Source: Roseovarius sp. (GTDB lineage: Bacteria > Pseudomonadota > Alphaproteobacteria > Rhodobacterales > Rhodobacteraceae). From it: a stretch of 64,000 nucleotides of DNA. The first letter of the stretch is position 1. Every line of letters starts with the position of its first letter. Of the stretch, positions 1 to 64,000 are shown piece by piece. The DNA lies in assembly GCA_021775255.1 (NCBI GenBank), contig JAJFIA010000011.1, forward strand, positions 1 through 64,000, given 5' to 3'. The notes beneath the pieces are model-generated. The model saw only the letters and a list, made by a program, of their open reading frames with translations, made no database searches and was not told where the DNA came from. A program made the translations under genes and the position numbers.

Positions 1-510
1 GAAGGGCACATGATAAACGTCTGGCATCATTGCGCCGAAACCTTGTTTGTAAGGGGCGACCTTGCCAGTCAAGCTCATCCCCATGAAAGTACGACCGTGA
101 AAAGCACCCCCAAACGCGATCACGGCGGGACGCCCGGTGTAGGCGCGCGCCACCTTGATGGCATTCTCGACAGCTTCGGCACCTGTGGTGACAAAGATGG
201 TTTTCTTTTCGAATTTCCCAGACACGGCCGCATTGAGGCGCTCGGCAAGGTGTATGTAATTCTCATAGGGTAATACCTGATGACAGGTATGAGTGAACGC
301 ATCTAGCTGTCTGGATACTGCAGCCATCACCTTGGGATGACAGTGCCCTGTATTCACCACCGCGATCCCGGCAGCAAAGTCGATATAGCGGTTGCCTTCA
401 ATGTCCCAAACTTCGGAGTTACTGGCTTTGTCAACGTAAATTTGGGTCTGCATTCCCACGCCTTGTGCAATGGCATGATCGCGCCGCTTCGCAACTTCTG
501 CATTCAACAT
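1..510 (-). CDS. gabT: 4-aminobutyrate aminotransferase, N-terminal part (runs off the left edge)
   Basis: The first 170 codons of a class-III PLP aminotransferase that would convert 4-aminobutyrate and 2-oxoglutarate to succinate semialdehyde and glutamate. The start ATG at 510 reads MLNAEVAKRRDHAIAQGVGM and is preceded by a GAAGGGA-type ribosome site. Typical GabT blocks are visible: YIDFAAGIAVVNTGHCHP, FVTTGAEAVENAIKVARAYT and AFHGRTFMGMSLTGKVAPYK. The PLP lysine lies beyond the window edge. The divergently placed relic of a LysR regulator at 615-753 is the kind of neighbour gab genes often have. Other omega-aminotransferases of this class are possible, but the N-terminal blocks fit GabT best. 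Confidence 0.85.
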   Translation of the reverse strand, partial: MLNAEVAKRRDHAIAQGVGMQTQIYVDKASNSEVWDIEGNRYIDFAAGIAVVNTGHCHPKVMAAVSRQLDAFTHTCHQVLPYENYIHLAERLNAAVSGKFEKKTIFVTTGAEAVENAIKVARAYTGRPAVIAFGGAFHGRTFMGMSLTGKVAPYKQGFGAMMPDVYHVPF

Positions 511-942
511 TCTAGAGATCCCTTCATGAATTCGTTTGATTCTTAGACTATCCGCATAATCAGATTGATTAAATGCAGATTGGCAGTTGTAATATATTGT
601 GTTCCTCTAAGTGAATGAGGCTGTCTGGAACAGATCTTAGGTTGTTGAAAGTCTTCGACGCGGTTGTAAGGCACGGAAGGTTTGCCGCAGATCAGTATTG
701 ATCTGACCGCTTTGCCGGGCCTGTCATTTGTTGAAACGGTGAAAGGTGAGTAGCGGGCATCTGCTGGCGTTACTAATTTGATGACAGGTTATTCCGAGCA
801 TATATTTGGCCTTTGGCTTCCTGATACCAAGAGGCGGTACTTTTGCACATTCTATTGGCGGGGGTTTTTTAAGCATGGCGGGATACATTCGTTATAGAAT
901 GTGACTTTGGTTCAATGCACTTTCGCGAAATGTGTTTTCCCC
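511..942. other. 432-bp intergenic region, mostly without genes
   Basis: Lies between the gabT start and the dgcN stop. It holds the gabT promoter side and the LysR relic listed separately at 615-753. The rest (754-942) is comparatively AT-rich and shows no ORF with a plausible ribosome site, no clear terminator and no RNA gene. Confidence 0.6.
615..753 (+). pseudogene. Relic of a LysR-type regulator HTH domain
   Basis: The frame from ATG 615 reads MRLSGTDLRLLKVFDAVVRH then GRFAADQY and stops at 699-701. This is the conserved start of a LysR helix-turn-helix (the usual pattern is DxRLLxVFxAVVxxGGFAAAQ). In a shifted frame just downstream, roughly 699-753, comes IDLTALPGLSFVETVKGE, which resembles the second half of the same domain (ISxxLxALExxLGLxxCERGKGG). 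About a dozen codons in between and the whole effector domain are missing. It is oriented divergently from gabT, as a regulator of gabT would be. I infer a decayed gene; the similarity is by eye. Confidence 0.6.
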
Positions 943-1980
943 TCACTCTGACAGTAGGCCTTTCGCCAGCACAGAGGCACCGAAACGGACGGGATCAGTG
1001 ACAGGCAGGCCGGTTTCTTCGCTGGTTCTGGCGATGGCGCCCAATGCCTCACTTTCTGAAAGGTCACGGGTGTTGAGGGCGATGCCAACCACTTGGGAGC
1101 GGGTCAGTGCGCCATTGGCCGAGGCGGTCATCTCATTGAGTTCAATCACGTCGCGCAGGGGTGGGATGCGGATATCGCCGGAGGTATCCAGCCTTTCCAT
1201 GCCCGCCCGGTGCACCAGGATCATCGCATTGCAGCAACTGCCGCGCATCAAAGGCAGGTTGGCGGTGCTGCCCGGATGCAGCAATGAGCCCTGGCCTTCG
1301 ATGATCAGAAAATCATGACCGGCGTTTTCCATCACCATCCGTTCAACCGCGCCGGCGGCGTGATCCACCCGGTAGGCATCCAGCGGAATGCCCGTCCCCA
1401 TGATCGAAATACCGATCTGCCCGGTGGCCAGAAAGATCGCATCCGCACCAAGATCGCGCAGCGATTTATGAAGCTCAAGCCCGGCGGTCATCTTGCCGAT
1501 GGCCATATCGGTGCCGATCATCAGCACGCGGGTGTTGTTCAGCATGGCCGCCCGCGCCGTGGCGATGTCGGGCAATTCCCCTTGCGGGGTGCGGATGTCC
1601 CATATCCACTGCCCGGGTTTTAGCTGATCACCAAACACATCATTCAAAGGGTCGTGCAACCCGTTGACGATGCTGAGCCCGGCATCAACCGCATGCTGCA
1701 GCACCGCCATCCATTCCGGCGGCACGCGCCCGCCCGAGGGCGCGGTGCCAAGGGCCAGCACCTCAGCCCCCATGGCAATGGCCTCGGCCAAAGTGGCGAC
1801 AATGGGGATGTCGCTGTCCATTTTGCACATATCGCCGACGCGCTTGCCGGCGGCGTGGCTGTCGATCACGGCCACAACCGGGTTCATGCCATAGCGGATC
1901 ATGCCTTCGGCGGCCTTGGCGTTGATCAGGCCAATGGTGGCTTCGGCGTAGATCGCGACTTTCTGTTTGGGGTCAAGCAT
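943..1980 (-). CDS. dgcN: N-acetyltransferase DgcN (DUF1611 family), D-glutamate catabolism
   Basis: A 345-residue DUF1611 protein. From recollection of the published D-glutamate pathway of marine Proteobacteria, DgcN N-acetylates D-glutamate and its partner DgcA racemises the product. The N-terminal half is Rossmann-like (VVAVIDSHAAGKRVGDM), followed by a P-loop-like GTDMAIGKMT at residues 156-165 that is typical of the family. It is the last gene of the operon that starts at 12,202, and its ATG overlaps the dgcA stop by 8 bases (ATGCTTGA), so translation is probably coupled. Family and pairing are clear; substrate is inferred from the pair. Confidence 0.8.
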   Translation of the reverse strand: MLDPKQKVAIYAEATIGLINAKAAEGMIRYGMNPVVAVIDSHAAGKRVGDMCKMDSDIPIVATLAEAIAMGAEVLALGTAPSGGRVPPEWMAVLQHAVDAGLSIVNGLHDPLNDVFGDQLKPGQWIWDIRTPQGELPDIATARAAMLNNTRVLMIGTDMAIGKMTAGLELHKSLRDLGADAIFLATGQIGISIMGTGIPLDAYRVDHAAGAVERMVMENAGHDFLIIEGQGSLLHPGSTANLPLMRGSCCNAMILVHRAGMERLDTSGDIRIPPLRDVIELNEMTASANGALTRSQVVGIALNTRDLSESEALGAIARTSEETGLPVTDPVRFGASVLAKGLLSE

Positions 1981-3016
1981 CTGTCAGGCGCCCTCCGTGG
2001 CCGGGCCTGTCAGCAGGCAGGGTGATGCCGTTCACGAATGGTGCCCCATCTGCCGGGTCAGGATCAAGATTGAGGTGGGAATCAAGGTCGATATAATCAA
2101 ACAGCGCACCCAATGATGCCCCGGCGGCGATCGAGATCGAGCTTTCGCCCATGCAGCCGATCATGGTTTTCAGGCCAAAAGCGCGGGCGGTGCCGACAAT
2201 GCGCAGCGCCTCCGTTATGCCGCCGCATTTCATCAGCTTCAGGTTCACGCCGTCCACGCAATCGGCAAAACCGGGGATGTCGGATGACATGCGGCAGCTT
2301 TCATCAACGAAGATCGGCAATGGGCGGTTTTTGAATAGCTCGGGCAACTGATCTTCGGCCCCGCGCACCAGTGGCTGTTCGACATATTCACAGCGCCGCT
2401 CGGCCAGCCAGGCATTCATCAGATGGGCGTCGTTGAGCGACCAGCCGCCATTGGCATCCACCCGCAAGGCGATATCCTCGTGGCCCTCGGTGGCTTTGAG
2501 CACCGCCATATACATGGCCTTGTCGGCCTCGATCCCATCCGGGGTGCCCAATTTGATTTTCAAAGCTCTGGCACCCTGATCAAGCAGGAAGGGCACCCGT
2601 TGGCGGACAATTTCTGGCGGGTTGATCCCGATGGTGACAGAGCTGACCACCGCGCGGCGCGCCAGCCCCAGCATCCGGTAAAGCGGCATATTTGCCTGTT
2701 TGGCGCGCAGATCCCACAAAGCCATGTCGAGGGCCGCCAATGCACAAGGGGCCACGCCTGCCGCATGGGCGTTATCCCATGTCTGCTGAATCGAGGCCTC
2801 ATCCAGCCCCGTCTTGCAGAAATCGCCCAGCATCGCGGCACCCTGTTCAACCGTATTCGCCCCTTCGGTGGATCCCGGCGCCATTTCGCCCCATCCGGTC
2901 AGGCCATTCTCGGACACGCTGACAAAGAGGTTGTCGGAGCCCTCAAAAACCCCCCGGCTGATGCGCAGGGGAAAGCGCTTTTTAAGGTAGAGTGTCTTGA
3001 AATCAATGCTCAGCAT
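1973..3016 (-). CDS. dgcA: N-acetyl-D-glutamate racemase DgcA (enolase superfamily)
   Basis: A 347-residue member of the muconate-lactonising/dipeptide-epimerase branch of the enolase superfamily. Catalytic and metal residues can be read off: the KxK pair K153/K155 (ALKIKLG), metal ligands D187 (RVDANGG), E213 (YVEQP) and D238 (FVDES), and the opposing-face lysine in VNLKLMKCGG (K260 or K263). General annotation would call it a dipeptide epimerase; adjacency and 8-bp overlap with dgcN favours the N-acetyl-D-glutamate racemase role. The start at 3016 has an AAGAGGG ribosome site. The upstream deacetylase gene ends 11 bp before it. Confidence 0.8.
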   Translation of the reverse strand: MLSIDFKTLYLKKRFPLRISRGVFEGSDNLFVSVSENGLTGWGEMAPGSTEGANTVEQGAAMLGDFCKTGLDEASIQQTWDNAHAAGVAPCALAALDMALWDLRAKQANMPLYRMLGLARRAVVSSVTIGINPPEIVRQRVPFLLDQGARALKIKLGTPDGIEADKAMYMAVLKATEGHEDIALRVDANGGWSLNDAHLMNAWLAERRCEYVEQPLVRGAEDQLPELFKNRPLPIFVDESCRMSSDIPGFADCVDGVNLKLMKCGGITEALRIVGTARAFGLKTMIGCMGESSISIAAGASLGALFDYIDLDSHLNLDPDPADGAPFVNGITLPADRPGHGGRLTDA

Positions 3017-3027
3017 GTCGTGCCCTC

Positions 3028-4041
3028 TTAAATGCCAGATAAAAACGCGGTCAGGTTACTGCCCAAAGCGTCGCAGACATAGCCGCCTTCCTGCACCAGC
3101 ACCAGCGGCAAACCTGTAGCGGCAATGGCAGTGGCGATGCGGGTAAAGCCCGGCGTGGTGATGGCCAGCCCCTTGAACGGGTCGTCAATATGGGCGTCAA
3201 GGCCAAGGGCCACGACGATGACATCGCTGCCGAAATCGGTGATCCGTTCCAGCGCCTTATCCAGCGTTTTCAGAAAGGTATCGTCATCGGTGCCACGCGG
3301 CAGCGGCAGGTTCAGATTGGCCCCCAGCCCGGCACCCGCGCCCCGTTCATGGACGTGCCCCCAGAAAAACGGGTAAAATCGCGCGGGATCAGCATGGATT
3401 GAAACCGTCAGCACATCGCCTCGCCCGTAAAAGATGCCTTGTGTGCCGTTGCCGTGATGCACATCAACATCCAGAATGGCCGGGCGCATCTCCCGGCTCA
3501 GCAGGCGCTCTGCGGCGATGGCCGCATTGTTAAGAAAGCAAAACCCGCCCGCGAGATCGGCAAAAGCGTGATGCCCCGGCGGGCGAGACAAAGCGTAGGC
3601 GGCCTGCGTGCCCGCCCGAACCGCATCCGCCGCAGCAATCGCCGATTGAGCCGACCAGTATGCGGCGTCATAGGTATGTGCTGCAATCGGGCAGGCCGTA
3701 TCGGCCTGATGATACCCCGCCTGCCCAACCGCCGACATCGGATAGCTGTCACTGCGATTGGCGGGGTGGATATTGGGTATCACCTCATCTGAGGCATTTT
3801 CGATGTGCATCCAGCGTTTGTGAATATTGCGCAGGAATGTCAGATATTCGGGCGTGTGGATAGCAGCGATGGGGCCAAGCCCCGCATCGGTTGGGGGTTC
3901 AAACACACAGCCTGCCGCTTCAGCCCCGGTTTTGAGAAACTCAACCCGGGCCGGCACCTCAGGGTTGGGCAGGCGGGTGCCATTGGCCATGAAGTTCTTC
4001 GGGCTATGGGCGCGCTGTCGGTCATCGAGAAAGGCTTTCAT
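3028..4041 (-). CDS. Acetylpolyamine amidohydrolase-like deacetylase (histone deacetylase family)
   Basis: A 337-residue zinc-dependent class II HDAC-fold enzyme. Family motifs: RPPGHHAF (H157/H158 catalytic pair), DVDVHHGNGTQ (zinc ligands D193 and H195), SIHADPARFYPFFWGH, ALGLDAH (zinc ligand D282) and EGGY (transition-state tyrosine Y321). The FYPFFWGH segment resembles acetylpolyamine amidohydrolases rather than true histone deacetylases. Its ATG overlaps the stop of the upstream GNAT gene (ATGA at 4038-4041). Its position directly before dgcA-dgcN suggests it removes an acetyl group from an N-acetyl intermediate, perhaps N-acetyl-L-glutamate; that is inference. A polyamine or acetylated amine substrate is the alternative. 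Confidence 0.75.
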   Translation of the reverse strand: MKAFLDDRQRAHSPKNFMANGTRLPNPEVPARVEFLKTGAEAAGCVFEPPTDAGLGPIAAIHTPEYLTFLRNIHKRWMHIENASDEVIPNIHPANRSDSYPMSAVGQAGYHQADTACPIAAHTYDAAYWSAQSAIAAADAVRAGTQAAYALSRPPGHHAFADLAGGFCFLNNAAIAAERLLSREMRPAILDVDVHHGNGTQGIFYGRGDVLTVSIHADPARFYPFFWGHVHERGAGAGLGANLNLPLPRGTDDDTFLKTLDKALERITDFGSDVIVVALGLDAHIDDPFKGLAITTPGFTRIATAIAATGLPLVLVQEGGYVCDALGSNLTAFLSGI

Positions 4042-4523
4042 CCTGCACCTCCGATCAAATGTGCAAATTCTGATCCATCAAGCAGGCAGGACCGGTCACG
4101 CTCGGCCATATTGAAGCCAAGCCGGTTATAAAACCGTGCCGCGCTCGCATTGTCGGCATAAACCGTGAGCTTGAGGAATTTTGCCTGCCAAACATCCGCC
4201 CCCAGCCGGGCCGCAGCCCCAATGAGCTTGTGACCAAGGCCAGAGCCCCGGGCATCCGCCGCAACCCATAAATCCGACACATACATGCCTGTTGACCCAT
4301 ATATTGTTGAAAAAACAGGGGAAATCAGAGATGCCCCGATGGTTTTACCAGCCCCGCGCGCGATCAGGCCGCGGCAGGGGGCATTGGGGCCAAGGCAAGC
4401 CGAGGCAAGAGTGCCGGGGTCGGCACGGTAGGTATCGCCCAGATCGGCCGATAATTGTTCAAGCGCCCAGGCAAGCGCGCCAACATGCGGCTTTGTGACC
4501 GGGTGGATATCAAATGATGCCAT
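4038..4523 (-). CDS. GNAT family N-acetyltransferase
   Basis: About 161 residues with the GNAT core. The acetyl-CoA pyrophosphate-binding segment reads ARGSGLGHKLIGAA, followed by the usual YADNASAARFYNRLGF motif near the C-terminus. The frame opens with TTG at 4538, but ATG 4523 (MASFDIHPV) gives a normal N-terminus; neither has a strong ribosome site, and coupling to the upstream BKACE gene (stop at 4528) is likely. It sits between a BKACE gene and a deacetylase, so the operon has both acetylating and deacetylating enzymes. Substrate unknown. Confidence 0.75.
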   Translation of the reverse strand: MASFDIHPVTKPHVGALAWALEQLSADLGDTYRADPGTLASACLGPNAPCRGLIARGAGKTIGASLISPVFSTIYGSTGMYVSDLWVAADARGSGLGHKLIGAAARLGADVWQAKFLKLTVYADNASAARFYNRLGFNMAERDRSCLLDGSEFAHLIGGAG

Positions 4524-4527
4524 ACTG

Positions 4528-5454
4528 TCAGAAAGCAACTTTGTCGGCCCCTTTCAACCCCAGCATTTTACGCGCTTCAGCGGCGGTGGCGATGGTGCGG
4601 CCCGCGGCCTCGGCTTTGGTGCGGATCATGGCGACCTGTTCGGCGTTTGAGCGCGCCAACTGGCCCTTGGCAATATAGAGGTTATCCTCAAGCCCGACCC
4701 GGACATGCCCGCCCATGTGCACGGCCATTATGGCCAGAGGAATTTGCATCCGCCCCGCCGCGAGAACCGAGAACATGTAATCATTGCCAAAATAGCTGTC
4801 AGCCAGTTGTTTCATCCGCATCAGGTTTTCCGGCTCGGCAGCCATGCCGCCCAGAACACCGAAAACGAATTGCAAAAATATCGGTGCCTTGATCAACCCA
4901 CGATCAACAAAATGGCGCAGCATGGTCAGGTGGCCGGTGTCATAGCATTCATATTCGAACCGCGCGCCGCGCTGCTGCCCCATCTCGGTAAGTACAGTGG
5001 CAATATCGCGGGGGGTGTTTTTGAACACAAGATCATCGGAATTTTCAAGAAACGGCTTTTCCCAGTCGAATTTCCAGGCCTCGTGTCTGGCCGCCATCGG
5101 GTATAGCGCAAAATTCATCGTGCCCATGTTGAGCGAACACATCTCGGGTTCGGCCCATTTGGGGGCTGCCAGCCGCTGATCCAGCGACATGATCGCGCTG
5201 CCGCCGGTCGTGAGGTTCACCACCGCATCGCTGCGCGCGCTTATGTCTGACAAGAACGCCTTGTAATGGGCGGGGTCAGATGATGGATGGCCATTGTCGG
5301 GATCGCGCGCATGCAGGTGCAGGATTGCCGCACCAGCCTTGGCCGCGTCCACCGCCTGATCGGCAATATCACGGGGCTTGTAGGGCAGGTAAGGTGACAT
5401 TGTCGGCGTGTGGATCGAGCCGGTGACCGCGCAGGTGATGATGATTTTCGACAT
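4528..5454 (-). CDS. Beta-keto acid cleavage enzyme (BKACE, DUF849)
   Basis: A 308-residue zinc enzyme of the 3-keto-5-aminohexanoate cleavage (Kce) family. These TIM-barrel enzymes condense a beta-keto acid with acetyl-CoA and split it into acetoacetate and a new acyl-CoA. Zinc-binding HLHARDP lies at residues 46-52 and the conserved MGGHVRVGLEDN segment near residue 240. The frame is open from 5481, but the start MSKIIITCAVTGSIHTP at 5454 matches the family N-terminus. Within this operon it would act on a keto acid, possibly the product of the neighbouring aminotransferase. The exact substrate cannot be read from sequence. Confidence 0.8.
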   Translation of the reverse strand: MSKIIITCAVTGSIHTPTMSPYLPYKPRDIADQAVDAAKAGAAILHLHARDPDNGHPSSDPAHYKAFLSDISARSDAVVNLTTGGSAIMSLDQRLAAPKWAEPEMCSLNMGTMNFALYPMAARHEAWKFDWEKPFLENSDDLVFKNTPRDIATVLTEMGQQRGARFEYECYDTGHLTMLRHFVDRGLIKAPIFLQFVFGVLGGMAAEPENLMRMKQLADSYFGNDYMFSVLAAGRMQIPLAIMAVHMGGHVRVGLEDNLYIAKGQLARSNAEQVAMIRTKAEAAGRTIATAAEARKMLGLKGADKVAF

Positions 5455-5483
5455 ATCAGAATGGTCTTGGCGATGTATCAAGG

Positions 5484-5548
5484 GCAGGGGGGGCGCTGCC
5501 CCTGGCCGAAAATTCGATGAATTTTCGACCTACCCCGGGATATTTTGG
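5484..5548. repeat. REP-like palindromic element between aminotransferase and BKACE genes
   Basis: Contains GGGCAGGGGGGGCGCTGCCC, which can fold, then a perfect 9-bp inverted repeat CGAAAATTC-GAT-GAATTTTCG at 5507-5527, and then CCCCGGGATATTTTGGGCCA. From memory, strings of this kind recur between genes in Rhodobacteraceae. It lies in the only sizeable gap (about 120 bp) inside the operon and could stabilise or partly terminate the transcript. Confidence 0.6.
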
Positions 5549-5574
5549 GCCAGAAGAAACAGTTCGGATTGGTA

Positions 5575-6915
5575 TCATGACAGCCCCGCCTGTGCAGTGA
5601 ACTGATCAAGGGCGGTTGTTAGTTTGTCGATGATTTCATCCACATGTTTTTCGGTGGCAATCATCGGCGGGGCAACCAGGAAATGATCCCCCGAATAGCC
5701 GCCGCGCGAGCGACGGGAATAGATGATCAACCCATTGTCATAGGCCGCCGTGACCAGCTTGTCATAGGCGTTGAGGTCTGTTGGCAGCGGCTGCATAGTT
5801 GTGCGGTCAGCGACCAGTTCAAATGCCTGCAACAGGCCCATGCCGCGCACGTCACCGATGATGGGGTAACGGTTCATCAGCGATTTTAACCGGGATTCCA
5901 GCCGGGAACCGACGGTGAGGGAGTTTTGCATCAGGCCTTGACGCTCAATCTCATTGATAACGGCCAGCCCTGCGGCGCAGGCCAGCGGATTGCCCGCATA
6001 GGTGTGGCCATGAATAAAACCGCCGTCATCAAGCACGGCCTCAACGATATCTTCACGCGCAATCACCGCGCCGAGCGGCATGTAGCCCGCGCCAAAGCCC
6101 TTGGACAAAACCGCCATATCCGGCGTGACATTCCAGTTATCGGCGGCAAAGAAGGTGCCGGTGCGCCCCCCGCCTGAGATTACTTCGTCGTGGATGAGCA
6201 GGATGTCATACTGATCACAAATCTCGCGGATACGCCGCATATAGCCTGCGGGCGGCATCAGGCAGCCGGTGGAGGCGCCGCCAACCGGTTCAACGATAAA
6301 GGCCAGAACAGTTTTGGGGCCTTCCGCAAGGATGCGATCCTCAAGCATGTTGGCATAGTGGAGGCCGGTTTCCGGGTCATCCTTGTCGAGCCCATCAAGA
6401 TAGGCGCGCGGCGCCGGGATTTTTGGCATGGGCCGCATCATTGCATCAAATGGCGCAGTCATCGGGGAATACCCCGTCAGCGCCAAAGCGCCCAAGGTGC
6501 AGCCATGATAGGCCGGAAAGCGCGAGATCACCTTCCAGCGCTGTGCCTCGCCTTTGGCCAGCTTGTACTGGCGCGCCAGCTTGATAGCGCTTTCCACCGC
6601 TTCGGACCCGCCGGAGACAAAGAACACCCGGTTGAGGGTGCCGGGGGCCAGTTCGGCCATTTTGGCGGCCAGTGCCTCGCCCGGCTCGGTCTCGAAATGC
6701 AGCCGATAACCGAAGGTTGACACCTCCATCTGTTTGCGCATCGCCTCCAGCACATGCGGATTGGAATAGCCGATATTGCAGACCATCGCGGCAGAGGATC
6801 CATCGAGATATTTCTTGCCATTCACATCCCACAGATACACGCCCTCGGCGCGCGCCAGCCGGGGGCGGCGCTGCCGGGATTGGTAGAACAGATGGCTTTT
6901 TTCCGGTTCTGACAT
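5575..6915 (-). CDS. Class-III PLP-dependent aminotransferase
   Basis: A 446-residue fold-type I transaminase (aspartate aminotransferase family protein in automated annotation). Landmarks: FFVSGGSEAVESAIKLARQY near residues 98-117, IHDEVISGGGRTGTFFA with the PLP-contacting D243, and VLSKGFGAGYMPLG with the Schiff-base lysine K272. It belongs to the omega-amino acid/diamine group, which transfers terminal amino groups to pyruvate or 2-oxoglutarate. Located 18 bp after livF in the same direction, it probably begins the enzymatic part of the operon and feeds a keto product to BKACE. The substrate is not determinable here. Confidence 0.85.
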   Translation of the reverse strand: MSEPEKSHLFYQSRQRRPRLARAEGVYLWDVNGKKYLDGSSAAMVCNIGYSNPHVLEAMRKQMEVSTFGYRLHFETEPGEALAAKMAELAPGTLNRVFFVSGGSEAVESAIKLARQYKLAKGEAQRWKVISRFPAYHGCTLGALALTGYSPMTAPFDAMMRPMPKIPAPRAYLDGLDKDDPETGLHYANMLEDRILAEGPKTVLAFIVEPVGGASTGCLMPPAGYMRRIREICDQYDILLIHDEVISGGGRTGTFFAADNWNVTPDMAVLSKGFGAGYMPLGAVIAREDIVEAVLDDGGFIHGHTYAGNPLACAAGLAVINEIERQGLMQNSLTVGSRLESRLKSLMNRYPIIGDVRGMGLLQAFELVADRTTMQPLPTDLNAYDKLVTAAYDNGLIIYSRRSRGGYSGDHFLVAPPMIATEKHVDEIIDKLTTALDQFTAQAGLS

Positions 6916-6933
6916 GGCATAATCCCAAACTGG

Positions 6934-7656
6934 TCAGGCGATCCAGAACGCTTTTTCCAGATCATCGAAATCGCTGGCGGGGCCTTCGAATTTGTTGCGG
7001 CCAAGTTCCAGCACATAGACATAATCGGCAATCTTGAGTGCCTGGCGAATTTCCTGATCCACCAGCAGGATCGTCAGCTTGTCGATCCTGGCCAGATCGG
7101 TGAGCATTGAATAAACTTCTTTCGCCAGCATTTTGGAGAGGCCTGCCGTTGGCTCATCGACCAAAAGCATCTTTGGTTCTGACATCAGGGTGCGGCCGAT
7201 CTCGACCATGCGCTGCTGGCCGCCCGAAAGCTCTCCGGTGATCTGGCGGCGCTTGTCGCGCAGGGCCGGGAAGCGCTGGTAATTCGCCTCGATCTTCTGG
7301 CGCACCTGCTTTTTGTCACGCCGGAAAGTCCAGCCACCAAGCTCCAGGTTTTCCTCAACCGACATGTCTTTGAAAACGCCCGGCTGCTGCGGGATATAGG
7401 CCAGCCCCTTGAGGATTTTCTCATGCGTGGGCACATCCAGAATGCTTTCGCCGCCCAGCAGGATATCGCCCTGATTGGGCTTCAGAAAGCCAAACGCGGC
7501 CTTCAGGGCGGTGGATTTGCCCACGCCGTTCGCCCCGAGGATGGTGGTGATCTGGCCCTTGCGTGCCTTGACGTTGAGATCACTGAGAATGTTGAGATCG
7601 CGGTAATAGCCCACGGAAAGGTTCTTCATTTCGAGAACGACGTTTTGCTCGCTCAT
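6934..7656 (-). CDS. livF: Branched-chain-type amino acid ABC transporter, ATPase (LivF)
   Basis: A 240-residue ABC ATPase. Walker A GANGVGKST is at residues 41-49, the signature LSGGQQRMVEIGR follows, and Walker B is LLVDEPTAGLS. The QQ-type signature and sequence style fit the LivF half of HAAT-family importers. Its ATG overlaps the livG stop (ATGA, 7653-7656). With LivG, H, M and the binding protein it forms a complete importer dedicated to this catabolic operon. Confidence 0.9.
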   Translation of the reverse strand: MSEQNVVLEMKNLSVGYYRDLNILSDLNVKARKGQITTILGANGVGKSTALKAAFGFLKPNQGDILLGGESILDVPTHEKILKGLAYIPQQPGVFKDMSVEENLELGGWTFRRDKKQVRQKIEANYQRFPALRDKRRQITGELSGGQQRMVEIGRTLMSEPKMLLVDEPTAGLSKMLAKEVYSMLTDLARIDKLTILLVDQEIRQALKIADYVYVLELGRNKFEGPASDFDDLEKAFWIA

Positions 7657-8393
7657 GCCGCGTCCTCCTCCTCGTCATCCGAGCCGAGATAGGCCTCGAT
7701 CACCGCCGGATCATTCTTGACCTCATCGGGCGGGCCATCGGCAATCAGATCGCCGAAATTCAGCACCAGCAGGCGGTCAGACAATGAAAAGATCGAATCC
7801 ATCTGGTGCGATATGATGATGATGGCCGCGCCTGCCTCATTGACCCGTCTGATGTAGGCGTAAATCACCTCCATCAACCGCGGATGCACCCCGGCGAACG
7901 GCTCATCCAGGATTACAACATCGGGGCTCAGCATCAGAAGCCGCCCCAGTTCAAGCAGCTTTTGCTGGCCGCCCGACAGGGCCTGAGCAAACTCATTGCG
8001 CAGATGGTCGATGGTCAGGAATTCCAGCACATCCATCGCCTTTTCCTTCATCTCGGCGGTGCCCGATGTGTTGCCCATGGCCAGCGCGGGCACATAGAGG
8101 TTTTCCAGCACGGTCATGCGGCGGAACGAACGGGTGACCTGAAAGGTACGGCCAAGCCCGGCACGCGCCACCTGATAGGGTTGCAACTGATCAATGCGTT
8201 CCTCGCCCAGATAAACCGTGCCGCTGGTGGGTTTGATTGCGCCATCAAGCACGTTGGTCAACGTGGTTTTTCCCGCGCCATTTGGGCCGATGAGGCCGAT
8301 GAGCTCGGGGCCGTTGACCTCAAAATTCACACCCTTGAGCACATGATTGCCGCCAAAGCGTTTATGCAGGTTGGTAACCTTGAGATGGATCAT
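7653..8393 (-). CDS. livG: Branched-chain-type amino acid ABC transporter, ATPase (LivG)
   Basis: A 246-residue ABC ATPase with Walker A GPNGAGKTT at residues 36-44, signature LSGGQQKLLELGR, Walker B VVILDEPFAGVHP and the switch histidine in IIIISHQMD. The C-terminus ends in an acidic tail (GSDDEEEDAA). Overlaps livM upstream (8390-8393) and livF downstream by 4 bases each, so the transporter genes are tightly coupled. Confidence 0.9.
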   Translation of the reverse strand: MIHLKVTNLHKRFGGNHVLKGVNFEVNGPELIGLIGPNGAGKTTLTNVLDGAIKPTSGTVYLGEERIDQLQPYQVARAGLGRTFQVTRSFRRMTVLENLYVPALAMGNTSGTAEMKEKAMDVLEFLTIDHLRNEFAQALSGGQQKLLELGRLLMLSPDVVILDEPFAGVHPRLMEVIYAYIRRVNEAGAAIIIISHQMDSIFSLSDRLLVLNFGDLIADGPPDEVKNDPAVIEAYLGSDDEEEDAA

Positions 8394-9595
8394 GATCCTG
8401 CCTCCTGTGATCCGGCGCTGCGTTTGGCGACGGTTTCCTCGGCCACGCCTTCACGTCCGAAAAAGGCGATAATGGGCGCGATCAACCCATTGCGGAAGAA
8501 CCTGAGCGTGATCATCAGAAGCAGGCCAAAGATCACCAGCCGCCAGATGGTCATATCCACCTCAACCCCGCCGATGACAAAGCTGTTGCGCAGAAGTTCC
8601 AGCACCACCTGCAGGATAATCGCGCCGATCGCGGCAGCAACAAAGTTTTCAATGCCGCCGATCACGGCCATGGCCACGACAAGGCTCATCTGCAAAAGGA
8701 ACAGCATGTTGGGCGTGATGATCTGCACATAATGCCCCTGTACCGCCCCTGCGGCGGCGGCCATCGCGCAGGTGACGGTAAAGACCAGCACCTTGTAGCG
8801 CACGGTGTTCACGCCCAATGCGGCGGCGGCATCCTGATCTTCGCGCAAGGCCCGCACAAACAGGCCGAACTTGGATCGCGCCAGCCATGTCAGGATCAGC
8901 AAACAGATCAGCAACAGCCCCAGCATGGTGTAATAGGGCGGCAGTTTGGCCGTGGGTCCATAGTAATGGCCCAGCAAGGTTATGCCGTCGGGGTAAAGCG
9001 GCGGCAGTTCAAGCCCGGCCTGACCGCGGGTGATGTTGATCTCGGCCGAGATGGTCGCCTTGAGGATTTCCGAAAACCCCAAGGTAAAGAGCGCCAGATA
9101 GGCCGCGCGCAGACGCAACACCAGCATGCCCACAAGAAAGCCGGCAAAGCCGCCCATGATGGTGCCCAGCAGGATGCCCAAAAACACCGGCATGGGGGTG
9201 ACTTTAACCGTATCGCCCCAGACATCCATCGCCTGTCGCAGGCAATCCTGGGTCAGCGTTGTCGAGGTCACGCCAATCGGGTTCACCACAATCAGGTATT
9301 GCCCGAAAAAGCCCATCTCGGTGCAAAGCCCGGTGGGCTCAGGCGAGATGTAGAAGTAGTGGCAGAAAAGACCCGTGGTATAGGCCCCGATCGCCATGAA
9401 GCCCATGTGACCAAAGGAAAACTGCCCGGCATATCCCGACAACATCGACCAGCTTGCCGCCAGAATGGCGTAGAAAAAGCCGGTGATCATGATGTGCATG
9501 ATGTAGTCGTAATCGCCCTTCGAATAGACCAACGGGAAAACCAGCAGCAGGATCAGGAACATGCCACCTGCAAGGTTGGGGATTTGCTTTTTCAT
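8390..9595 (-). CDS. livM: Branched-chain-type amino acid ABC transporter, permease (LivM)
   Basis: An inner-membrane permease of about 401 residues with many hydrophobic helices. The LivM signature region LSGYAGQFSFGHMGFMAIGAY lies near residues 50-70 and the cytoplasmic coupling loop contains ALREDQDAAAALGVN. The open frame extends to 9634, but GAGGGG lies 6 bases before ATG 9595 (MKKQIPNLAG), 10 bp after the livH stop, making that the better start. A loop of about 60 residues after helix 3 (between SPEPTGLC and DCLRQAMD) is longer than in textbook LivM. Confidence 0.85.
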   Translation of the reverse strand: MKKQIPNLAGGMFLILLLVFPLVYSKGDYDYIMHIMITGFFYAILAASWSMLSGYAGQFSFGHMGFMAIGAYTTGLFCHYFYISPEPTGLCTEMGFFGQYLIVVNPIGVTSTTLTQDCLRQAMDVWGDTVKVTPMPVFLGILLGTIMGGFAGFLVGMLVLRLRAAYLALFTLGFSEILKATISAEINITRGQAGLELPPLYPDGITLLGHYYGPTAKLPPYYTMLGLLLICLLILTWLARSKFGLFVRALREDQDAAAALGVNTVRYKVLVFTVTCAMAAAAGAVQGHYVQIITPNMLFLLQMSLVVAMAVIGGIENFVAAAIGAIILQVVLELLRNSFVIGGVEVDMTIWRLVIFGLLLMITLRFFRNGLIAPIIAFFGREGVAEETVAKRSAGSQEAGS

Positions 9596-9605
9596 CTTCA
9601 TCCCC

Positions 9606-10862
9606 TCAATGCTGGCCATGGGTGCTGCTGGCAAAGCGGCGCCCGAACATGCCGGTGGGCCTGAGCAGCAGCGTGAGCGTCAGCACGATCATCCCGTAGG
9701 CCGGGATATAGCTGGCCGCCTTCTGGGCATCCGGCACACAACCGGTGCCTGCGGCCTCGACCATGCCGACCATGATACCGCCAAGGAATGCGCCGGGGAG
9801 CGAGCCAAGCCCGCCAAGCACCACGATGACAAAACTGCGCATCGCCGGGATGGCGCCCACCTGTGGCAGCCAACTGAACGCCTGCACCAGCAACGCGCCG
9901 GCAAGGGCGGCAATCATCCCGCCAAGGGCAAAGGCCAGCATGTTCATCCGGTCGGGGTTGATCCCGGCAATGGCCGCACCTTCACGGTCCTGGCTGACAG
10001 CGCGCAGGGCTTTTCCCGTCCAGGTACGGTGCAGCAGATATAACAGCGCCAGCAGGACAAAAATGCAGGTAAGCGCCGCCGTCAGGCGCGGGCTTGAGAT
10101 CGAGACCTGATCAAACAGCGTAAGGCTGCCGCGCGATGTTTTGATCCAGACCGGATCGCCATCTTCGGGAAATTGCCATCGCGGGAAAGACAGGTAACGC
10201 TGTACCTTGACCGGGTTGGCCCCGGCAGTGGCCTGTACGAAATATTGCAAGGTGAAGGCCAACCCGAATGTAACCAGAATGCCGTATTCGACCGGCCGGT
10301 CAATCTTGCCGTGGTACATCGGCGTTAGCATCAGGCGCTCAAACACGGCCCCCAGAACAAAGGCGATGGCACAAGCGCCCATTACGCCAATCAGCGGGCT
10401 GACACCCGGAAACCAGACGGCGGTGATATAATAAACCGACATGCCGCCGATCATGTAAAATTCGCCATGGGCAAAGCTGACCACGCCGAGGATCGAGAAT
10501 ATCAGCGACAGGCCCAAAGCCATGAAGCCGTAAATGATGCCGATGATCAGCCCGTTCACGAACTGGCTGGCCACGAACCCCCCCGAGGTGACACAGATAT
10601 TTTCAGGATCGGCAAAGCTGAAGGTGACAGCGACAATCAGGACAGTCAGCAGACCAAGGCCAACTGTCAGATAGCCCGATTTTGTCGGCGTTCTTGACCA
10701 CAACGCCGCGATGCCCACCGGCCCCAAAGCAGCCCCGGCCATGGCCCCCATGAAATTGGCATTGGACGTGTCCAGATCGCGCGCCAGATAGCGGCGCTTG
10801 ATCATGATGCTGCCAATGATCGACCAGACAATCATCCAGATGACAACGCCGAAAAAAAGCAT
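9606..10862 (-). CDS. livH: Branched-chain-type amino acid ABC transporter, permease (LivH) with N-terminal extension
   Basis: A permease with the LivH core starting around residue 105: NGLIIGIIYGFMALGLSLIF, then GVVSFAHGEFYMIGG and the ALRAVSQDREGAAIAGIN coupling loop. Ordinary LivH proteins have about 290-310 residues; this one has about 418 from ATG 10862 (MLFFGVVIWMIVWS). Roughly 100 extra N-terminal residues contain two more hydrophobic segments (residues 1-20 and about 65-85). The frame is open further, to 10931, but that would read into the hairpin after the binding-protein gene. Confidence 0.85.
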   Translation of the reverse strand: MLFFGVVIWMIVWSIIGSIMIKRRYLARDLDTSNANFMGAMAGAALGPVGIAALWSRTPTKSGYLTVGLGLLTVLIVAVTFSFADPENICVTSGGFVASQFVNGLIIGIIYGFMALGLSLIFSILGVVSFAHGEFYMIGGMSVYYITAVWFPGVSPLIGVMGACAIAFVLGAVFERLMLTPMYHGKIDRPVEYGILVTFGLAFTLQYFVQATAGANPVKVQRYLSFPRWQFPEDGDPVWIKTSRGSLTLFDQVSISSPRLTAALTCIFVLLALLYLLHRTWTGKALRAVSQDREGAAIAGINPDRMNMLAFALGGMIAALAGALLVQAFSWLPQVGAIPAMRSFVIVVLGGLGSLPGAFLGGIMVGMVEAAGTGCVPDAQKAASYIPAYGMIVLTLTLLLRPTGMFGRRFASSTHGQH

Positions 10863-10913
10863 TGGTAATTCCACGGTATCCCCCGATCCATACCCCGGGC
10901 TGCCCCGGTTGTT

Positions 10914-10952
10914 ATTTTTCCCCGGGCGCAAACGGCCTGCCTGCGCCCGGGG
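10914..10952 (-). terminator. Strong hairpin between binding-protein gene and livH
   Basis: On the minus strand, CCCCGGGCGCA (10952-10942) and TGCGCCCGGGG (10930-10920) form a perfect 11-bp stem with an 11-nt loop, followed by AAAAATAA rather than a T run. It starts 15 bp after the binding-protein stop. Hairpins here in solute-binding-protein operons usually protect the upstream mRNA or attenuate readthrough, giving more binding protein than permease; that role is inferred. Confidence 0.7.
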
Positions 10953-10966
10953 ATATGTGCATTGGC

Positions 10967-12202
10967 TTACTCGGTCACGATAATCGCATCACCGGTCTTG
11001 TAGGCATCCGGGAAAACGATCGTGGCTTCGCCCGAATTTTCGCCTTCTTCCTGATACTGGATCATCGTCAGGGCAACGTCGGGCCACTGGTGCCACCATT
11101 CATCGCCATGGCCATCCTCAGATGGGGCTTTACCGGTGCCATAGGGGAAGAAAATCTTGCCCAATGTGCCGTTATGCTGAATGCCCTCAAGGGCCGCAAC
11201 AATGGCATCACCATCGGTTGATCCGGCCTCGTTGATGGCCTGTGCCAGAATCGCAATCGAATCATAAGCCTCCATGGCATAGCTCTCAACCGCGCCCTTT
11301 CCGGTCTTTTCCTTGTATGCGGCGGCAAAGGCCTTGCCCTCATCGGTAAACATGCTTTCGGGCACACCGATGCGCTGTACGAAAGCATAATTGCCATCCG
11401 GTACGTTTTCCCAGTAAGCCTTGGATTCAAGCGAAACCTGGCTGGCGACAAACGGCACATCCATCGGCCCGATGCCCGCATCTGCGGCTTGCTGGGCAAA
11501 GTTGTAGCCCGCCTCACCGGTGGCCAGCGTGATGATCATGTCAGGCCTGTCGGCCTTGATCCGCTCAACAATGCCCGCATAATCCTGTGTGCCAATGTCG
11601 ATGGAATAGACCGATGTTTCGATACCACCCGTGGCAAGGCCGGCCTTGGTTTCTTCCGCCGCCGGGATGCCGTAATCGGTATTCTCGGTCAGGATCGCCA
11701 CTTTTTTGATGCCCGGAATTGTCAGGACATATTGCCAGATTGTCGAGGAAGCCCAAGAGCTTAGCGGAGCGATACGGAAGACATATTTCTGCTTGTCGCC
11801 GGTAATTGTGTCATTCCACGTCTCGGCAAAGACAACCGGCACGCCGCGCGCATTGGCCACATCCTTGGACGCCACCCCGACCGAGCTGTGATAGCCCCCG
11901 CCGACGGCAACAACACCGTCCTGGGTGATGAATTTCTCCATCAGCGCGGTGCCCTTTTCTGGCAGGCCTTCGGTATCGCCGATCACCACTTCAATATCGC
12001 AACCCAGAACACCGCCAGCCGCGTTTATGTCAGCCTCGGCAAGCAGCATCGCGTCGCGCATCGCCTCACCGCCGACAACGGTGCCGGGGGCGGAAAGCGG
12101 CGCCATGCCACCGATCTTGATCGGACAATCCGCAGCGAACACGCTGCCAGACGCCATGATTGCGCCAACCGCGGTGGCGGTCAGCAGTTTGAAATTGGTC
12201 AT
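10967..12202 (-). CDS. ABC transporter substrate-binding protein (LivK family, periplasmic)
   Basis: A 411-residue type I periplasmic binding protein. The Sec signal peptide MTNFKLLTATAVGAIMASGS ends near VFA-ADC. Mature domain blocks: IGGMAPLSAPG, AEADINAAGGVLGCDIEVV, TENTDYGIPAAEETKAG and the C-terminal GTLGKIFF-type strand. The start has an excellent ribosome site (GGGAGGAATTT before ATG). First gene of the catabolic operon, transcribed away from the LysR gene at 12,305. Ligand inferred to be an amino acid or amine handled by the downstream enzymes. Confidence 0.9.
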   Translation of the reverse strand: MTNFKLLTATAVGAIMASGSVFAADCPIKIGGMAPLSAPGTVVGGEAMRDAMLLAEADINAAGGVLGCDIEVVIGDTEGLPEKGTALMEKFITQDGVVAVGGGYHSSVGVASKDVANARGVPVVFAETWNDTITGDKQKYVFRIAPLSSWASSTIWQYVLTIPGIKKVAILTENTDYGIPAAEETKAGLATGGIETSVYSIDIGTQDYAGIVERIKADRPDMIITLATGEAGYNFAQQAADAGIGPMDVPFVASQVSLESKAYWENVPDGNYAFVQRIGVPESMFTDEGKAFAAAYKEKTGKGAVESYAMEAYDSIAILAQAINEAGSTDGDAIVAALEGIQHNGTLGKIFFPYGTGKAPSEDGHGDEWWHQWPDVALTMIQYQEEGENSGEATIVFPDAYKTGDAIIVTE

Positions 12203-12283
12203 AAATTCCTCCCTTGGAAATGGCCCGTTAACCCGGGCCTATGCGCGAACTATTGCAAGGGTTGCTGAATTCACTCAAATCAA

Positions 12284-12295
12284 TAATACCTATTA
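12284..12295. promoter_or_regulatory. Candidate LysR operator in the divergent intergenic region
   Basis: TAATA-CC-TATTA is a short dyad in the 102-bp gap between the binding-protein gene and the divergent LysR gene, the standard location for a LysR-type control site. It sits 10 bp before the regulator start, so it may also serve autoregulation. It is small and AT-rich, so it could be chance. Confidence 0.35.
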
Positions 12296-12304
12296 ACTAC
12301 ATAG

Positions 12305-13285
12305 ATGAAAATTATGGGGGCCGTTTTGGTCAGATCTGAGAAATTTGTAACCAACCTTGACTGGAACCTTCTGCGCACGTTCGTCGTGATCGTCGAGGAG
12401 GGCAGTATTACCAGCGCAGCCACGCGGTTACTGCGCCGCCAACCGACCGTCAGCGCCGCCTTGCGCCGGTTGGAAATGCAGATCGGCAACAAGCTGATCG
12501 AGCGCGGAGGCGGTATTTTCCGATTAACCGCTGCGGGGCGTGGGCTTTACCAGGAATGCATTGATATCTATGGAAATATCGCGCGGCTGGAAGATCTGGC
12601 ACAGGCCGCCACCAAGGAAATGACAGGCAATATCCGCATCCTTCTGGCCAGCCATGTGGTGACGCCAATCTTGGATAAGGTGTTGACAGAATTCCACCGT
12701 GAACATCCCGATGTGACCTTTTCAATTGATGTGGAATCCAGCCGGGAAGTGACTCAGGGCGTACTCGAAAAATCCGCAGCCCTTGGGATTTGCCTGCTTG
12801 ATCGGCGGATTGCAAAGCTGGAATATGAGCTGATCTACCGCGAATATTTTGGATTTTTTTGTGGCCCGGCGCATCCGCTTTATGGTCAGGAGAACCTTAC
12901 TCTTGACGATTTGCGCCAATGTTCGGGCGTCTCATTTGAAACCGACAGTATGGAAGATGCGCTGCGCCCGGTTGCCAAGTTCCGGAAAATGCATGACCTG
13001 AATCACAATATCGTCGGTCATTCCGCCAATCTCGAAGAGGTCAGGCGTATGATCATGTGTGGCCTCGGGATCGGGCCGCTGCCGATCCATGTAGTGGCGC
13101 AGGACAGGGGCGACAAATCCCTATGGCGGCTTCCGCCCTATGCCGATCCGCCTGCAGTGGATATTTTTGTGGTCACAAATCCCACAAAACGGCTGAGCAA
13201 GGCCGAAGCCACTTTCATCAAGGTTCTGAAACGGCAGATCACACAAGAGACCGTCGCCGAGCGCACGTATTCCAGCGGATCTTAG
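12305..13285 (+). CDS. LysR-type transcriptional regulator of the adjacent operon
   Basis: A 326-residue LTTR. The winged HTH spans about residues 18-77 (LDWNLLRTFVVIVEEGSITSAATRLLRRQPTVSAALRRLE, read in two pieces), then a LysR substrate domain beginning GNIRILLASHVV. It is divergent from the transporter-enzyme operon and separated by about 100 bp, so regulation of that operon is the natural inference. Two starts are possible, 12305 and ATG 12314 or later; no clear ribosome site decides. If the operon degrades D-glutamate this would be the functional counterpart of a DgcR-type regulator, which I cannot verify here. Confidence 0.85.
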   Translation: MKIMGAVLVRSEKFVTNLDWNLLRTFVVIVEEGSITSAATRLLRRQPTVSAALRRLEMQIGNKLIERGGGIFRLTAAGRGLYQECIDIYGNIARLEDLAQAATKEMTGNIRILLASHVVTPILDKVLTEFHREHPDVTFSIDVESSREVTQGVLEKSAALGICLLDRRIAKLEYELIYREYFGFFCGPAHPLYGQENLTLDDLRQCSGVSFETDSMEDALRPVAKFRKMHDLNHNIVGHSANLEEVRRMIMCGLGIGPLPIHVVAQDRGDKSLWRLPPYADPPAVDIFVVTNPTKRLSKAEATFIKVLKRQITQETVAERTYSSGS

Positions 13286-13573
13286 CTGATGTCAGCCTCA
13301 GGTGAAGAAACCGCAAAGCTTCGGCAGGTGGTTTTCAGGTCTTTCGGTCATTTGCATCGCTGTGTGTTTTCGTGCTGCTCTATGTTGCCTATGAAGCTGA
13401 GGAGCAGGCCTGCGAAGCCCTTGCTGCCTTCCCCGAGGCCAGTTCGCAGGGCGCGCCCTGCGTTAACGGCTACACGAGTGGAGGCGTTGTTCAAGTACCC
13501 CGGGAAACCAACGCTGATTGCAGTGCCAGGAATGTGCCATGGAATCCACCACCGCCTGTATATACAAGGGCAA
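13286..13573. other. 288-bp convergent intergenic region, no confident gene
   Basis: Between the LysR stop and the ExbD stop. One plus-strand frame opening after 13,305 contains a hydrophobic stretch (FASLCVFVLLYVAY) and then a Cys-containing segment, and runs into the antisense of the ExbD gene to 13,656. It has no ATG or ribosome site. It may be the remains of a small membrane protein gene or chance. No clear terminator is visible. Confidence 0.4.
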
Positions 13574-13960
13574 TCATTCCAGCCCTCTTTCTGTCACGAT
13601 CATCACACGCAAGGCCCCTGCCGCGCGAAGCTCACGCGCCAGATTTACCAGGGTAACCGCGGATAGCGCCGCATCCGGCACGATCCGGACCACCTCGCGT
13701 TCATTTTCGGGGCGCGCGGCATAGAACGCCTGAGCCGAAGCGATGGCCTTGCCCCGATATGTCAGCCTGCCATCCGGATGCACCACAAGCGTATCGGGCG
13801 GCGCGCGCCCTTCCAGATCAGAGGTGCGCACAAGCCTGAGATCCTTGTCCAGCGGCTGCGCCAATGTGCCGGCCACCATGAAGAATACAAGCATCAGGAA
13901 AACGACATTGATCAGCGCAATCGTGGGCTCAAGCCGGGTTTTGTTTAGGGGTTTGCGCAT
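13574..13960 (-). CDS. ExbD/TolR family protein, second copy
   Basis: A 128-residue protein with the ExbD layout: short cytoplasmic N-terminus, one membrane helix (IALINVVFLMLVFFMVAGTLA, residues about 16-36) and a periplasmic domain. The usual membrane aspartate (D25 of E. coli ExbD) appears replaced by Asn in ALINVVF. Its start shares one base with the preceding exbD stop (TAATG). As the last gene of the TonB cluster it probably forms a mixed or alternative ExbD subunit. Confidence 0.8.
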   Translation of the reverse strand: MRKPLNKTRLEPTIALINVVFLMLVFFMVAGTLAQPLDKDLRLVRTSDLEGRAPPDTLVVHPDGRLTYRGKAIASAQAFYAARPENEREVVRIVPDAALSAVTLVNLARELRAAGALRVMIVTERGLE

Positions 13961-14340
13961 TACGAGCCCAGCACGTTGATCTTGAGGCGCTCGATGCGGC
14001 GCAGGATGACAAGAACATCGGCCAGCCTTTGCGCCGTCACATCGTCGTGCAGGCTGACGATCACTTGCAGGGTTTCAGCCTGCGGGGAAATGCCAGCAAA
14101 TGTGCCCGGCAGCGCCCCGATCACAACATCCTGCCCATCCACGCGCAGATCATTTTCGCCCAGTTGCAGAAAGCTCATTTTAACGTCACTTGTGCCAGCC
14201 CCGCCTGCACCGGCGGTGGAAAGTTCGACCTCGGCAAACCGCGAGAATGTTGAAGAAAGCATGAAAAACAGCAGCAATAGGAAGATGACATCAATCAGCG
14301 ATGTCATCGTCAGGCGCCGCCGCCGGGTTCGCTTACGCAT
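13960..14340 (-). CDS. exbD: ExbD/TolR family biopolymer transport protein, first copy
   Basis: About 126 residues from ATG 14340 (MRKRTRRRRLTMTSLIDVIF); the frame is open to 14406 but that would read well into the upstream gene. One membrane helix follows the basic start and includes the proton-pathway aspartate in SLIDVIFLLLLFFMLSSTF. The start overlaps the ExbB-like stop by 8 bases (ATGCGTAA). Works with ExbB to couple the proton gradient to TonB. Confidence 0.85.
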   Translation of the reverse strand: MRKRTRRRRLTMTSLIDVIFLLLLFFMLSSTFSRFAEVELSTAGAGGAGTSDVKMSFLQLGENDLRVDGQDVVIGALPGTFAGISPQAETLQVIVSLHDDVTAQRLADVLVILRRIERLKINVLGS

Positions 14341-14986
14341 GGCTTGGCTCCGGGGCGGTTTGCGCAGCGGGATCGCGGCGGCCCTGAGGATGCAGCACTG
14401 TTGCAATCGCCCGCCCGGCGGTCACGCGCTCTGCGTCCATCCGCCCTTCAAACCAGCTTAGGACCATGGCCGTGGGCATCGCCACCGCAAGGCCAACGGC
14501 CGTGGTCAACAGCGCCACCCAAATACCCCCCGCCAGAAGCGAGGGATCAACCTGCGCGCCTGCATCCTGCAGCGATTGAAACGCTTTGATCATGCCCAGC
14601 ACCGTACCGAAAAGGCCCAAAAGCGGCGCAATCTGTGCGACGCTGTCCAGCAGACGAAACCCGCTTTCCAGCCGGGCAAACCGCACTTCGGCTTCCGCCT
14701 CGAGGCGTTTGGCATCCTCCGGCCCGGCGGCAAAACCCATCTCAATAACCGGCGCAAGATAGCTTGTGGAGTGTTTCAGCGCGCTTAGTGCGGCACTTCT
14801 GTCACCCCTGTCCCAGGCGGCAACGGATTCTTTCAAGGCCCGATGCCGGCCAACCCCGGCAGTGGAAAACTGCCAGATCTTGTATAAAACGGCAGCTAAG
14901 GTAATGACCGAAATAACCAGCAATAGCACCACGACCGGCCCGCCAAGATCAGCCGTCTGGCGCAGAATTTCAACAATACCGGTCAT
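14333..14986 (-). CDS. exbB: MotA/TolQ/ExbB proton channel family protein
   Basis: 217 residues with three membrane helices: VVVLLLVISVITLAAVLYKIW near residues 18-38, then two in the conserved block IAPLLGLFGTVLGMIKAFQSL (about 117-137) and WVALLTTAVGLAVAMPTAMVL. The GLLGTVxGMIxAF and ALxTTAxGLxVAxP signatures identify the family. It lies between the periplasmic protein gene (4-bp overlap) and two exbD genes, in a complete TonB energising cluster. Confidence 0.9.
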   Translation of the reverse strand: MTGIVEILRQTADLGGPVVVLLLVISVITLAAVLYKIWQFSTAGVGRHRALKESVAAWDRGDRSAALSALKHSTSYLAPVIEMGFAAGPEDAKRLEAEAEVRFARLESGFRLLDSVAQIAPLLGLFGTVLGMIKAFQSLQDAGAQVDPSLLAGGIWVALLTTAVGLAVAMPTAMVLSWFEGRMDAERVTAGRAIATVLHPQGRRDPAAQTAPEPSHA

Positions 14987-15417
14987 CCGATCACCTCAAT
15001 ATTTGTGCGCGTGTCAAGGATCAAACCCGCCTCGCAGGCGGTGTCGGCCAGATCCGGCGCTTCGCATGTATGGGCGCCGTTGATCAGAACCTTGCTCAAT
15101 CCGTCGCAGGCAATACCCGGGACGGAAAACTGACGCACCCGCGGGCGGCGGGGCGGCAGGGTGCCGAAATCAAAAAGGGTTAGCCGGTCCACCTGTCCCG
15201 CACTGTCAAACAAAACGGTTTCATAGACCACCTTCCCGATCTGGCTGGCATAGCCGTTGGTTACCAGAAAAGTCAGCGTACAGCCCTCCTTGGTGGATTT
15301 CACCGCATTCAATTCAATGGATATAGCGTTGCCCAGCTCTGTTTCCTGCGCCACTGCTGCGGTGGCAAGGGGAAGGCTGGCAGCAATCATCACAACCGCC
15401 CTTCGGAGTTTCTTCAT
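14983..15417 (-). CDS. Secreted protein of the TonB cluster, function unknown
   Basis: 144 residues from ATG 15417, chosen because AAAGGAAG sits 6-8 bases upstream. The signal peptide MKKLRRAVVMIAASLPLATA is cut near AVAQ. The mature part contains four cysteines (GCTL, IACDG, HTCEA, TACEA), suggesting disulfides in the periplasm. It sits between the tonB-like gene and exbB and overlaps exbB by 4 bases, so it is probably an accessory to this TonB system. I do not recognise a named domain. Confidence 0.75.
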   Translation of the reverse strand: MKKLRRAVVMIAASLPLATAAVAQETELGNAISIELNAVKSTKEGCTLTFLVTNGYASQIGKVVYETVLFDSAGQVDRLTLFDFGTLPPRRPRVRQFSVPGIACDGLSKVLINGAHTCEAPDLADTACEAGLILDTRTNIEVIG

Positions 15418-15553
15418 CTGCATCTTCCTTTTCTGATGGCACATTGCCTGCATATCTCAGGCACGCTGCGTTTTACATTTCAAAATTGCGCCCCTGACCA
15501 GCAAGACAGGCGGCAAAACGATCCTTGGTGCTTGATGCGGAAACCTCATGCGA

Positions 15554-16771
15554 TCACCTGTTGCGGTACGTAAAGACCAGCGTCTGACTGGTGCCTTGTG
15601 GCGTGGGCGGGAAGGGGGCCGCGCTTCGAACCTGGGCGCGGGCGGCGCGTTCAATACCTCTGGAGCCGGAGCTTCTGATCACCCTGACCCAGGCAAGTGT
15701 TCCGTTGGGGTTGATCTGGAACTGCACCTGGGCCGTTCCGCTTAGCGCGCCATAGAGACTTGGAGAGCGATTGAGCTGAACCAGAACCTGACCAACATAA
15801 TTGGTGGTGCTCGAATTCCCCGATGCGCGGGAGCCGCTAAAGCCATTCGCCCCGGACCGGGAGCCGCCGCCATAGGCAAGCAGATTGACACCGCTGCGTT
15901 TGAATGCGGTCAGGGGCGATTCGATAACCCCGGAAGAATTCCCGCTTTGAACGCCCGGCTGTACGCCCAAAGCCTCGGCTGATGGGCGCTCTTTTGGTGG
16001 GCGCAGCGATCTGGCAACGGCCGAAAGGGATCCGTCACTGCTTTCCTCCGCTGTCAGAATCTCGGGGTCATCGGGCAGGGATGCAACTGTTATATCGGGC
16101 TGTTCAGGCACCAGCAGCTCGGGTTCAGGCTGGATTGCTGGGCCGGGCGCATCCGCCACCGCCATACTGGCGGTTGGCTCAGCGCTTGCATCCGCTGCGC
16201 CTTGCGGTTCCTCAGGGGCGGTATCGGGCTCAACCGGCTGCAAACCCGCGATGTTTGCGTTTGTTTCATCTTCGCCGCCTGAGGGGTTTGCAGATGCGGG
16301 CGCGGGGGCATTGTTTTCGGATGGCTCAGCGCTGTCCGGCTCTGTCACCTTAGCCGTTCCGGTGTCAGGCGTGACCACGTCTTGCGGATTGTCGGATGCA
16401 ACCAGCGCCTGGGGCATGGGTGTCACGTCGGTCACCGGCTGCGGCGATGTCACGGCGGGGGGCTCAGGAACCGAGGCAGTCTCTGGTGCGGCGGCCTCGG
16501 TGAGGGGTCTGGCAATATCCTCAAACCCGCCTCCTACATCCAGCTGCTCAGAGGGGCCTTCACCGGATGATGGCGGCATTTCTTCACGCACCAGTAAATT
16601 CAAACCCAGCCCATGCATGAACAAGGACAGCAAAACCGCCGCCACCGCAACAAGAACTGACCCCCTGATCATCCGCGGATTGGCCCTGTTAACAAAGCGA
16701 TAAACCGCGCCCCGCCGCGCCGGAACAGCATTGCCGCGCAAATCAGTCAGGTCAAGGCGGTGTAATGACAT
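15554..16771 (-). CDS. tonB: TonB family energy transducer
   Basis: About 405 residues from MSLHRLDLTD (16771). One membrane helix at roughly residues 32-58 (SVLVAVAAVLLSLFMHGLGL), a long Pro/Ala/Glu-rich periplasmic spacer, a Ser/Gly-rich linker, and a C-terminal TonB domain: YVGQVLVQLNRSPSLYG through GTAQVQFQINPNGTL to AAPFPPTPQG. It should pass ExbB/D energy to outer-membrane receptors; no receptor gene is in the window. First gene of the tonB-secreted protein-exbB-exbD-exbD cluster. Confidence 0.85.
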   Translation of the reverse strand: MSLHRLDLTDLRGNAVPARRGAVYRFVNRANPRMIRGSVLVAVAAVLLSLFMHGLGLNLLVREEMPPSSGEGPSEQLDVGGGFEDIARPLTEAAAPETASVPEPPAVTSPQPVTDVTPMPQALVASDNPQDVVTPDTGTAKVTEPDSAEPSENNAPAPASANPSGGEDETNANIAGLQPVEPDTAPEEPQGAADASAEPTASMAVADAPGPAIQPEPELLVPEQPDITVASLPDDPEILTAEESSDGSLSAVARSLRPPKERPSAEALGVQPGVQSGNSSGVIESPLTAFKRSGVNLLAYGGGSRSGANGFSGSRASGNSSTTNYVGQVLVQLNRSPSLYGALSGTAQVQFQINPNGTLAWVRVIRSSGSRGIERAARAQVRSAAPFPPTPQGTSQTLVFTYRNR

Positions 16772-17039
16772 GATCGGGCTTCTCATCTGTGCAACGCCGG
16801 GCGCTGCGGGTTTTTGAGCCTAGGCACCACCGGCCAGTGCCTTTTGCTTTTATCATGCAGGGCAATGCCACGGAAGGGACACCAACATCATTGTGATCAA
16901 AGGGTTATCCACCATCCGGCGTTGCGGCTGTTTGCATCCCGATACTGCTGCGCCATACATGGGGCAAGTTGTGACATTTTCAATGGCGACACAGGGCCGC
17001 ACATGCCGGGTGCCCCTGCATCAATTTGGCACTACCCGA

Positions 17040-18704
17040 TCATGGCACTTCGTTCACCAGGGCAAAATAGGGATGCCCCCGAGGGAAAAAGCGCCTGAGC
17101 CGCTTTCGGGTGGCACTATCGGGATCATCCAGCCGAAGATATTCCCGGGCGTTCCGGGACAGGATCTGCGCCTTTGTCACGCCGGTCAATTTGCCGATAG
17201 CGGTGTTCAGATCATCCAGATAGGCCCCGTGCTGACGGACCCGGCCAATCATGGAATAATCTGATCCATACATGATCCGGCTGGCCAAAATCCGGTTGCG
17301 CGCCAACAAATCATTCACTTTCTCAACAAAACGCTTTCCAGGCCTGTTCGTGCCGGCAACTTCTGTCCAATATCCCAGATCGACATAGGCATGATTGCGG
17401 CCTGAGATCAAAGTGGTGGCACGTTCTTCATAAGAAGGCTGTGTATCAGAGCAGCCCCCCGTCGGATTATCCTCTTCGAACCCGCCAAAATGCGCTATGT
17501 TGACATGCAAGCCCGGAAATTCATCCAGAACCGATGCCCAAAGATCGGGCGCGGCCTTCTTGCCGGAGCATTCCTGCGCCGCAAGTGAATTGTTGCCATG
17601 GGCCTTGATCGGCACGCCATGCCTTTCGCACCAGCCATACATGCGCCGCAGCTCGCGATCAATTTCACGGCCTGTGGTTTGAAACCTTTGCCCAAACAGG
17701 CCGCCTTTGTTTTCCAGCGGCTTGAACCCCATCGGCGGATAGAGCTTCACCCCGACAAAACCTTTGCTCAGGATTGCCTTTCGTATCACCTGATGCCAAT
17801 CCCGCCCCGCCTGCCTTTCCCTGACGGCGCGCAGCGGGCAGAAAGGCGAAAAATTAAGCAAAACGGCGTCCTGCTCCAGATAGGCCAGACGCGACATCAC
17901 TTTTATCTGGTCGTTTATGCTGCTGAAATTGCTTTGCGGCTTTTCCCTGAACCACAGCTCAAAATCCACAATCGACGGTGAAAAACCCGCAATCCCAACC
18001 GGCGCGCCTCCGCCTTCCGGCTCCTGCAGGCCATAAAGGCGAATGAATTCGGCAAGGATATCGCGGCGGTCACGGGTCAGAAGGGCCGCCCATCGCAAAT
18101 TCTGTATCAGGTCAAAATCCTGCCCGCCAAGGGCGCGCAGCATCACGCCCGAGGTATTTGTCTCAAACACGGCATCCGCAACCGCCGCCCCGAGATCCTG
18201 AGCACTGCGGCGTATTAAAAAGCCGCGATTGGCCAACCGGCCAAGCTCACTCAAAAGCTGCGCATCCTCTGCCGCATCGGTATCGAACGCCCTTAAACTT
18301 CGCTGGCGGGTCTCAAACCGGCGAACGCCTTGGGCAATCGCGTTCTTGTCCTGCTCTTGCAGAACGGCCGGTTCGGTTTTTGGCACCGCGCCCGCCGCTG
18401 GCAGGTGTTTCAATTCTTGCTTTGCTGTCTTGATGCTGAAGGTGAAAATCTCGCTGATCAGGCGCACCAAGGCCCCGGCGGTATAATTGCCTTTTACCGG
18501 ATCCTCAGGGGCCCGGATCAGAACCTGATCAAGAAAACCCGGAACCGGAATATCGGTGGCATTGAAGACATGCGCGTGAATATCAATGCTGCCTGCGGGC
18601 AGGTCCGAAGGGGGTTTGATGTCGGGCTCTTGTTGTCCACATCCGGCAATGGCCAATCCGATGAACGCAGTCGAAGAACGTAAAAAGCAGCGTCGGGAAA
18701 TCAT
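17040..18704 (-). CDS. Tat-exported lipoprotein of the amidohydrolase superfamily
   Basis: About 554 residues from ATG 18704. The N-terminus MISRRCFLRSSTAFIGLAIA carries a twin-arginine motif (SRRCFLR) and ends in a lipobox IAGC, with C22 as the lipidated cysteine. A metal-dependent TIM-barrel follows: SIDIHAHVFN with H43/H45, later KAHGNN, HVNIAHFGG and MYGSDYSM with the likely metal aspartate. It resembles amidohydrolase-2 family hydrolases/decarboxylases. Tat export suggests it folds with its metal before export; membrane anchoring on the periplasmic side is inferred. Substrate unknown. Confidence 0.8.
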   Translation of the reverse strand: MISRRCFLRSSTAFIGLAIAGCGQQEPDIKPPSDLPAGSIDIHAHVFNATDIPVPGFLDQVLIRAPEDPVKGNYTAGALVRLISEIFTFSIKTAKQELKHLPAAGAVPKTEPAVLQEQDKNAIAQGVRRFETRQRSLRAFDTDAAEDAQLLSELGRLANRGFLIRRSAQDLGAAVADAVFETNTSGVMLRALGGQDFDLIQNLRWAALLTRDRRDILAEFIRLYGLQEPEGGGAPVGIAGFSPSIVDFELWFREKPQSNFSSINDQIKVMSRLAYLEQDAVLLNFSPFCPLRAVRERQAGRDWHQVIRKAILSKGFVGVKLYPPMGFKPLENKGGLFGQRFQTTGREIDRELRRMYGWCERHGVPIKAHGNNSLAAQECSGKKAAPDLWASVLDEFPGLHVNIAHFGGFEEDNPTGGCSDTQPSYEERATTLISGRNHAYVDLGYWTEVAGTNRPGKRFVEKVNDLLARNRILASRIMYGSDYSMIGRVRQHGAYLDDLNTAIGKLTGVTKAQILSRNAREYLRLDDPDSATRKRLRRFFPRGHPYFALVNEVP

Positions 18705-18990
18705 TTCGGTCACCCAAAAGCAACGTGGAAAACCCAAGGGTATGCCAGCCCCTGCTCACCTGTAAAGCCATCAAAGATTTGGTAGCGGGTAAGATTGAAA
18801 TCTGATTTCAGGTCAGTTTCGCGTATAGCAGCAAGTCAGCCGAGGTTTCTTGCCTGGCCGGTGATAGCTGCGCCCGATACCGAAACAGTGCAACAGGTCC
18901 GGAAGGCATGGCCCGTGACGAATTGCCTGTTTACCAGCCTTGTCTTTGGAGCACAGCATGTCAATATAACCAACAGATCGAAGCGCGATC

Positions 18991-20850
18991 TTGGATTTAT
19001 CGGCCATCCTGTCCTGGCTGGCAGCAATAATCAGGATTTGTTCACCCTTGATAGATCGGCATCTTCCAACATGGATAGCCATCACACTGGTTTTACTGGT
19101 TTTTACCGGCTATCCCGGATCGGTGCGGGCATTTGATGCAAATCTGGGCCTGACCCCGGCGAAAAAAGAGCTGAAACGTGCTCTTGCGGCGGCATCGCTG
19201 GTGCTGGCGGCAAAGCGCGACAAGGTTACCAACCCCCAGGATATTCTGGCCGCAGCGCAGGCGGATTATGGCCGGCTGGTGGGCGCGCTTTATGAACAGG
19301 GCTATTATGGGCCGGTGGTTTCAATTCGCATTGACGGGCGCGAGGCCGCAAATATTCCGCCCCTGACAACATTGCCGCGTGTCAGCCGGGTTGATATAAA
19401 TGTGTCGCCCGGCCCGGCCTTTCGTCTGGGCAGAACAGAAATCAAACCGCTGGCCAGGGGCACATTACTGCCCGACACATTCCGCCCCGGCGAGATCGCC
19501 AAAACCTCGGTCATCCGTGATGCGGCTTTGGCCGGAGTCGACGGCTGGCGCGCCGATGGCCATGCCAAGGCGCAGGTCGATCAGCAGGATATTATTGCGG
19601 ATCATCAAAAGGCCCGGCTTGATGTGCGCCTGCATCTTGCCCCCGGCCCGATCGTGCGGTTTGGCACGCTCAATATTACCGGTGACAAGGCGGTTCGCGA
19701 AAAGCGCATCCGCGAAATCGCAGGCATCCCTCCGGGGGCGGTGTTTGATCCGGTCGTGATGGAACGGGCCGCAACCCGGCTTCGGCAATCCGGAGCCTTC
19801 AGTTCGGTCACGCTGCGCGAGGCCGATACATTAGGCCCGGATCAGACGATGGATGTTGATCTGGCTCTGGTGGACGCCAAGCCGCATCGGTTCGGGTTCG
19901 GGGCCGAGCTGCAATCGGAAGAGGGTGTAACGCTTTCAGGTTTCTGGATGAACCGCAACCTTCTGGGCGGTGCCGAAAGATTTCGCATTGATGGCGAAGT
20001 CTCGGGTCTGGCGGGGCAAACCGACGGTCTGGATTACAAACTGCGCATCGGAATAACCCGGCCCTCAACGATCAACGCCGATACCGATTTTTTCATGTTT
20101 ACCGAACTCGAACATCTGAACGAGCCGCTTTATCGTTCCAATCAAGGCAAGGTTGAACTGGGGTTCAGCCGGTATTTCTCGAAAACGCTGACTGCCGATG
20201 CCGGGGTGGCCTATCTTTATAGTGATGTGCGCGATGATCTGGGATCGCGTCAATTTTCACATCTGGCATTGCCGCTTGCCGTAACATGGGACCGGCGCGA
20301 TGATCTGTTGAACCCGACACGCGGCACATATCTGCGTACCGAGGTCTTGCCCTATTTCGGCCTCAGCAATGACAGCTCGGGCGGGCGCGGCTATCTTGAT
20401 GCGCGCGCCTATCGCGGTGTCGGGGCTAATAATGGCGTGGTGTTTGCCGGCCGTTTGCAATTTGGCAGCATTGTCGGCACGACGATTGCCCAGACCCCGC
20501 CGGATTTGCTGTTTTTTTCCGGTGGCAGCGGCACGGTGCGCGGCCATTCCTATCAATCACTGGGGGTTACCTCCGGCACAATCGAAACCGGCGGCCTGTC
20601 CTTTCTGGGAATGTCGGGCGAAGCGCGGGTCGGGGTTAGCGAAAAGATTGCCGCCGTGGCATTCTATGATGTCGGCTATGTTGGGGCTAATTCCTGGATC
20701 GACAACAGCGGCGACTGGCACAGCGGCGCGGGGCTTGGCATCCGCTATCAAACCGGGATCGGCCCGATACGGATGGATGTGGCAACCCCGATAACAGGGC
20801 CAGGCAATAGCGGTATCCAGGTTTATATCGGCATCGGGCAGGCATTCTGA
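18991..20850 (+). CDS. tamA: TamA, BamA-family outer membrane assembly protein
   Basis: Up to 619 residues. A hydrophobic signal segment (IAITLVLLVFTGYPGSVRA) precedes FDANLGL; a TTG at 19048 may be the real start. POTRA-like repeats cover about residues 45-280 (for example VRFGTLNITGDKAVREKRI), followed by a 16-strand Omp85 barrel with FFSGGSGTVRGHSYQSLG, the conserved xRGY/H-type motif, and a terminal GIQVYIGIGQAF. It works with TamB in inserting outer-membrane proteins and in lipid transport to the outer membrane. Stop and tamB start overlap (TGATG). Confidence 0.9.
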   Translation: MDLSAILSWLAAIIRICSPLIDRHLPTWIAITLVLLVFTGYPGSVRAFDANLGLTPAKKELKRALAAASLVLAAKRDKVTNPQDILAAAQADYGRLVGALYEQGYYGPVVSIRIDGREAANIPPLTTLPRVSRVDINVSPGPAFRLGRTEIKPLARGTLLPDTFRPGEIAKTSVIRDAALAGVDGWRADGHAKAQVDQQDIIADHQKARLDVRLHLAPGPIVRFGTLNITGDKAVREKRIREIAGIPPGAVFDPVVMERAATRLRQSGAFSSVTLREADTLGPDQTMDVDLALVDAKPHRFGFGAELQSEEGVTLSGFWMNRNLLGGAERFRIDGEVSGLAGQTDGLDYKLRIGITRPSTINADTDFFMFTELEHLNEPLYRSNQGKVELGFSRYFSKTLTADAGVAYLYSDVRDDLGSRQFSHLALPLAVTWDRRDDLLNPTRGTYLRTEVLPYFGLSNDSSGGRGYLDARAYRGVGANNGVVFAGRLQFGSIVGTTIAQTPPDLLFFSGGSGTVRGHSYQSLGVTSGTIETGGLSFLGMSGEARVGVSEKIAAVAFYDVGYVGANSWIDNSGDWHSGAGLGIRYQTGIGPIRMDVATPITGPGNSGIQVYIGIGQAF

Positions 20851-23800
20851 TGCGCTGGATTCTTACCATAATGTTGGTCCTGATGCAGGCAATCCCGGCG
20901 GCAGCGCAGGACGACAAGGACCGCATCACCCGATATATCGAAGAGGCGCTGTCGGATCAGGGACGCGAAGTTCGCATCGAAGGGTTCCGTGGCGCGCTGA
21001 ATTCCCGCGCGACACTGGAAAAACTGACGATCGCCGATGAAACCGGCATCTGGCTGACCCTGACCGATGCGGTGCTGGACTGGAACCGCGCAGCACTTTT
21101 GCGTGGCCGGATCGAGATCAACGAGATGTCCGCCGCCCGTATCGACCTGCCCCGGCTGCCCGCATCGGGCGGCGGCACCCCTAGCCCCGAAGCCGGTACA
21201 TTTGCTTTGCCCGAACTGCCCGTCAGCGTGAGCATCGGCAAGGTCTCTGTTAAACGTGTCGATTTGGGCGCGCCTGTCATCGGTATTCCTTCGTCGGTTG
21301 AAATTACCGGCGCGATGTCACTGGCCGGCGGTCAGGGTGCGGCAAAACTGGCAATCACCCGGCTGGACGGGCCAAGCGGCGCGTTCAGGCTTGATGCATC
21401 ATTTGTCAATGAAACCCGCATTTTGGCGATTGATCTGTCATTGGTCGAGGCCGCAGGCGGGATCACCGCCACCGTTTTGAAACTTCCCGGCGGCCCGCCA
21501 TTGGATCTGTCGGTCAGGGGCAATTCCGTGATTGATGATTTCACCGCCGATGTGATCTTGAAAAGTGACGGACAAGAGCGGCTGGCAGGGCGCATCAGCA
21601 CAAGGCAGATACCGGTTTCAGAATCCGCCAGCACCACTGATGCGCCAACCCGCGTGATCCATACCGATATTGCGGGCGATCTGGCACCGCTGTTCGTGCC
21701 TGAATACGGGGCCTTCTTTGGCCCTGATGTTGCGCTGAAAAGCCGGATCAGCTTCTATTCCGACGGGCGTGCATCGCTTGACACATTGACAGTGACCTCT
21801 GCCGCGCTGCGCCTGACAGGCAATCTTTTGCTATCAGCCAGCCGCCTGCCCGAGCGCTTCAATCTGGATGCGGTCTTGCAAGGATCGGGCGGCGATCCTG
21901 TGCTGTTGCCGCTGTCCGGCCCCAAAACCCGGGTGCAGCGCGCCACATTGAGCGCCAGTTTCGATAGCAGCCTGGGGGATGCGTGGTCTCTGACTGGTGA
22001 TCTGCAGGGTTTGGAGCGGGAAAATATCACGCTGGACAGGGTGCAATTTACCGCAAACGGCATGATCCAGGGCGGCGAAACCCGCGAGGTCACGGCCCGC
22101 ATCGACGGCGCAGCCCTTGGCATTGACCTGCCTGATCCCGCGCTGGCCACCGCGATTGGGACGGCCCTGACACTGGGGGCCGATATCCGCTGGCGTGACG
22201 GGCAGCCTTTGGAAGTGTCCGATCTTGAACTTGGCGCCGAGGGGCTGGTTTTGTCCGGGGCTGGCATTGTCCGCGGCCTGAACAGCGCCGCCACCGTTGA
22301 GGGGGCCGCCAGGGTGCGGGTATCCAGCCTTTCGCGGTTTTCTGCACTGGCCGGTCGGCCGCTTATGGGCGGGCTTGAAGCAGAAATCAGCGGCACGGCC
22401 GCCCTCATGACCGGCGCGTTCGATCTGGCGCTCACCGCGGTTGCGACGGATCTGGGCCTTGGTATCCCGGATATTGATGCGGCGCTTGCAGGCGAAAGCC
22501 AGCTGAGCCTATCGGCACTGAGAAATACCGAAGGGCTGACCCTGCGCGCGGCCAATGTCCGGGCAAAAGGCGGCACCATTGAGGCCTCGGGGCAGATTTC
22601 CACCGGCGAAAGTGATATGCACTTCAAAGCAGCACTGGTTGACACCGGGCAATTCATTGACGGGCTCGATGGCCCGGCCAATCTGACAGGGCGCGCAGTT
22701 GAAGACGCGGCGGGCTGGACGATTGACCTGAACGCAAAAGCGCCGCGCGCGATTGCCCTGACATCACAAATCGCCTTACCGCAGGGCGGGCCCGCCCATG
22801 CGCAGATTGATGCCAATATCGGATCGGTCGCATGGATCATTCCGGATCTGGCAGGCCCGACCCATATTCGCGGCAGCATCCGCGAGACAGGTCCGCAATG
22901 GGCCATAGACGCACAGGCCGAAGGGCCGGGCAACAGCACCCTTGCGATGGATGGCCAGATCGCCAGGGATGCCAAAACTGCCGCGCTCGGCCTGAAAGGA
23001 TCACTGCCTCTGGCGCTTCTGAACCGGCGGCTGAAACCCAGATCTGCGCAGGGGCTGGTGCAGTTTGACCTGAAGCTTGATGGCCCGCTTGCGCTGTCCT
23101 CTCTCAGCGGGCAGTTGCGCACCAGCGGCGCGCGGCTGTCATTGCCCGCCCTTCGCAATGCCCTGACCGGGATCGACGCAACCGTGACGCTTGCGGGCAG
23201 AAGCGCCGAGATCACGGCAACATCAGACGTGTCCACCGGCGGCACATTGTCTGCCGAGGGCCGGATCGGGATGCAGGCGCCTTTTGCAACAAATATCGCG
23301 GTGCAGGTGACAAATGTAAAAATCACCGATCCCAAGCTCTATAAAACCAAGGTGAACGGCGCGTTGACACTGACCGGTTCAGCCCCGGCAAAACTTTTAT
23401 TGGCGGGGCGGCTGGTGCTGGGCAAAACCGAGATTGTGGTGCCCTCGACAGGTATCAGCACATTGGGTGAAATCCCTCCGATTTCCCACCTGAATGAACC
23501 CGCTGGCGTGCATCAGACACGGGCCTTCGCCGGGCTTCTTGATGCCGGGGCGGCAGAGGCGGCTGGCAGCGGTGCCGTCGGGCTGGATGTGCAGGTGATC
23601 GCGGAAAACCGTATTTTTGTGCGCGGGCGTGGGCTTGATGCAGAACTGGGCGGGAAATTGAGCCTGACCGGCACGACAAATGACATCATTCCGCTGGGGC
23701 GGTTTGAACTTATCCGCGGGCGGCTGGACATCCTTGGCAAACGCCTGAACCTGGAAGAAGGATATATTAACCTGCAAGGGGACATGATCCCGACGCTGCG

Positions 23801-24269
23801 CCTGGTGGCGCGCACGACAAGCGATGACGCCGTGCTTTACGTGATCGTGGAAGGGCGGGCCGATGCCCCGGAAATCAGTTTCGAATCCGATCCCGACCTG
23901 CCCGATGACGAGGTTCTGGCCCGGCTGCTGTTCGGGCGTGATATCGCCACGATTTCGCCGCTGCAGGCGGCGCAACTGGCTTCGGCCGTGGCAACCCTGG
24001 CCGGGCGCGGCGGCAAGGGAATTGTTGAGCGCCTGCGCCAGACCACCGGGTTTGACGATCTGGACCTGGCCTCGGATGGCGAAGGCGGCAGCTCGGTCAG
24101 TGTGGGTAAATACATCAACAAAAACATCTATACCAATGTCGAGGTCGATAGTGACGGCCAAAGCCGGATCAACCTGAACCTTGACCTGACCCGCACAACA
24201 AAATTACGCGGCAAGACAGGAACCGATGGCAACAGCGGCATCGGCCTGTTTTTCGAGCGGGATTATTGA
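20850..24269 (+). CDS. tamB: TamB, translocation and assembly module inner-membrane subunit
   Basis: 1139 residues: an N-terminal signal anchor (MRWILTIMLVLMQAIPAAA), a very long low-complexity beta-rich AsmA-like region, and a C-terminal TamB/DUF490 domain (about 770-1139) with GRFELIRGRLDILGKRLNLE, DDEVLARLLFGRD and the ending GIGLFFERDY. It spans the periplasm and meets TamA in the outer membrane; TamB-family proteins form lipid-conducting grooves. Directly coupled to tamA by a shared base. Confidence 0.92.
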   Translation: MRWILTIMLVLMQAIPAAAQDDKDRITRYIEEALSDQGREVRIEGFRGALNSRATLEKLTIADETGIWLTLTDAVLDWNRAALLRGRIEINEMSAARIDLPRLPASGGGTPSPEAGTFALPELPVSVSIGKVSVKRVDLGAPVIGIPSSVEITGAMSLAGGQGAAKLAITRLDGPSGAFRLDASFVNETRILAIDLSLVEAAGGITATVLKLPGGPPLDLSVRGNSVIDDFTADVILKSDGQERLAGRISTRQIPVSESASTTDAPTRVIHTDIAGDLAPLFVPEYGAFFGPDVALKSRISFYSDGRASLDTLTVTSAALRLTGNLLLSASRLPERFNLDAVLQGSGGDPVLLPLSGPKTRVQRATLSASFDSSLGDAWSLTGDLQGLERENITLDRVQFTANGMIQGGETREVTARIDGAALGIDLPDPALATAIGTALTLGADIRWRDGQPLEVSDLELGAEGLVLSGAGIVRGLNSAATVEGAARVRVSSLSRFSALAGRPLMGGLEAEISGTAALMTGAFDLALTAVATDLGLGIPDIDAALAGESQLSLSALRNTEGLTLRAANVRAKGGTIEASGQISTGESDMHFKAALVDTGQFIDGLDGPANLTGRAVEDAAGWTIDLNAKAPRAIALTSQIALPQGGPAHAQIDANIGSVAWIIPDLAGPTHIRGSIRETGPQWAIDAQAEGPGNSTLAMDGQIARDAKTAALGLKGSLPLALLNRRLKPRSAQGLVQFDLKLDGPLALSSLSGQLRTSGARLSLPALRNALTGIDATVTLAGRSAEITATSDVSTGGTLSAEGRIGMQAPFATNIAVQVTNVKITDPKLYKTKVNGALTLTGSAPAKLLLAGRLVLGKTEIVVPSTGISTLGEIPPISHLNEPAGVHQTRAFAGLLDAGAAEAAGSGAVGLDVQVIAENRIFVRGRGLDAELGGKLSLTGTTNDIIPLGRFELIRGRLDILGKRLNLEEGYINLQGDMIPTLRLVARTTSDDAVLYVIVEGRADAPEISFESDPDLPDDEVLARLLFGRDIATISPLQAAQLASAVATLAGRGGKGIVERLRQTTGFDDLDLASDGEGGSSVSVGKYINKNIYTNVEVDSDGQSRINLNLDLTRTTKLRGKTGTDGNSGIGLFFERDY

Positions 24270-24571
24270 TACCCAAAAGGCCAAAAGCAGGATCAGGCGA
24301 TGACAACCACATCTGACACATCCGCCGCCACTGCGCCAAAGGCGGCAATAATGCAGCCCGGCAAATGCCCCTGCCCATAGGCGGCATGAAACCGGCTGGG
24401 CGCGCATAGCCTCAACCTCTCCCCCTATTGCCTTTATTTTCTGTCTCAACTCGGGTCTGATCATTGCTGCATGTTTCTGTGTCAAACTACAGGAAGGAAA
24501 CATGAATGTTTCAACTCCTGTTTCAAAAAACGAGCATAAGGAGTGTTACCATGACGCAAGTCATTGAAAAC
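24270..24571. other. Chromosomal left flank of the island, no confident gene
   Basis: 302 bp between tamB and the left attachment repeat. Plus-strand mini-frames at 24502 (MNVSTPVSKN, 21 codons, AGGAAGGAAAC upstream) and 24551 (MTQVIENIGG, AAGGAG upstream; it runs into the attachment repeat) have good ribosome sites but no recognisable product. A minus-strand frame near 24465 begins MIRPELRQKI but is not continued by conserved sequence. In the uninterrupted chromosome this DNA would lie just downstream of tRNA-Cys. Confidence 0.5.
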
Positions 24572-24587
24572 ATTGGAGGCGAGTACC
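24572..24587. repeat. Left attachment repeat (attL)
   Basis: ATTGGAGGCGAGTACC, identical to 38158-38173. It is a displaced copy of the last 13 bases plus flank of tRNA-Cys (minus-strand reading GGTACTCGCCTCCAAT). It lies 129 bp before the integrase start. Beyond it the two sites diverge completely, so recombination took place within these 16 bp. Confidence 0.88.
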
Positions 24588-24716
24588 ACGGCCATCCGCA
24601 TTCCTCATTGTTGATCTTAAAGCATTTTTTCGGGTTTGTGACGATTTGCCTTTCTTCTTTTCCTCTCTTGAGTTATCTTTCTAACTGCATAATAGGGGGG
24701 TAGATAGGAGTGAGTT

Positions 24717-25991
24717 TTGCCGCGCCGAACACTTAAGGAACTGACCGCCTTTCAGGTCGATAAGCTGGAAAAGCCGGGCTACCACAGGGTTGGTGGCGTG
24801 AGTGGACTGTGCTTGCAGGTAAAGGCAACTGGTTCAAAGTCGTGGGTGCTTCGGATGACGTTTGGTGGCAAGCGTCGTGATTTGGGGCTTGGTAGCTATC
24901 CGTCAGTTACTTTGAGCATGGCTCGTGAAAGGGCGCGTATGTCACTAGACCGGGCTTGGGCCGGATATGACCCTGTCGAGGAGCGCCGAGCGCTACGTGA
25001 AATTTCGAAACCAACTGTCGAGAGTGTGAATGCAAAGACCTTCAAGCAATGCGTCTTGGAGTTTTGCCAGGACAAAATCATGCACCAGAAGAACGCACAC
25101 CGCGCTCGCCAGCAGTTTGAGAATGCATTGGAGGCATATGCGTTCCCGATCTTAGGGGAATTGCCCGTTGATAAAATCGAGTTGGATCATATCCTTCAAA
25201 CTCTGCGACCCATTTGGAAAGAAAAACCAGATACCGCATCGCGGGTGCGTAGTCGAGTTGAGCGTGTCTTGAATTGGGCGACAGTAAGCGGTCATCGGGC
25301 GGGCGAAAATCCAGCGAGGTGGCGTGGCCACTTGGATCAAATCCTAGCTCCCCCAAGCAAGCTGCGGGTGCAGGGCCACCACCCTGCGTTGCCGGTGAAT
25401 GACATGCCTGATTTCATGGGTTCTCTTAAAAAGCGGAAAGTTTCGAATTCAGCATTAGCTTTGGAATTCCTAATACTGACAGCAAGTCGCTCAGGCGAGG
25501 TGCGCAACGCTGAATGGAGCGAAATCGATTTTGACCAGAAAGTATGGAATGTGCCTGCGGGGCGTACAAAAACCGGAAAGAGTCACCGTGTACCGCTTTC
25601 TAAGCAAGCATTAAATGTTCTCGCCGCAACGCCTCGGTTAGCTGGTGCAGATAGGATTTGGAGTGGCACCTCTGGTAAACCTATGTCCGACATGACGATT
25701 GCTGCCATTGTTAAGAAAATGAATGCAGCTGAAGAGTCAGCGGGTGGGGACGGATGGAAAGACGCACAATCTAATCGTGTAGCAACCCCGCATGGTTTTC
25801 GATCAACCTTCCGGGATTGGGCTGCAGAAGAGACCGAATGGCCAAGAGAAATGGCTGAAATCGCGCTGGCGCATAATATGGGGTCTGCCGTGGAGCGTGC
25901 ATATCGACGAACTGACATGTTGGAACGTCGGCGTGCAATGATGCAGGATTGGGCTGATTTTGTTCATGGGACGCTGACCCCGGCCACTTAA
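24717..25991 (+). CDS. int: P4-type tyrosine recombinase (integrase)
   Basis: 424 residues starting with TTG at 24717, preceded by AGGAG 7 bases upstream. The N-terminal DUF4102 arm-binding domain (about 1-95, with GLCLQVKATGSKSWVLRM and LGLGSYPSVTLSMARE) is followed by a core-binding domain and the catalytic domain: R258 (TASRSGEVR), H359/R362 (HGFRSTFRDWA), H386 (ALAHNMG) and nucleophile Y396 (AYRR). All catalytic residues are present, so it is probably active. It lies just inside attL, and integrases of this group commonly use tRNA 3' ends. Confidence 0.95.
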   Translation: MPRRTLKELTAFQVDKLEKPGYHRVGGVSGLCLQVKATGSKSWVLRMTFGGKRRDLGLGSYPSVTLSMARERARMSLDRAWAGYDPVEERRALREISKPTVESVNAKTFKQCVLEFCQDKIMHQKNAHRARQQFENALEAYAFPILGELPVDKIELDHILQTLRPIWKEKPDTASRVRSRVERVLNWATVSGHRAGENPARWRGHLDQILAPPSKLRVQGHHPALPVNDMPDFMGSLKKRKVSNSALALEFLILTASRSGEVRNAEWSEIDFDQKVWNVPAGRTKTGKSHRVPLSKQALNVLAATPRLAGADRIWSGTSGKPMSDMTIAAIVKKMNAAEESAGGDGWKDAQSNRVATPHGFRSTFRDWAAEETEWPREMAEIALAHNMGSAVERAYRRTDMLERRRAMMQDWADFVHGTLTPAT

Positions 25992-26271
25992 GATCCGCAT
26001 CATGTTGACAGAAAATCATTGGCGATATAGGTCAGGTTTAGGCCGTCGCATCCGTTTTGGGGATGTGATGGGGCACCTTGTGTCGATGATCGTTACCTAC
26101 ATAGGCTTGATAAGCCACTGACCACCGGGCCTGTGACAGGGTCGCGACTGACCCAAAACTAAGTCGCACACCGCGTAGATGTCCCATTCAGTTGAAAAAC
26201 TGCTGGGAAGCCGCGTGTAATATACCCAATGCATTTTCCCAGCACCTAACCCCCAATCTATAGGTGCTCTT
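25992..26271. other. 280-bp gap inside the island with an inverted repeat
   Basis: No gene is visible. TGCTGGGAA (26201-26209) and TTCCCAGCA (26236-26244) form a 9-bp inverted repeat about 30 bp before the AlpA-like start, a plausible place for an operator or for accessory recombination sites used by Int and AlpA. Function is inferred from position only. Confidence 0.45.
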
Positions 26272-26532
26272 ATGACATCCAACACCCAAAATACTGGGGT
26301 TGGGTCGCGCACAAAGCAAATCGATTTTGCTACACTGCCTGACCAAGCCCTACTAAACGCCAACCAAGTGCGAACATTGTGTTCAATGTCGCCTGCCGTC
26401 CTTGACCGTAGGATCAGTGATGGCCGGTTCCCTTTGCCCAATTACCACGGTCGCAACCGTGTCTGGCCATGGGCAAAAGTTAAAGCTTGGTTGGAATTGG
26501 CTGCTCAGCAAGAAACGCCTGTTTCACGCTGA
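26272..26532 (+). CDS. AlpA-family DNA-binding protein (excisionase/integrase regulator)
   Basis: 86 residues with a MerR/AlpA-like winged helix at about residues 26-75: LLNANQVRTLCSMSPAVLDR followed by GRFPLPNYHGRNRVWPWAKVKAWLE, the characteristic FPxPxxxG(R)xxxW pattern. The start has AGGTG 6 bases upstream. Such proteins control integrase expression or act as excision directionality factors in P4-like elements, and the location after int fits. Confidence 0.85.
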   Translation: MTSNTQNTGVGSRTKQIDFATLPDQALLNANQVRTLCSMSPAVLDRRISDGRFPLPNYHGRNRVWPWAKVKAWLELAAQQETPVSR

Positions 26533-26606
26533 TCTCAGGGTGCCTGGGGTGCGCGTCAGTGCGTTCTGGGCCTCCAACTTCGCAATAATTCTCAAAACCT
26601 AAAATA

Positions 26607-26620
26607 CCGCTTCGAAGCGG
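26607..26620. repeat. Perfect palindrome CCGCTTCGAAGCGG
   Basis: A 14-bp perfect dyad in the gap between the AlpA-like gene and the DUF2026-like gene, about 60 bp before the latter's start. It may be an operator or the tip of a small terminator; no T run follows. Confidence 0.5.
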
Positions 26621-26678
26621 ATCACGAGAAACTGCATACCTATCTGAACTGGTTTCCCCTTAGAAATGGATATCGATA

Positions 26679-27350
26679 ATGACCGAAAGAAGTACAGTCA
26701 CTCAAAGCGAGTTCAACCTCATCACCACAGCAATTCAAGCGCTGCTAATTAAGACGGCGCATACCAAGAGATTGGAAGCGAGCTGCACACACTTCGCATC
26801 GTTTGGTGCTGCAGTCATGAAACATCAACTTAACATTCCGTGCCGTACTGTCGCAGGGGCATGGCTTTTGCACCATCCCGATGGACAGCGCGTTCTTGGC
26901 TTTGGCAAAAAGGAAGGTGACAATATCCGCGCAAAGGAGACGGGGTTCCATATGTGGGTTCAAACTAAAACCCATATCATTGATTTTATGTCGCCCATGT
27001 ATCCAGAAATCTTCGCCGAAGCTCATTCGGCTGCCCCAATTCAGCGCCGTATGCTTCAAATATCCTTGGAAGATGACGCCCAAAACAAAGAAGAGTTTAA
27101 TCAAGGTGCTCCATTGATGGCGCTTCCCGATGCCCATTTGACGAGAGTGCTCGGTGAAGGGCTGGCAAAAGATGTTGGCAGTGTTGACTTGATTAAGGCG
27201 CTACTGCGTTGGTGGCCGAATCTGCAAAAACGACCTTACACGAGCCTCGTGCTGGCAACGAACCGTGGAGAACGCCTTGAAATTCTGCCAACTGGTCATC
27301 AAGCAAACGGGATATGGAACGGTCCCAGCGTGGTCGCGCAGGCTATCTAG
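26679..27350 (+). CDS. DUF2026-like protein with a Cys-His-Asp pattern
   Basis: 223 residues. The order C36 (EASCTHFASFGA), H91 (TGFHMWVQ) and D102 (IIDFMSPMYPE) is that of a papain/transglutaminase-like catalytic triad, and I recall DUF2026 proteins having this form; the domain name is from memory. No signal peptide or membrane helix. It is the only gene between the AlpA-like regulator and the replication module, so it is accessory cargo, possibly a protease- or amidase-like factor in phage or host interaction. No function is demonstrated. Confidence 0.6.
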   Translation: MTERSTVTQSEFNLITTAIQALLIKTAHTKRLEASCTHFASFGAAVMKHQLNIPCRTVAGAWLLHHPDGQRVLGFGKKEGDNIRAKETGFHMWVQTKTHIIDFMSPMYPEIFAEAHSAAPIQRRMLQISLEDDAQNKEEFNQGAPLMALPDAHLTRVLGEGLAKDVGSVDLIKALLRWWPNLQKRPYTSLVLATNRGERLEILPTGHQANGIWNGPSVVAQAI

Positions 27351-27788
27351 AGAAAACCGGCGGGGTACACACATCTCTTGCCGGGCCAGCGGTGTTCAGG
27401 TGAACAATGTGACCCCGCCCATCGACGGTGCTCAGTACACCTGCAGTTTGTGCGCTCGCGCTCAGACAGCATCCGTGAGCAACTTTGAGCGCAACCAGAA
27501 AAATTCATGTGTTTAAGGGGTGATCATCTGGTTGGCTCTACGTACATGCGCGCGTAAACCACCATCAGTCAACTTGTCTTTTGCCGTGAAAAAACAATAG
27601 CTTGCGTCCACAAAACATTCATGTATTGTCGCTCTAACCTACAAGTAATATGCCCCAAGCGCGTTTGACTATCGCAGGGCCGGTGAGAGGCCGGTAGTAG
27701 GTCGGTTGGATCAGTTTACGTTGGTGATCCTTAAAGGAACGAGAACCCCGCGCCGTAGTCATTTTCCTCAATTTTCAAGGAGATGATT
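27351..27788. other. 438-bp non-coding region upstream of the replication module
   Basis: No convincing gene. Visible structure: a direct repeat GGCCGGT-GAGA-GGCCGGT near 27679-27696, and an inverted repeat GGATCA (27708-27713)/TGATCC (27725-27730) about 60 bp before the small ORF. These may be promoter/operator elements for the primase operon, or parts of a replication origin recognised by it. A frame at 27265-27516 overlaps the DUF2026 gene out of frame and is not believed. Confidence 0.5.
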
Positions 27789-27995
27789 ATGGCTGAATCC
27801 CATACACTCAATTTGTCGCCGGCTGTTCAGGCCGTCCCCTTTGCCTCAGAAAACACGCCCCATCTAGAAAGGTGGTGGCGCAAGTCAGCGACGTCAATTT
27901 CGCAGCGAGGCGATTTTTCTTTCTGCCAAAATTCACGCGCGGACGCGTGGGTGAAACAGCAAGATTGTTCGGAGGGGGACATCAATGCCCAATAA
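27789..27995 (+). CDS. Small protein before the primase-helicase, unknown function
   Basis: 68 residues from ATG 27789 (MAESHTLNLSPAVQAVPF), with AAGGAG 6 bases upstream; ATG 27783 is in frame but lies on the ribosome site. It overlaps the primase-helicase start by 11 bases, so the two are likely co-translated. The sequence is polar with three Trp and two Cys residues and no recognised domain. Small ORFs in this position are common in phage satellites. Confidence 0.6.
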   Translation: MAESHTLNLSPAVQAVPFASENTPHLERWWRKSATSISQRGDFSFCQNSRADAWVKQQDCSEGDINAQ

Positions 27996-30276
27996 CCTCC
28001 AACCCAACCCGCAAAAGGCAATCGAATGGTATCTTTGGCTGAACGGAAATAAGCAGATGCACCTCGAACATTTCAATAGTCAGGGCTCAGCGCGGCCAAA
28101 GGGCAAATTCTACCAAGCAAGTGAGGCAGCATCAGCCGTCCGTTTCGTTTCCGCTAACAATGGCGACGAATACCAGCGTAACCTTCATTTTGTCCCGAAT
28201 GCTGAATTTCTTGATGGTCCGCGTATCAAAGCAAACCTTAAGGCGGTGCGTTTTCTTCACGTCGATTTGGATTGCAAAGACTATCCCGGCACCTACGACG
28301 ACCAATTTAACAAGATTACAGAGCTGCTTCTCGACGCAAAGAAAAGCCCTAAAGGGATGCCACCACCTACAACAGCGTGGTTCACGGGCGGCGGCGTTCA
28401 GGCAATTTGGTTGCTTGAAGAGCCCATCGGTGTTGACGAAGCGGAAGAGCTGAACCTTGCTCTGCTGACGGCGTTGCAGGGTGGGCCGGGTACTCATGAT
28501 GCAAGCCGCCTTCTTCGCCTTCCTTGGACAACAAATTGGTTGAACGAAAAAAAGCGTGCAGCGGGGCGAGAACCAAAACTCGCTTTCCCTCTTGAGCCAT
28601 TGAATACGAATTCGCCTCCTGTCTCGTATGCAGTGGCGGAATTCAAAGTCAAACGCGTAAAGCGCGACGTCAATGCGCGCCCCAGCCCCGTATCCACTGA
28701 GGTTACTATTCCTGAGTTTGAGGCTTTGCCTTTGCCCGAGAACCTTAATGAGGTCGTGCCAGATGACCCAATATGGTTTGAAGCGATTTTGACGGGCAAG
28801 TATCCGCAAAACAAATCCTATGGATCGCGTTCAGAGTTTGTCATTGCAGCGGTTATGTGGCTGTTGAGCAAAGGCGTTGAGCCCGGTCACGTTTTGTCGA
28901 TCATCACACATCCTGATCTTGGGGTTAGTAGCCACGTTCTAGATAACCCAAGTCCTCTCAAATATGGCAAACGTCAGGTGGAGCGTGGGTTTGTTTTGCT
29001 TAAAATAAGTCGCGGAGGCTGGCCGCTCGTTAACGATGAAGGTTTCCCCATCGCAAATCTGCCTGAGAACATTCGTTATGCCCTTTGCCAAATTGGCGTA
29101 GATGCTCAACGAAACTTGTTCACACAAGCCGACGAAGTGACCGGGTACAACCTCAATGGGCGCGATTTGAACGAGATTGCAGACATTCTTTGCAGTGCGA
29201 TCAGCCGGGAATTGAAATTCGGTGCCAATCCTGCCGCCATCAAGCGGGAGCTATTGGCTATTTCCCATGAGCACCCATATCACCCAGTTGTCGACTACCT
29301 GGATGGTTTAGACTGGGATGGAACCCCTCGCATCGCCCGTTGGTTGGTCGAGTACTGCGGGGCAGTGGATAGCGAATTGAACGGTGAGTTTGGTAGCAAA
29401 TTCCTCATCGCTGGTGTGCGTCGGATCAAACAGCCGGGCGTCAAGTTTGACACCATGCTTGTACTGGAAGGTGCGCAAGGCGCGGGCAAATCTCAAATGG
29501 CGGCAATGCTGGCCATTCAAGATGAATGGTTCTGCGGTAGCTTGGATTTAAAAAGTGACGATAAAACTAAGGCCGAACTGTTGGCGCGAGCGTGGATTGT
29601 AGAGTGTCCTGAGCTTGATGGCTTGAACAAAACCAACAGCCAAAGTCTCAAGAAATTTCTGAGCACGCCAATTGATATTTACCGCCGACCTTACGCTCGC
29701 GATCCCAGCGATTTTCGGCGGCATTGCATCATTCTAGGCACCACAAATGAGAGCAACTATCTGCGTGACCTAACAGGCAACCGGCGCATCTGGCCGGTGG
29801 TGGTTGGCCGGTTCGATCTGAAGTGCTTTGCGGCAGATGTCGATCAACTGTGGGCAGAGGCGGTAGTGCGTGAGCGAGAAGGTGAATCCATCGTTTTGGC
29901 CGAGCACCTTTGGGCTGAAGCAAGTCGCGTGCAGGGTAAACGCATGGTTGAAGATGATTTCGCAGACATGCTTGCAGACAACTTCGCAGATCGTACAGGG
30001 AGGGTGTCAATGGAAAGTGTTAAACTCATGCTACGCTTAGATACGCAGCGTCTGCTCCCAAGCGATGTGAAACGTATCAAGAGTGCTATGCGGGGTCTTG
30101 GTTGGGAATATGGCACACATCGTTTGCATGATTTGGCGCAGGCAAATCAGCGACCTAGAAAGGGCTTCACACGCGGAACGGACGATGCGTGTCGCGAGGA
30201 ACTCATTGCTACCCAGAAACAGGGTGGCGTGTTCGTGCTCGAAACCCTGAAAAGTCAGAGAGACGTGCCATTTTGA
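27985..30276 (+). CDS. RepB-like primase fused to VapE/virulence-associated E helicase domain
   Basis: 763 residues. The N-terminal RepB/AEP primase-like domain (about 1-230) has the acidic motif HVDLDCKD, the TAWFTGGGVQAIWLL strand and HDASRLLRLPWTTNW. A linker and middle domain follow, then a superfamily III-like ATPase with Walker A LEGAQGAGKSQMAAML (about residues 492-507), Walker B AWIVECPELDGL and an arginine-containing GNRRIWPVVVG. This is the replication initiation unit of P4- and PICI-like satellites. Ribosome site GGAGGGG 7 bases before ATG 27985. Confidence 0.9.
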   Translation: MPNNLQPNPQKAIEWYLWLNGNKQMHLEHFNSQGSARPKGKFYQASEAASAVRFVSANNGDEYQRNLHFVPNAEFLDGPRIKANLKAVRFLHVDLDCKDYPGTYDDQFNKITELLLDAKKSPKGMPPPTTAWFTGGGVQAIWLLEEPIGVDEAEELNLALLTALQGGPGTHDASRLLRLPWTTNWLNEKKRAAGREPKLAFPLEPLNTNSPPVSYAVAEFKVKRVKRDVNARPSPVSTEVTIPEFEALPLPENLNEVVPDDPIWFEAILTGKYPQNKSYGSRSEFVIAAVMWLLSKGVEPGHVLSIITHPDLGVSSHVLDNPSPLKYGKRQVERGFVLLKISRGGWPLVNDEGFPIANLPENIRYALCQIGVDAQRNLFTQADEVTGYNLNGRDLNEIADILCSAISRELKFGANPAAIKRELLAISHEHPYHPVVDYLDGLDWDGTPRIARWLVEYCGAVDSELNGEFGSKFLIAGVRRIKQPGVKFDTMLVLEGAQGAGKSQMAAMLAIQDEWFCGSLDLKSDDKTKAELLARAWIVECPELDGLNKTNSQSLKKFLSTPIDIYRRPYARDPSDFRRHCIILGTTNESNYLRDLTGNRRIWPVVVGRFDLKCFAADVDQLWAEAVVREREGESIVLAEHLWAEASRVQGKRMVEDDFADMLADNFADRTGRVSMESVKLMLRLDTQRLLPSDVKRIKSAMRGLGWEYGTHRLHDLAQANQRPRKGFTRGTDDACREELIATQKQGGVFVLETLKSQRDVPF

Positions 30277-30634
30277 TTTCCAAAAGCGTGGGTAGCGTTA
30301 CATGTTACCCGCGCCAAACTGCGCATACCTATTGCCGGAGCTGGGGGTGGTTTACTACCCCCCTTTTTTGTTACTGCTGTTCAACCAAAGTTACAGTTAC
30401 AGGTAACATCTTACTGCTTAGCCCCATTGCCATTTTGCGCCGCGCTGGGCGTCTTTTGCTAATTAGGCAGCATGGTGCAGCGTATATCACCATAGGTGGC
30501 CCCAGCGGACGCCTGAGGACGTTTGGCGTTGCCCTTTGGGTTAGTACCTGTTCGTGCATGTCAGTAGCAAATCTGGTAGACCAATCCGGGGTATCCCTCT
30601 AGAGTTGAACAAAAAGTTGAGAAAGAGCAATTCT
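30277..30634. promoter_or_regulatory. 358-bp control region between replication module and hsd operon, with GTTAC repeats
   Basis: Holds the terminator at 30343-30369, five direct GTTAC copies (30297, 30304, 30370, 30390, 30396) and one inverted GTAAC (30403) in about 110 bp, with GTTAC-AG-GTAAC as a dyad at 30396-30407, and GGGTA/TACCC at 30290-30310. The hsdM promoter must lie in the right half. The repeats could be operators for hsd control or origin iterons for the primase. The frame upstream of hsdM (from 30554) is an extension without ribosome site. Confidence 0.5.
30343..30369 (+). terminator. Rho-independent terminator after the primase-helicase
   Basis: GGGGGTGG-TTTA-CTACCCCC forms an 8-bp stem (one G-T wobble) with a 4-nt loop, followed by CTTTTTTG. 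It lies 66 bp after the primase-helicase stop and separates the replication module from the restriction cargo. Confidence 0.85.
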
Positions 30635-32200
30635 ATGACAATTGAGTCCGAGCGACAGATTTCCCAAGATCTCGACTTCGCAGCCGACCTGTTCAAAGCC
30701 GCCGACAAGATGCGCGGTTCCCTTGAGCCATCCGAATACAAACACGTCGCCCTCGGCCTGATCTTTCTTAAATACATCTCAGAAGCCTTTCAGGCGATGT
30801 ATGACCAGCTCAAAGCCGACGACCTCGCCAACGAAGAAGACCACGAGGAATATCTGGCCGAAAACGTGTTTTGGGTGCCAGAAAAAGCGCGCTGGGCGCA
30901 TATTCAGAAAAATGCCCGTTCCGACGAAATCGGCAAAATCATTGACGACGCGATGGAAGCGATTGAAACCGCACCGGCAAACGAAACCCTCAAAGGTGTC
31001 CTGCCCAAAAACTACGCCCGCCCGACGCTCGACAAAACCATGTTGGGCGAGCTGGTCGATCTGTTCTCCAACATCAAACTGCACAACAGCAAGGACCGCG
31101 CCCGCGATTTGTTGGGGCGCGTCTATGAATACTTCATTTCGGGTTTTGCTGGGGCTGAGGGCAAGCGGGGTGGTGAGTTTTTCACCCCCCGTTCGGTTGT
31201 GCGCACACTGGTTGAAATGCTGGAACCCTACGAGGGCCGAGTTTATGACCCGTGTTGCGGATCGGGCGGCATGTTTGTGCAATCGGAAAAATTCATCGAA
31301 GAACACGGCGGACGCCCCGACAATATCGCGGTCTACGGGCAAGAAATTAACCACACCACATGGCGCTTGGCCAAGATGAACATGGCGGTGCATGGCATCG
31401 ACGCGGATATCCAGTGGAACAGCGCAGGCAGTTTTCATGATGACGCGCACGCCAGCCTGAAGGCCGATTTCATCATGGCCAACCCGCCGTTCAACATCTC
31501 TGATTGGGGCGGCGAACGGCTGGCCGAGGATACGCGCTGGCAATACGGCACTCCACCCAAGGGCAACGCCAACTTTGGCTGGCTGCAACATATCATCCAC
31601 CATCTGGCCCCGCGCGGCCATGCGGGGGTGGTGCTGGCCAATGGCTCGATGTCATCCCAAACCAATGACGAGGGCGAGATCAGGAAACAACTGATCGAAC
31701 AGGACCGCGTTGATTGTATGGTCGCCTTGCCGGGGCAGCTGTTTTATTCTACCCAGATTCCGGTTTGCCTGTGGATACTGTCGCGCAATAAATCCGCCAA
31801 TGGCCACCGTGACCGACGGGGAGAAGTGCTGTTTCTGGATGCCCGCAAGCTGGGTTATATGGCCGACCGTGTGCGACGGGAGTTTGCGGAGGCGGATATC
31901 GAAAAGATCGCGGGCACCTATCGGCGCTGGCGAGCCAAGCCTGAAACGCTGGCGGCGAAAGGCTGGGAGGCCTATGCCGACGAAGCCGGTTTCTGTATGT
32001 CCGCCGATCTGGACCTGATCCGCAAGTATGACCACGTGTTGACACCGGGGCGCTATGTCGGCGCGGCGGATATTGAGGACGATGGGGTGAGTTTTGAGGA
32101 GAAGTTTGAGGCGTTGAATCTTACGCTTGGCAAACAATTTGAAAAATCTAGGGCTCTGCAAGAAAACATTGAGGCCCAATTGCAGCGGATCGAACAATGA
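30635..32200 (+). CDS. hsdM: Type I restriction-modification system, methyltransferase subunit HsdM
   Basis: 521 residues from ATG 30635 ([20 protein letters not shown]); an earlier in-frame ATG at 30554 adds 27 non-conserved residues. The N-terminal helical HsdM domain (about 10-150) leads to an N6-adenine methyltransferase domain: SAM-binding [10 protein letters not shown] at 205-214 and catalytic NPPF at 283-286. It modifies host DNA at sites set by HsdS and, with HsdR, forms the restriction complex. Its stop overlaps the hsdS start (ATGA, 32197-32200). Confidence 0.96.
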
Positions 32201-33465
32201 TATTGTCTGATGTTATTGAGTTGAATCCACGACTTAGCCTCAAAAAAGGAAGTCTTGCACCATTTATCGAGATGGCAGCGTTGCCGATCTTAGGGAAACA
32301 CATCCCTGAAATTGGAGAGCGCGATTCAATAGGTTCGGGTGCGAAATTCCAAAACGGTGATACATTAGTTGCTAGAATTACCCCTTGCCTCGAAAATGGA
32401 AAAGGTGGGTACGTTTCAGGTTTGCCCCACGGCGCAATTGGGCAAGGTTCCACCGAGTTTATCGTCTTTCGCGCTAAGCATCCTGACGATGAGCAATTCG
32501 CATATTATTTGTCACGCCTCCCTGAGTTCCGCTCTTTTGCTGAGAGAGGAATGGAAGGAACATCTGGTCGGCAACGAGTTACATGGCAAACTTTAGCTGA
32601 TTTTGAGATTTTTCCTTTGAGCGCCACCCAACGACGGGAATTAGGCGAAATCCTAAGCGCACTCGATGACAAAATCGAACTGAACCGCCAGATGAACGAG
32701 ACGTTGGAGGCGATGGCGCGGGCGGTGTTTGTGGATTGGTTTGTGGATTTCGGCCCCACCCGCCGCCAGATGGCAGGCGAGACCGACCCCGTCAAAATCA
32801 TGGGCAACGCCTTCCCCGCCGCCAAAGCCCAAACCCTAGCCCCTCTCTTCCCCGCCACCCTAAACGAAGCTGGCCTGCCGGAGGGGTGGAGGCTGGGGAG
32901 GTTGGACGATTGGGCTTCTGTTGTAACAAAAACCACGAAGCCAAATGAGGTGGATCAGAATACCCACTACATCGGATTAGAACATATGCCGCGACGCTCT
33001 ATCGCGCTAAGTCAGTGGGAAACCGCCGCCAAAGTAACATCCAACAAGTCTGCTTTTGAACGTGGTCAAATACTGTTTGGAAAGCTTCGCCCCTATTTCC
33101 ATAAGGTCGGTATCGCACCATTCGACGGGATTTGCTCAACTGATATCATCGTTGTGGATGGGCTTAATCCGGAATTACGTGCTTTTGTCGCCACCATAGT
33201 GTCGACAGATGACTTTGTTTCTTACACCAACCAAAGTTCGAGCGGCACAAAGATGCCGCGTACCAGTTGGAAATTGATGCGAGAATATCCGTTGGCCCGC
33301 GCTGACAAAGAGTTGGTTTTTGCCTTTTCTCAGTTGATTCAACCGATGCATGACAAAGTATTGCAATCATTGATTGAAAACCAATCGTTGGCAGAAATGC
33401 GCGATCTGCTTTTGCCCAAGCTGATGTACGGCGAGATCAGCTTAAAGGCGGCTGCACATGGATGA
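32197..33465 (+). CDS. hsdS: Type I restriction-modification system, specificity subunit HsdS
   Basis: 422 residues with two target-recognition domains separated by a long conserved helix: TRD1 about 1-140, helix [20 protein letters not shown] and [17 protein letters not shown] (about 145-195), TRD2 about 225-385, and a C-terminal helix ([20 protein letters not shown]). The bipartite target cannot be predicted from sequence. The C-terminal codons overlap the FRG gene start by 8 bases. Confidence 0.94.
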
Positions 33466-34810
33466 TGGCGAGCCAATCCAAACGGCTGCGGAAAAGGAAG
33501 CACATGAGAAGGCCCGCGCGTACCTTGACGGGCTGCCCGAGTATCCAAATTTTGCATTGCCAAATGATGAGATCGACGGGCTGGTCCCAACCGCTAAAGT
33601 CAAAAACTGGCTGGATTTGTTTGTGATACTGCAAGGAAAGGAGTTTAAAAAGACCAAGAACGATATGATCTTTCGTGGTCATCGAGTTCATGATTGGCAG
33701 CTCGCTTCAACGCTCGGGCGTTGCTTCAAAGGAGGTGCGATTCCAAACGACAAAAGCAATGCACTTATGGAGCAGTTCCAGTTGGCAATGCGAGGGCGGG
33801 GATATGATCTCGGGCCATTGGAGGCAGACGAAGATGTTTGGGCCGTGGGTCAGCACTATGGGTTGAACACACCATTGTTGGATTGGACGCGCTCACCATT
33901 TGTGGCGCTGTTTTTTGCATTCATGAAATTCGAAGATGCAGACGCAACAGTGTTTAACCCAAGTCGTGCTATTTTCTGCTTGAACATGACGAAGGTCAAA
34001 GAGGATTTAGGTGCAGCAGCCGAAAATCTCTTCTTCGAGCCCAAAGACCATAGAAATTCAAGACTGGTGAACCAATCGGGCCTTTTCTCGATTGCGCCAG
34101 GTGGTGACGATAATCTCGTTTCTTTCCTGTTAAACGCTCTAGACGAACGGGAATTGCTTGCCTCCTCCGAAGAGTCCAAAACAACTGAGGGTGAAATTGA
34201 TCCATCTGCGAAGGGTGAAGCTTATTCAGAAGCCGCCTCTTCTAAACTTTTTGATGTTTCAGACGCGCAGCGAGCCAAAGATTTGTCGAAATATGTTTTC
34301 AAGCTTCATGTCCCAAATAGTATTGAAGATCGCAAAGATTGTTTAGAAACGCTTCGACAAATGAATATTCACGCTGGAAATCTGTTCCCTGATCCGGGCG
34401 GCGCATCGCAGTTTTGCAATGACTGGTTAGACCGCCTTATGGAAGATGAACGCGTTGAAACAACCGAAGAGATCGAAGCTGAGGAAAAGAAAATAGTCGC
34501 CACCGCGATCACAACTGCGTCTGCCCCGGATGTGCTAGGTCACATAGAGGAATTGTTAAATGCGTATAGTACACACTCCGATTTCGACTTGGCGGGCGTT
34601 CCGATGTTGTCTTCGGAAATCAAAAAAGCTGCAGATGGTGCAATGACCTTAGATTGGCAGGTGTCCGATTCTAAACGCGGAAGAGTCCGCCTCTCCATTC
34701 GTAAGGCTTTGGAAATCCATGGGTTTAAGGACCTGTCCCTCGTAGAAGGAAAGACATTAGTTGGAGACATCTTAGAAGTTTTTGTTAAACATGCTGGAGG
34801 TGGAAAATGA
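33458..34810 (+). CDS. FRG-domain protein embedded in the hsd operon
   Basis: 450 residues. The FRG domain occupies about residues 45-200: MIFRGHRVHDW (FRG at 72-74) and the diagnostic AVGQHYGLNTPLLDWTRSPF followed by VALFFAF. The remaining 250 residues are acidic and have no domain I recognise. FRG is a predicted nucleic-acid or nucleotide-linked domain of unknown activity often seen near defence genes. The start overlaps hsdS by 8 bases and the stop overlaps the micro-ORF (ATGA), so it is an integral part of the operon, not an inserted passenger. Confidence 0.85.
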   Translation: MDDGEPIQTAAEKEAHEKARAYLDGLPEYPNFALPNDEIDGLVPTAKVKNWLDLFVILQGKEFKKTKNDMIFRGHRVHDWQLASTLGRCFKGGAIPNDKSNALMEQFQLAMRGRGYDLGPLEADEDVWAVGQHYGLNTPLLDWTRSPFVALFFAFMKFEDADATVFNPSRAIFCLNMTKVKEDLGAAAENLFFEPKDHRNSRLVNQSGLFSIAPGGDDNLVSFLLNALDERELLASSEESKTTEGEIDPSAKGEAYSEAASSKLFDVSDAQRAKDLSKYVFKLHVPNSIEDRKDCLETLRQMNIHAGNLFPDPGGASQFCNDWLDRLMEDERVETTEEIEAEEKKIVATAITTASAPDVLGHIEELLNAYSTHSDFDLAGVPMLSSEIKKAADGAMTLDWQVSDSKRGRVRLSIRKALEIHGFKDLSLVEGKTLVGDILEVFVKHAGGGK

Positions 34811-34941
34811 AACCTCTCGGGCAGCTTCGACACTCTAATCTGGTAAGCTGGCACTTCGACCTCTCAGAACATTTTTCTGAAAGGACTGTCTGCATTTTTG
34901 GTTCGCCATTCTTTTTACTTTTATTCGAAGGTGAAAAATGA
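34807..34941 (+). CDS. Micro-ORF (44 residues) bridging the FRG gene and hsdR
   Basis: ATG at 34807 overlaps the FRG stop (ATGA) and the stop TGA at 34939-34941 overlaps the hsdR ATG at 34938 (AATGAG), so the ORF exactly fills the 127-bp gap. A near-perfect GGAGGT lies 5 bases before the ATG. The protein begins [20 protein letters not shown], has a hydrophobic stretch [11 protein letters not shown] near the C-terminus and ends EGEK. It may be a real accessory peptide or a translational coupling device setting HsdR levels. No homologue is known to me. Confidence 0.7.
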
Positions 34942-37900
34942 GTTTCACCGAAGAACTTGTCGAGAAAGCGATCCTGTCCACATTTGAGGAGTTGGGTTGG
35001 GCCTTTGCCGATCCCAACGTCATTGGGCCGGATGGCAGCGATAAGGCCCGCACGGCCTATTCGGACGTCGTTTTGGAAGGGCGGTTAAGCTCGGCGGTGC
35101 AGCGGATCAATCCTGACTTGCCACCCGACGCCATCGAAGACGCGCTGAAGAAAGTATTTGCGGTGGAAACCCCGTCGCTGATCGAGGAAAACCGCCGCAT
35201 TCACGCGCTGATTGTGCGCGGGGTCGATGTGGAATACAAACGCCCTGACGGGTCGATCAAAGGCGACAAGGTCTGGCTGATCGATTTTGCCTCGCCCAGC
35301 GCCAATGATTTTATGGTCACCAACCAGTTTACCGTTGTTGAGGCAGGCCACAACCGCCGCCCCGATATTGTTGGCTTTGTGAACGGCCTGCCGCTGGCGG
35401 TGCTGGAGTTGAAGAACGCCGCCAATGAAACCGCAACGGTGGATGCGGCGTTCGCGCAACTGCAAACCTACAAACAGGAAATCCCCAGCCTGTTTCGCAC
35501 CAACGCAGTTCTGGTTGCCTCGGATGGCATGTATGGCCGCATCGGCAGCCTGACCGCGCAGCGCGACAGGTTCATGCCTTGGCGATCAGTAACGGGGACA
35601 CAGGATGATTTCACCCCCGAAGGCCCGCTGGAAACCGATACGCTGATCCGTGGCGTTTTTGATCAGGCGCGGTTTTTGCAGTTGTTGCGTGATTTTACGG
35701 TTTACGGGGACAAAGGCGAAGGCCCGTTCAAGATCGTCGCCGGATACCACCAGTTTCACGGCGCACGCAAAGCGCTTGCCAGTTCGGTGAATGCGGTTGC
35801 CGAAAAAGGCGACCGCAAAGTTGGAGTAATCTGGCACACGCAAGGATCGGGTAAAAGCTTCCTGATGGCGTTTTATGCGGGGTTGCTGGTGCGTTCGGAG
35901 GCGATGGCAAACCCGACGGTTCTGGTTTTGACAGATCGCAACGATCTGGACGACCAGCTGTTTGCGACATTTTCCATGTGCAAAGATTTGCTGCGCCAAA
36001 CCCCTGAACAGATCGAAAGCCGCGATGATTTGCGCGAGAAGCTGGATCGGACGTCGGGCGGGGTTCTATTCTCGACCTTGCAGAAATTCTCCACCGAAAA
36101 AGGCGAAGAAGATTTTCCGGTTCTGTCGGATCGGCGCAATATTATCATCATGGCGGACGAAGCGCACCGCAGCCAATACGGATTTGATGCAAAGCTGGAA
36201 CAGGGAACCGGCATTCGCAAATACGGGTATGCGCATTATGTGCGACAAGCCTTTCCAAACGCATCCTTTGCCGGTTTCACCGGAACCCCGATTGAAGCCG
36301 TTGATGTAAGCACCCGCGCCGTGTTTGGTGACTACGTCGATATCTATGACATTAGCCGCGCGGTTGAGGACAAGGCAACTGTGCCTATCTACTACGAAAG
36401 CCGGTTAGCGCGTGTAGAGCTTGAGCACGACAAATTACCCCAAATCGACGCTGCGGTTGATGAGTTGTTCGACGATGAAAGCCTGTCAGAGCAAGAGCGC
36501 GCCAAGGCCAACTGGACAACGGTTGAACGGCTGGTCGGGGCAAAACCGAGGCTTGAAATTGTCGCGCAAGATATCGTTCAACATTTTCAAGCCCGACTTG
36601 AGGCGATGGACGGCAAAGCGATGGCCGTTTGTATGAGCAGGCGCATCTGTGTTGAACTTTACAATGAGATTGTTGCGCTTAGGCCGGAATGGCATTCTGA
36701 CTCGGATTTAGAGGGCCAGATCAAAGTTGTAATGACAGGCAGCGCGTCCGATCCCGTCGAATGGCAACAGCACATTGGCAACAAAGCGCGGCGGGATGTG
36801 TTGGGCAAGCGGGCGCGGGACGCAAACGACCCGCTCAAGCTTGTTCTGGTTCGGGACATGTGGCTAACGGGGTTCGATGCGCCGAGTATGCACACGATGT
36901 ACATCGACAAACCGATGCGTGGTCATGGGTTGATGCAGGCCATTGCGCGGGTAAACCGGGTGTTCAAAGACAAACCGGGCGGGCTGGTCGTCGACTATAT
37001 TGGGATCGGACAGAACCTAAAGAAAGCCCTTCAAAGCTATACGGCATCGGATCAGTCAAAGACGGGCGTGAGCGAGGAAGACGCTGTTGCAGCCCTTCAG
37101 GAGTTCTTTGAGCAGGCACAAGCGTTTTTTGATGGTCACGACTACACCAACGGTGTGGTTGGTACGCCAGCAGAGCGATTGAAGGCCTTGGCGCTCGCAG
37201 CAGATTTTACATTGAAAAAGCAAAAGGATGCTGCCGACGCCATCGCAGATGAAAAGGGCAAGAAACAAGCGTTGAACGAATTTCAGTCAATTGTTCAAAG
37301 TCTCGGTCAAGCCTTTGCGCTGGCCGCTGCAAGTGATTATGCGCAGGAAATCAAAGATGAAGTTGGTTTCTTTCAAGCAATCAAAGCAGTCATTTCAAAG
37401 TCCAGCCCGACCAAATCGAAGAGCCAAGCAGAGCGTGAGTTTGCTGTTTCTCAGTTGATTTCAGAAGCTATTGCCAGCGCGGACATTATCGACGTCTTGG
37501 CGGCAGCTGGTATGAAAAGACCCGAAATTTCAGTTTTGGACGATAGGTTTCTCGCTGAAGTCCAAAACATGGAGCAAAAGAACCTAGCCCTCGAAGCGTT
37601 GAGGCGATTGCTGGCTGGCGAGATACGGTCACGGTCCAGTCAAAACGTAGTTGAGGCTAAAGCGTTTTCAAAGCGTCTTGAAGACGCAGTCGCACGGTAT
37701 CACTCAAACGCAATTACCAGTTTAGAGATGATTCAAGAACTCATTAATCTGTCGAAGGACTTAAAGGCGTCAATTGAACGGGGGGATGAACTTGGCCTCA
37801 ATGTTGATGAACTAGCGTTTTACGATGCGTTGTCTGAAAACGAGAGTGCCGTAGAAGTGATGGGCAACGAACAACTACGCGTCATCGCAAACGAACTGGT

Positions 37901-38078
37901 CGAGCAGTTGCAACAAAACGCGACTGTTGACTGGCACAAGAAAGAAAGCGCTCGTGCAAAACTTCGTATCCTTGTTCGACGCATACTGAAGAAATATGGG
38001 TATCCACCGGACTTGGCTCCTTCGGCTATCAACCTTGTCATAGCGCAAGCCGAGTCCCGCCTTCGTTGGGAAAACTAA
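34938..38078 (+). CDS. hsdR: Type I restriction endonuclease subunit HsdR
   Basis: 1046 residues. The N-terminal PD-(D/E)xK nuclease has D143 (RRPDIVGF) and E157/K159 (AVLELKN). The SF2 translocase follows: Walker A TQGSGKS at 301-307, DEAH at 407-410, GFTGTPIE as motif III and the helicase C-terminal block [12 protein letters not shown]. All key residues are present, so the nuclease is probably active. A GAAGGTG ribosome site precedes ATG 34938. The C-terminal third is helical, for assembly on HsdM/HsdS. Last gene of the island before attR. Confidence 0.95.
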
Positions 38079-38123
38079 TAGATGGATCTAGTTCTAATGG
38101 GGGGCAATAGGGGGTCTTCGAAT

Positions 38124-38160
38124 AATTACACCATTAACATGTTGTTTTAATGGTGTAATT
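38124..38160. terminator. Perfect 14-bp inverted repeat between hsdR and tRNA-Cys
   Basis: AATTACACCATTAA (38124-38137) and TTAATGGTGTAATT (38147-38160) with a 9-nt loop. It lies 45 bp after the hsdR stop and its right arm ends inside the attachment repeat, abutting the encoded CCA of tRNA-Cys. It may terminate both converging transcripts, replace the tRNA's lost downstream processing region, or be a recombination-accessory site. It belongs to the element, since it lies left of the crossover repeat. Confidence 0.7.
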
Positions 38161-38173
38161 GGAGGCGAGTACC
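38158..38173. repeat. Right attachment repeat (attR) within tRNA-Cys
   Basis: ATTGGAGGCGAGTACC, identical to 24572-24587. It covers the CCA end, discriminator base and acceptor-strand 3' half of tRNA-Cys, so the gene remains intact after integration. Confidence 0.88.
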
Positions 38174-38233
38174 GGAATCGAACCGGTGTACACGGATTTG
38201 CAATCCGCTGCGTCACCACTCCGCCAACTCGCC
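38160..38233 (-). tRNA. tRNA-Cys (GCA)
   Basis: 74 nt including an encoded CCA. The acceptor stem GGCGAGT/ACTCGCC pairs fully, the anticodon arm is GCGGA-TTGCAAA-TCCGT with anticodon GCA, and the T arm is ACCGG-TTCGATT-CCGGT. The discriminator is U. Its 3' end served as the integration site of the island. Confidence 0.96.
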
Positions 38234-38508
38234 GTCCTGGGTGATGTAGCGCGCTTCTAGCGCTACCGGGTTCAACCTGCAAGAGGGTCTGTGGGTGTTA
38301 TGTCTGAAACTTGGTGAGGTTAGGCCAGAGACGATTCCGGCCTTTTACAGATGCTTTGCTGACCTGACTGCAAACGAATGGCAGCGGTTTGGGTGGGCTT
38401 TGGCAATCCGGTATCACGGAGGAATTTGGTGCACCTGACCAGAGGCCCGGTTTATCAGGCAAAGCTGATTTTGAGCGCCCTGTAACAGGCTGATTTCATG
38501 TGTGGATT
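38234..38508. other. 275-bp spacer between tRNA-Cys and tRNA-Leu
   Basis: No ORF with a ribosome site. GTAGCGC...GCGCTAC near 38241-38261 can form a 7-bp hairpin directly upstream of tRNA-Cys (its promoter side). The region presumably holds the tRNA-Cys promoter and the tRNA-Leu 3' trailer. Confidence 0.5.
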
Positions 38509-38594
38509 TGGTGCGGGCGGCGGGACTTGAACCCGCACGGCCATTCGGCCTCCAGATTTTAAGTCTGGTATGTCTACCATTCCATCACGCCCGC
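38509..38594 (-). tRNA. tRNA-Leu (UAA)
   Basis: 86 nt with long variable arm and encoded CCA. Acceptor stem GCGGGCG/CGCCCGC, anticodon arm CCAGA-CTTAAAA-TCTGG with anticodon UAA, variable arm GGCCG...CGGCC-like, T arm GCGGG-TTCAAGT-CCCGC. A class II tRNA, as expected for leucine. Confidence 0.95.
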
Positions 38595-38657
38595 ATTCGG
38601 CGTGATCACACCGAACGCGCGGACATTATCCGCAATGATCCGAATGATAAAGCCCGG

Positions 38658-39203
38658 TTATAGCTCTTCTTCATCTGCCTCAAGCGCGGGCAGCAAGGAG
38701 CGTTCCGTAAGCCATGGATTAAGCGCCAGCGCGGCGCGCAGTGAAAGCGCTGCTTCCGCCTTGCGGCCAAGGCCGGTGAGCGTCAGCGCCCGCCCGGAAA
38801 GTGCCGCGATATGACGCGGAGACAAGGCAATGGCGCGGTCCAGATCCGGCAGGGCCGCGCTGAAATCCTGGCGCAGAAAATTCACGAAAGCGCGCTGGTT
38901 ATAGCCCTCGGCATAGTCCGGGCAATAGGCCACCAGGGCATCCAGGGCCTTTTGTGCGCCCGCAAAATCATAGACCCGGCGGCGTTCCATGCCCTCATCC
39001 AGCAATTCCTGTGCATAGTCATCGGGCGCATCTGTCCAGATGGCCCAGAACTCGGGCGCGAGCTGCCGCGCGGCCCCTTCATCGGGGGCTGCTTGGGCCG
39101 CAGCAATCAACGCAGCGATGTCTTCGGTATGATCCGGCACAATGGGGCATTCCTGCGCCAAAGCAGGGGCCGCCATGAACAGGGCAAATATCGCGTGTTT
39201 CAT
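38658..39203 (-). CDS. Secreted tetratricopeptide-repeat protein
   Basis: 181 residues with a signal peptide (MKHAIFALFMAAPALAQ). Two to three TPR units occupy about residues 75-170, for example AEGYNQRAFVNFLRQDFSAA, LPDLDRAIALSPRHIAA and KAEAALSLRAALALNP, ending in an acidic tail (ADEEEL). Probably a periplasmic protein-binding scaffold. The partner is unknown; the next gene is an unrelated Lrp regulator. Confidence 0.8.
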   Translation of the reverse strand: MKHAIFALFMAAPALAQECPIVPDHTEDIAALIAAAQAAPDEGAARQLAPEFWAIWTDAPDDYAQELLDEGMERRRVYDFAGAQKALDALVAYCPDYAEGYNQRAFVNFLRQDFSAALPDLDRAIALSPRHIAALSGRALTLTGLGRKAEAALSLRAALALNPWLTERSLLPALEADEEEL

Positions 39204-39235
39204 GCCCCATTATAGGGGCAGTTTCACATCCGGGG

Positions 39236-39712
39236 TCAAATCACATCTGACAAAGCGTTTTCCTTCACCGCCTGCATCGCCACATAGGTCGAGGTATTGG
39301 CCACATGCGGCAGGGCGGATATTTTCTCGGCCAGGAATAGGCGGTAATCCATCATGTCGCGGGTGCGGATTTTCATCAGGTAATCGAAATTGCCGGCAAT
39401 CAGGTGCACCTGTTCGATCTCGGGTATCTTCGCCACCGCCGCGTTGAACGCCTGTAATGCCGCCTCGCGGGTATCACTCAGGCGCACCTCAACAAAGCTG
39501 ATATGGTTAAGCCCCAGACGGATGGGATCAAACAATGCCCGGTAGCCGGTGATCACACCTGCCTTCTCCAGCCGCCTCAGCCGTGCCTGTGTTGGGGATT
39601 TTGACAGGCCAATATCGCGCGCCAGATCGGTGATGCTGATCCGCCCGTCACTGGCCAGCCGCCTTAGAATCGCCTGATCGTGGCGATCAAGATCAATCTT
39701 GTCACTTTGCAT
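39236..39712 (-). CDS. putR: Lrp/AsnC-family regulator, likely activator of putA
   Basis: 158 residues from ATG 39712 (MQSDKIDLDRHDQAILRRLA), with GGAGAAA upstream; the open frame reaches 39772. The winged HTH (about 8-68, ISITDLARDIGLSKSPTQAR) precedes a RAM ligand domain (about 75-150, VRLSDTREAALQAF and LIAGNFDYLMKIRTRDM). It is divergent from putA across a 106-bp gap, the classic PutR arrangement in alphaproteobacteria, where proline is the co-inducer. PutA here lacks its own DNA-binding domain, which fits. Confidence 0.85.
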   Translation of the reverse strand: MQSDKIDLDRHDQAILRRLASDGRISITDLARDIGLSKSPTQARLRRLEKAGVITGYRALFDPIRLGLNHISFVEVRLSDTREAALQAFNAAVAKIPEIEQVHLIAGNFDYLMKIRTRDMMDYRLFLAEKISALPHVANTSTYVAMQAVKENALSDVI

Positions 39713-39818
39713 GAAATTTCTCCGTAATTCAGCCGTTTTCCCTGCAATCGGCCTGTATTCAGGAAATATCACTTATTATACTTTGGTATGTTGGGTCAAT
39801 TCACCTCATGAGGTTCCC
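39713..39818. promoter_or_regulatory. Divergent putR-putA control region
   Basis: 106 bp containing both promoters. An AT-rich central stretch (GGAAATATCACTTATTATAC, 39760-39779) looks like an Lrp-type binding and promoter region. No precise boxes are assigned. Confidence 0.55.
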
Positions 39819-42800
39819 ATGACAAAAGCCCCTGAATACCGCCACCTGATAGATACAGCCACCTATGCGGATGAGGCCAAAACCCTTGCCGCTTTGACAA
39901 AATCCGCCGGGTTAACAGGCGATGACCGGGTGCGTATCTGTGCCCGCGCGGCCGGTTTGGTGCGCGATATCCGCAGCCATTCAACGCCCGGGCTGATGGA
40001 GGTGTTTCTGGCGGAATATGGCCTTTCCACCGATGAGGGGATTGCGCTGATGTGTCTGGCCGAGGCGCTTCTCAGAGTGCCCGATGCCGATACCATTGAC
40101 GCCCTGATCGAGGACAAAATCGCCCCCTCTGACTGGGGCCGCCATCTGGGCCATTCCACCTCGTCACTGGTCAATGCCTCAACCTGGGCCTTGATGCTGA
40201 CCGGCAAGGTGCTGAAGGATGAGCAGCCCGGCCCGGTGGGGCATCTGCGCGGCGCCATCAGGCGGCTGGGTGAGCCGGTGATCCGCACCGCCGTGGCCCG
40301 CGCGATGAAGGAAATGGGGCGGCAGTTTGTGTTGGGGGAAAGCATCACTTCGGCGATGAAACGCGCCAGTGATATGGAGAAAAAGGGCTATTCCTATTCC
40401 TACGACATGCTGGGCGAGGCCGCCCGCACCGATGCCGATGCCACCCGCTATCATCTGGCCTATTCGCGGGCCATATCCGCCATTGCGCTGGCCTGTACCA
40501 AAAGGGATATCCGCGATAATCCGGGCATTTCCGTCAAACTTTCGGCGCTGCATCCGCGCTATGAGGTGGCGCAGCGCGATCAGGTGATGCAGGTTCTGGT
40601 GCCGCGCCTGCGCTCGCTTGCGCTTCTGGCCAAATCCGCCCGCATGGGCCTGAATATCGACGCGGAAGAGGCCGACCGCCTGGCGCTTTCCATGGATGTG
40701 ATCGAGGCGGTGCTGTCCGAGCCCGCGCTTGCTGGCTGGGATGGTTTTGGCGTGGTGGTGCAGGCTTACGGGCAGCGCGCCGGTCATGTGCTGGATTATC
40801 TTCATGATCTGGCGCAAAAACATGACCGCCGCCTGATGGTGCGGCTGGTGAAGGGCGCCTATTGGGATACCGAGATCAAACAGGCGCAAGTGGCAGGGAT
40901 GAGCGGCTTTCCGGTGTTCACCGCCAAGGCGGCCACCGATATTTCCTATATCTCGAACGCGCGCAAACTGCTGCGGATGACCGACAGGATTTACCCGCAA
41001 TTTGCCACCCATAACGCCCATACAGCGGCGGCCATTCTGGATATGGCCACCGATAAAACCACCTTTGAATTTCAGCGTCTGCACGGCATGGGCGAGGCGT
41101 TGCATGATATCATCCTGAAGGCCGAGGGCACCCGTTGCCGCATTTATGCGCCGGTAGGGGCGCATCGCGATCTGCTGGCCTATCTGGTGCGCCGCCTGCT
41201 GGAAAACGGTGCCAATTCCAGCTTTGTCAATCAGATTGTTGATCAGGATGTCCCCCCTGAAACCGTGGCCCGCGATCCCTTTGAGGCGATCAATGATCCC
41301 TTGCCCCACCTGCCCACCGGCCCGGAATTATTTACCCCTGAACGGCGCAATTCTCAGGGTTTTGATCTTGGCCATCAGCCTACTCTTGAGCTGATTGACA
41401 GCGCCAGAAATCCCTATTCCAGCCAACAATGGGCCGCAAAGCCGCTTTTGGCGGGCGAAGCCAAACCAAACAGCCCTCAGCCGGTGGATAATCCTGCCGA
41501 CCCAAGCGACAGCCCCGGTAATGTGGCCATTGCCAGCGTGCAAGACATTGAAACCGCGCTCAAAAATGCCGCCCTGTGGGAGGTGCCTGCGGCAGAACGC
41601 AAAGCTGTTCTCGATCAGATTGCCGATCTTTACGAGCAGAATTTCGGCGAGATATTTGCCGTTCTTGCCCGTGAGGCCGGCAAATCCATCCCCGATGCCG
41701 TGGCCGAGCTGCGCGAGGCGGTGGATTTTCTGCGCTATTATGCCGCCCACGCACCCCAAACGGCCCCGGTGGGCATTTTCACCTGCATCAGCCCGTGGAA
41801 TTTTCCCCTTGCCATCTTTACCGGGCAGATTGCTGCGGCCTTGGCTGCGGGCAACGCCGTGCTGTCCAAACCGGCGGAACAAACCCCCCTCACCGCGCAT
41901 CTGGCCATATCATTGATGCACAAGGCCGGTGTGCCGCGCGCCGCGTTGCAACTTTTGCCCGGCGCCGGAGATGTGGGCGCGGCCCTTACATCCGACGCCC
42001 GTGTAAACGGCGTCTGCTTCACCGGCTCCACCGCAACGGCGATGAAAATTCGCGCGGCTATGGCGGAAAATCTGGCCCCTGGTGCTCCGTTCATCGCCGA
42101 AACCGGCGGGCTTAATGCGATGATCGTTGATAGCACCGCCTTGCCGGAACAGGCGGTTCAGGCGATCGTTGAAAGCGCGTTTCAATCGGCCGGGCAGCGC
42201 TGTTCGGCGCTGCGCTGCCTTTATGTGCAGGAAGACATCGCCAAAGGCTTCACCGAAATGCTGACCGGGGCCATGGATGCGCTTTGCGTGGGTCAGCCCT
42301 GGCAGCTTGCCACTGATTGCGGCCCGGTGATTGATCAGGCCGCCCATAAAACCATCGCCGATCACATCGCCACCGCCCGCGCCGAGGGCCGTCTGATACA
42401 CGCGCTAAAAACCCCGGATACCGGCACATTCATTGCCCCCAGCCTGATCAGGGTGAGCGGGATTGCCGATATGACGCGGGAAATATTCGGCCCCGTCCTG
42501 CATATGGCCACCTTCAAATCGGGTGAGCTGGATCAGGTGATCAAGGCGATCAATGATACCGGCTATGGCCTGACCTTCGGCCTGATGACCCGGATTGACG
42601 ACCGGGTGCAATACGTGACCGAGCGCATGAACAGCGGCAATATTTACGTCAACCGCAACCAGATTGGCGCGGTTGTGGGCAGCCAGCCCTTTGGCGGCGA
42701 AGGGCTTTCCGGCACCGGCCCCAAGGCGGGCGGGCCGCATTACCTCAAGCGTTTCACAGCCGCGCCCGCCCCGATCAGCGGCCAGAGCTGGCCGGATGAG

Positions 42801-43250
42801 ATGCCCCTGACAGAGCTGCAAAACGCCTTGGATGCAGCCAATTCCGGCAGGCCGCCACCCCCTCAGGCGCTTGTCCTGCCCGGCCCGACCGGCGAATCAA
42901 ACCGCCTCACGGCACAGCCACGCGCGGCGGCTTTATGCCTTGGCCCCGGTGCCGAGGCGGCAAAAGCTCAGGCCGGGGCGATTACGGATTTGGGTGGCGT
43001 CGCGGTGCAGGCTACGGGCCACATCCCGGCGCAGGTTCTGCAATCGCTCACAGGCTTCTCGGGCGCGCTTTTTTGGGGGGATGAGACAGCGGCCCGTATC
43101 TATGTCAGGGCGCTTTCGCATCGCCAAGGCCCGATCCTGCCGCTGATCACAGGCCTGCCCGATGCGGGCCATGTGCTGCACGAGCGCCATGTCTGCGTTG
43201 ATACCACCGCAGCAGGCGGCAATGCAGCGCTTTTGGGGGGTGTCTCTTGA
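39819..43250 (+). CDS. putA: Bifunctional proline dehydrogenase / L-glutamate-gamma-semialdehyde dehydrogenase PutA
   Basis: 1143 residues from ATG 39819 (MTKAPEYRHLIDTATYADEA). Oxidises proline to glutamate in two steps. The FAD-binding PRODH barrel (about 130-450) has SVKLSALHPRYE, RLVKGAYWDTEIK and FATHNAH. The aldehyde dehydrogenase domain (about 540-1000) has SPWNFPLAIFTGQ, E761 (AETGGLNAM) and catalytic C795 (GQRCSALR). A C-terminal ALDH-like extension of about 120 residues follows. There is no N-terminal ribbon-helix-helix, so this is a non-regulatory PutA controlled by the divergent Lrp protein. Confidence 0.95.
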   Translation: MTKAPEYRHLIDTATYADEAKTLAALTKSAGLTGDDRVRICARAAGLVRDIRSHSTPGLMEVFLAEYGLSTDEGIALMCLAEALLRVPDADTIDALIEDKIAPSDWGRHLGHSTSSLVNASTWALMLTGKVLKDEQPGPVGHLRGAIRRLGEPVIRTAVARAMKEMGRQFVLGESITSAMKRASDMEKKGYSYSYDMLGEAARTDADATRYHLAYSRAISAIALACTKRDIRDNPGISVKLSALHPRYEVAQRDQVMQVLVPRLRSLALLAKSARMGLNIDAEEADRLALSMDVIEAVLSEPALAGWDGFGVVVQAYGQRAGHVLDYLHDLAQKHDRRLMVRLVKGAYWDTEIKQAQVAGMSGFPVFTAKAATDISYISNARKLLRMTDRIYPQFATHNAHTAAAILDMATDKTTFEFQRLHGMGEALHDIILKAEGTRCRIYAPVGAHRDLLAYLVRRLLENGANSSFVNQIVDQDVPPETVARDPFEAINDPLPHLPTGPELFTPERRNSQGFDLGHQPTLELIDSARNPYSSQQWAAKPLLAGEAKPNSPQPVDNPADPSDSPGNVAIASVQDIETALKNAALWEVPAAERKAVLDQIADLYEQNFGEIFAVLAREAGKSIPDAVAELREAVDFLRYYAAHAPQTAPVGIFTCISPWNFPLAIFTGQIAAALAAGNAVLSKPAEQTPLTAHLAISLMHKAGVPRAALQLLPGAGDVGAALTSDARVNGVCFTGSTATAMKIRAAMAENLAPGAPFIAETGGLNAMIVDSTALPEQAVQAIVESAFQSAGQRCSALRCLYVQEDIAKGFTEMLTGAMDALCVGQPWQLATDCGPVIDQAAHKTIADHIATARAEGRLIHALKTPDTGTFIAPSLIRVSGIADMTREIFGPVLHMATFKSGELDQVIKAINDTGYGLTFGLMTRIDDRVQYVTERMNSGNIYVNRNQIGAVVGSQPFGGEGLSGTGPKAGGPHYLKRFTAAPAPISGQSWPDEMPLTELQNALDAANSGRPPPPQALVLPGPTGESNRLTAQPRAAALCLGPGAEAAKAQAGAITDLGGVAVQATGHIPAQVLQSLTGFSGALFWGDETAARIYVRALSHRQGPILPLITGLPDAGHVLHERHVCVDTTAAGGNAALLGGVS

Positions 43251-43281
43251 CGCCGACTGCCACACATATCAACCTGGCAGC

Positions 43282-44028
43282 ATGTTCCCGATCCGTGATC
43301 ATAACCCGTCCGAGCGCACGCCTTACGTAACTTACGCGCTGATCACCCTTAACGTGGTGGTTTTCCTCAGCTATTGGCCATTATTTTCCAATCCGCTGGC
43401 ACTGAACCGATTCTTTTATGAATGGGCGTTGATCCCGGGCCTGCTACAGATCAAGGGCGCGTATTACAGCCTTGTCACCATGATGTTTCTGCATGGCGGG
43501 CTTTTGCATCTGGCGGGTAACATGCTGTTTTTATGGATATTTGGCGACAATATCGAAGACAAGATGGGGCACATCCTGTTTCTGTTGTTCTATCTTGCCG
43601 CAGGCGTTCTGGCAGGTCTGGCACAGGTCATGGCGGCCCCCGGTTCAATGGTGCCCACCGTGGGGGCCTCAGGCGCCATTGCCGGTGTGATGGGGGGGTA
43701 TCTGCTGCTCTTTCCCAAAGCGCGGGTGGATGTCGTGCTGTTTTTCATAGTGTTTTACCGCATCATTGTGATCCCCGCCTGGATCATGCTGGCGCTTTGG
43801 TTTGGCCTGCAACTATTCAGCGGCATCGGCGCGGATCCCTTGAAGGGCGGCGTTGCCTACTGGGCTCATATGGGCGGGTTCATCGCCGGGCTGGCATTGA
43901 CATATCCGCTGTTTCTGCATCTTGGCGGGCGAAGGTTCTGGCAACAAACCCATGGCCATCCTTCGCATCCCGAGGCGCAATATAAATTCACCAAAAGCCG
44001 TATTCCGAAAGTGAGGCGCGACAAATGA
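43282..44028 (+). CDS. Rhomboid-family intramembrane serine protease
   Basis: 248 residues from ATG 43282 (MFPIRDHNPSERTPYVTYAL); the open frame starts inside putA. Six membrane helices; catalytic S130 in GASGAIAGV and H196 in AHMGGFIAG, with the family motifs FLHGGLLHLAGNMLFLWIFG and the L1-loop. It cleaves membrane proteins within the bilayer; substrates unknown. Its stop overlaps the next gene (ATGA). Confidence 0.9.
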   Translation: MFPIRDHNPSERTPYVTYALITLNVVVFLSYWPLFSNPLALNRFFYEWALIPGLLQIKGAYYSLVTMMFLHGGLLHLAGNMLFLWIFGDNIEDKMGHILFLLFYLAAGVLAGLAQVMAAPGSMVPTVGASGAIAGVMGGYLLLFPKARVDVVLFFIVFYRIIVIPAWIMLALWFGLQLFSGIGADPLKGGVAYWAHMGGFIAGLALTYPLFLHLGGRRFWQQTHGHPSHPEAQYKFTKSRIPKVRRDK

Positions 44029-44390
44029 CAGCATTGAAAGCCACCTGCCATTGCGGCGCAATAGAATTGCGTGTGCGGCTTAGTGACGGGCTGAATACTG
44101 CCCGGCGCTGCGATTGCAGCTTTTGCAGGCGGCGCGGGGCGATTGCCGTGAGCGCACCGCTGGACGGTCTTGAGGTGGTGAGGGGCGCGGACAAGCTTAC
44201 GCTGTATCAATGGGGCACGATGACGGCCAAACATTACTTTTGTTCAATCTGTGGCAATTACACCCATCACCAACGCCGTTCCAACCCCAATGAATATGGC
44301 GTGAATGCCGCGATGATCGAGGGTGTCAATCCGGCGGATCTGGGCAATGTACCCTGGGATGACGGGGTCAATCATCCCTCCGATCAATAG
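44025..44390 (+). CDS. GFA (CENP-V/glutathione-dependent formaldehyde-activating) family protein
   Basis: 121 residues with the zinc-binding pattern CHCGAIE near the start, CDCSFCRRRGA at about 28-38, and FCSICGNYTHH. These small zinc proteins include S-(hydroxymethyl)glutathione synthase, but most have no known substrate. Four-base overlap with the rhomboid gene suggests co-transcription. A second member of the family is at 58,344. Confidence 0.85.
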   Translation: MTALKATCHCGAIELRVRLSDGLNTARRCDCSFCRRRGAIAVSAPLDGLEVVRGADKLTLYQWGTMTAKHYFCSICGNYTHHQRRSNPNEYGVNAAMIEGVNPADLGNVPWDDGVNHPSDQ

Positions 44391-44392
44391 AG

Positions 44393-45181
44393 TCACGCGC
44401 CCCGGATCACCTTGGCAAACCTGTCAAATATTGCCCCGTTGGCACAGATCACATCGCCGCTTTCAAGGATGTCGCCCTCTTTGGCCAGCGGCTCAACCAA
44501 GGCGCCCGCCTCACGCGCAATGATGATACCAGCCGCCAGATCCCAGGGCTGCAACCGCCGCTCCCAAAACCCGTCATAACGGCCAGCGGCCACATAAGCC
44601 ATATCAAGTGCGGCCGAGCCGAATCGGCGCACCCCGGCGCAGGCGGGCATCAACCGCGCCAGATCCTGCAATGTCTCGGGCAAATCGGATCGCCCGCCAA
44701 ACGGCACACCGGTAGCAAAGATGCTTTCAATCATCTTGTCGCGCCCCGACACCCGAAGGCGGCTTTCATTCATCCACGCACCCTGGCCCTTTTCGGCAAA
44801 AAACGCCTCGTCCTTGCTGGGATCATAAACCACGCCGGACACGATCTGCCCCTTATGCTCCAAAGCAATCGACACTGCCCAATGCGGCAGCCCGTGCAGA
44901 AAATTGGTGGTGCCATCCAGAGGATCAACAATCCAGCGGCGGGTCGGATCTTTGCCAGGCTCTTCGCCGCCTTCTTCCGCCAGCCAGCCATAGGTGGGGC
45001 GGGCCTCCATCAGTTCGGTTTTGATGATGTATTCTGCATTGATATCGGCGCGGCTGACAAAATCCCCGGCCCCCTTCATCGACACCTGCAGGTTCTCCAC
45101 TTCCCGGAAATCCTTGGCCAATGCCCGGCCCGCCTTGCGCGCCACCTTCAGCATCACATTCATATTGGCACTGATCGCCAT
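44393..45181 (-). CDS. suhB: Inositol monophosphatase family phosphatase (SuhB-like)
   Basis: 262 residues. Mg2+/Li+-dependent phosphatase motifs: EE at 69-70 (WLAEEGGEE), DPLDGTTNF at 86-94 and the distal WDLAAGIIIAREAGA near 213-227. Acts on inositol phosphate and related sugar phosphates; SuhB proteins also take part in rRNA antitermination in some bacteria. Converges on the GFA gene with only 2 bp between stops. Confidence 0.9.
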   Translation of the reverse strand: MAISANMNVMLKVARKAGRALAKDFREVENLQVSMKGAGDFVSRADINAEYIIKTELMEARPTYGWLAEEGGEEPGKDPTRRWIVDPLDGTTNFLHGLPHWAVSIALEHKGQIVSGVVYDPSKDEAFFAEKGQGAWMNESRLRVSGRDKMIESIFATGVPFGGRSDLPETLQDLARLMPACAGVRRFGSAALDMAYVAAGRYDGFWERRLQPWDLAAGIIIAREAGALVEPLAKEGDILESGDVICANGAIFDRFAKVIRGA

Positions 45182-45339
45182 CGCAAAACGCTCCTATAGG
45201 GTCAGCCCGCGCATATACGGTGCCCGCCCCTGCCGCACAAGGGCCTCAAGGCTTTCATTTTTCCAAAAATACTCAAAGTGATCCGATTCAGTCTTGTGGG
45301 CGTTGCGCTTTTTTTGCGACCCCAGAACCAGCAAACGCC

Positions 45340-46014
45340 TCAGTACCGCCGCGCCAGCCGCTCAGGATCGACGCCAATAAAATAGCGCAACAGCAATGCA
45401 AGATTCCGCGTACCGCGCCGCAGCCAGCCCTCACGCTCAAAACGTGCCGCACTTGTGGTCACCGCCAGCGGCAACATCTGCAACCGGCGGCCAAGGGCGC
45501 GTGACATCGCCACATCCTCCATCAGCGGAATATTTCGGTATCCACCCAGCGCATCATATTCTGCCCGCGCTATCAGCAGCCCCTGATCGCCGTAAGGCAG
45601 CCGGAAAATGCGCGATCGGAGATTGGCCCAAAACGCCACGGCCTTCGGCGCAAATCCGCGCTGATCAAATCGCAATTTGAAATACGCCGGGCGTCCGGCT
45701 GGTAAATGTGCCAGGACGCAGGCGCTCCACCCGGCAGGCAAAATACTGTCGGCATGCAAAAACAACAGCCACTCGCCCGTCGCCGCACCGGCCCCGCGGC
45801 CAAGCTGCCCCCCGCGCGAGGGCTGGCCTTCGATTACAACCGCCCCCGCCTCGGTGGCGATCTGCACGGTGGCATCCTCTGATCCGCCATCGGAAATCAC
45901 CAGTTCCCGGATCAGCCCGGCCTCAACCCCCTCCATCAGCGCGCCAAGGCAGGCGGGCAGGCTTTGGGCCGCATTCAGCACCGGAATAATCACAGATAAT
46001 TTCGCGCGCATCAT
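45340..46014 (-). CDS. Family 2 glycosyltransferase (TIGR04283-like)
   Basis: 224 residues with a GT-A fold start KLSVIIPVLNAAQSLPACLG, donor-site acidic motif FLHADSILP (DXD-equivalent HAD) and GYRNIPLMEDVAMSRALGRR. The sequence style is that of TIGR04283 proteins, sometimes found with arsenosugar genes; no arsenic genes are nearby, so that role is not claimed. Divergent from ygfZ by about 60 bp. Confidence 0.8.
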   Translation of the reverse strand: MMRAKLSVIIPVLNAAQSLPACLGALMEGVEAGLIRELVISDGGSEDATVQIATEAGAVVIEGQPSRGGQLGRGAGAATGEWLLFLHADSILPAGWSACVLAHLPAGRPAYFKLRFDQRGFAPKAVAFWANLRSRIFRLPYGDQGLLIARAEYDALGGYRNIPLMEDVAMSRALGRRLQMLPLAVTTSAARFEREGWLRRGTRNLALLLRYFIGVDPERLARRY

Positions 46015-46074
46015 TTCCCCCTGTTGAACCCGCCTCTCAGACCTATATTAGAGACAGAGCAGAGGGAATAAATT

Positions 46075-46806
46075 TTGACACGCACCATCCTTGAAATCAC
46101 CGGAAATGACGCCGAGCCCTTCCTTCAGGGGCTGATCACCAATGATATGGCGAGGCTGAATCAGGGGCTTCTATATGCCGCCCTGCTGACGCCACAAGGC
46201 AAATATCTGGCGGATTTTTTCCTGCTGCGGCATGACGATGCGATCTGGCTGGATGTGGAGACAAGCCTTGCCGCCCCGCTTTTGCAACGCCTGAACATGT
46301 ACAAGCTGCGCGCCGACGTGGCCATTACCGAGACGGACTGCAAAGTCCGGCGAGGGGTTGGCGTGCCGCCTGAAAATGCCCTGCCTGATCCGCGCCATAC
46401 GGCGTTGGGCTGGCGGTTATATGGTGATGCGGGTGGCGATGATGGCAGCGATTTGGAGGCGCTCCGCGTGGCCCATTGCATCCCGCAAACCGGGATTGAG
46501 CTCACCCCCGATACTTTCATCCTTGAAACCGGGTTTGAGCGCCTGAACGGCGTTGATTTCCGTAAGGGCTGTTTTGTCGGGCAGGAAATTGTTGCCCGGA
46601 TGAAACATAAAACCACGCTGCGCAAGGGTCTGGTGACGGTCGGGATCAAAGGCCAGGCGCCGGTGGGCACGCCAATCACCGCAAAGGGCAAACCGGCGGG
46701 CACACTCTATACCCAATCGGGCAACCGGGCGATTGCCTATCTGCGGTTTGACCGCGCCAAAGGTGAAATGACGGCAGGGAATGCCAGAGTAACATTGCTG
46801 CCTTAG
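46075..46806 (+). CDS. ygfZ: Folate-binding protein YgfZ/GcvT-like, iron-sulfur repair
   Basis: 243 residues with TTG start at 46075. A GcvT-like fold: DAEPFLQGLITNDMARL at the N-terminus and the YgfZ signature RKGCFVGQEIVARM (about residues 162-175) with the conserved cysteine. Helps assemble or repair Fe-S clusters using tetrahydrofolate. No good Shine-Dalgarno; the TTG is chosen because MTRTILEITGNDAEPF matches the family start. Confidence 0.88.
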   Translation: MTRTILEITGNDAEPFLQGLITNDMARLNQGLLYAALLTPQGKYLADFFLLRHDDAIWLDVETSLAAPLLQRLNMYKLRADVAITETDCKVRRGVGVPPENALPDPRHTALGWRLYGDAGGDDGSDLEALRVAHCIPQTGIELTPDTFILETGFERLNGVDFRKGCFVGQEIVARMKHKTTLRKGLVTVGIKGQAPVGTPITAKGKPAGTLYTQSGNRAIAYLRFDRAKGEMTAGNARVTLLP

Positions 46807-46812
46807 CCCCAC

Positions 46813-46868
46813 GCCCCGGGCTTGACCCGGGGCCTCGCAGTTGGAAAAGAGGCCCCGGCGCGGGGGCC
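46813..46868. repeat. Two adjacent GC-rich palindromes between convergent ygfZ and efp
   Basis: GCCCCGGG-CTTGA-CCCGGGGC (46813-46833) and GGCCCC-GGCGCG-GGGGCC (46851-46868). The first form is, from memory, a very common intergenic palindrome in alphaproteobacteria. Situated between two converging stops, it may serve as bidirectional terminator. Confidence 0.65.
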
Positions 46869-46905
46869 GTGGCGTGCTGGGGGGGTGAAATCCGCAGATA
46901 CCGCC

Positions 46906-47469
46906 TCAGGCGCGCTCGGAATATTCCATGGTTTCGGTGTTGACCACAATCGCCTCGTCCGGCCCCACAAAGGGCGGAACCATCACCTTGATGCCATTAT
47001 CCAGCGTTGCTGGCTTGAAGCTTTTCGCCGCTGTCTGGCCTTTCACAACCGGTTCGGTCTCGGCCACAACGCAGGTCACTTTCTGCGGCAGGGCGGCGTT
47101 CAGCGCCTCGGTCTCGAAAAACTCCACGGCGATGGTCATGCCATCTTGCAAGAATGGCCGGCGATCGCCAAGGATTTCGGCCGGCAGCTCAATCTGCTCA
47201 TAGGTTTCCGCATCCATGAAATGCAGCATCCCGTCGCTTTCATACAGGAATTGCTGATCTTTTTGCTCAAGCCGCACCTTCTCAACCTTGTCGGCACTGC
47301 GAAACCGCTCGTTCAGCTTTGAGCCATTGCGCAGATTACGCAGCTCGACCTGCGCAAAGGCACCGCCCTTGCCGGGCTTGACGTGATCGACTTTGACCGC
47401 CGACCACAACCCGTCATTATGCTCGAGTATGAACCCGGGGCGAATTTCATTTCCATTGATCTTGGGCAT
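46906..47469 (-). CDS. efp: Elongation factor P
   Basis: 187 residues from ATG 47469 ([20 protein letters not shown]); the frame is open to 47637 but the family starts here. Three OB-like domains; the tip of domain I reads VKPGKGGAF with the modifiable lysine, the type usually beta-lysylated by EpmA. Relieves ribosome stalling at polyproline. The ending ETMEYSERA is typical. Confidence 0.95.
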
Positions 47470-47696
47470 GATTGAGAACCGTCTTTTTAGGGCCAATTTA
47501 TATCTATCGCCCCTATATCCGGGGATGCATCCGGGGGCAAGACAAGCAATAGCGGGTGGATTTTCATGCTGCATCTGCGAAAGATATGTGCCAAACGCAT
47601 GGCTGATATGCAAATTAGCCCTATCCGAATCGCACAAACATCGTCATAAGGGGCTTCACGCCGAAAACACAAGAGCAATAATAACAAGGACGAAAC

Positions 47697-48017
47697 ATGA
47701 AAGATTTCGTTGACGGCACAGCCTTCAAAAGCGAGCAAGGCAATCGTGCACGTAAACTTTTCGCGGCCGTCGTACTGGCCGCTCTGGATGACGCCATCTC
47801 AGACGACAAGAAATATGGCAATGGTCCGGAACAGATCGCCCGCTGGGCGCGTTCCCGCGATGGTCGCGAGGTGCTTTCCTGCGCCGGTATCGACCCCAAT
47901 GAGCGCGTGGTTGACGGGCTGATGGATTTTGTCTCGAAGGGTGTGCGCACCTCGGTGGCCCTGTCGCGCGAAGAAAGCGAGCGGCGCAATGCCGCCGCCC
48001 GGGCCGAAGCCGCCTGA
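47697..48017 (+). CDS. Small conserved protein (DUF6280-like)
   Basis: 106 residues, MKDFVDGTAFKSEQGNRARK, continuing AAVVLAALDDAISDDKK and ending in a charged Ala/Glu-rich tail. I recall near-identical small proteins across Rhodobacteraceae under DUF6280; that name is from memory. Cytoplasmic, helical, followed by a strong terminator, so transcribed alone. Function unknown. Confidence 0.75.
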   Translation: MKDFVDGTAFKSEQGNRARKLFAAVVLAALDDAISDDKKYGNGPEQIARWARSRDGREVLSCAGIDPNERVVDGLMDFVSKGVRTSVALSREESERRNAAARAEAA

Positions 48018-48040
48018 CACCAGGCAAATTGAAAGTTTCC

Positions 48041-48071
48041 AAAAACCCTGCCATATCCGGCGGGGTTTTTT
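48041..48071 (+). terminator. Rho-independent terminator
   Basis: AAAAACCCTGCC-ATATCC-GGCGGGGTTTTT, a 12-bp stem with one T-G wobble and a 6-nt loop, ending in a T run. It lies 24 bp after the small conserved gene. The A-rich left arm means it could also act on the minus strand. Confidence 0.92.
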
Positions 48072-48163
48072 GATTGTCGTGGTCAAAACCAAATCAGCCG
48101 GGCTTCAATCTTTTTATATCATGACGTATCAACCCCCTGATATCCAACAACAGGTGATCCGCC

Positions 48164-50251
48164 ATGGGGTCTTACTTTGATCAAATTCTGCCATCGTTGC
48201 AATCGCTTGGGCTATGGTCCTACTGGATCATCGGGCTGGCTTCGGCGCTTGAGGCCTTTTTTGTCACCGGCGTGATAACGCCGGGCACGTTGGTGGTTGA
48301 TCTTGGCGGGGTTCTGGTTGAGCGCGGATTTCTTGATTTCATGGATCTGGTCTGGTTTGTGGCGATTGGATCCTTCATCGGTGGTGAATTAAGTTATTGG
48401 CTTGGCCTGCGTGGATCAATTGCCCTCAAACGCTATGTAAACATCGAGAATGCCCCCTCTTATCAGAAAGCCAGACGCCTGTTCGCGCGCCATGGCGGGC
48501 TGGCGCTTGTGATTGGGCGGTTTCTGGGGCCGGTTGCCGGGCTGGTGCCCTTTGCGGCGGCAATTTCCGGTATGCCGCGCAAACGCTTTACCCTTTGGAA
48601 CCTGTTTGGGGCCTTTCCCTATGCGCTGGCGCATGTCTCGCTGGGATATTTTCTGGGGGATGCGTTTTTCAAAATGGGGCCGTTCGTCAGCCGCCTGATG
48701 CTGTTTGGCCTCGCTGTTTTGCTGGCACTGGCGCTTTTGTGGTATATCACAATCCGGATCAGGCGGATGCTGCCCTTTGCACTATCCGTTGTAAAATCCA
48801 TGTTGATGGCTGCCGCTGAGAACCCCGATATGCGCCGCTGGATCGCGCGCCATCCGCGCCTGTCGCGTTTTCTGGCGGGGCGGTTTGATACCAGCCATTT
48901 CTTCGGCCTGACTGCAACGCTGCTTTCGGCTTTGTTTCTCTATATCCTTTTTATCTGGGCGGGCACGGTTTTTGATTTCCTGATGGTCGAGCGGGTACAG
49001 CAGATCGACACAAGGCTGGCAAATCTAATTCATGCATTCTGGAATCCTTCCCTGTTAAAGTTCTTCACCTATGTCACCTTGCTGGGCGGCGCGCGCGTCA
49101 TCATTGTTTTGACGGTTGGCTTTCTTATCGTGCTATGGCTGTACAGACGGGCCGACCTGATGCTGGGGCTGGCGATTGCGGTCTATGGCGATAAAATTCT
49201 GGTCAAGCTCCTGAAGGGCCTGTTCAATCGCCCCCGACCCGAACTTTCCTATTACATTGAAACCAGCGGCAGCTTTCCATCGGGCCATGCGGCGATCTCG
49301 GTCGCATTTTACGGCATGGTATTTTACAGTATCTGGCGGTTGCGCCTGCTGGGGCCGCTTGCGGCGCTGGTGCTGGCTGTGACTTTGGCTTTTGCCATTG
49401 GCCTGAGCCGGATTTACCTGATCGAACATTACCTCTTTGATGTATTGAACGGCTTTCTGGTTGGCGGCCTGGTGCTGGTGATCGGGATTGCCGTTTCGGA
49501 ATGGTGGCGGCAAACATATCCCCCCGTACAAGCAGGCGGTTTTCGGGCAATATCCGCTGTGATCGTTTTTGCCCTCACTCTGACCGCAGCCGCTACGGTG
49601 GGGTATCGTCAAACCATGCCGCGCCAGCATATGACGACAGATCTGACAACCGAGACTGCACCCGATATTCCCGCCCTGTTCACCTCTGGCAAAGCCCCGG
49701 CAACAAGCACATCCATTACCGGTGCCCCGCTTGAGCCAATCAGCCTGATCATTGTAGCAAAAGACGCCGCCGCATTGGAGGCCACAATGAAACAGGCGGG
49801 ATGGATCAAAGCGGATAAACCCGGTATATCCACACTGGCTCAGGCTGCATTTGCCGCCTGGACAAACCAGCCTGATAACACCGCCCCCATCACCCCGTCT
49901 TTTTGGAACAACCAGCCGAATGAATTTGGCTTTCAGAAATCCACAAGCGATCAAACCTTGCGCAAACGCCACCACGCGCGGTTCTGGAATACCCGGTTTA
50001 TCACCCCGGGTGGGGCCCATATTTTTGTCGGAACAGCCAGTTTTGATGACGGGCTGGTCTGGGGGGTGCTGCATCATATCGACCCAGATATCGACGGTGA
50101 GCGCAAGGCATTGGTCGCGGATCTGAAATCCACCGGCCTGATCACGCGCAGCACCCCCTTTCGTCTGTCAAAGCCGCATATGGGGGCCGACATTGCAGGC
50201 GATCCCTGGTTCACCGATGGCATGGCAGTGGTTGTCCGGATCGGCCCTTAA
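48164..50251 (+). CDS. DedA/VTT-PAP2-LssY fusion membrane protein
   Basis: 695 residues with three parts. Residues 1-200: DedA/VTT scramblase-like domain (VTGVITPGTLVVDLGG, GRFLGPVAGLVPFAAAISGM). About 250-470: PAP2 phosphatase with KGLFNRPRP (near 350), SGSFPSGHAA (near 370) and SRIYLIEHYLFD (near 416). About 500-695: LssY C-terminal domain (HHARFWNTRF, GTASFDDGLVWG). Likely handles lipid phosphates such as undecaprenyl pyrophosphate at the inner membrane; all PAP2 residues are present. The ATG is preceded by only a weak ribosome site. Confidence 0.85.
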   Translation: MGSYFDQILPSLQSLGLWSYWIIGLASALEAFFVTGVITPGTLVVDLGGVLVERGFLDFMDLVWFVAIGSFIGGELSYWLGLRGSIALKRYVNIENAPSYQKARRLFARHGGLALVIGRFLGPVAGLVPFAAAISGMPRKRFTLWNLFGAFPYALAHVSLGYFLGDAFFKMGPFVSRLMLFGLAVLLALALLWYITIRIRRMLPFALSVVKSMLMAAAENPDMRRWIARHPRLSRFLAGRFDTSHFFGLTATLLSALFLYILFIWAGTVFDFLMVERVQQIDTRLANLIHAFWNPSLLKFFTYVTLLGGARVIIVLTVGFLIVLWLYRRADLMLGLAIAVYGDKILVKLLKGLFNRPRPELSYYIETSGSFPSGHAAISVAFYGMVFYSIWRLRLLGPLAALVLAVTLAFAIGLSRIYLIEHYLFDVLNGFLVGGLVLVIGIAVSEWWRQTYPPVQAGGFRAISAVIVFALTLTAAATVGYRQTMPRQHMTTDLTTETAPDIPALFTSGKAPATSTSITGAPLEPISLIIVAKDAAALEATMKQAGWIKADKPGISTLAQAAFAAWTNQPDNTAPITPSFWNNQPNEFGFQKSTSDQTLRKRHHARFWNTRFITPGGAHIFVGTASFDDGLVWGVLHHIDPDIDGERKALVADLKSTGLITRSTPFRLSKPHMGADIAGDPWFTDGMAVVVRIGP

Positions 50252-50317
50252 AGTATTCGCGATAAACCTGAATAACGGGTTTGTCGTGAAACGCGCGAAA
50301 CACTGATATGTTGCATG

Positions 50318-50358
50318 GCGTTTCGCCTTAACCCTGCCTCCGGTTTAAGGCGAAACGC
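50318..50358. repeat. GCGTTT hairpin element 1
   Basis: GCGTTTCGCCTTAA (50318-50331) and TTAAGGCGAAACGC (50345-50358), a perfect 14-bp stem with a 13-nt loop, then TTTAGG. It sits between converging stops at 50251 and 50371 and shares its ends with elements 2 and 3 near 51.0 kb. It could act as terminator for both. Confidence 0.75.
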
Positions 50359-50370
50359 TTTAGGGGCCGC

Positions 50371-50955
50371 TCAGCTGTGGTGGTCGGCAAAGACGAAGGC
50401 CCAGACAAACACCGGTGCCAGTTGAACCGCAGCGATACCACAGATCACCGTGCGTGACCGCAGGCTGCCAAACCGGCGTATCAGCAGCAGGCAAAATCCG
50501 AATGACAGGGCCATCTCGACCGGGCTTATGATGCCGGCATAATGCCTGTCATCCCAATAGCTGACCGGGCTGTGAAAAACCCAGCTTGTCAACGGCCAGA
50601 AATGCGGGCGGGCATCGGTGTTGTGCAGGGGAAAATCAAACGCCAGATGCAACAGCCCCGAGGCGGCAAAGATCATGCCCCCGGTGGAATTAAGCCGCCA
50701 CGCCAGCAAAAGGCCAAGCCCCCAGAGAATAAAGGAATTATCGACCGTGAAAACCGCCTGCCAGGCGTCGGAATAGTAAAGCGTGCCAAACACGTAGGCC
50801 GGGCTAAGCTGCAACACAAACAAAGACACCCCCGCCATCAGGTAAAGCGACAGATCCGGCGCAAATGCCCCCGCCACAGCGGCCATGGATGTGATCCGCT
50901 GATGCGGGCGGGCAAAGGCGGCGGCGGCAAAAATCAGATGCGCGGGCGTGTTCAT
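50371..50955 (-). CDS. Integral membrane protein, possibly YdjM/DUF457-like metal-dependent hydrolase
   Basis: 194 residues with four to five hydrophobic helices. Polar residues conserved in membrane metal hydrolases of the YdjM type appear: the N-terminal MNTPAHLIFA, GAFAPDLSLYLM, and HLAFDFPLHNTDARPHFWPL followed by WVFHSPVSYWDDRHY. Assignment is by pattern only. Flanked by GCGTTT hairpins on both sides. The cobQ gene is next but divergent. Confidence 0.6.
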   Translation of the reverse strand: MNTPAHLIFAAAAFARPHQRITSMAAVAGAFAPDLSLYLMAGVSLFVLQLSPAYVFGTLYYSDAWQAVFTVDNSFILWGLGLLLAWRLNSTGGMIFAASGLLHLAFDFPLHNTDARPHFWPLTSWVFHSPVSYWDDRHYAGIISPVEMALSFGFCLLLIRRFGSLRSRTVICGIAAVQLAPVFVWAFVFADHHS

Positions 50956-51002
50956 GGCTTCCCCTCGGGGCGGGCAGTTTGTATCAGGCTATGGTAACTA
51001 AA

Positions 51003-51045
51003 GCGTTTAGACATATTGCTGCATCACAATAACATGTCTAAACGC
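51003..51045. repeat. GCGTTT hairpin element 2
   Basis: GCGTTTAGACAT (51003-51014) and ATGTCTAAACGC (51034-51045), a perfect 12-bp stem with a 19-nt loop, in the divergent region upstream of cobQ and of the membrane-protein gene. Confidence 0.7.
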
Positions 51046-51067
51046 CCATAACAAAATAAGGCTTCGC

Positions 51068-51110
51068 GCGTTTCGAGTCCAAGTTTCGTCTTAACTTAAA
51101 CTCGAAACGC
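51068..51110. repeat. GCGTTT hairpin element 3
   Basis: GCGTTTCGAGT (51068-51078) and ACTCGAAACGC (51100-51110), an 11-bp stem with a 21-nt loop, followed by TTTATG as in element 1 (TTTAGG). It ends 17 bp before the cobQ ATG, so it would lie in or just before the cobQ leader. Confidence 0.7.
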
Positions 51111-51127
51111 TTTATGGGACATCGGCC

Positions 51128-52579
51128 ATGGCAAAGGCAATCATGATACAAGGGGCGGGCTCGAATGTGGGCAAGTCGATGCTTGTGGCCGGGCTGGCGC
51201 GGGCCTTTGTCAATCGCGGGCTCAGCGTGGCCCCTTTCAAGCCGCAGAACATGTCAAACAACGCCGCCGTGACGGTGGATGGCGGGGAAATTGGCCGGGC
51301 GCAGGCGTTGCAGGCGATTGCGGCAAAACGCGCGCCGGAACGGGATATGAACCCGGTTTTGCTGAAGCCCGAATCCGAGACCGGCGCACAGGTGATCGTG
51401 CAGGGTCAGCGCTTTGCGACCTTGAAAGCGCGCGAATATGCCCACATCAAACCGCAGTTGTTGCCCCCGGCCCTGGAAAGTTTTCGCAGGCTTTGTAAGG
51501 GGGTTGATCTGGTGCTGATCGAGGGTGCTGGCAGCCCCGCCGAGATCAACTTGCGTGAAGGTGACATCGCCAATATGGGCTTTGCCGAGGCGGCAGATGT
51601 GCCGGTTGTGCTGATAGGCGACATTGACCGGGGCGGCGTCATCGCGCAGATCGTGGGCACTCAGGCGGTATTGCCACCCGAGGATGAGGCAAGGATAAAA
51701 GCATTTGCAATCAACAAGTTCCGCGGTGATCCTGCGCTGTTTGATGCGGGCTTGCAGGAGATTGTCACGCGCACGCGCTGGCCCTCTTTGGGGGTGATCC
51801 CGTGGTTTGATCAGGCCTGGCGATTGCCTGCCGAGGATGTGATGGATATTGCGTCAACCTCTCACGGGGCCTGCAAAATCGCGGTGCCGCGCCTTGGGCG
51901 GATTGCCAATTTTGACGATCTCGATCCGCTCAGCGCCGAGCCCGGTCTGAGCGTTGACATCATCGCGCCGGGCCGCCCCTTGCCGGGGGATGCCGATCTG
52001 GTGCTGATCCCGGGATCAAAATCCACCATTGCCGATCTTGCGGATTTCAGGCGCAATGGCTGGGATATTGATCTGCACGCCCATATCCGCCGGGGTGGGC
52101 ATGTTCTGGGCCTGTGTGGCGGCTATCAGATGCTGGGCCGTGAGATCGCCGACCCAGAAGGCATTGAAGGCCCGCCGGGCATTGTCGCCGGGTTGGGGCA
52201 TCTGGATGTGACCACCGTGATGGTGCCGCATAAACACCTGAATCATGTCACGGCCACCTATCTGCCCACGGGCGACCCGGTCGCGGGCTATGAGATTCAC
52301 ATCGGAGAAACCACCGGCCCCGATTGCGCGCGGGCGTGGCTGCACCTGCCGGACCGGCCCGAGGGCGCGGCCACCGCCGATGGCCGGGTGCGCGGCACTT
52401 ATCTGCACGGGGTGTTCAGCTCTGACAGGTTTCGCGCCGCGTATCTCTCAGGGCTTGGCGCCAGATCAGGCCTTGCAGGCTATGATGCGGGCGTGGAGGA
52501 AACGCTGGAGGCATTGGCGGCACATCTGGAGCGGCATATGGATATTGATCACCTGCTTGCGCTTGCCGGTGACGTATGA
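51128..52579 (+). CDS. cobQ: Cobyric acid synthase CobQ
   Basis: 483 residues. Amidates four side chains of adenosylcobyrinate a,c-diamide in B12 synthesis. The N-terminal dethiobiotin-synthetase-like domain has P-loop GSNVGKS at 11-17 and [12 protein letters not shown]; the C-terminal type-1 glutamine amidotransferase has nucleophile C330 ([11 protein letters not shown]) and GTYLHGVF. Length matches the family. No cobalamin riboswitch was recognised upstream, only hairpin element 3; no other cob genes in the window. Confidence 0.95.
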
Positions 52580-52613
52580 ACCCGCGCGGCGCGTGGGTTT
52601 CACCCACCCTACT
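52579..52613. repeat. REP-like element after cobQ
   Basis: AACCCGCGCGGCGCGTGGGTT can form a 9-bp stem, overlapping GTGGGT-TTC-ACCCAC. Strings like GTGGGTTTCACCCACCCTAC are, from memory, widespread in Rhodobacteraceae intergenic regions. Lies between converging cobQ and the acidic protein gene and may terminate both. Confidence 0.6.
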
Positions 52614-52628
52614 TGGGATAACTACGCC

Positions 52629-53132
52629 TTAGGTGAGTTCGTTGGAGACCATCGTGCGATGAATTTCGCGGCGAACCAGTTTGCGCACGTTGCGGGTTAT
52701 CCTCTCGCCCAGATCGCCCTGCAATTCCTGACGTACAATATCTGAGATCATATCCCGCAGCGTATCTTCATCCACCATCACGCCCGGGGCAAACCCGGCT
52801 GACTCGGCAGTCAGAATATCGCGGTCATCCTTGTCAGCGCCCAGGATTTCAGGCTCTGCTTCGGGGCTGTTCATTTGAGCCCCTGCCTCAGCATCAGCCT
52901 CAAGATCAGGTTGATCATGAGCCACCCCGGCAGAACCGGAGGCATCAGCCGGATCAGGCTGTTCTGCATTGGCGGGGCTGGCATTTGGCTCCGCCACCCG
53001 CAACGAGGCTGTCAAGACCAGTTTATCAACACCCGAGGATGCGTTTTTGCCATTGGCTTTATCGGTTGAAATCTTGCGGCGCACCGAAGACATTACATCC
53101 TGGTTTTCCATTTCACTAACCACATCTGACAT
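52629..53132 (-). CDS. Acidic protein with PopZ-like C-terminal helices
   Basis: About 167 residues from ATG 53132 (MSDVVSEMENQDVMSSVRRK); the frame is open to 53156. A short N-terminal helix, a long Pro/Asp/Glu/Ala-rich disordered linker (about 45-110) and a C-terminal charged helical block DEDTLRDMISDIVRQELQGD then LGERITRNVRKLVRREIHR. This layout (N-helix, acidic linker, oligomerising C-helices) is reminiscent of PopZ/DUF2497 pole-organising proteins, but identity is not established. Confidence 0.6.
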   Translation of the reverse strand: MSDVVSEMENQDVMSSVRRKISTDKANGKNASSGVDKLVLTASLRVAEPNASPANAEQPDPADASGSAGVAHDQPDLEADAEAGAQMNSPEAEPEILGADKDDRDILTAESAGFAPGVMVDEDTLRDMISDIVRQELQGDLGERITRNVRKLVRREIHRTMVSNELT

Positions 53133-53269
53133 GTTTTTTCCCCAATTGTTGTACATATCTTACCCGTGAGCGCCTTTTCGCACAACAGATTATAATAATT
53201 TGAGTTAAATTCTATGGCAGGAAGGCCAATACGCATTGCATTTGCGCATCTGTGTGGCGCCAAAATGGC

Positions 53270-54682
53270 CTATTGCTTGCCCAATGCCCGCAACACCCGA
53301 TCAAGTTGCGCGCCGCGTTTGCTCAGCGGTACAGGGGCGGATTTCACCAGATTGTAATAGGCGGTCGGATCATAGGTCTGAACTCCCAAATTCAAATCCC
53401 GCGCGGTGAGCTGCCCCAAAGAGGCCAACACCGCGTAGGCCGCAATATAGACATCGGTCTGGGCCGAGATCAGATTGGCCTCGGCATCCAGCAATTCCTG
53501 TTCGGCATCCAGCACATCAAGGGTTGTGCGTGCGCCAAGCTTGGCCTCTTCGCGCACCCCGCGAAAGGCAACCCGCGCGGCGCGGACCTGTTCTTCACTG
53601 GCGCTGCGCTGGGCATAAGAGGCGCGCAGGATTGCATAGGCATCACCCACGCCCCGCTCAACCTCAAGGCCGGTAAAATGCAGCGCCCCGCGCAGGGCAT
53701 CGCGCCGCGCCATGGCCTGACGTTTCAAGGCACTCAGGCGGCCGCCCTGATAGATCGGCCCGGTAACATCCAACCCGACCGAGCCGGAGCGGGTAAAGTT
53801 GCTGCCGCCAATCTCTTCCCCAACCCCAACCCTGCCGGTCAGATTGAGATTTGGCTTTTGCGCCGCATCCGCCACCTGAACCGCCAATTCCGCCGCCGAT
53901 ACATCATGGCGGATTTTCAGCACATCGGGATGGCCCCTAAGGGCGATGGCTTTGGCCTCATCCACATTGTCTGAAAGCCGGGGCAGTTTTGTCGGCGGCA
54001 CAAGATTGCCGGGCTTGCGCCCTACCGCACTTCGGTATTCCTCAATCGCCTGTTCCAGATCACCCTGCGCCGCCGCCAGTCCGGAACCGGCAGCCGCCAG
54101 CCGGGCCTCGGCCTGTGCCACATCTGTCCGGGTCACCTCACCCACTTCAAAGCGGTCTTTGGCGGCACGCAATTCCTGCCGCAACAGCCGCTGATTGTTT
54201 TCCCGCAGGGCGACAAATTCAATATTGCGGCGCACATTCATATGCGCCTGAATGGCGCGCAGCAAAACCTGTTGTTCAATCCCGATCAGTGTCTGCCGCG
54301 TGGCCAGCACCGTTTCTTTTGCCGCCTCAATCTGGAACCGGGTGCGCCCGGCGTCAAACAACAGCAAATTCCCGGTGATACCGGCATTGACGTCGGTTTG
54401 CCCGTTTGTCGTCGTTCCGAACGTACTAACCCTGTTGCGGGAAGCATTATGGGTGACATCACTTGTCCAGTTGATGATCGGACGCAAACCGGCCAGAGTT
54501 TGGGCAACATCCTCATCCGCGGCCCTGAGCAAAGCGCGGTTTTGCTCGATCAGGCCGCTGTTTTCATAGGCGCTGACCAGGGTATCCGCCAGGCTATCCG
54601 CCCGCCCCGGCACTGCCATAGAAAGAACAGTTGCAAGGCTTAATGAAATCAGCCGCATATTCAGGATCAGGGCGTGTTTCAA
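53270..54682 (-). CDS. tolC: TolC-family outer membrane efflux/secretion channel
   Basis: About 470 residues. Start taken as TTG 54682, because AAGGAG lies 6 bases upstream and yields a good signal peptide (MKHALILNMRLISLSLATVL, cut after GRA); ATG 54658 is the alternative. Two OEP repeats with coiled-coil alpha-barrel segments: LIEQNRALLRAADEDVAQTL, RNIEFVALRENNQRLLRQEL, VGEVTRTDVAQAEARLAAA and LGARTTLDVLDAEQELLDAE. The outer-membrane duct for type I secretion and RND/MFS efflux. The PIMT-like gene lies 34 bp upstream. Confidence 0.88.
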   Translation of the reverse strand: MKHALILNMRLISLSLATVLSMAVPGRADSLADTLVSAYENSGLIEQNRALLRAADEDVAQTLAGLRPIINWTSDVTHNASRNRVSTFGTTTNGQTDVNAGITGNLLLFDAGRTRFQIEAAKETVLATRQTLIGIEQQVLLRAIQAHMNVRRNIEFVALRENNQRLLRQELRAAKDRFEVGEVTRTDVAQAEARLAAAGSGLAAAQGDLEQAIEEYRSAVGRKPGNLVPPTKLPRLSDNVDEAKAIALRGHPDVLKIRHDVSAAELAVQVADAAQKPNLNLTGRVGVGEEIGGSNFTRSGSVGLDVTGPIYQGGRLSALKRQAMARRDALRGALHFTGLEVERGVGDAYAILRASYAQRSASEEQVRAARVAFRGVREEAKLGARTTLDVLDAEQELLDAEANLISAQTDVYIAAYAVLASLGQLTARDLNLGVQTYDPTAYYNLVKSAPVPLSKRGAQLDRVLRALGKQ

Positions 54683-54716
54683 CTCAGGCTCCTTGAGAGG
54701 CATCCAAGAGGGACGC

Positions 54717-55370
54717 CTAGAGGGTAAAGGCGTTATGCTTTTCAAATCCGGGCAAAACCGGCGCCCCGGCATTGAACGCAAACCGCCAGTTGATCACACC
54801 GTCGATCTTGTAGCCAATGCACATCTTTCCCAACGCGCCCTGCATGAAAAGGCAGGCAATCCGCCCGCCTTCCTTAAGCTGATCGGCCAGGTTTTCTGGC
54901 ATATGCTGCGCCCCGCCCTGCACGGCTATGACATCATAAGGCCCATGCTCGGGCGCGCCATCGGTCAATGCACCCTGATGCGGAATAACATTATCAGCCC
55001 CATGCTCAGACAGGATGGTTTGGGATTCTTCCGCGATTGCGGAAATTTCCTCAACCGCTACCACCGCCTCGGCCATGCGCGCCATCACAGCGGCGGAATA
55101 GCCATACCCACTGCCAATATCCAGCACCAGCTCATCCCCCTGAATATCCAGCGCCTCAAGCATCTTGGCCAGAGTGCGCGGCTCAAGCATGACCCGACCC
55201 TCCCCAAGGCTCAGGTTTTCATCGGCATAGGCTATATCGCGCAGTGCCGCGGGCACAAAATCTTCACGGGGCGTTTTGAGCATCGCATCAATGATCGGAT
55301 ATTTGGTTACATCCGAGGGGCGTATCTGGGTATCAACCATCATCGTGCGGCGGGCAGTTTGATTTGTCAT
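54717..55370 (-). CDS. pcm: Protein-L-isoaspartate O-methyltransferase-like protein
   Basis: About 217 residues from ATG 55370 (MTNQTARRTMMVDTQIRPSD); the frame is open to 55433. SAM motif I is VLDIGSGYGYSAAVMARM; other blocks are REDFVPAALRDIAYADENL and EGGRIACLF. This short alphaproteobacterial PIMT-like family precedes tolC in many Rhodobacterales genomes, and it may not be a true repair enzyme because the usual GTGSGY-type motif and C-terminal part differ. Co-directional with tolC. Confidence 0.8.
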   Translation of the reverse strand: MTNQTARRTMMVDTQIRPSDVTKYPIIDAMLKTPREDFVPAALRDIAYADENLSLGEGRVMLEPRTLAKMLEALDIQGDELVLDIGSGYGYSAAVMARMAEAVVAVEEISAIAEESQTILSEHGADNVIPHQGALTDGAPEHGPYDVIAVQGGAQHMPENLADQLKEGGRIACLFMQGALGKMCIGYKIDGVINWRFAFNAGAPVLPGFEKHNAFTL

Positions 55371-55536
55371 GGCTAAACTAATCCGTTCAGAATCGAGATA
55401 TAATGATATGTTGCACATCCGCGCGGTGGCCACAACGGGGCAGTCATGCGGAATTGTCTGAAATATCAGCTATGGTATGCGCGTTATGGGGCTGAACGGC
55501 CTGTTGGATTGGCCCGGTTATGCCGCTGCACCCTCT

Positions 55537-56325
55537 TTAGACATCAAATGTGGCAAAAACCGGCGCGTGGTCGGAGGGTTTTTCCCAGCCTCGCGCGGCG
55601 CGGTGGATGCGCGATGAATGGGCGGCATTGGAAATATCCGGCGTGGCCCAGACATGATCAAGGCGGCGGCCTTTGTCGGCGGCATCCCAGTCGCGGGCGC
55701 GGTAGCTCCACCAACTGTAAAGCGGCCCTTCGGGGATGTCGGCGCGGGTCACGTCAACCCATTCGCCTGCCTCCTGGGTCTGGGCCAGATGCTCGACCTC
55801 GATGGGAGTGTGGGAAACCACCTTGAGCAGTTGTTTGTGGCTCCAGACATCATCTTCGCGCGGCGCGATGTTGAGATCGCCCACGAGGATGGATTTTTGC
55901 GGGTTATCAGTATGAAACCAGTCGCGCATCTCACTCAGATAATCGAGTTTCTGGCCGAATTTTTCATTCTTTGTGCGGTCAGGGATGTCACCGCCGGCAG
56001 GAACGTAGAAATTGTGAATGGTGACGCCGTTCTCTAACCGGCCGGCGATGTGGCGGGCGTGGTTCAGGCTGGCGAAATCCTGAGCGCCTGCTTCCTCGAT
56101 CGGCAGGCGTGACAGGATGGCGACGCCGTTATAGCCCTTCTGGCCGCGGGCGAGCATGTATTTATAACCAAGCGCGGCGAAATCCTCGGTGGGGATTTTA
56201 TCGACCGGGCTTTTGCATTCCTGCAGGCACAGCACATCGGGGCCTTCCTCAGCCAGCAATTTGCAAACCAGCGGCGCGCGCAGGCGCACGGAGTTGATAT
56301 TCCAGGTGGCAAGGGTGAAGGGCAT
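55537..56325 (-). CDS. xth: Exodeoxyribonuclease III
   Basis: 262 residues of the EEP nuclease fold. Metal and catalytic motifs: TWNINSVRLR, LCLQECK, GYNGVAILSR, LVGDLNIAPREDD, WWSYRARDWDA and the C-terminal SDHAPVF. It removes AP sites and 3' blocks in base-excision repair. Complete in length and motifs. Confidence 0.93.
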   Translation of the reverse strand: MPFTLATWNINSVRLRAPLVCKLLAEEGPDVLCLQECKSPVDKIPTEDFAALGYKYMLARGQKGYNGVAILSRLPIEEAGAQDFASLNHARHIAGRLENGVTIHNFYVPAGGDIPDRTKNEKFGQKLDYLSEMRDWFHTDNPQKSILVGDLNIAPREDDVWSHKQLLKVVSHTPIEVEHLAQTQEAGEWVDVTRADIPEGPLYSWWSYRARDWDAADKGRRLDHVWATPDISNAAHSSRIHRAARGWEKPSDHAPVFATFDV

Positions 56326-56490
56326 GGGCCGGTATCCTCTTGGGTGTTTGTTCGGGGCCTGTCATAGCGCATATGGGGGCGGAGTGAACCCCCCTTCAGG
56401 CAGCGGCGGCTGGTCTGCGGTTGCGCGGCGGGTGGCGCGGGCATAAGGGGTGGGTATGATGCACGATCAGCGGGAAAGAATTCAGCGGGC

Positions 56491-57663
56491 ATGAGCGAGG
56501 CACTGATCATCGGGGCCGGTCCGGCGGGGCTGATGGCGGCGGAGGAGCTGGCGCAGGCCGGTGTTTCGGTGCTTGTGGCCGAAGCCAAGCCCTCGGTTGG
56601 GCGCAAATTTCTGATGGCGGGGAAATCCGGGCTGAACCTGACGATGGATCAGCCGTTTGAGACATTTTTGGCAGCTTACGGCGCGGATGCGGGCGCGTTG
56701 CGGCCGATGCTTGAGGCATTTGGCCCGGATCAGGTGAAGGATTGGGCCGGGGGGTTGGGGCAGGAATTGTTCACCGGCTCAACCGGGCGGGTGTTTCCCA
56801 AGGCCATGAAGGCATCACCATTGCTCAGGGCGTGGCTGGCGCGGCTGAATGGAATGGGGGTTGAATTTGCCACAAGCTGGCGCTGGCAGGGGTGGGAAGG
56901 CAGTGGTTTTGCCTTTGATACGCCTGAGGGGCGGCGGGTGATGCGGCCCGAAGTGGCGGTGCTGGCCTGTGGCGGCGTAAGCTGGGCAAGGTTGGGATCA
57001 GATGGCGCATGGGCGCAGTATCTGGGCACTCATGTTGCGCCGTTTCAGCCTGCGAATATGGGATTTAACGTGCCGTGGTCGGGGCATATGAAGCGGCATT
57101 TTGGCAGCCCCGTTAAAGGCGTTGAACTGCGCGCGGGTGCGTGTGTTTCGCGCGGCGAAATCGTGATCTCGAAGGATGGTATCGAGGGCGGCGGGATTTA
57201 TGCGGTATCGCGGGCGATGCGGATGGGTGCAGCACTTGAGATTGATCTGATGCCGGATGTGGCGGAGGCGCAGCTTTGGGCGCGTCTGGCGCGGCCCCGG
57301 GGCAAGATGAGTTTGGGGAATTATCTGCGTAAAACTTTGAAACTGGATGCGGTGAAGCTGGCGCTGTTGCAGGAGTTCGGCCGCCCGCTGCCTGATGATT
57401 TAACCGGAGTTATCAAGAGGTTACCTATCAGGCATGAAGGGCCACAAGCGATGGATAGGGCGATCTCAACCGCGGGCGGGCTCGGGTTCGGGGCGCTGGA
57501 TGCGGGGCTGATGTTGCAACACCGCCCCGGTGTGTTTGCCGCCGGTGAAATGCTGGATTGGGAGGCGCCGACGGGCGGCTATCTGATCACCGCCTGCCTG
57601 GCCACCGGGCGCTGGGCGGGTCGCGCCGCGGCGGCGTATCAGGGCAAATCGGCGGCGCGCTGA
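56491..57663 (+). CDS. HI0933-like NAD(P)/FAD-dependent oxidoreductase (TIGR03862 family)
   Basis: 390 residues. The dinucleotide-binding start reads ALIIGAGPAGLMAAEELAQA, then FLMAGKSGLNLT, PEVAVLACGGVSWARLGSDG and the C-terminal FAD contact EMLDWEAPTGGYLITACLATGR. Flavoprotein of unknown substrate; some relatives are linked to tRNA or nitrogen metabolism without proof. Its last 25 bases overlap the convergent GST gene. Confidence 0.85.
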   Translation: MSEALIIGAGPAGLMAAEELAQAGVSVLVAEAKPSVGRKFLMAGKSGLNLTMDQPFETFLAAYGADAGALRPMLEAFGPDQVKDWAGGLGQELFTGSTGRVFPKAMKASPLLRAWLARLNGMGVEFATSWRWQGWEGSGFAFDTPEGRRVMRPEVAVLACGGVSWARLGSDGAWAQYLGTHVAPFQPANMGFNVPWSGHMKRHFGSPVKGVELRAGACVSRGEIVISKDGIEGGGIYAVSRAMRMGAALEIDLMPDVAEAQLWARLARPRGKMSLGNYLRKTLKLDAVKLALLQEFGRPLPDDLTGVIKRLPIRHEGPQAMDRAISTAGGLGFGALDAGLMLQHRPGVFAAGEMLDWEAPTGGYLITACLATGRWAGRAAAAYQGKSAAR

Positions 57664-58226
57664 AGCGCCGGGCGGGCCTGCATCCGGGTCAGGTAGGCCG
57701 ACAGGGTTTCATCCGGTGCGGGGAAGCCGAAATTCGCGGCCCAGCGCAGGCAATGGGTGAGCACGATGTCGGGAATGGCCATCGCTTCGCCCATCAGGAA
57801 CGGGCCGGTAAAGGCGTCTGAAATTCGCGTCAGATTGTGCTCATATTCCCACATTAACGAGGGTAGGATTTCAGCAACGCGGTGTTCCTTTGGCAGGACG
57901 AATTTATGGCGGCCGGCCATCCACAGGAGGCCTTCAATATCATCGAGGATTTGCAGGGTCATGGCATCCTGCCGGGCGCGCTCAAGGCTGCCGGGCGGGG
58001 TGGTGAACCTGCCGTGTTTATCGGTGAGGTAGGTCATGATCGCCACTGAATCGGTCAGCACCCTATCATCCACCTTCAGCGCCGGGATCTTGCCGGAAGG
58101 GTTTAACGCGCGGATGTCATCGCTGCGGGGGGTGGCGGGGATATGCGTGTAGGGCAGGCCAAGCTCTTCAAGCAGCCAAAGGACGCGAAAGGCGCGGCTG
58201 GCGCGGGTGCCGATGAGGGTGTACAT
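57639..58226 (-). CDS. Glutathione S-transferase family protein
   Basis: 195 residues from ATG 58226 (MYTLIGTRASRAFRVLWLLE), chosen over the longer frame because AAGGA lies 7 bases upstream. Thioredoxin-like N-terminal domain with the serine-type start (TRASRAFR) and the cis-proline KIPAL, then an alpha-helical C-domain with GPFLMGEAMAIPDIVL. Conjugates or reduces electrophiles with glutathione; substrate unknown. Confidence 0.88.
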   Translation of the reverse strand: MYTLIGTRASRAFRVLWLLEELGLPYTHIPATPRSDDIRALNPSGKIPALKVDDRVLTDSVAIMTYLTDKHGRFTTPPGSLERARQDAMTLQILDDIEGLLWMAGRHKFVLPKEHRVAEILPSLMWEYEHNLTRISDAFTGPFLMGEAMAIPDIVLTHCLRWAANFGFPAPDETLSAYLTRMQARPALQRAADLP

Positions 58227-58343
58227 GGGGTATCCTTGTTTGGTGAGTGCTGTCATGATGTGATAGAAACGCGGTGCAGTTCAACTGTCAGGAATTGACA
58301 GGGGTCTGTGCCATTCTGCACATAAATTGAGAGGAGTCATTAG

Positions 58344-58775
58344 ATGTCAAAAACCGGATCATGCCTGTGCGGTGCGGTTAAATACCGTGTGAAATCAGAG
58401 GTTTCCAGGGCAGGGGCCTGTCATTGCGGGATGTGCCGGAAATGGTCGGGCGGGATATTCCTGGCATTTCAGGTGGCACCGGGTGACGTGGATTTTGAGG
58501 GCAAGGAGAATATTGCCTGTTATGCCTCATCCGACTGGGCCGAGCGCGGGTTTTGCCGGAATTGCGGCAGCAGCCTGTTTTACCGGGTGACGGCCGGGGG
58601 GCCGCATCAGGGGCAATATCATCTGGGGATGGGAACGCTGGATGAACCCGATGGCGTGGCCCTGACAAGCGAGATTTTCACCGACCAAAAGCCGGATGGT
58701 TATCGTTTTGCCGGGGATTTGCCGGGCATGACCGGGGCAGAGGTAATTGCCATGTTCGCGCCGGATAGTGAGTAA
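58344..58775 (+). CDS. GFA-family zinc protein
   Basis: 143 residues with GSCLCGAVKYRV, ACHCGMCRKWSGG and GFCRNCGSSLFYR, the three Cys clusters of the CENP-V/GFA fold. Paralogue of the protein at 44,025 with low identity by eye. It may bind glutathione adducts; a GST gene lies divergently next to it. Confidence 0.88.
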   Translation: MSKTGSCLCGAVKYRVKSEVSRAGACHCGMCRKWSGGIFLAFQVAPGDVDFEGKENIACYASSDWAERGFCRNCGSSLFYRVTAGGPHQGQYHLGMGTLDEPDGVALTSEIFTDQKPDGYRFAGDLPGMTGAEVIAMFAPDSE

Positions 58776-58787
58776 AATAGCGGGCGA

Positions 58788-59567
58788 TTACATATGCTGC
58801 GCAAGGAATTTAAGGATAATCTCACGCACAGGCAGGTGTTTTGACAGCCAGTGGTGATTGTGCAGCCGGTTCGGTTTGCGAAAGACGTAAGAGCGGTCAT
58901 TGCCATCCATGAAAGCACCGCAATCGCCCTGGAGTTCAGGCAGCCGGAACCAGGGATCATTTTCTCCGACTAAAGACAGGACCGGCTCGCGCCGGGGGGC
59001 ATTGAGGCCGTGATATTCCCGCCATCCGGCATGGCAGGTCCAGCCTTCGATGATCCGGGCGGTGACGGGCAGGCCATGATAGGTGGCCACGGTGATGCCG
59101 CCTTCGGAGTGGCCAACGAGGGCGATGGGCGCGCGTTTGAGGCCGGGCAGGGCGCGCAGGCGGGTAAGGCCGTAGGTGATCTCGGCCTGTCGCCATGCCA
59201 GCACCGCGCGGTGCAGACCACCGCGATGCAGCGCGGGGCGGCAGCTCACGGGTTTGCTGCGCCGGGCAAAGCTGTCGGGGGCGACGAAGATATAGCCGTG
59301 GGCGGCATAGAATTTTCCGGACTCACGGCCAATATTGATGATGCCGCTGCAGCCATGGGCATAAAGCACGATTTTTGGGGTTTCATGGCGTTGCAGAAAG
59401 CCCGGCAGATCAGCGGTGGTGATGCGGCGCGCCTTGCCGGGCCCTGAGGGGACATAGACCAGCGCCTGTTGCCAGGTGTGGCTCAGTTCGGCCGGGTCAT
59501 TGCCAGTGTCGGCGAGGCTCGGCCGGGGCGCGATCAGCAGGATGAGAATAATCAGGCGGCAGATCAT
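58788..59567 (-). CDS. Secreted alpha/beta hydrolase
   Basis: 259 residues with a signal peptide (MICRLIILILLIAPRPSLA). Nucleophile elbow GHSEGG with S154, oxyanion region VLYAHGCSG (about 67-75) and a candidate catalytic histidine in LHNHHWLS near 240. Dienelactone-hydrolase-like layout; four cysteines suggest disulfides. The ATG overlaps the holA stop (59564-59567). Substrate unknown. Confidence 0.75.
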   Translation of the reverse strand: MICRLIILILLIAPRPSLADTGNDPAELSHTWQQALVYVPSGPGKARRITTADLPGFLQRHETPKIVLYAHGCSGIINIGRESGKFYAAHGYIFVAPDSFARRSKPVSCRPALHRGGLHRAVLAWRQAEITYGLTRLRALPGLKRAPIALVGHSEGGITVATYHGLPVTARIIEGWTCHAGWREYHGLNAPRREPVLSLVGENDPWFRLPELQGDCGAFMDGNDRSYVFRKPNRLHNHHWLSKHLPVREIILKFLAQHM

Positions 59568-60589
59568 CTTCCGGCCATCATTGCAAGGCGAATGAGCGTG
59601 CGCTCAACCAAGGCCATGGCGGGCGCGTTTTGCGCCGCCGAGCGCAGGTGCAGATCTGTATCGGTGAGTAATGAAAGCGCCTGTTCGAGGCGCGGCGCGC
59701 TCCAGTTTTGCGCCTGCCTGAGCATCCTGTCGCGGCGCAGGCCAAAAATGGGCGGGCGCAGGCGTGACAGGCCCTGAGCGGCCCCGCCGGGATCTGAGGC
59801 CGCTGTGTAAAGCGTGCGAAAATGCCGTGTCGCTCCGATGCACAGGCTCACAGGCGTCACGCCTTGCGCCCTGAGTTTGCGCATCACCGGGGCAATGTCG
59901 CCCGAGCGGGCCTCGGCCACGATGTTGAGCACATCATCAAGTGCGGCCTCGGTGGAGGCGGGGGCGCAGGCGGCAATATCAGACGGGGTGACGGGGGTTG
60001 GGTCGCCGATCTTGTAAAGGGAAATCTTTTCAATGGTTTGACGGAAATCGCCGGGGTCGAGATCAGACGCGAGCGCGGTGAGATCGGCCATGGCGGTAAT
60101 GTCGATTTTGCCAAGCCCGGCCTTGGAAAGCGTCGCTTCTATTTCGGCGCGGGAAGGCGGATCGGCATAGATCGCGGCGGCATAGGCGTTTTTATGGGTC
60201 TCGAATAATTTGCGCAGTTTTGACGTGGCTTTGAGGGCGCCCGCAGTGATGATGACCTGTGCATCCCCCGCCTGCCAGTCTGATAAAGCGCTGGTAACAA
60301 TCGGCGCAAGGGCATCGGTTGCGTCTTCAACAAAGGCCACACGCGGGCCGGGGAAAAAGCCCTGCGCCTTGAGCGCGTCAAGCAAAAGTGCCGGATCTTT
60401 GCGCAAATCAGCCGCGGGGAGGCGGGTAAGGCGCATCTCATCCTCGCCCATCGGGCCGATCAGGGCATGGATCACTTCCTGACGCTTTAAGGCCACGCGC
60501 ATGCTGTCGGGGCCGTAGATCAGCAATCCGGTGCGCGCGGGATCGGGTTTGGCAAAGTATCCCGGAGCGTCGCGGCCCGCAAGTTTCAT
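59564..60589 (-). CDS. holA: DNA polymerase III delta subunit
   Basis: 341 residues of the clamp-loader wrench subunit: LIYGPDSMRVALKRQEVIHA near the N-terminus, an AAA+-like but Walker-lacking domain, and the C-terminal collar segment QAQNWSAPRLEQALSLLTDTD. It opens the beta clamp during loading. Placed in the conserved block leuS-lptE-holA, with 4-base overlap with lptE. Confidence 0.9.
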   Translation of the reverse strand: MKLAGRDAPGYFAKPDPARTGLLIYGPDSMRVALKRQEVIHALIGPMGEDEMRLTRLPAADLRKDPALLLDALKAQGFFPGPRVAFVEDATDALAPIVTSALSDWQAGDAQVIITAGALKATSKLRKLFETHKNAYAAAIYADPPSRAEIEATLSKAGLGKIDITAMADLTALASDLDPGDFRQTIEKISLYKIGDPTPVTPSDIAACAPASTEAALDDVLNIVAEARSGDIAPVMRKLRAQGVTPVSLCIGATRHFRTLYTAASDPGGAAQGLSRLRPPIFGLRRDRMLRQAQNWSAPRLEQALSLLTDTDLHLRSAAQNAPAMALVERTLIRLAMMAGR

Positions 60590-61080
60590 GCCGGCAGGCC
60601 GGGGGAGGCGGCAATCAGCCGGGTGATGATCTGATCGGCAAGGATGCTCATCAGCCGGGTGCGGGCGTCACGCTCGGCCGATTGGGTGGCCACGGGTGTG
60701 CCCGAGGCGGAATAGCTGGTGAAGCTGTCGACCTTGCCGCTGGTGACCACCGCGCCGGTTTGCAGATCGCGCAGGGCATAGGTGATCGAGCCCTCAAGAT
60801 TGAAACGGTTGGTGACGTTTGCGGCGGTGATGGCGATGGCATTGTCGCGGGTGGTTATGGCGTAGGAAAGGCCATAGCGCGGGTTGGCGGCGCGGCCAAG
60901 GCGCTCTTCTATATTCTGGGTCAGAAGGTAAGCGTCGCGGGTTTTCGGCTCATCCACCAGAATGGCGTTTTGCAGGCGGGTTGCCGCCCCTGAAGGGCCA
61001 TAGGCCGGGGTGAAGCCACAAGCCGAGAGGGCAGAGGCCGAGCCTGCCAGCAGGAAGAAGCGGCGATTAAATGACGACAT
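60586..61080 (-). CDS. lptE: LPS-assembly lipoprotein LptE
   Basis: 164 residues with a lipoprotein signal ([20 protein letters not shown]) and lipid-anchored C21 followed by [11 protein letters not shown], the typical LptE start. It plugs the LptD barrel for LPS export. Overlaps the leuS stop by 14 bases and holA by 4, so translated from the leuS transcript. Confidence 0.9.
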
Positions 61081-63607
61081 TTACGATCCGTCCGGGGACA
61101 ACGATGATTTTCCTGGGCCGGGCCCCATCCAGCGCCTTGATCACAGCATCCACCGCCAGCGCGGCTTTTTCAACCTCGGATTTATCCATATCCGCCGGGA
61201 CGCTGATTTCGGCCCGGCGTTTGCCGTTGATTTGGATCGGCAGAGTTATAGTATCGTCCACCAGCAGGGCCGCATCGGCCTCGGGCCACGGCGCGGTGGT
61301 AATCAGGCCTTTGTGTCCGAGCATCTGCCACAGTTCTTCCGAAAGATGCGGCGTCATCGGCGACATAAGTTGCGCCAGAGTTGTGGCGGCTTTGTGTTTG
61401 GTATCTGAGCCTGCTTTGGATTTGGCGAGGGTGTTGGTGAAGGCGTAAAGCCGGGCGATGGCGGCGTTGAAGCCAAAGGAATCGATCCCGACGGTGACGT
61501 CATGGATGGTTTTGTGCATCTCGCGCAGGAGGGCCTCGTCAGCCCCTTGCGTGGCTGCCTCGGCGGGGTCCGCGATGATCTGCGAGGTCAGGCGGTGGAC
61601 CCTGCTGAGGTGTTTATGGGCGGCGTCGGCACCGGCGGCTGTCCATTCCACATCGCGCTCGGGCGGGCTGTCGGAGAGGACAAACCAACGCGCGGTATCA
61701 GCGCCGTAGGCCGAGATGATGTTGATCGGATCAACCACGTTTTTCTTGGATTTCGACATCTTGGCCGAGGCGATGATTTCAACCGGCGTACCATCGGCAA
61801 GTTTGCCGTCTGTGACCTCTTCGGGCAGGTGATAGAGGGGGCGGTTATTGGCATCGCGGGTCAGGTAAATCTCATGGGTGACCATGCCTTGGGTGAATAA
61901 AGCGTCGAACGGCTCGATCGCTTTTGCCGGCAGATGGCCGGTGAGATGCATGGCGCGGGCGAAAAAGCGGCTGTATAGCAGGTGCAAAATGGCATGCTCG
62001 ATGCCGCCGATATACTGATCGACATTCATCCAGTAATTGGCCTCGGCCATGTCGGTGGGGGTGTCGGCGTGCGGCGCTGTGAAGCGGGCATAATACCATG
62101 AGCTGTCGACGAAAGTATCCATCGTATCGGTTTCGCGCAGCGCCGGATCGCCGCATTCGGGGCAGGTGCAGCCCCGCCATGTGGGGTGGCGGTCCAGCGG
62201 GTTGCCGGGTTGATCGAATGTCACGTCATAGGGCAGCTCGATGGGCAGGTTTTGCTTGCGCTCGGGCACCACGCCGCAGCTATCGCAATGTACCACCGGG
62301 ATGGGGCAGCCCCAGTAGCGTTGGCGGCTCAGACCCCAATCGCGCAGGCGGTATTTGGTGACGCCGGTGCCGATGCCGTGGGATTCGCAAAAGGCGATGG
62401 TTTTATCAATCGCCTCTTGCCCGGTGGCCTGATCGAGGCCGGCGAAATGGTTGATCCATTGCACATTTTCGGTTTTGGGCGGCACGAAAGCGTGGCGCTC
62501 AACCGGTTTGGGATTTTCAAGTGCTTGAAACGTATCAATCACCGGAAGATCGTATTTGCGGCAGAAATCAAGGTCGCGCTGATCATGGGCCGGGCAAGCA
62601 AATATCGCCCCTGTGCCGTAATCCATCAGGATGAAATTGGCGATCCAGACCGGCAGTTCCCAATCGGGGTTGAGCGGGTGTTTCACCCGCAGGCCGGTGT
62701 CATGGCCCAGTTTCTCGGCGGTCTCGATGGCCTCTTCGGTGGTGCCAACCTTGCGGCACTCGGCAAGGAAGGTGGCCAGTTCGGGGTTGCCAGCCTCAAG
62801 CGTTTTGGCGATGGGGTGATCGGGCGAGATGCCGACAAAGCTCGCGCCCATCAGGGTGTCAGGCCGGGTGGTGTAGACCTCAATCGGCTCGCCGCCGTCC
62901 ACGCGCTCAAAACTAAACTGCAAACCGCGCGATTTGCCGATCCAGTTTTCCTGCATCAGCCGCACCTTGGCGGGCCAGTTTTCAAGGCCGTCGAGGGCGC
63001 TGAGCAATTCCTCGGAATAATCGCTGATCTTGAAGAACCATTGGGTCAGCTCGCGCCGCTCGACCAGAGCGCCCGAGCGCCAGCCACGGCCTTGCTCAAC
63101 CTGCTCATTGGCAAGCACCGTCATATCCACCGGATCCCAGTTCACGACGGCATTCTTGCGGTAGATCAGGCCTTGTTCCAGCATATCCAGAAAGAGTGCT
63201 TGCTGCTGCCCGTAATACTCGGGATCACAGGTGGCGAATTCGCGGCTCCAGTCGATGGACAGGCCCAGCGGCTTCATTTGCGCGCGCATGTCGTCGATAT
63301 TGCCATAGGTCCAGTCTTTGGGGTGGCCGCCGATGGCCATGGCGGCGTTTTCGGCGGGCATTCCAAAGGCGTCCCAGCCCATCGGGTGCAGCACGTTATG
63401 GCCGGTGGCGATTTTGTAGCGCGCCACCACATCGCCCATGGTGTAATTGCGCACATGGCCCATATGGATGCGGCCCGACGGGTAAGGGAACATCTCGAGC
63501 ACATAATATTTCGGCTTGCCGCCCTCACGGGTGGCATGGAAAACGCGGGCGTTGTCCCAGGCGTGTTGCCATTTTTCTTCGATGTCGGCGGCGGAATAGG
63601 GCGTCAT
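61067..63607 (-). CDS. leuS: Leucyl-tRNA synthetase
   Basis: 846 residues from ATG 63607 ([20 protein letters not shown]); the frame is open to 63685 without family similarity. Class I motifs: HIGH as HMGH at 48-51 ([11 protein letters not shown]), KMSKS at 616-620, CP1 editing domain in between, and a zinc-binding insertion with CDSCG and CTCPECG. Charges tRNA-Leu. Head of the leuS-lptE-holA block. Confidence 0.97.
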
Positions 63608-63760
63608 GGCGGGGCTGTCTTTCTTGCAAAGCAAAGAGGTGTTGGAAGCGTGATAGGCATCCATGGGCCCATGGTCCAGAGGCAAGGGGCAAAATCCGGG
63701 GCTTTGCAGGGGGAAAACGCCCGCCTATAAGCAAATCAGGCAAAGGCGGGCGGTTATATT

Positions 63761-64000
63761 GATGAAAATCCTGTTCATTCACCAGAATTTTCCGGGGCAG
63801 TTCAAACATCTGGCCCCGGCATTGGCGGCGGAGGGGCATGATTGCGTGGCGCTGACACTCAAGGTGGATAAGCCTGTTACCTGGCAGGGGGTGCGCGTTT
63901 TACCCTATAAGCTGGGCCAGAGGGCGGCGCAAAACGTGCATCCCTGGCTGTTGGATCTGGATACCAAGGTAACCCGCGCCGAGGCCTGTTACCGGGCGGC
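63761..64000 (+). CDS. GT4-type glycosyltransferase, N-terminal part (runs off the right edge)
   Basis: 80 codons from ATG 63761. MKILFIHQNFPGQFKHLAPA followed by LAAEGHDCVALT is the characteristic N-terminal Rossmann start of a family 4 glycosyltransferase (the GQFKHLAPALAxxGH form). Divergent from leuS with about 150 bp between. Product unknown; the rest of the gene is outside the window. Confidence 0.85.

Follow-up and report, generated by a model that had tools for sequence, protein, structure and literature searches.

Does a 44-codon reading frame joined to both of its neighbours by stop/start overlaps encode a working peptide, or does it serve to carry ribosomes from one gene to the next? 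The question is raised by the window, a 64,000-nucleotide stretch of a Roseovarius sp. genome (assembly GCA_021775255.1, contig JAJFIA010000011.1), in which hsdM, hsdS, an FRG-domain gene, the micro-ORF and hsdR follow one another, each overlapping the next (Table 1). An earlier note, made from the sequence alone, had described a 44-residue ORF between the FRG gene and hsdR, with GGAGGT five bases before its ATG and ATGA overlaps with the FRG stop and the hsdR start; coordinates, length, ribosome site and both overlaps proved exact. For its function the note had offered two proposals, an accessory or inhibitor peptide and a tuning of HsdR translation by coupling. We read the micro-ORF as a translational bridge rather than a gene for a working peptide, with a probability of roughly 0.6, and its peptide sequence as probably irrelevant.

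Table 1. Features of the type I operon and of the FRG-hsdR junction (window coordinates).
Feature	Position	Strand	Basis and remarks
hsdM	30554..32200	+	Longest frame; ATG 30629 also possible; overlaps hsdS by 4 bases
hsdS	32197..33465	+	Overlaps FRG by 8 bases
FRG-domain gene (PADLOC PDC-S15), HsdR-like C-terminal domain	33458..34810	+	450 residues; family matches
Upstream copy of 15-base junction motif, GGAGGTGGAAAATGA	34796..34810	+	13/15 identical to 34927-34941
Shine-Dalgarno GGAGGT of micro-ORF	34796..34801	+	Inside FRG 3' end; anti-Shine-Dalgarno duplex -13.8 kcal/mol
Micro-ORF (candidate bridging cistron)	34807..34941	+	44 codons, 44 residues; ORF coordinates and translation
Downstream copy of 15-base junction motif, GAAGGTGAAAAATGA	34927..34941	+	hsdR ribosome site and ATGA overlap
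Possible hairpin GGTGAAA / TTTCACC, hsdR ATG in loop	34930..34949	+	Folding of 34918-34965, -10.1 kcal/mol
hsdR, type I restriction subunit	34938..38078	+	Family matches

Architecture of the operon

Both ends of the micro-ORF are organised as in coupled cistrons, for which we looked for a stop/start overlap of 4 or 1 bases and a Shine-Dalgarno sequence inside the upstream cistron. The FRG stop (TGA, 34808-34810) lies within the ATGA at 34807-34810 that starts the micro-ORF, and the micro-ORF stop (TGA, 34939-34941) within the ATGA at 34938-34941 that starts hsdR. The GGAGGT upstream of the micro-ORF, spaced five bases from its ATG, pairs with the anti-Shine-Dalgarno at a calculated -13.8 kcal/mol, against -6.9 kcal/mol at the hsdR start. 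Nine starts in related loci range from -3.3 to -10.7, which leaves the micro-ORF site the strongest among the 11 starts compared. The possible hairpin around the hsdR ATG is weak evidence, because 8.9% of shuffled-insert controls were equally stable, which is not significant. The RNA fold of 34780-34960 gave a z of -0.82, and a search for structured RNA at Rfam gathering scores over 30000-39000 returned two tRNAs only.

An exact 16-base direct repeat occurs at 24572-24587 and 38158-38173, its second copy at the 3' end of a tRNA-Cys gene (38160-38233, minus strand), and an ORF 3' of the first copy (24717-25991) reads as a tyrosine integrase. The repeat and the putative integrase suggest a 13.6-kb island, bounded by the tRNA-Cys repeat, that would carry DUF2026 and VapE-like genes together with hsdM-hsdS-FRG-micro-ORF-hsdR.

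The window FRG protein matches the PADLOC model PDC-S15 (E 1e-115), and this model also matches the HsdR C-terminus (E 1e-10). In a profile comparison, the FRG C-terminus aligned with the extreme C-terminus of HsdR at a probability of 96.6 (E 6e-10), while the controls stayed lower: at most 1.6 for five HsdR windows lacking that end and at most 0.4 for five column shuffles, with 11.7 for one window holding part of the end and 0.1 for the end reversed. The HsdR-like domain comprises the last 60-70 residues of the FRG protein. HsdR is thought to dock on the methylase via its C-terminal part, and because of the resemblance the FRG C-terminal domain may be a docking module for the same type I complex. 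When the alignment of the FRG C-terminus was searched against the sequences of solved structures, it returned no HsdR and nothing below E 0.16, and the AlphaFold2 model of FRG was poor (mean pLDDT 53). Literature searches joining the FRG domain with phage defense found none, and those joining it with type I restriction found nothing evidently related.

Related FRG-hsdR operons and origin of the segment

FRG genes are rare at the cut-offs used: with the window's own genome counted each time, the genus yielded 1/84 genomes (its own), the order 2/390, the class 2/385 and the phylum 3/349. A first scan of genome contigs with FRG alone found no relative. Eight related FRG-hsdR operons were inspected (L037, L039, L040, G247, L004, L046, G701 and G1123). 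The order hsdM-hsdS-FRG-hsdR is annotated in L004 and was read from ORFs in G247, G701 and G1123; L046 adds a TIR gene. L004, from Rhizobium johnstonii, is the same locus as L038; its proteins and its gap recur unchanged in another record, L151. The eight do not include loci in which hsdR is not next to FRG or none was recognised (L041, G850 and three plasmid records), nor G257, where a C-terminal FRG fragment overlaps hsdR directly. Five of 20 plasmid records with an FRG match were inspected, the 15 weaker ones staying outside the count: two are from R. johnstonii, with the same operon and its 38-nt gap, and three have FRG away from hsdR.

In five of the eight relatives (L037, whose FRG is 54% identical to that of the window, L039, L040, G247 and G701), the FRG stop and hsdR start overlap directly by four bases; L040 and G247 are nearly identical at this junction. 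The other three have no direct overlap: FRG and hsdR are separated by 38 nt in L004, by 243 nt that no frame bridges in G1123, and in the viral contig L046 by the TIR gene, which ends 12 nt before hsdR. Coupling is therefore not obligatory. The 44-residue ORF was present in none of the eight. A gap that varies among related operons (here overlap, 38 and 243 nt) was what the earlier note itself had named as a refuting result, and it counts against a conserved peptide. As a separate observation, the TIR gene of L046 (6313-7335; PF13676, E 4e-11) places two effector-like genes in one type I operon.

Aligned with its relatives, the window FRG has a complete C-terminus, which makes the segment of about 131 bases an addition to the junction in the window genome and not a piece of FRG. 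The two copies of the junction motif share 9 of the 11 bases upstream of ATGA, a likeness that none of the 465 pairings among 31 other ATGA junctions equals (these were collected mechanically from both strands, related loci included). On the simplest reading that this suggests, the arrival of the segment duplicated one ancestral FRG-hsdR overlap, as in L037, from which both exact overlaps would descend. An alternative origin is a stub of a cargo gene shortened by deletion, plausible because the hsdS-hsdR slot is a cargo site: it holds pentapeptide and DUF4268 genes in G084, the TIR gene in L046 and, by annotation, SIR2, Fic, DUF4268, PDDEXK and abortive infection genes in plasmids. Similarity of the 44 residues to part of a known cargo protein was sought as the mark of such a stub, and no Pfam, PHROG, NCBIfam or PADLOC family matched.

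Two further origins were considered. Local alignments of the segment with the rest of the operon were no better than shuffles, and tandem duplication of FRG or hsdR coding sequence was rejected at that level. The segment has one full copy in its own 27-contig assembly, where other matches span 14-18 bases, and a dispersed repeat or MITE was rejected accordingly.

Exactness of the bridge and its possible recurrence before hsdR

To the earlier note, the arrangement looked too exact for an accident. With an ATGA at each neighbour, a frame that is open and in the right phase has nowhere else to start or stop than at the junctions. Random inserts of the same composition kept a frame of micro-ORF length open in 10% of mononucleotide shuffles and 22% of first-order Markov sequences. 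With the actual flanks, an exact bridge arose in 11.8% of shuffles at fixed gap length and in 3.8% when the phase was random too. Exactness alone is therefore modest evidence, and the note was right only in part, the bridge being unusual but not extraordinary.

The gap before hsdR was then considered across 75 loci. By the method used, five yielded no start and three no upstream gene; 67 remained, 59 of them distinct. The longest upstream frame was chosen, and shorter genes may thus be skipped, such as the FRG fragment of G257 (L013). Among the 59 distinct loci, hsdR overlaps its upstream gene, which varies, in 29; the gap is 1-20 bases in 4, 21-300 in 15 and more than 300 in 11. Counting as a bridge a mini-ORF of at least 8 codons with an exact double overlap in a gap of 21-300 bases, we found four in the 15 gaps: the window (44 codons), L023 (34), L029 (19) and L064 (24). 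With the window excluded, bridges fill 3/14 gaps against 0.25 expected (P 4e-4), or 0.12 with random phase (P 1e-4), and 3/10 when related loci are thinned.

This criterion had been fixed after the first cases had been seen, and it was therefore rerun unchanged on 24 further loci, 10 on new viral contigs and 14 hand-picked from 60 plasmid records listed of 160; three had no upstream gene. None of the seven gaps in this set was bridged (0.01 expected). Pooling both sets, window excluded, gives 3/21 (Poisson P about 0.002 at 0.26 expected), a suggestive figure with which recurrence of bridges before hsdR is not established. A permissive criterion counted 7/15 gaps against 1.56 expected and was dropped as proof: L077 and L079 contribute TTG starts in an apparently non-coding leader, and L029 and L033 are related. 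L020 and L021 have similar TTG frames, which end too far from hsdR to count.

The four bridge peptides have no pairwise BLASTP match at E 10. The ORF of L023 (1382-1486) matches positions 1-35 of the 159 of the DUF4411 profile and no more (E 5e-7), lies 3' of an IrrE-like peptidase gene and bridges exactly into an hsdR whose frame holds an in-frame TAG. From its match to this profile end, it reads as what is left of a cargo gene after truncation, with the bridge into hsdR intact, a parallel to the window.

Several further loci are described for their own sake. In the viral contig L064, the 24-codon ORF (2430-2504) shares an ATGA with hsdR and another with the preceding gene, which matches DUF6615; L065 is another contig whose hsdR is equally similar. 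L019 has a 143-codon ORF, putatively cargo, with no Pfam match and with ATGA overlaps to its upstream gene and to hsdR. L029 and L033 hold similar short frames of 19 and 17-18 codons between hsdS and hsdR; the L033 gap is one base shorter, its frame ends 4 bases before hsdR, and the exact overlap is lost.

A general scheme can be drawn in which type I operons with exchangeable defence cargo before hsdR keep an unbroken overlap chain into it, and in which, after loss of cargo or insertion of DNA, unrelated mini-ORFs (44, 34, 24 and 19 codons) are kept or created as product-free bridges that tie the HsdR dose to the rest of the complex. As a general statement, we hold this to be doubtful.

The same numbers bear on another explanation, that an insertion or deletion left the segment and its open frame there by chance, hsdR using its own ribosome site and the micro-ORF having no role. 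The shuffle rates of 3.8-11.8% agree with such a passive scar, as do the unbridged gaps in Rhizobium (L004) and G1123, the seven unbridged further gaps and a codon content that looks non-coding (below). It fits less well with a Shine-Dalgarno that is the strongest of the 11 compared, with the excess of exact bridges over expectation in the first sample, and with the strong distance dependence of coupling reported in the relevant passages of PMC10666635. Taken together, we consider a scar unlikely.

Evidence for and against a peptide

The micro-ORF could instead encode a working micro-protein, such as one that inhibits HsdR or the FRG protein, or a small membrane peptide, its product having a hydrophobic stretch of 12 residues. 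In favour of this are its own strong ribosome site and overlaps typical of operon genes. Phage T4 has a small effector of a type I system, Stp (known here through the references of PMC3874165). Homology searches speak against a micro-protein. No significant homologue of the 44 residues was found in plasmids (best E 4), in phages (best E 3) or in the 389 other genomes of the 390-genome order sample (best E 0.02, for one genome); a 12-residue back-translated pattern had no match in viral contigs, and Pfam, PHROG, NCBIfam and PADLOC gave no match. A distant search of plasmids with the FRG-hsdR junction DNA returned short chance matches only (best E 0.5). A conserved peptide was rejected on this record, with one copy in its own genome and none in the order sample, plasmids, phages, viral contigs or the four family libraries.

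Codon usage was compared with that of the operon, each gene piece being scored with its own gene left out of the reference and the micro-ORF against all four genes. The micro-ORF scored -0.158, and the other two frames of the same stretch -0.027 and -0.145. Among 455 overlapping in-frame 43-codon pieces of hsdM, hsdS, FRG and hsdR, a single one scored as low, whereas 31-48% of off-frame pieces scored as high as the micro-ORF. Its codons resemble off-frame sequence and look non-coding. Mildly opposite is the result with an FRG-only reference, where no more than 3.4% of shuffles do as well as the micro-ORF (17.4% when the reference is all four genes), and the GC content of the micro-ORF by codon position (0.50, 0.34, 0.41) follows that of FRG (0.58, 0.38, 0.47). 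The frame may be young rather than meaningless.

For a conserved small-protein gene we would look for homologues and for gene-like codon usage; the libraries, genomes and eight related operons supplied none of the former, and the 1/455 result goes against the latter, the FRG-only reference leaning mildly the other way. The micro-ORF bears no mark of an established gene. The accessory or inhibitor peptide of the earlier note is left unsupported by its absence from all eight relatives, the lack of a significant homologue or family match in the collections searched and the codon score, and a working micro-protein appears improbable.

Ribosomal frameshifting that fuses FRG to the micro-ORF, possibly on to HsdR, is suggested by both junctions, which read A AAA TGA behind a Shine-Dalgarno-like motif so that a -1 slip would enter the next frame, but is very hard to credit, since at the FRG stop just 2-3 bases separate the end of the Shine-Dalgarno from the slip site, which favours +1 shifts (as in prfB), the +1 frame there ends after nine codons, and no such extension is present on the FRG proteins of relatives.

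Coupling as the favoured reading

The other proposal of the earlier note, coupling, agrees with the architecture and with the comparison with relatives, from which we infer it rather than demonstrate it; it is the reading that we favour. Mechanistically, the segment would have arrived with a duplication of the ancestral 15-base junction, or would be a cargo-gene stub cut by deletion. Ribosomes finishing FRG would restart on the micro-ORF, aided by its strong Shine-Dalgarno, traverse it as far as the ribosome site of hsdR, where they would unfold any structure, and then restart on hsdR. In this way HsdR supply would stay linked to the operon, whereas with 127 bare bases in between most of the link would be lost. 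The hairpin around the hsdR ATG could make hsdR more dependent on upstream translation.

Published reporter experiments bear on this prediction. In the portion of PMC10666635 drawn on here, overlaps couple translation, for which the final 15 nt of the upstream gene are enough, and a 38-nt gap lowered reinitiation by 80-90% in two E. coli pairs and abolished it in a third. According to the corresponding part of PMC6728339, removal of the internal Shine-Dalgarno substantially reduced reinitiation in 4 of 5 E. coli pairs. As far as these excerpts go, hsdR should be uncoupled by 127 nt of bare gap and coupled again by any frame that spans them, whatever that frame encodes.

In favour of the bridge we count the 29 of 59 distinct loci in which hsdR overlaps its upstream gene and the five of eight relatives in which it overlaps FRG directly, together with the likeness of the two junction copies, the low codon score, the L023 parallel, the 3/14 bridged gaps and the published reporter results. 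On the other side stand the own moderate ribosome site of hsdR (-6.9 kcal/mol), the three relatives without direct overlap, the 0/7 further gaps, the FRG-only codon score and GC pattern, the TAG in the L023 hsdR, and an insert that matches no neighbouring sequence beyond chance.

If the bridge reading is true, certain small ORFs whose operon overlaps and ribosome sites are perfect owe their retention to being translated and not to a product, which would call for caution with micro-protein catalogues built on overlaps and ribosome sites. The dose of HsdR relative to HsdM and HsdS affects the safety of a type I system for its host, and coupling may be one means of setting it as cargo genes come and go before hsdR. 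The micro-ORF is ordinary in kind, and the wider pattern is unproven.

Comparison with known systems

The position of the FRG gene recalls EcoprrI, in which prrC sits between hsdS and hsdR; the window FRG gene likewise lies between hsdS and hsdR of a type I operon. In the passages of PMC3874165 concerned, EcoprrI is a type IC operon with the effector gene prrC embedded among its hsd genes, as FRG is in the window, and PrrC is sequestered in the type I complex. The difference is in the effector, as the window FRG protein matches FRG and PDC-S15 models and no anticodon nuclease.

A mechanistic counterpart is termination-reinitiation coupling at ATGA, which, going by the parts of PMC6728339 and PMC10666635 used above, shares with both window junctions the four-base overlap and the internal Shine-Dalgarno. 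The chain in the window differs in including a frame of 44 codons for which nothing indicates a product, the dependence of HsdR on it being predicted from those reports. A literature search joining hsdR, small ORFs and translational coupling found nothing evidently related. A four-base overlap likewise joins FRG to hsdR in five of the eight relatives.

In bicistronic designs, a second ribosome site is placed within a short cistron, as it is in the window micro-ORF. These synthetic leaders (PMC5995908, in the part relied on) have in common with the window a short first cistron upstream of the target gene; the window cistron differs in being natural and itself 3' of a third gene.

A precedent for translation without a needed product is the two-codon minigene of the axe-txe toxin-antitoxin operon, which, by the sections of PMC8708949 considered here, raises translation of the txe toxin in cis, possibly, it is proposed there, via mRNA stability. 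Within the range tested in those sections, minigene length was not critical, unlike the spacing between its stop and the start that follows. The minigene differs from the window frame in having two codons against 44, and in ending upstream of the txe ribosome site, as described there, instead of overlapping both of its neighbours.
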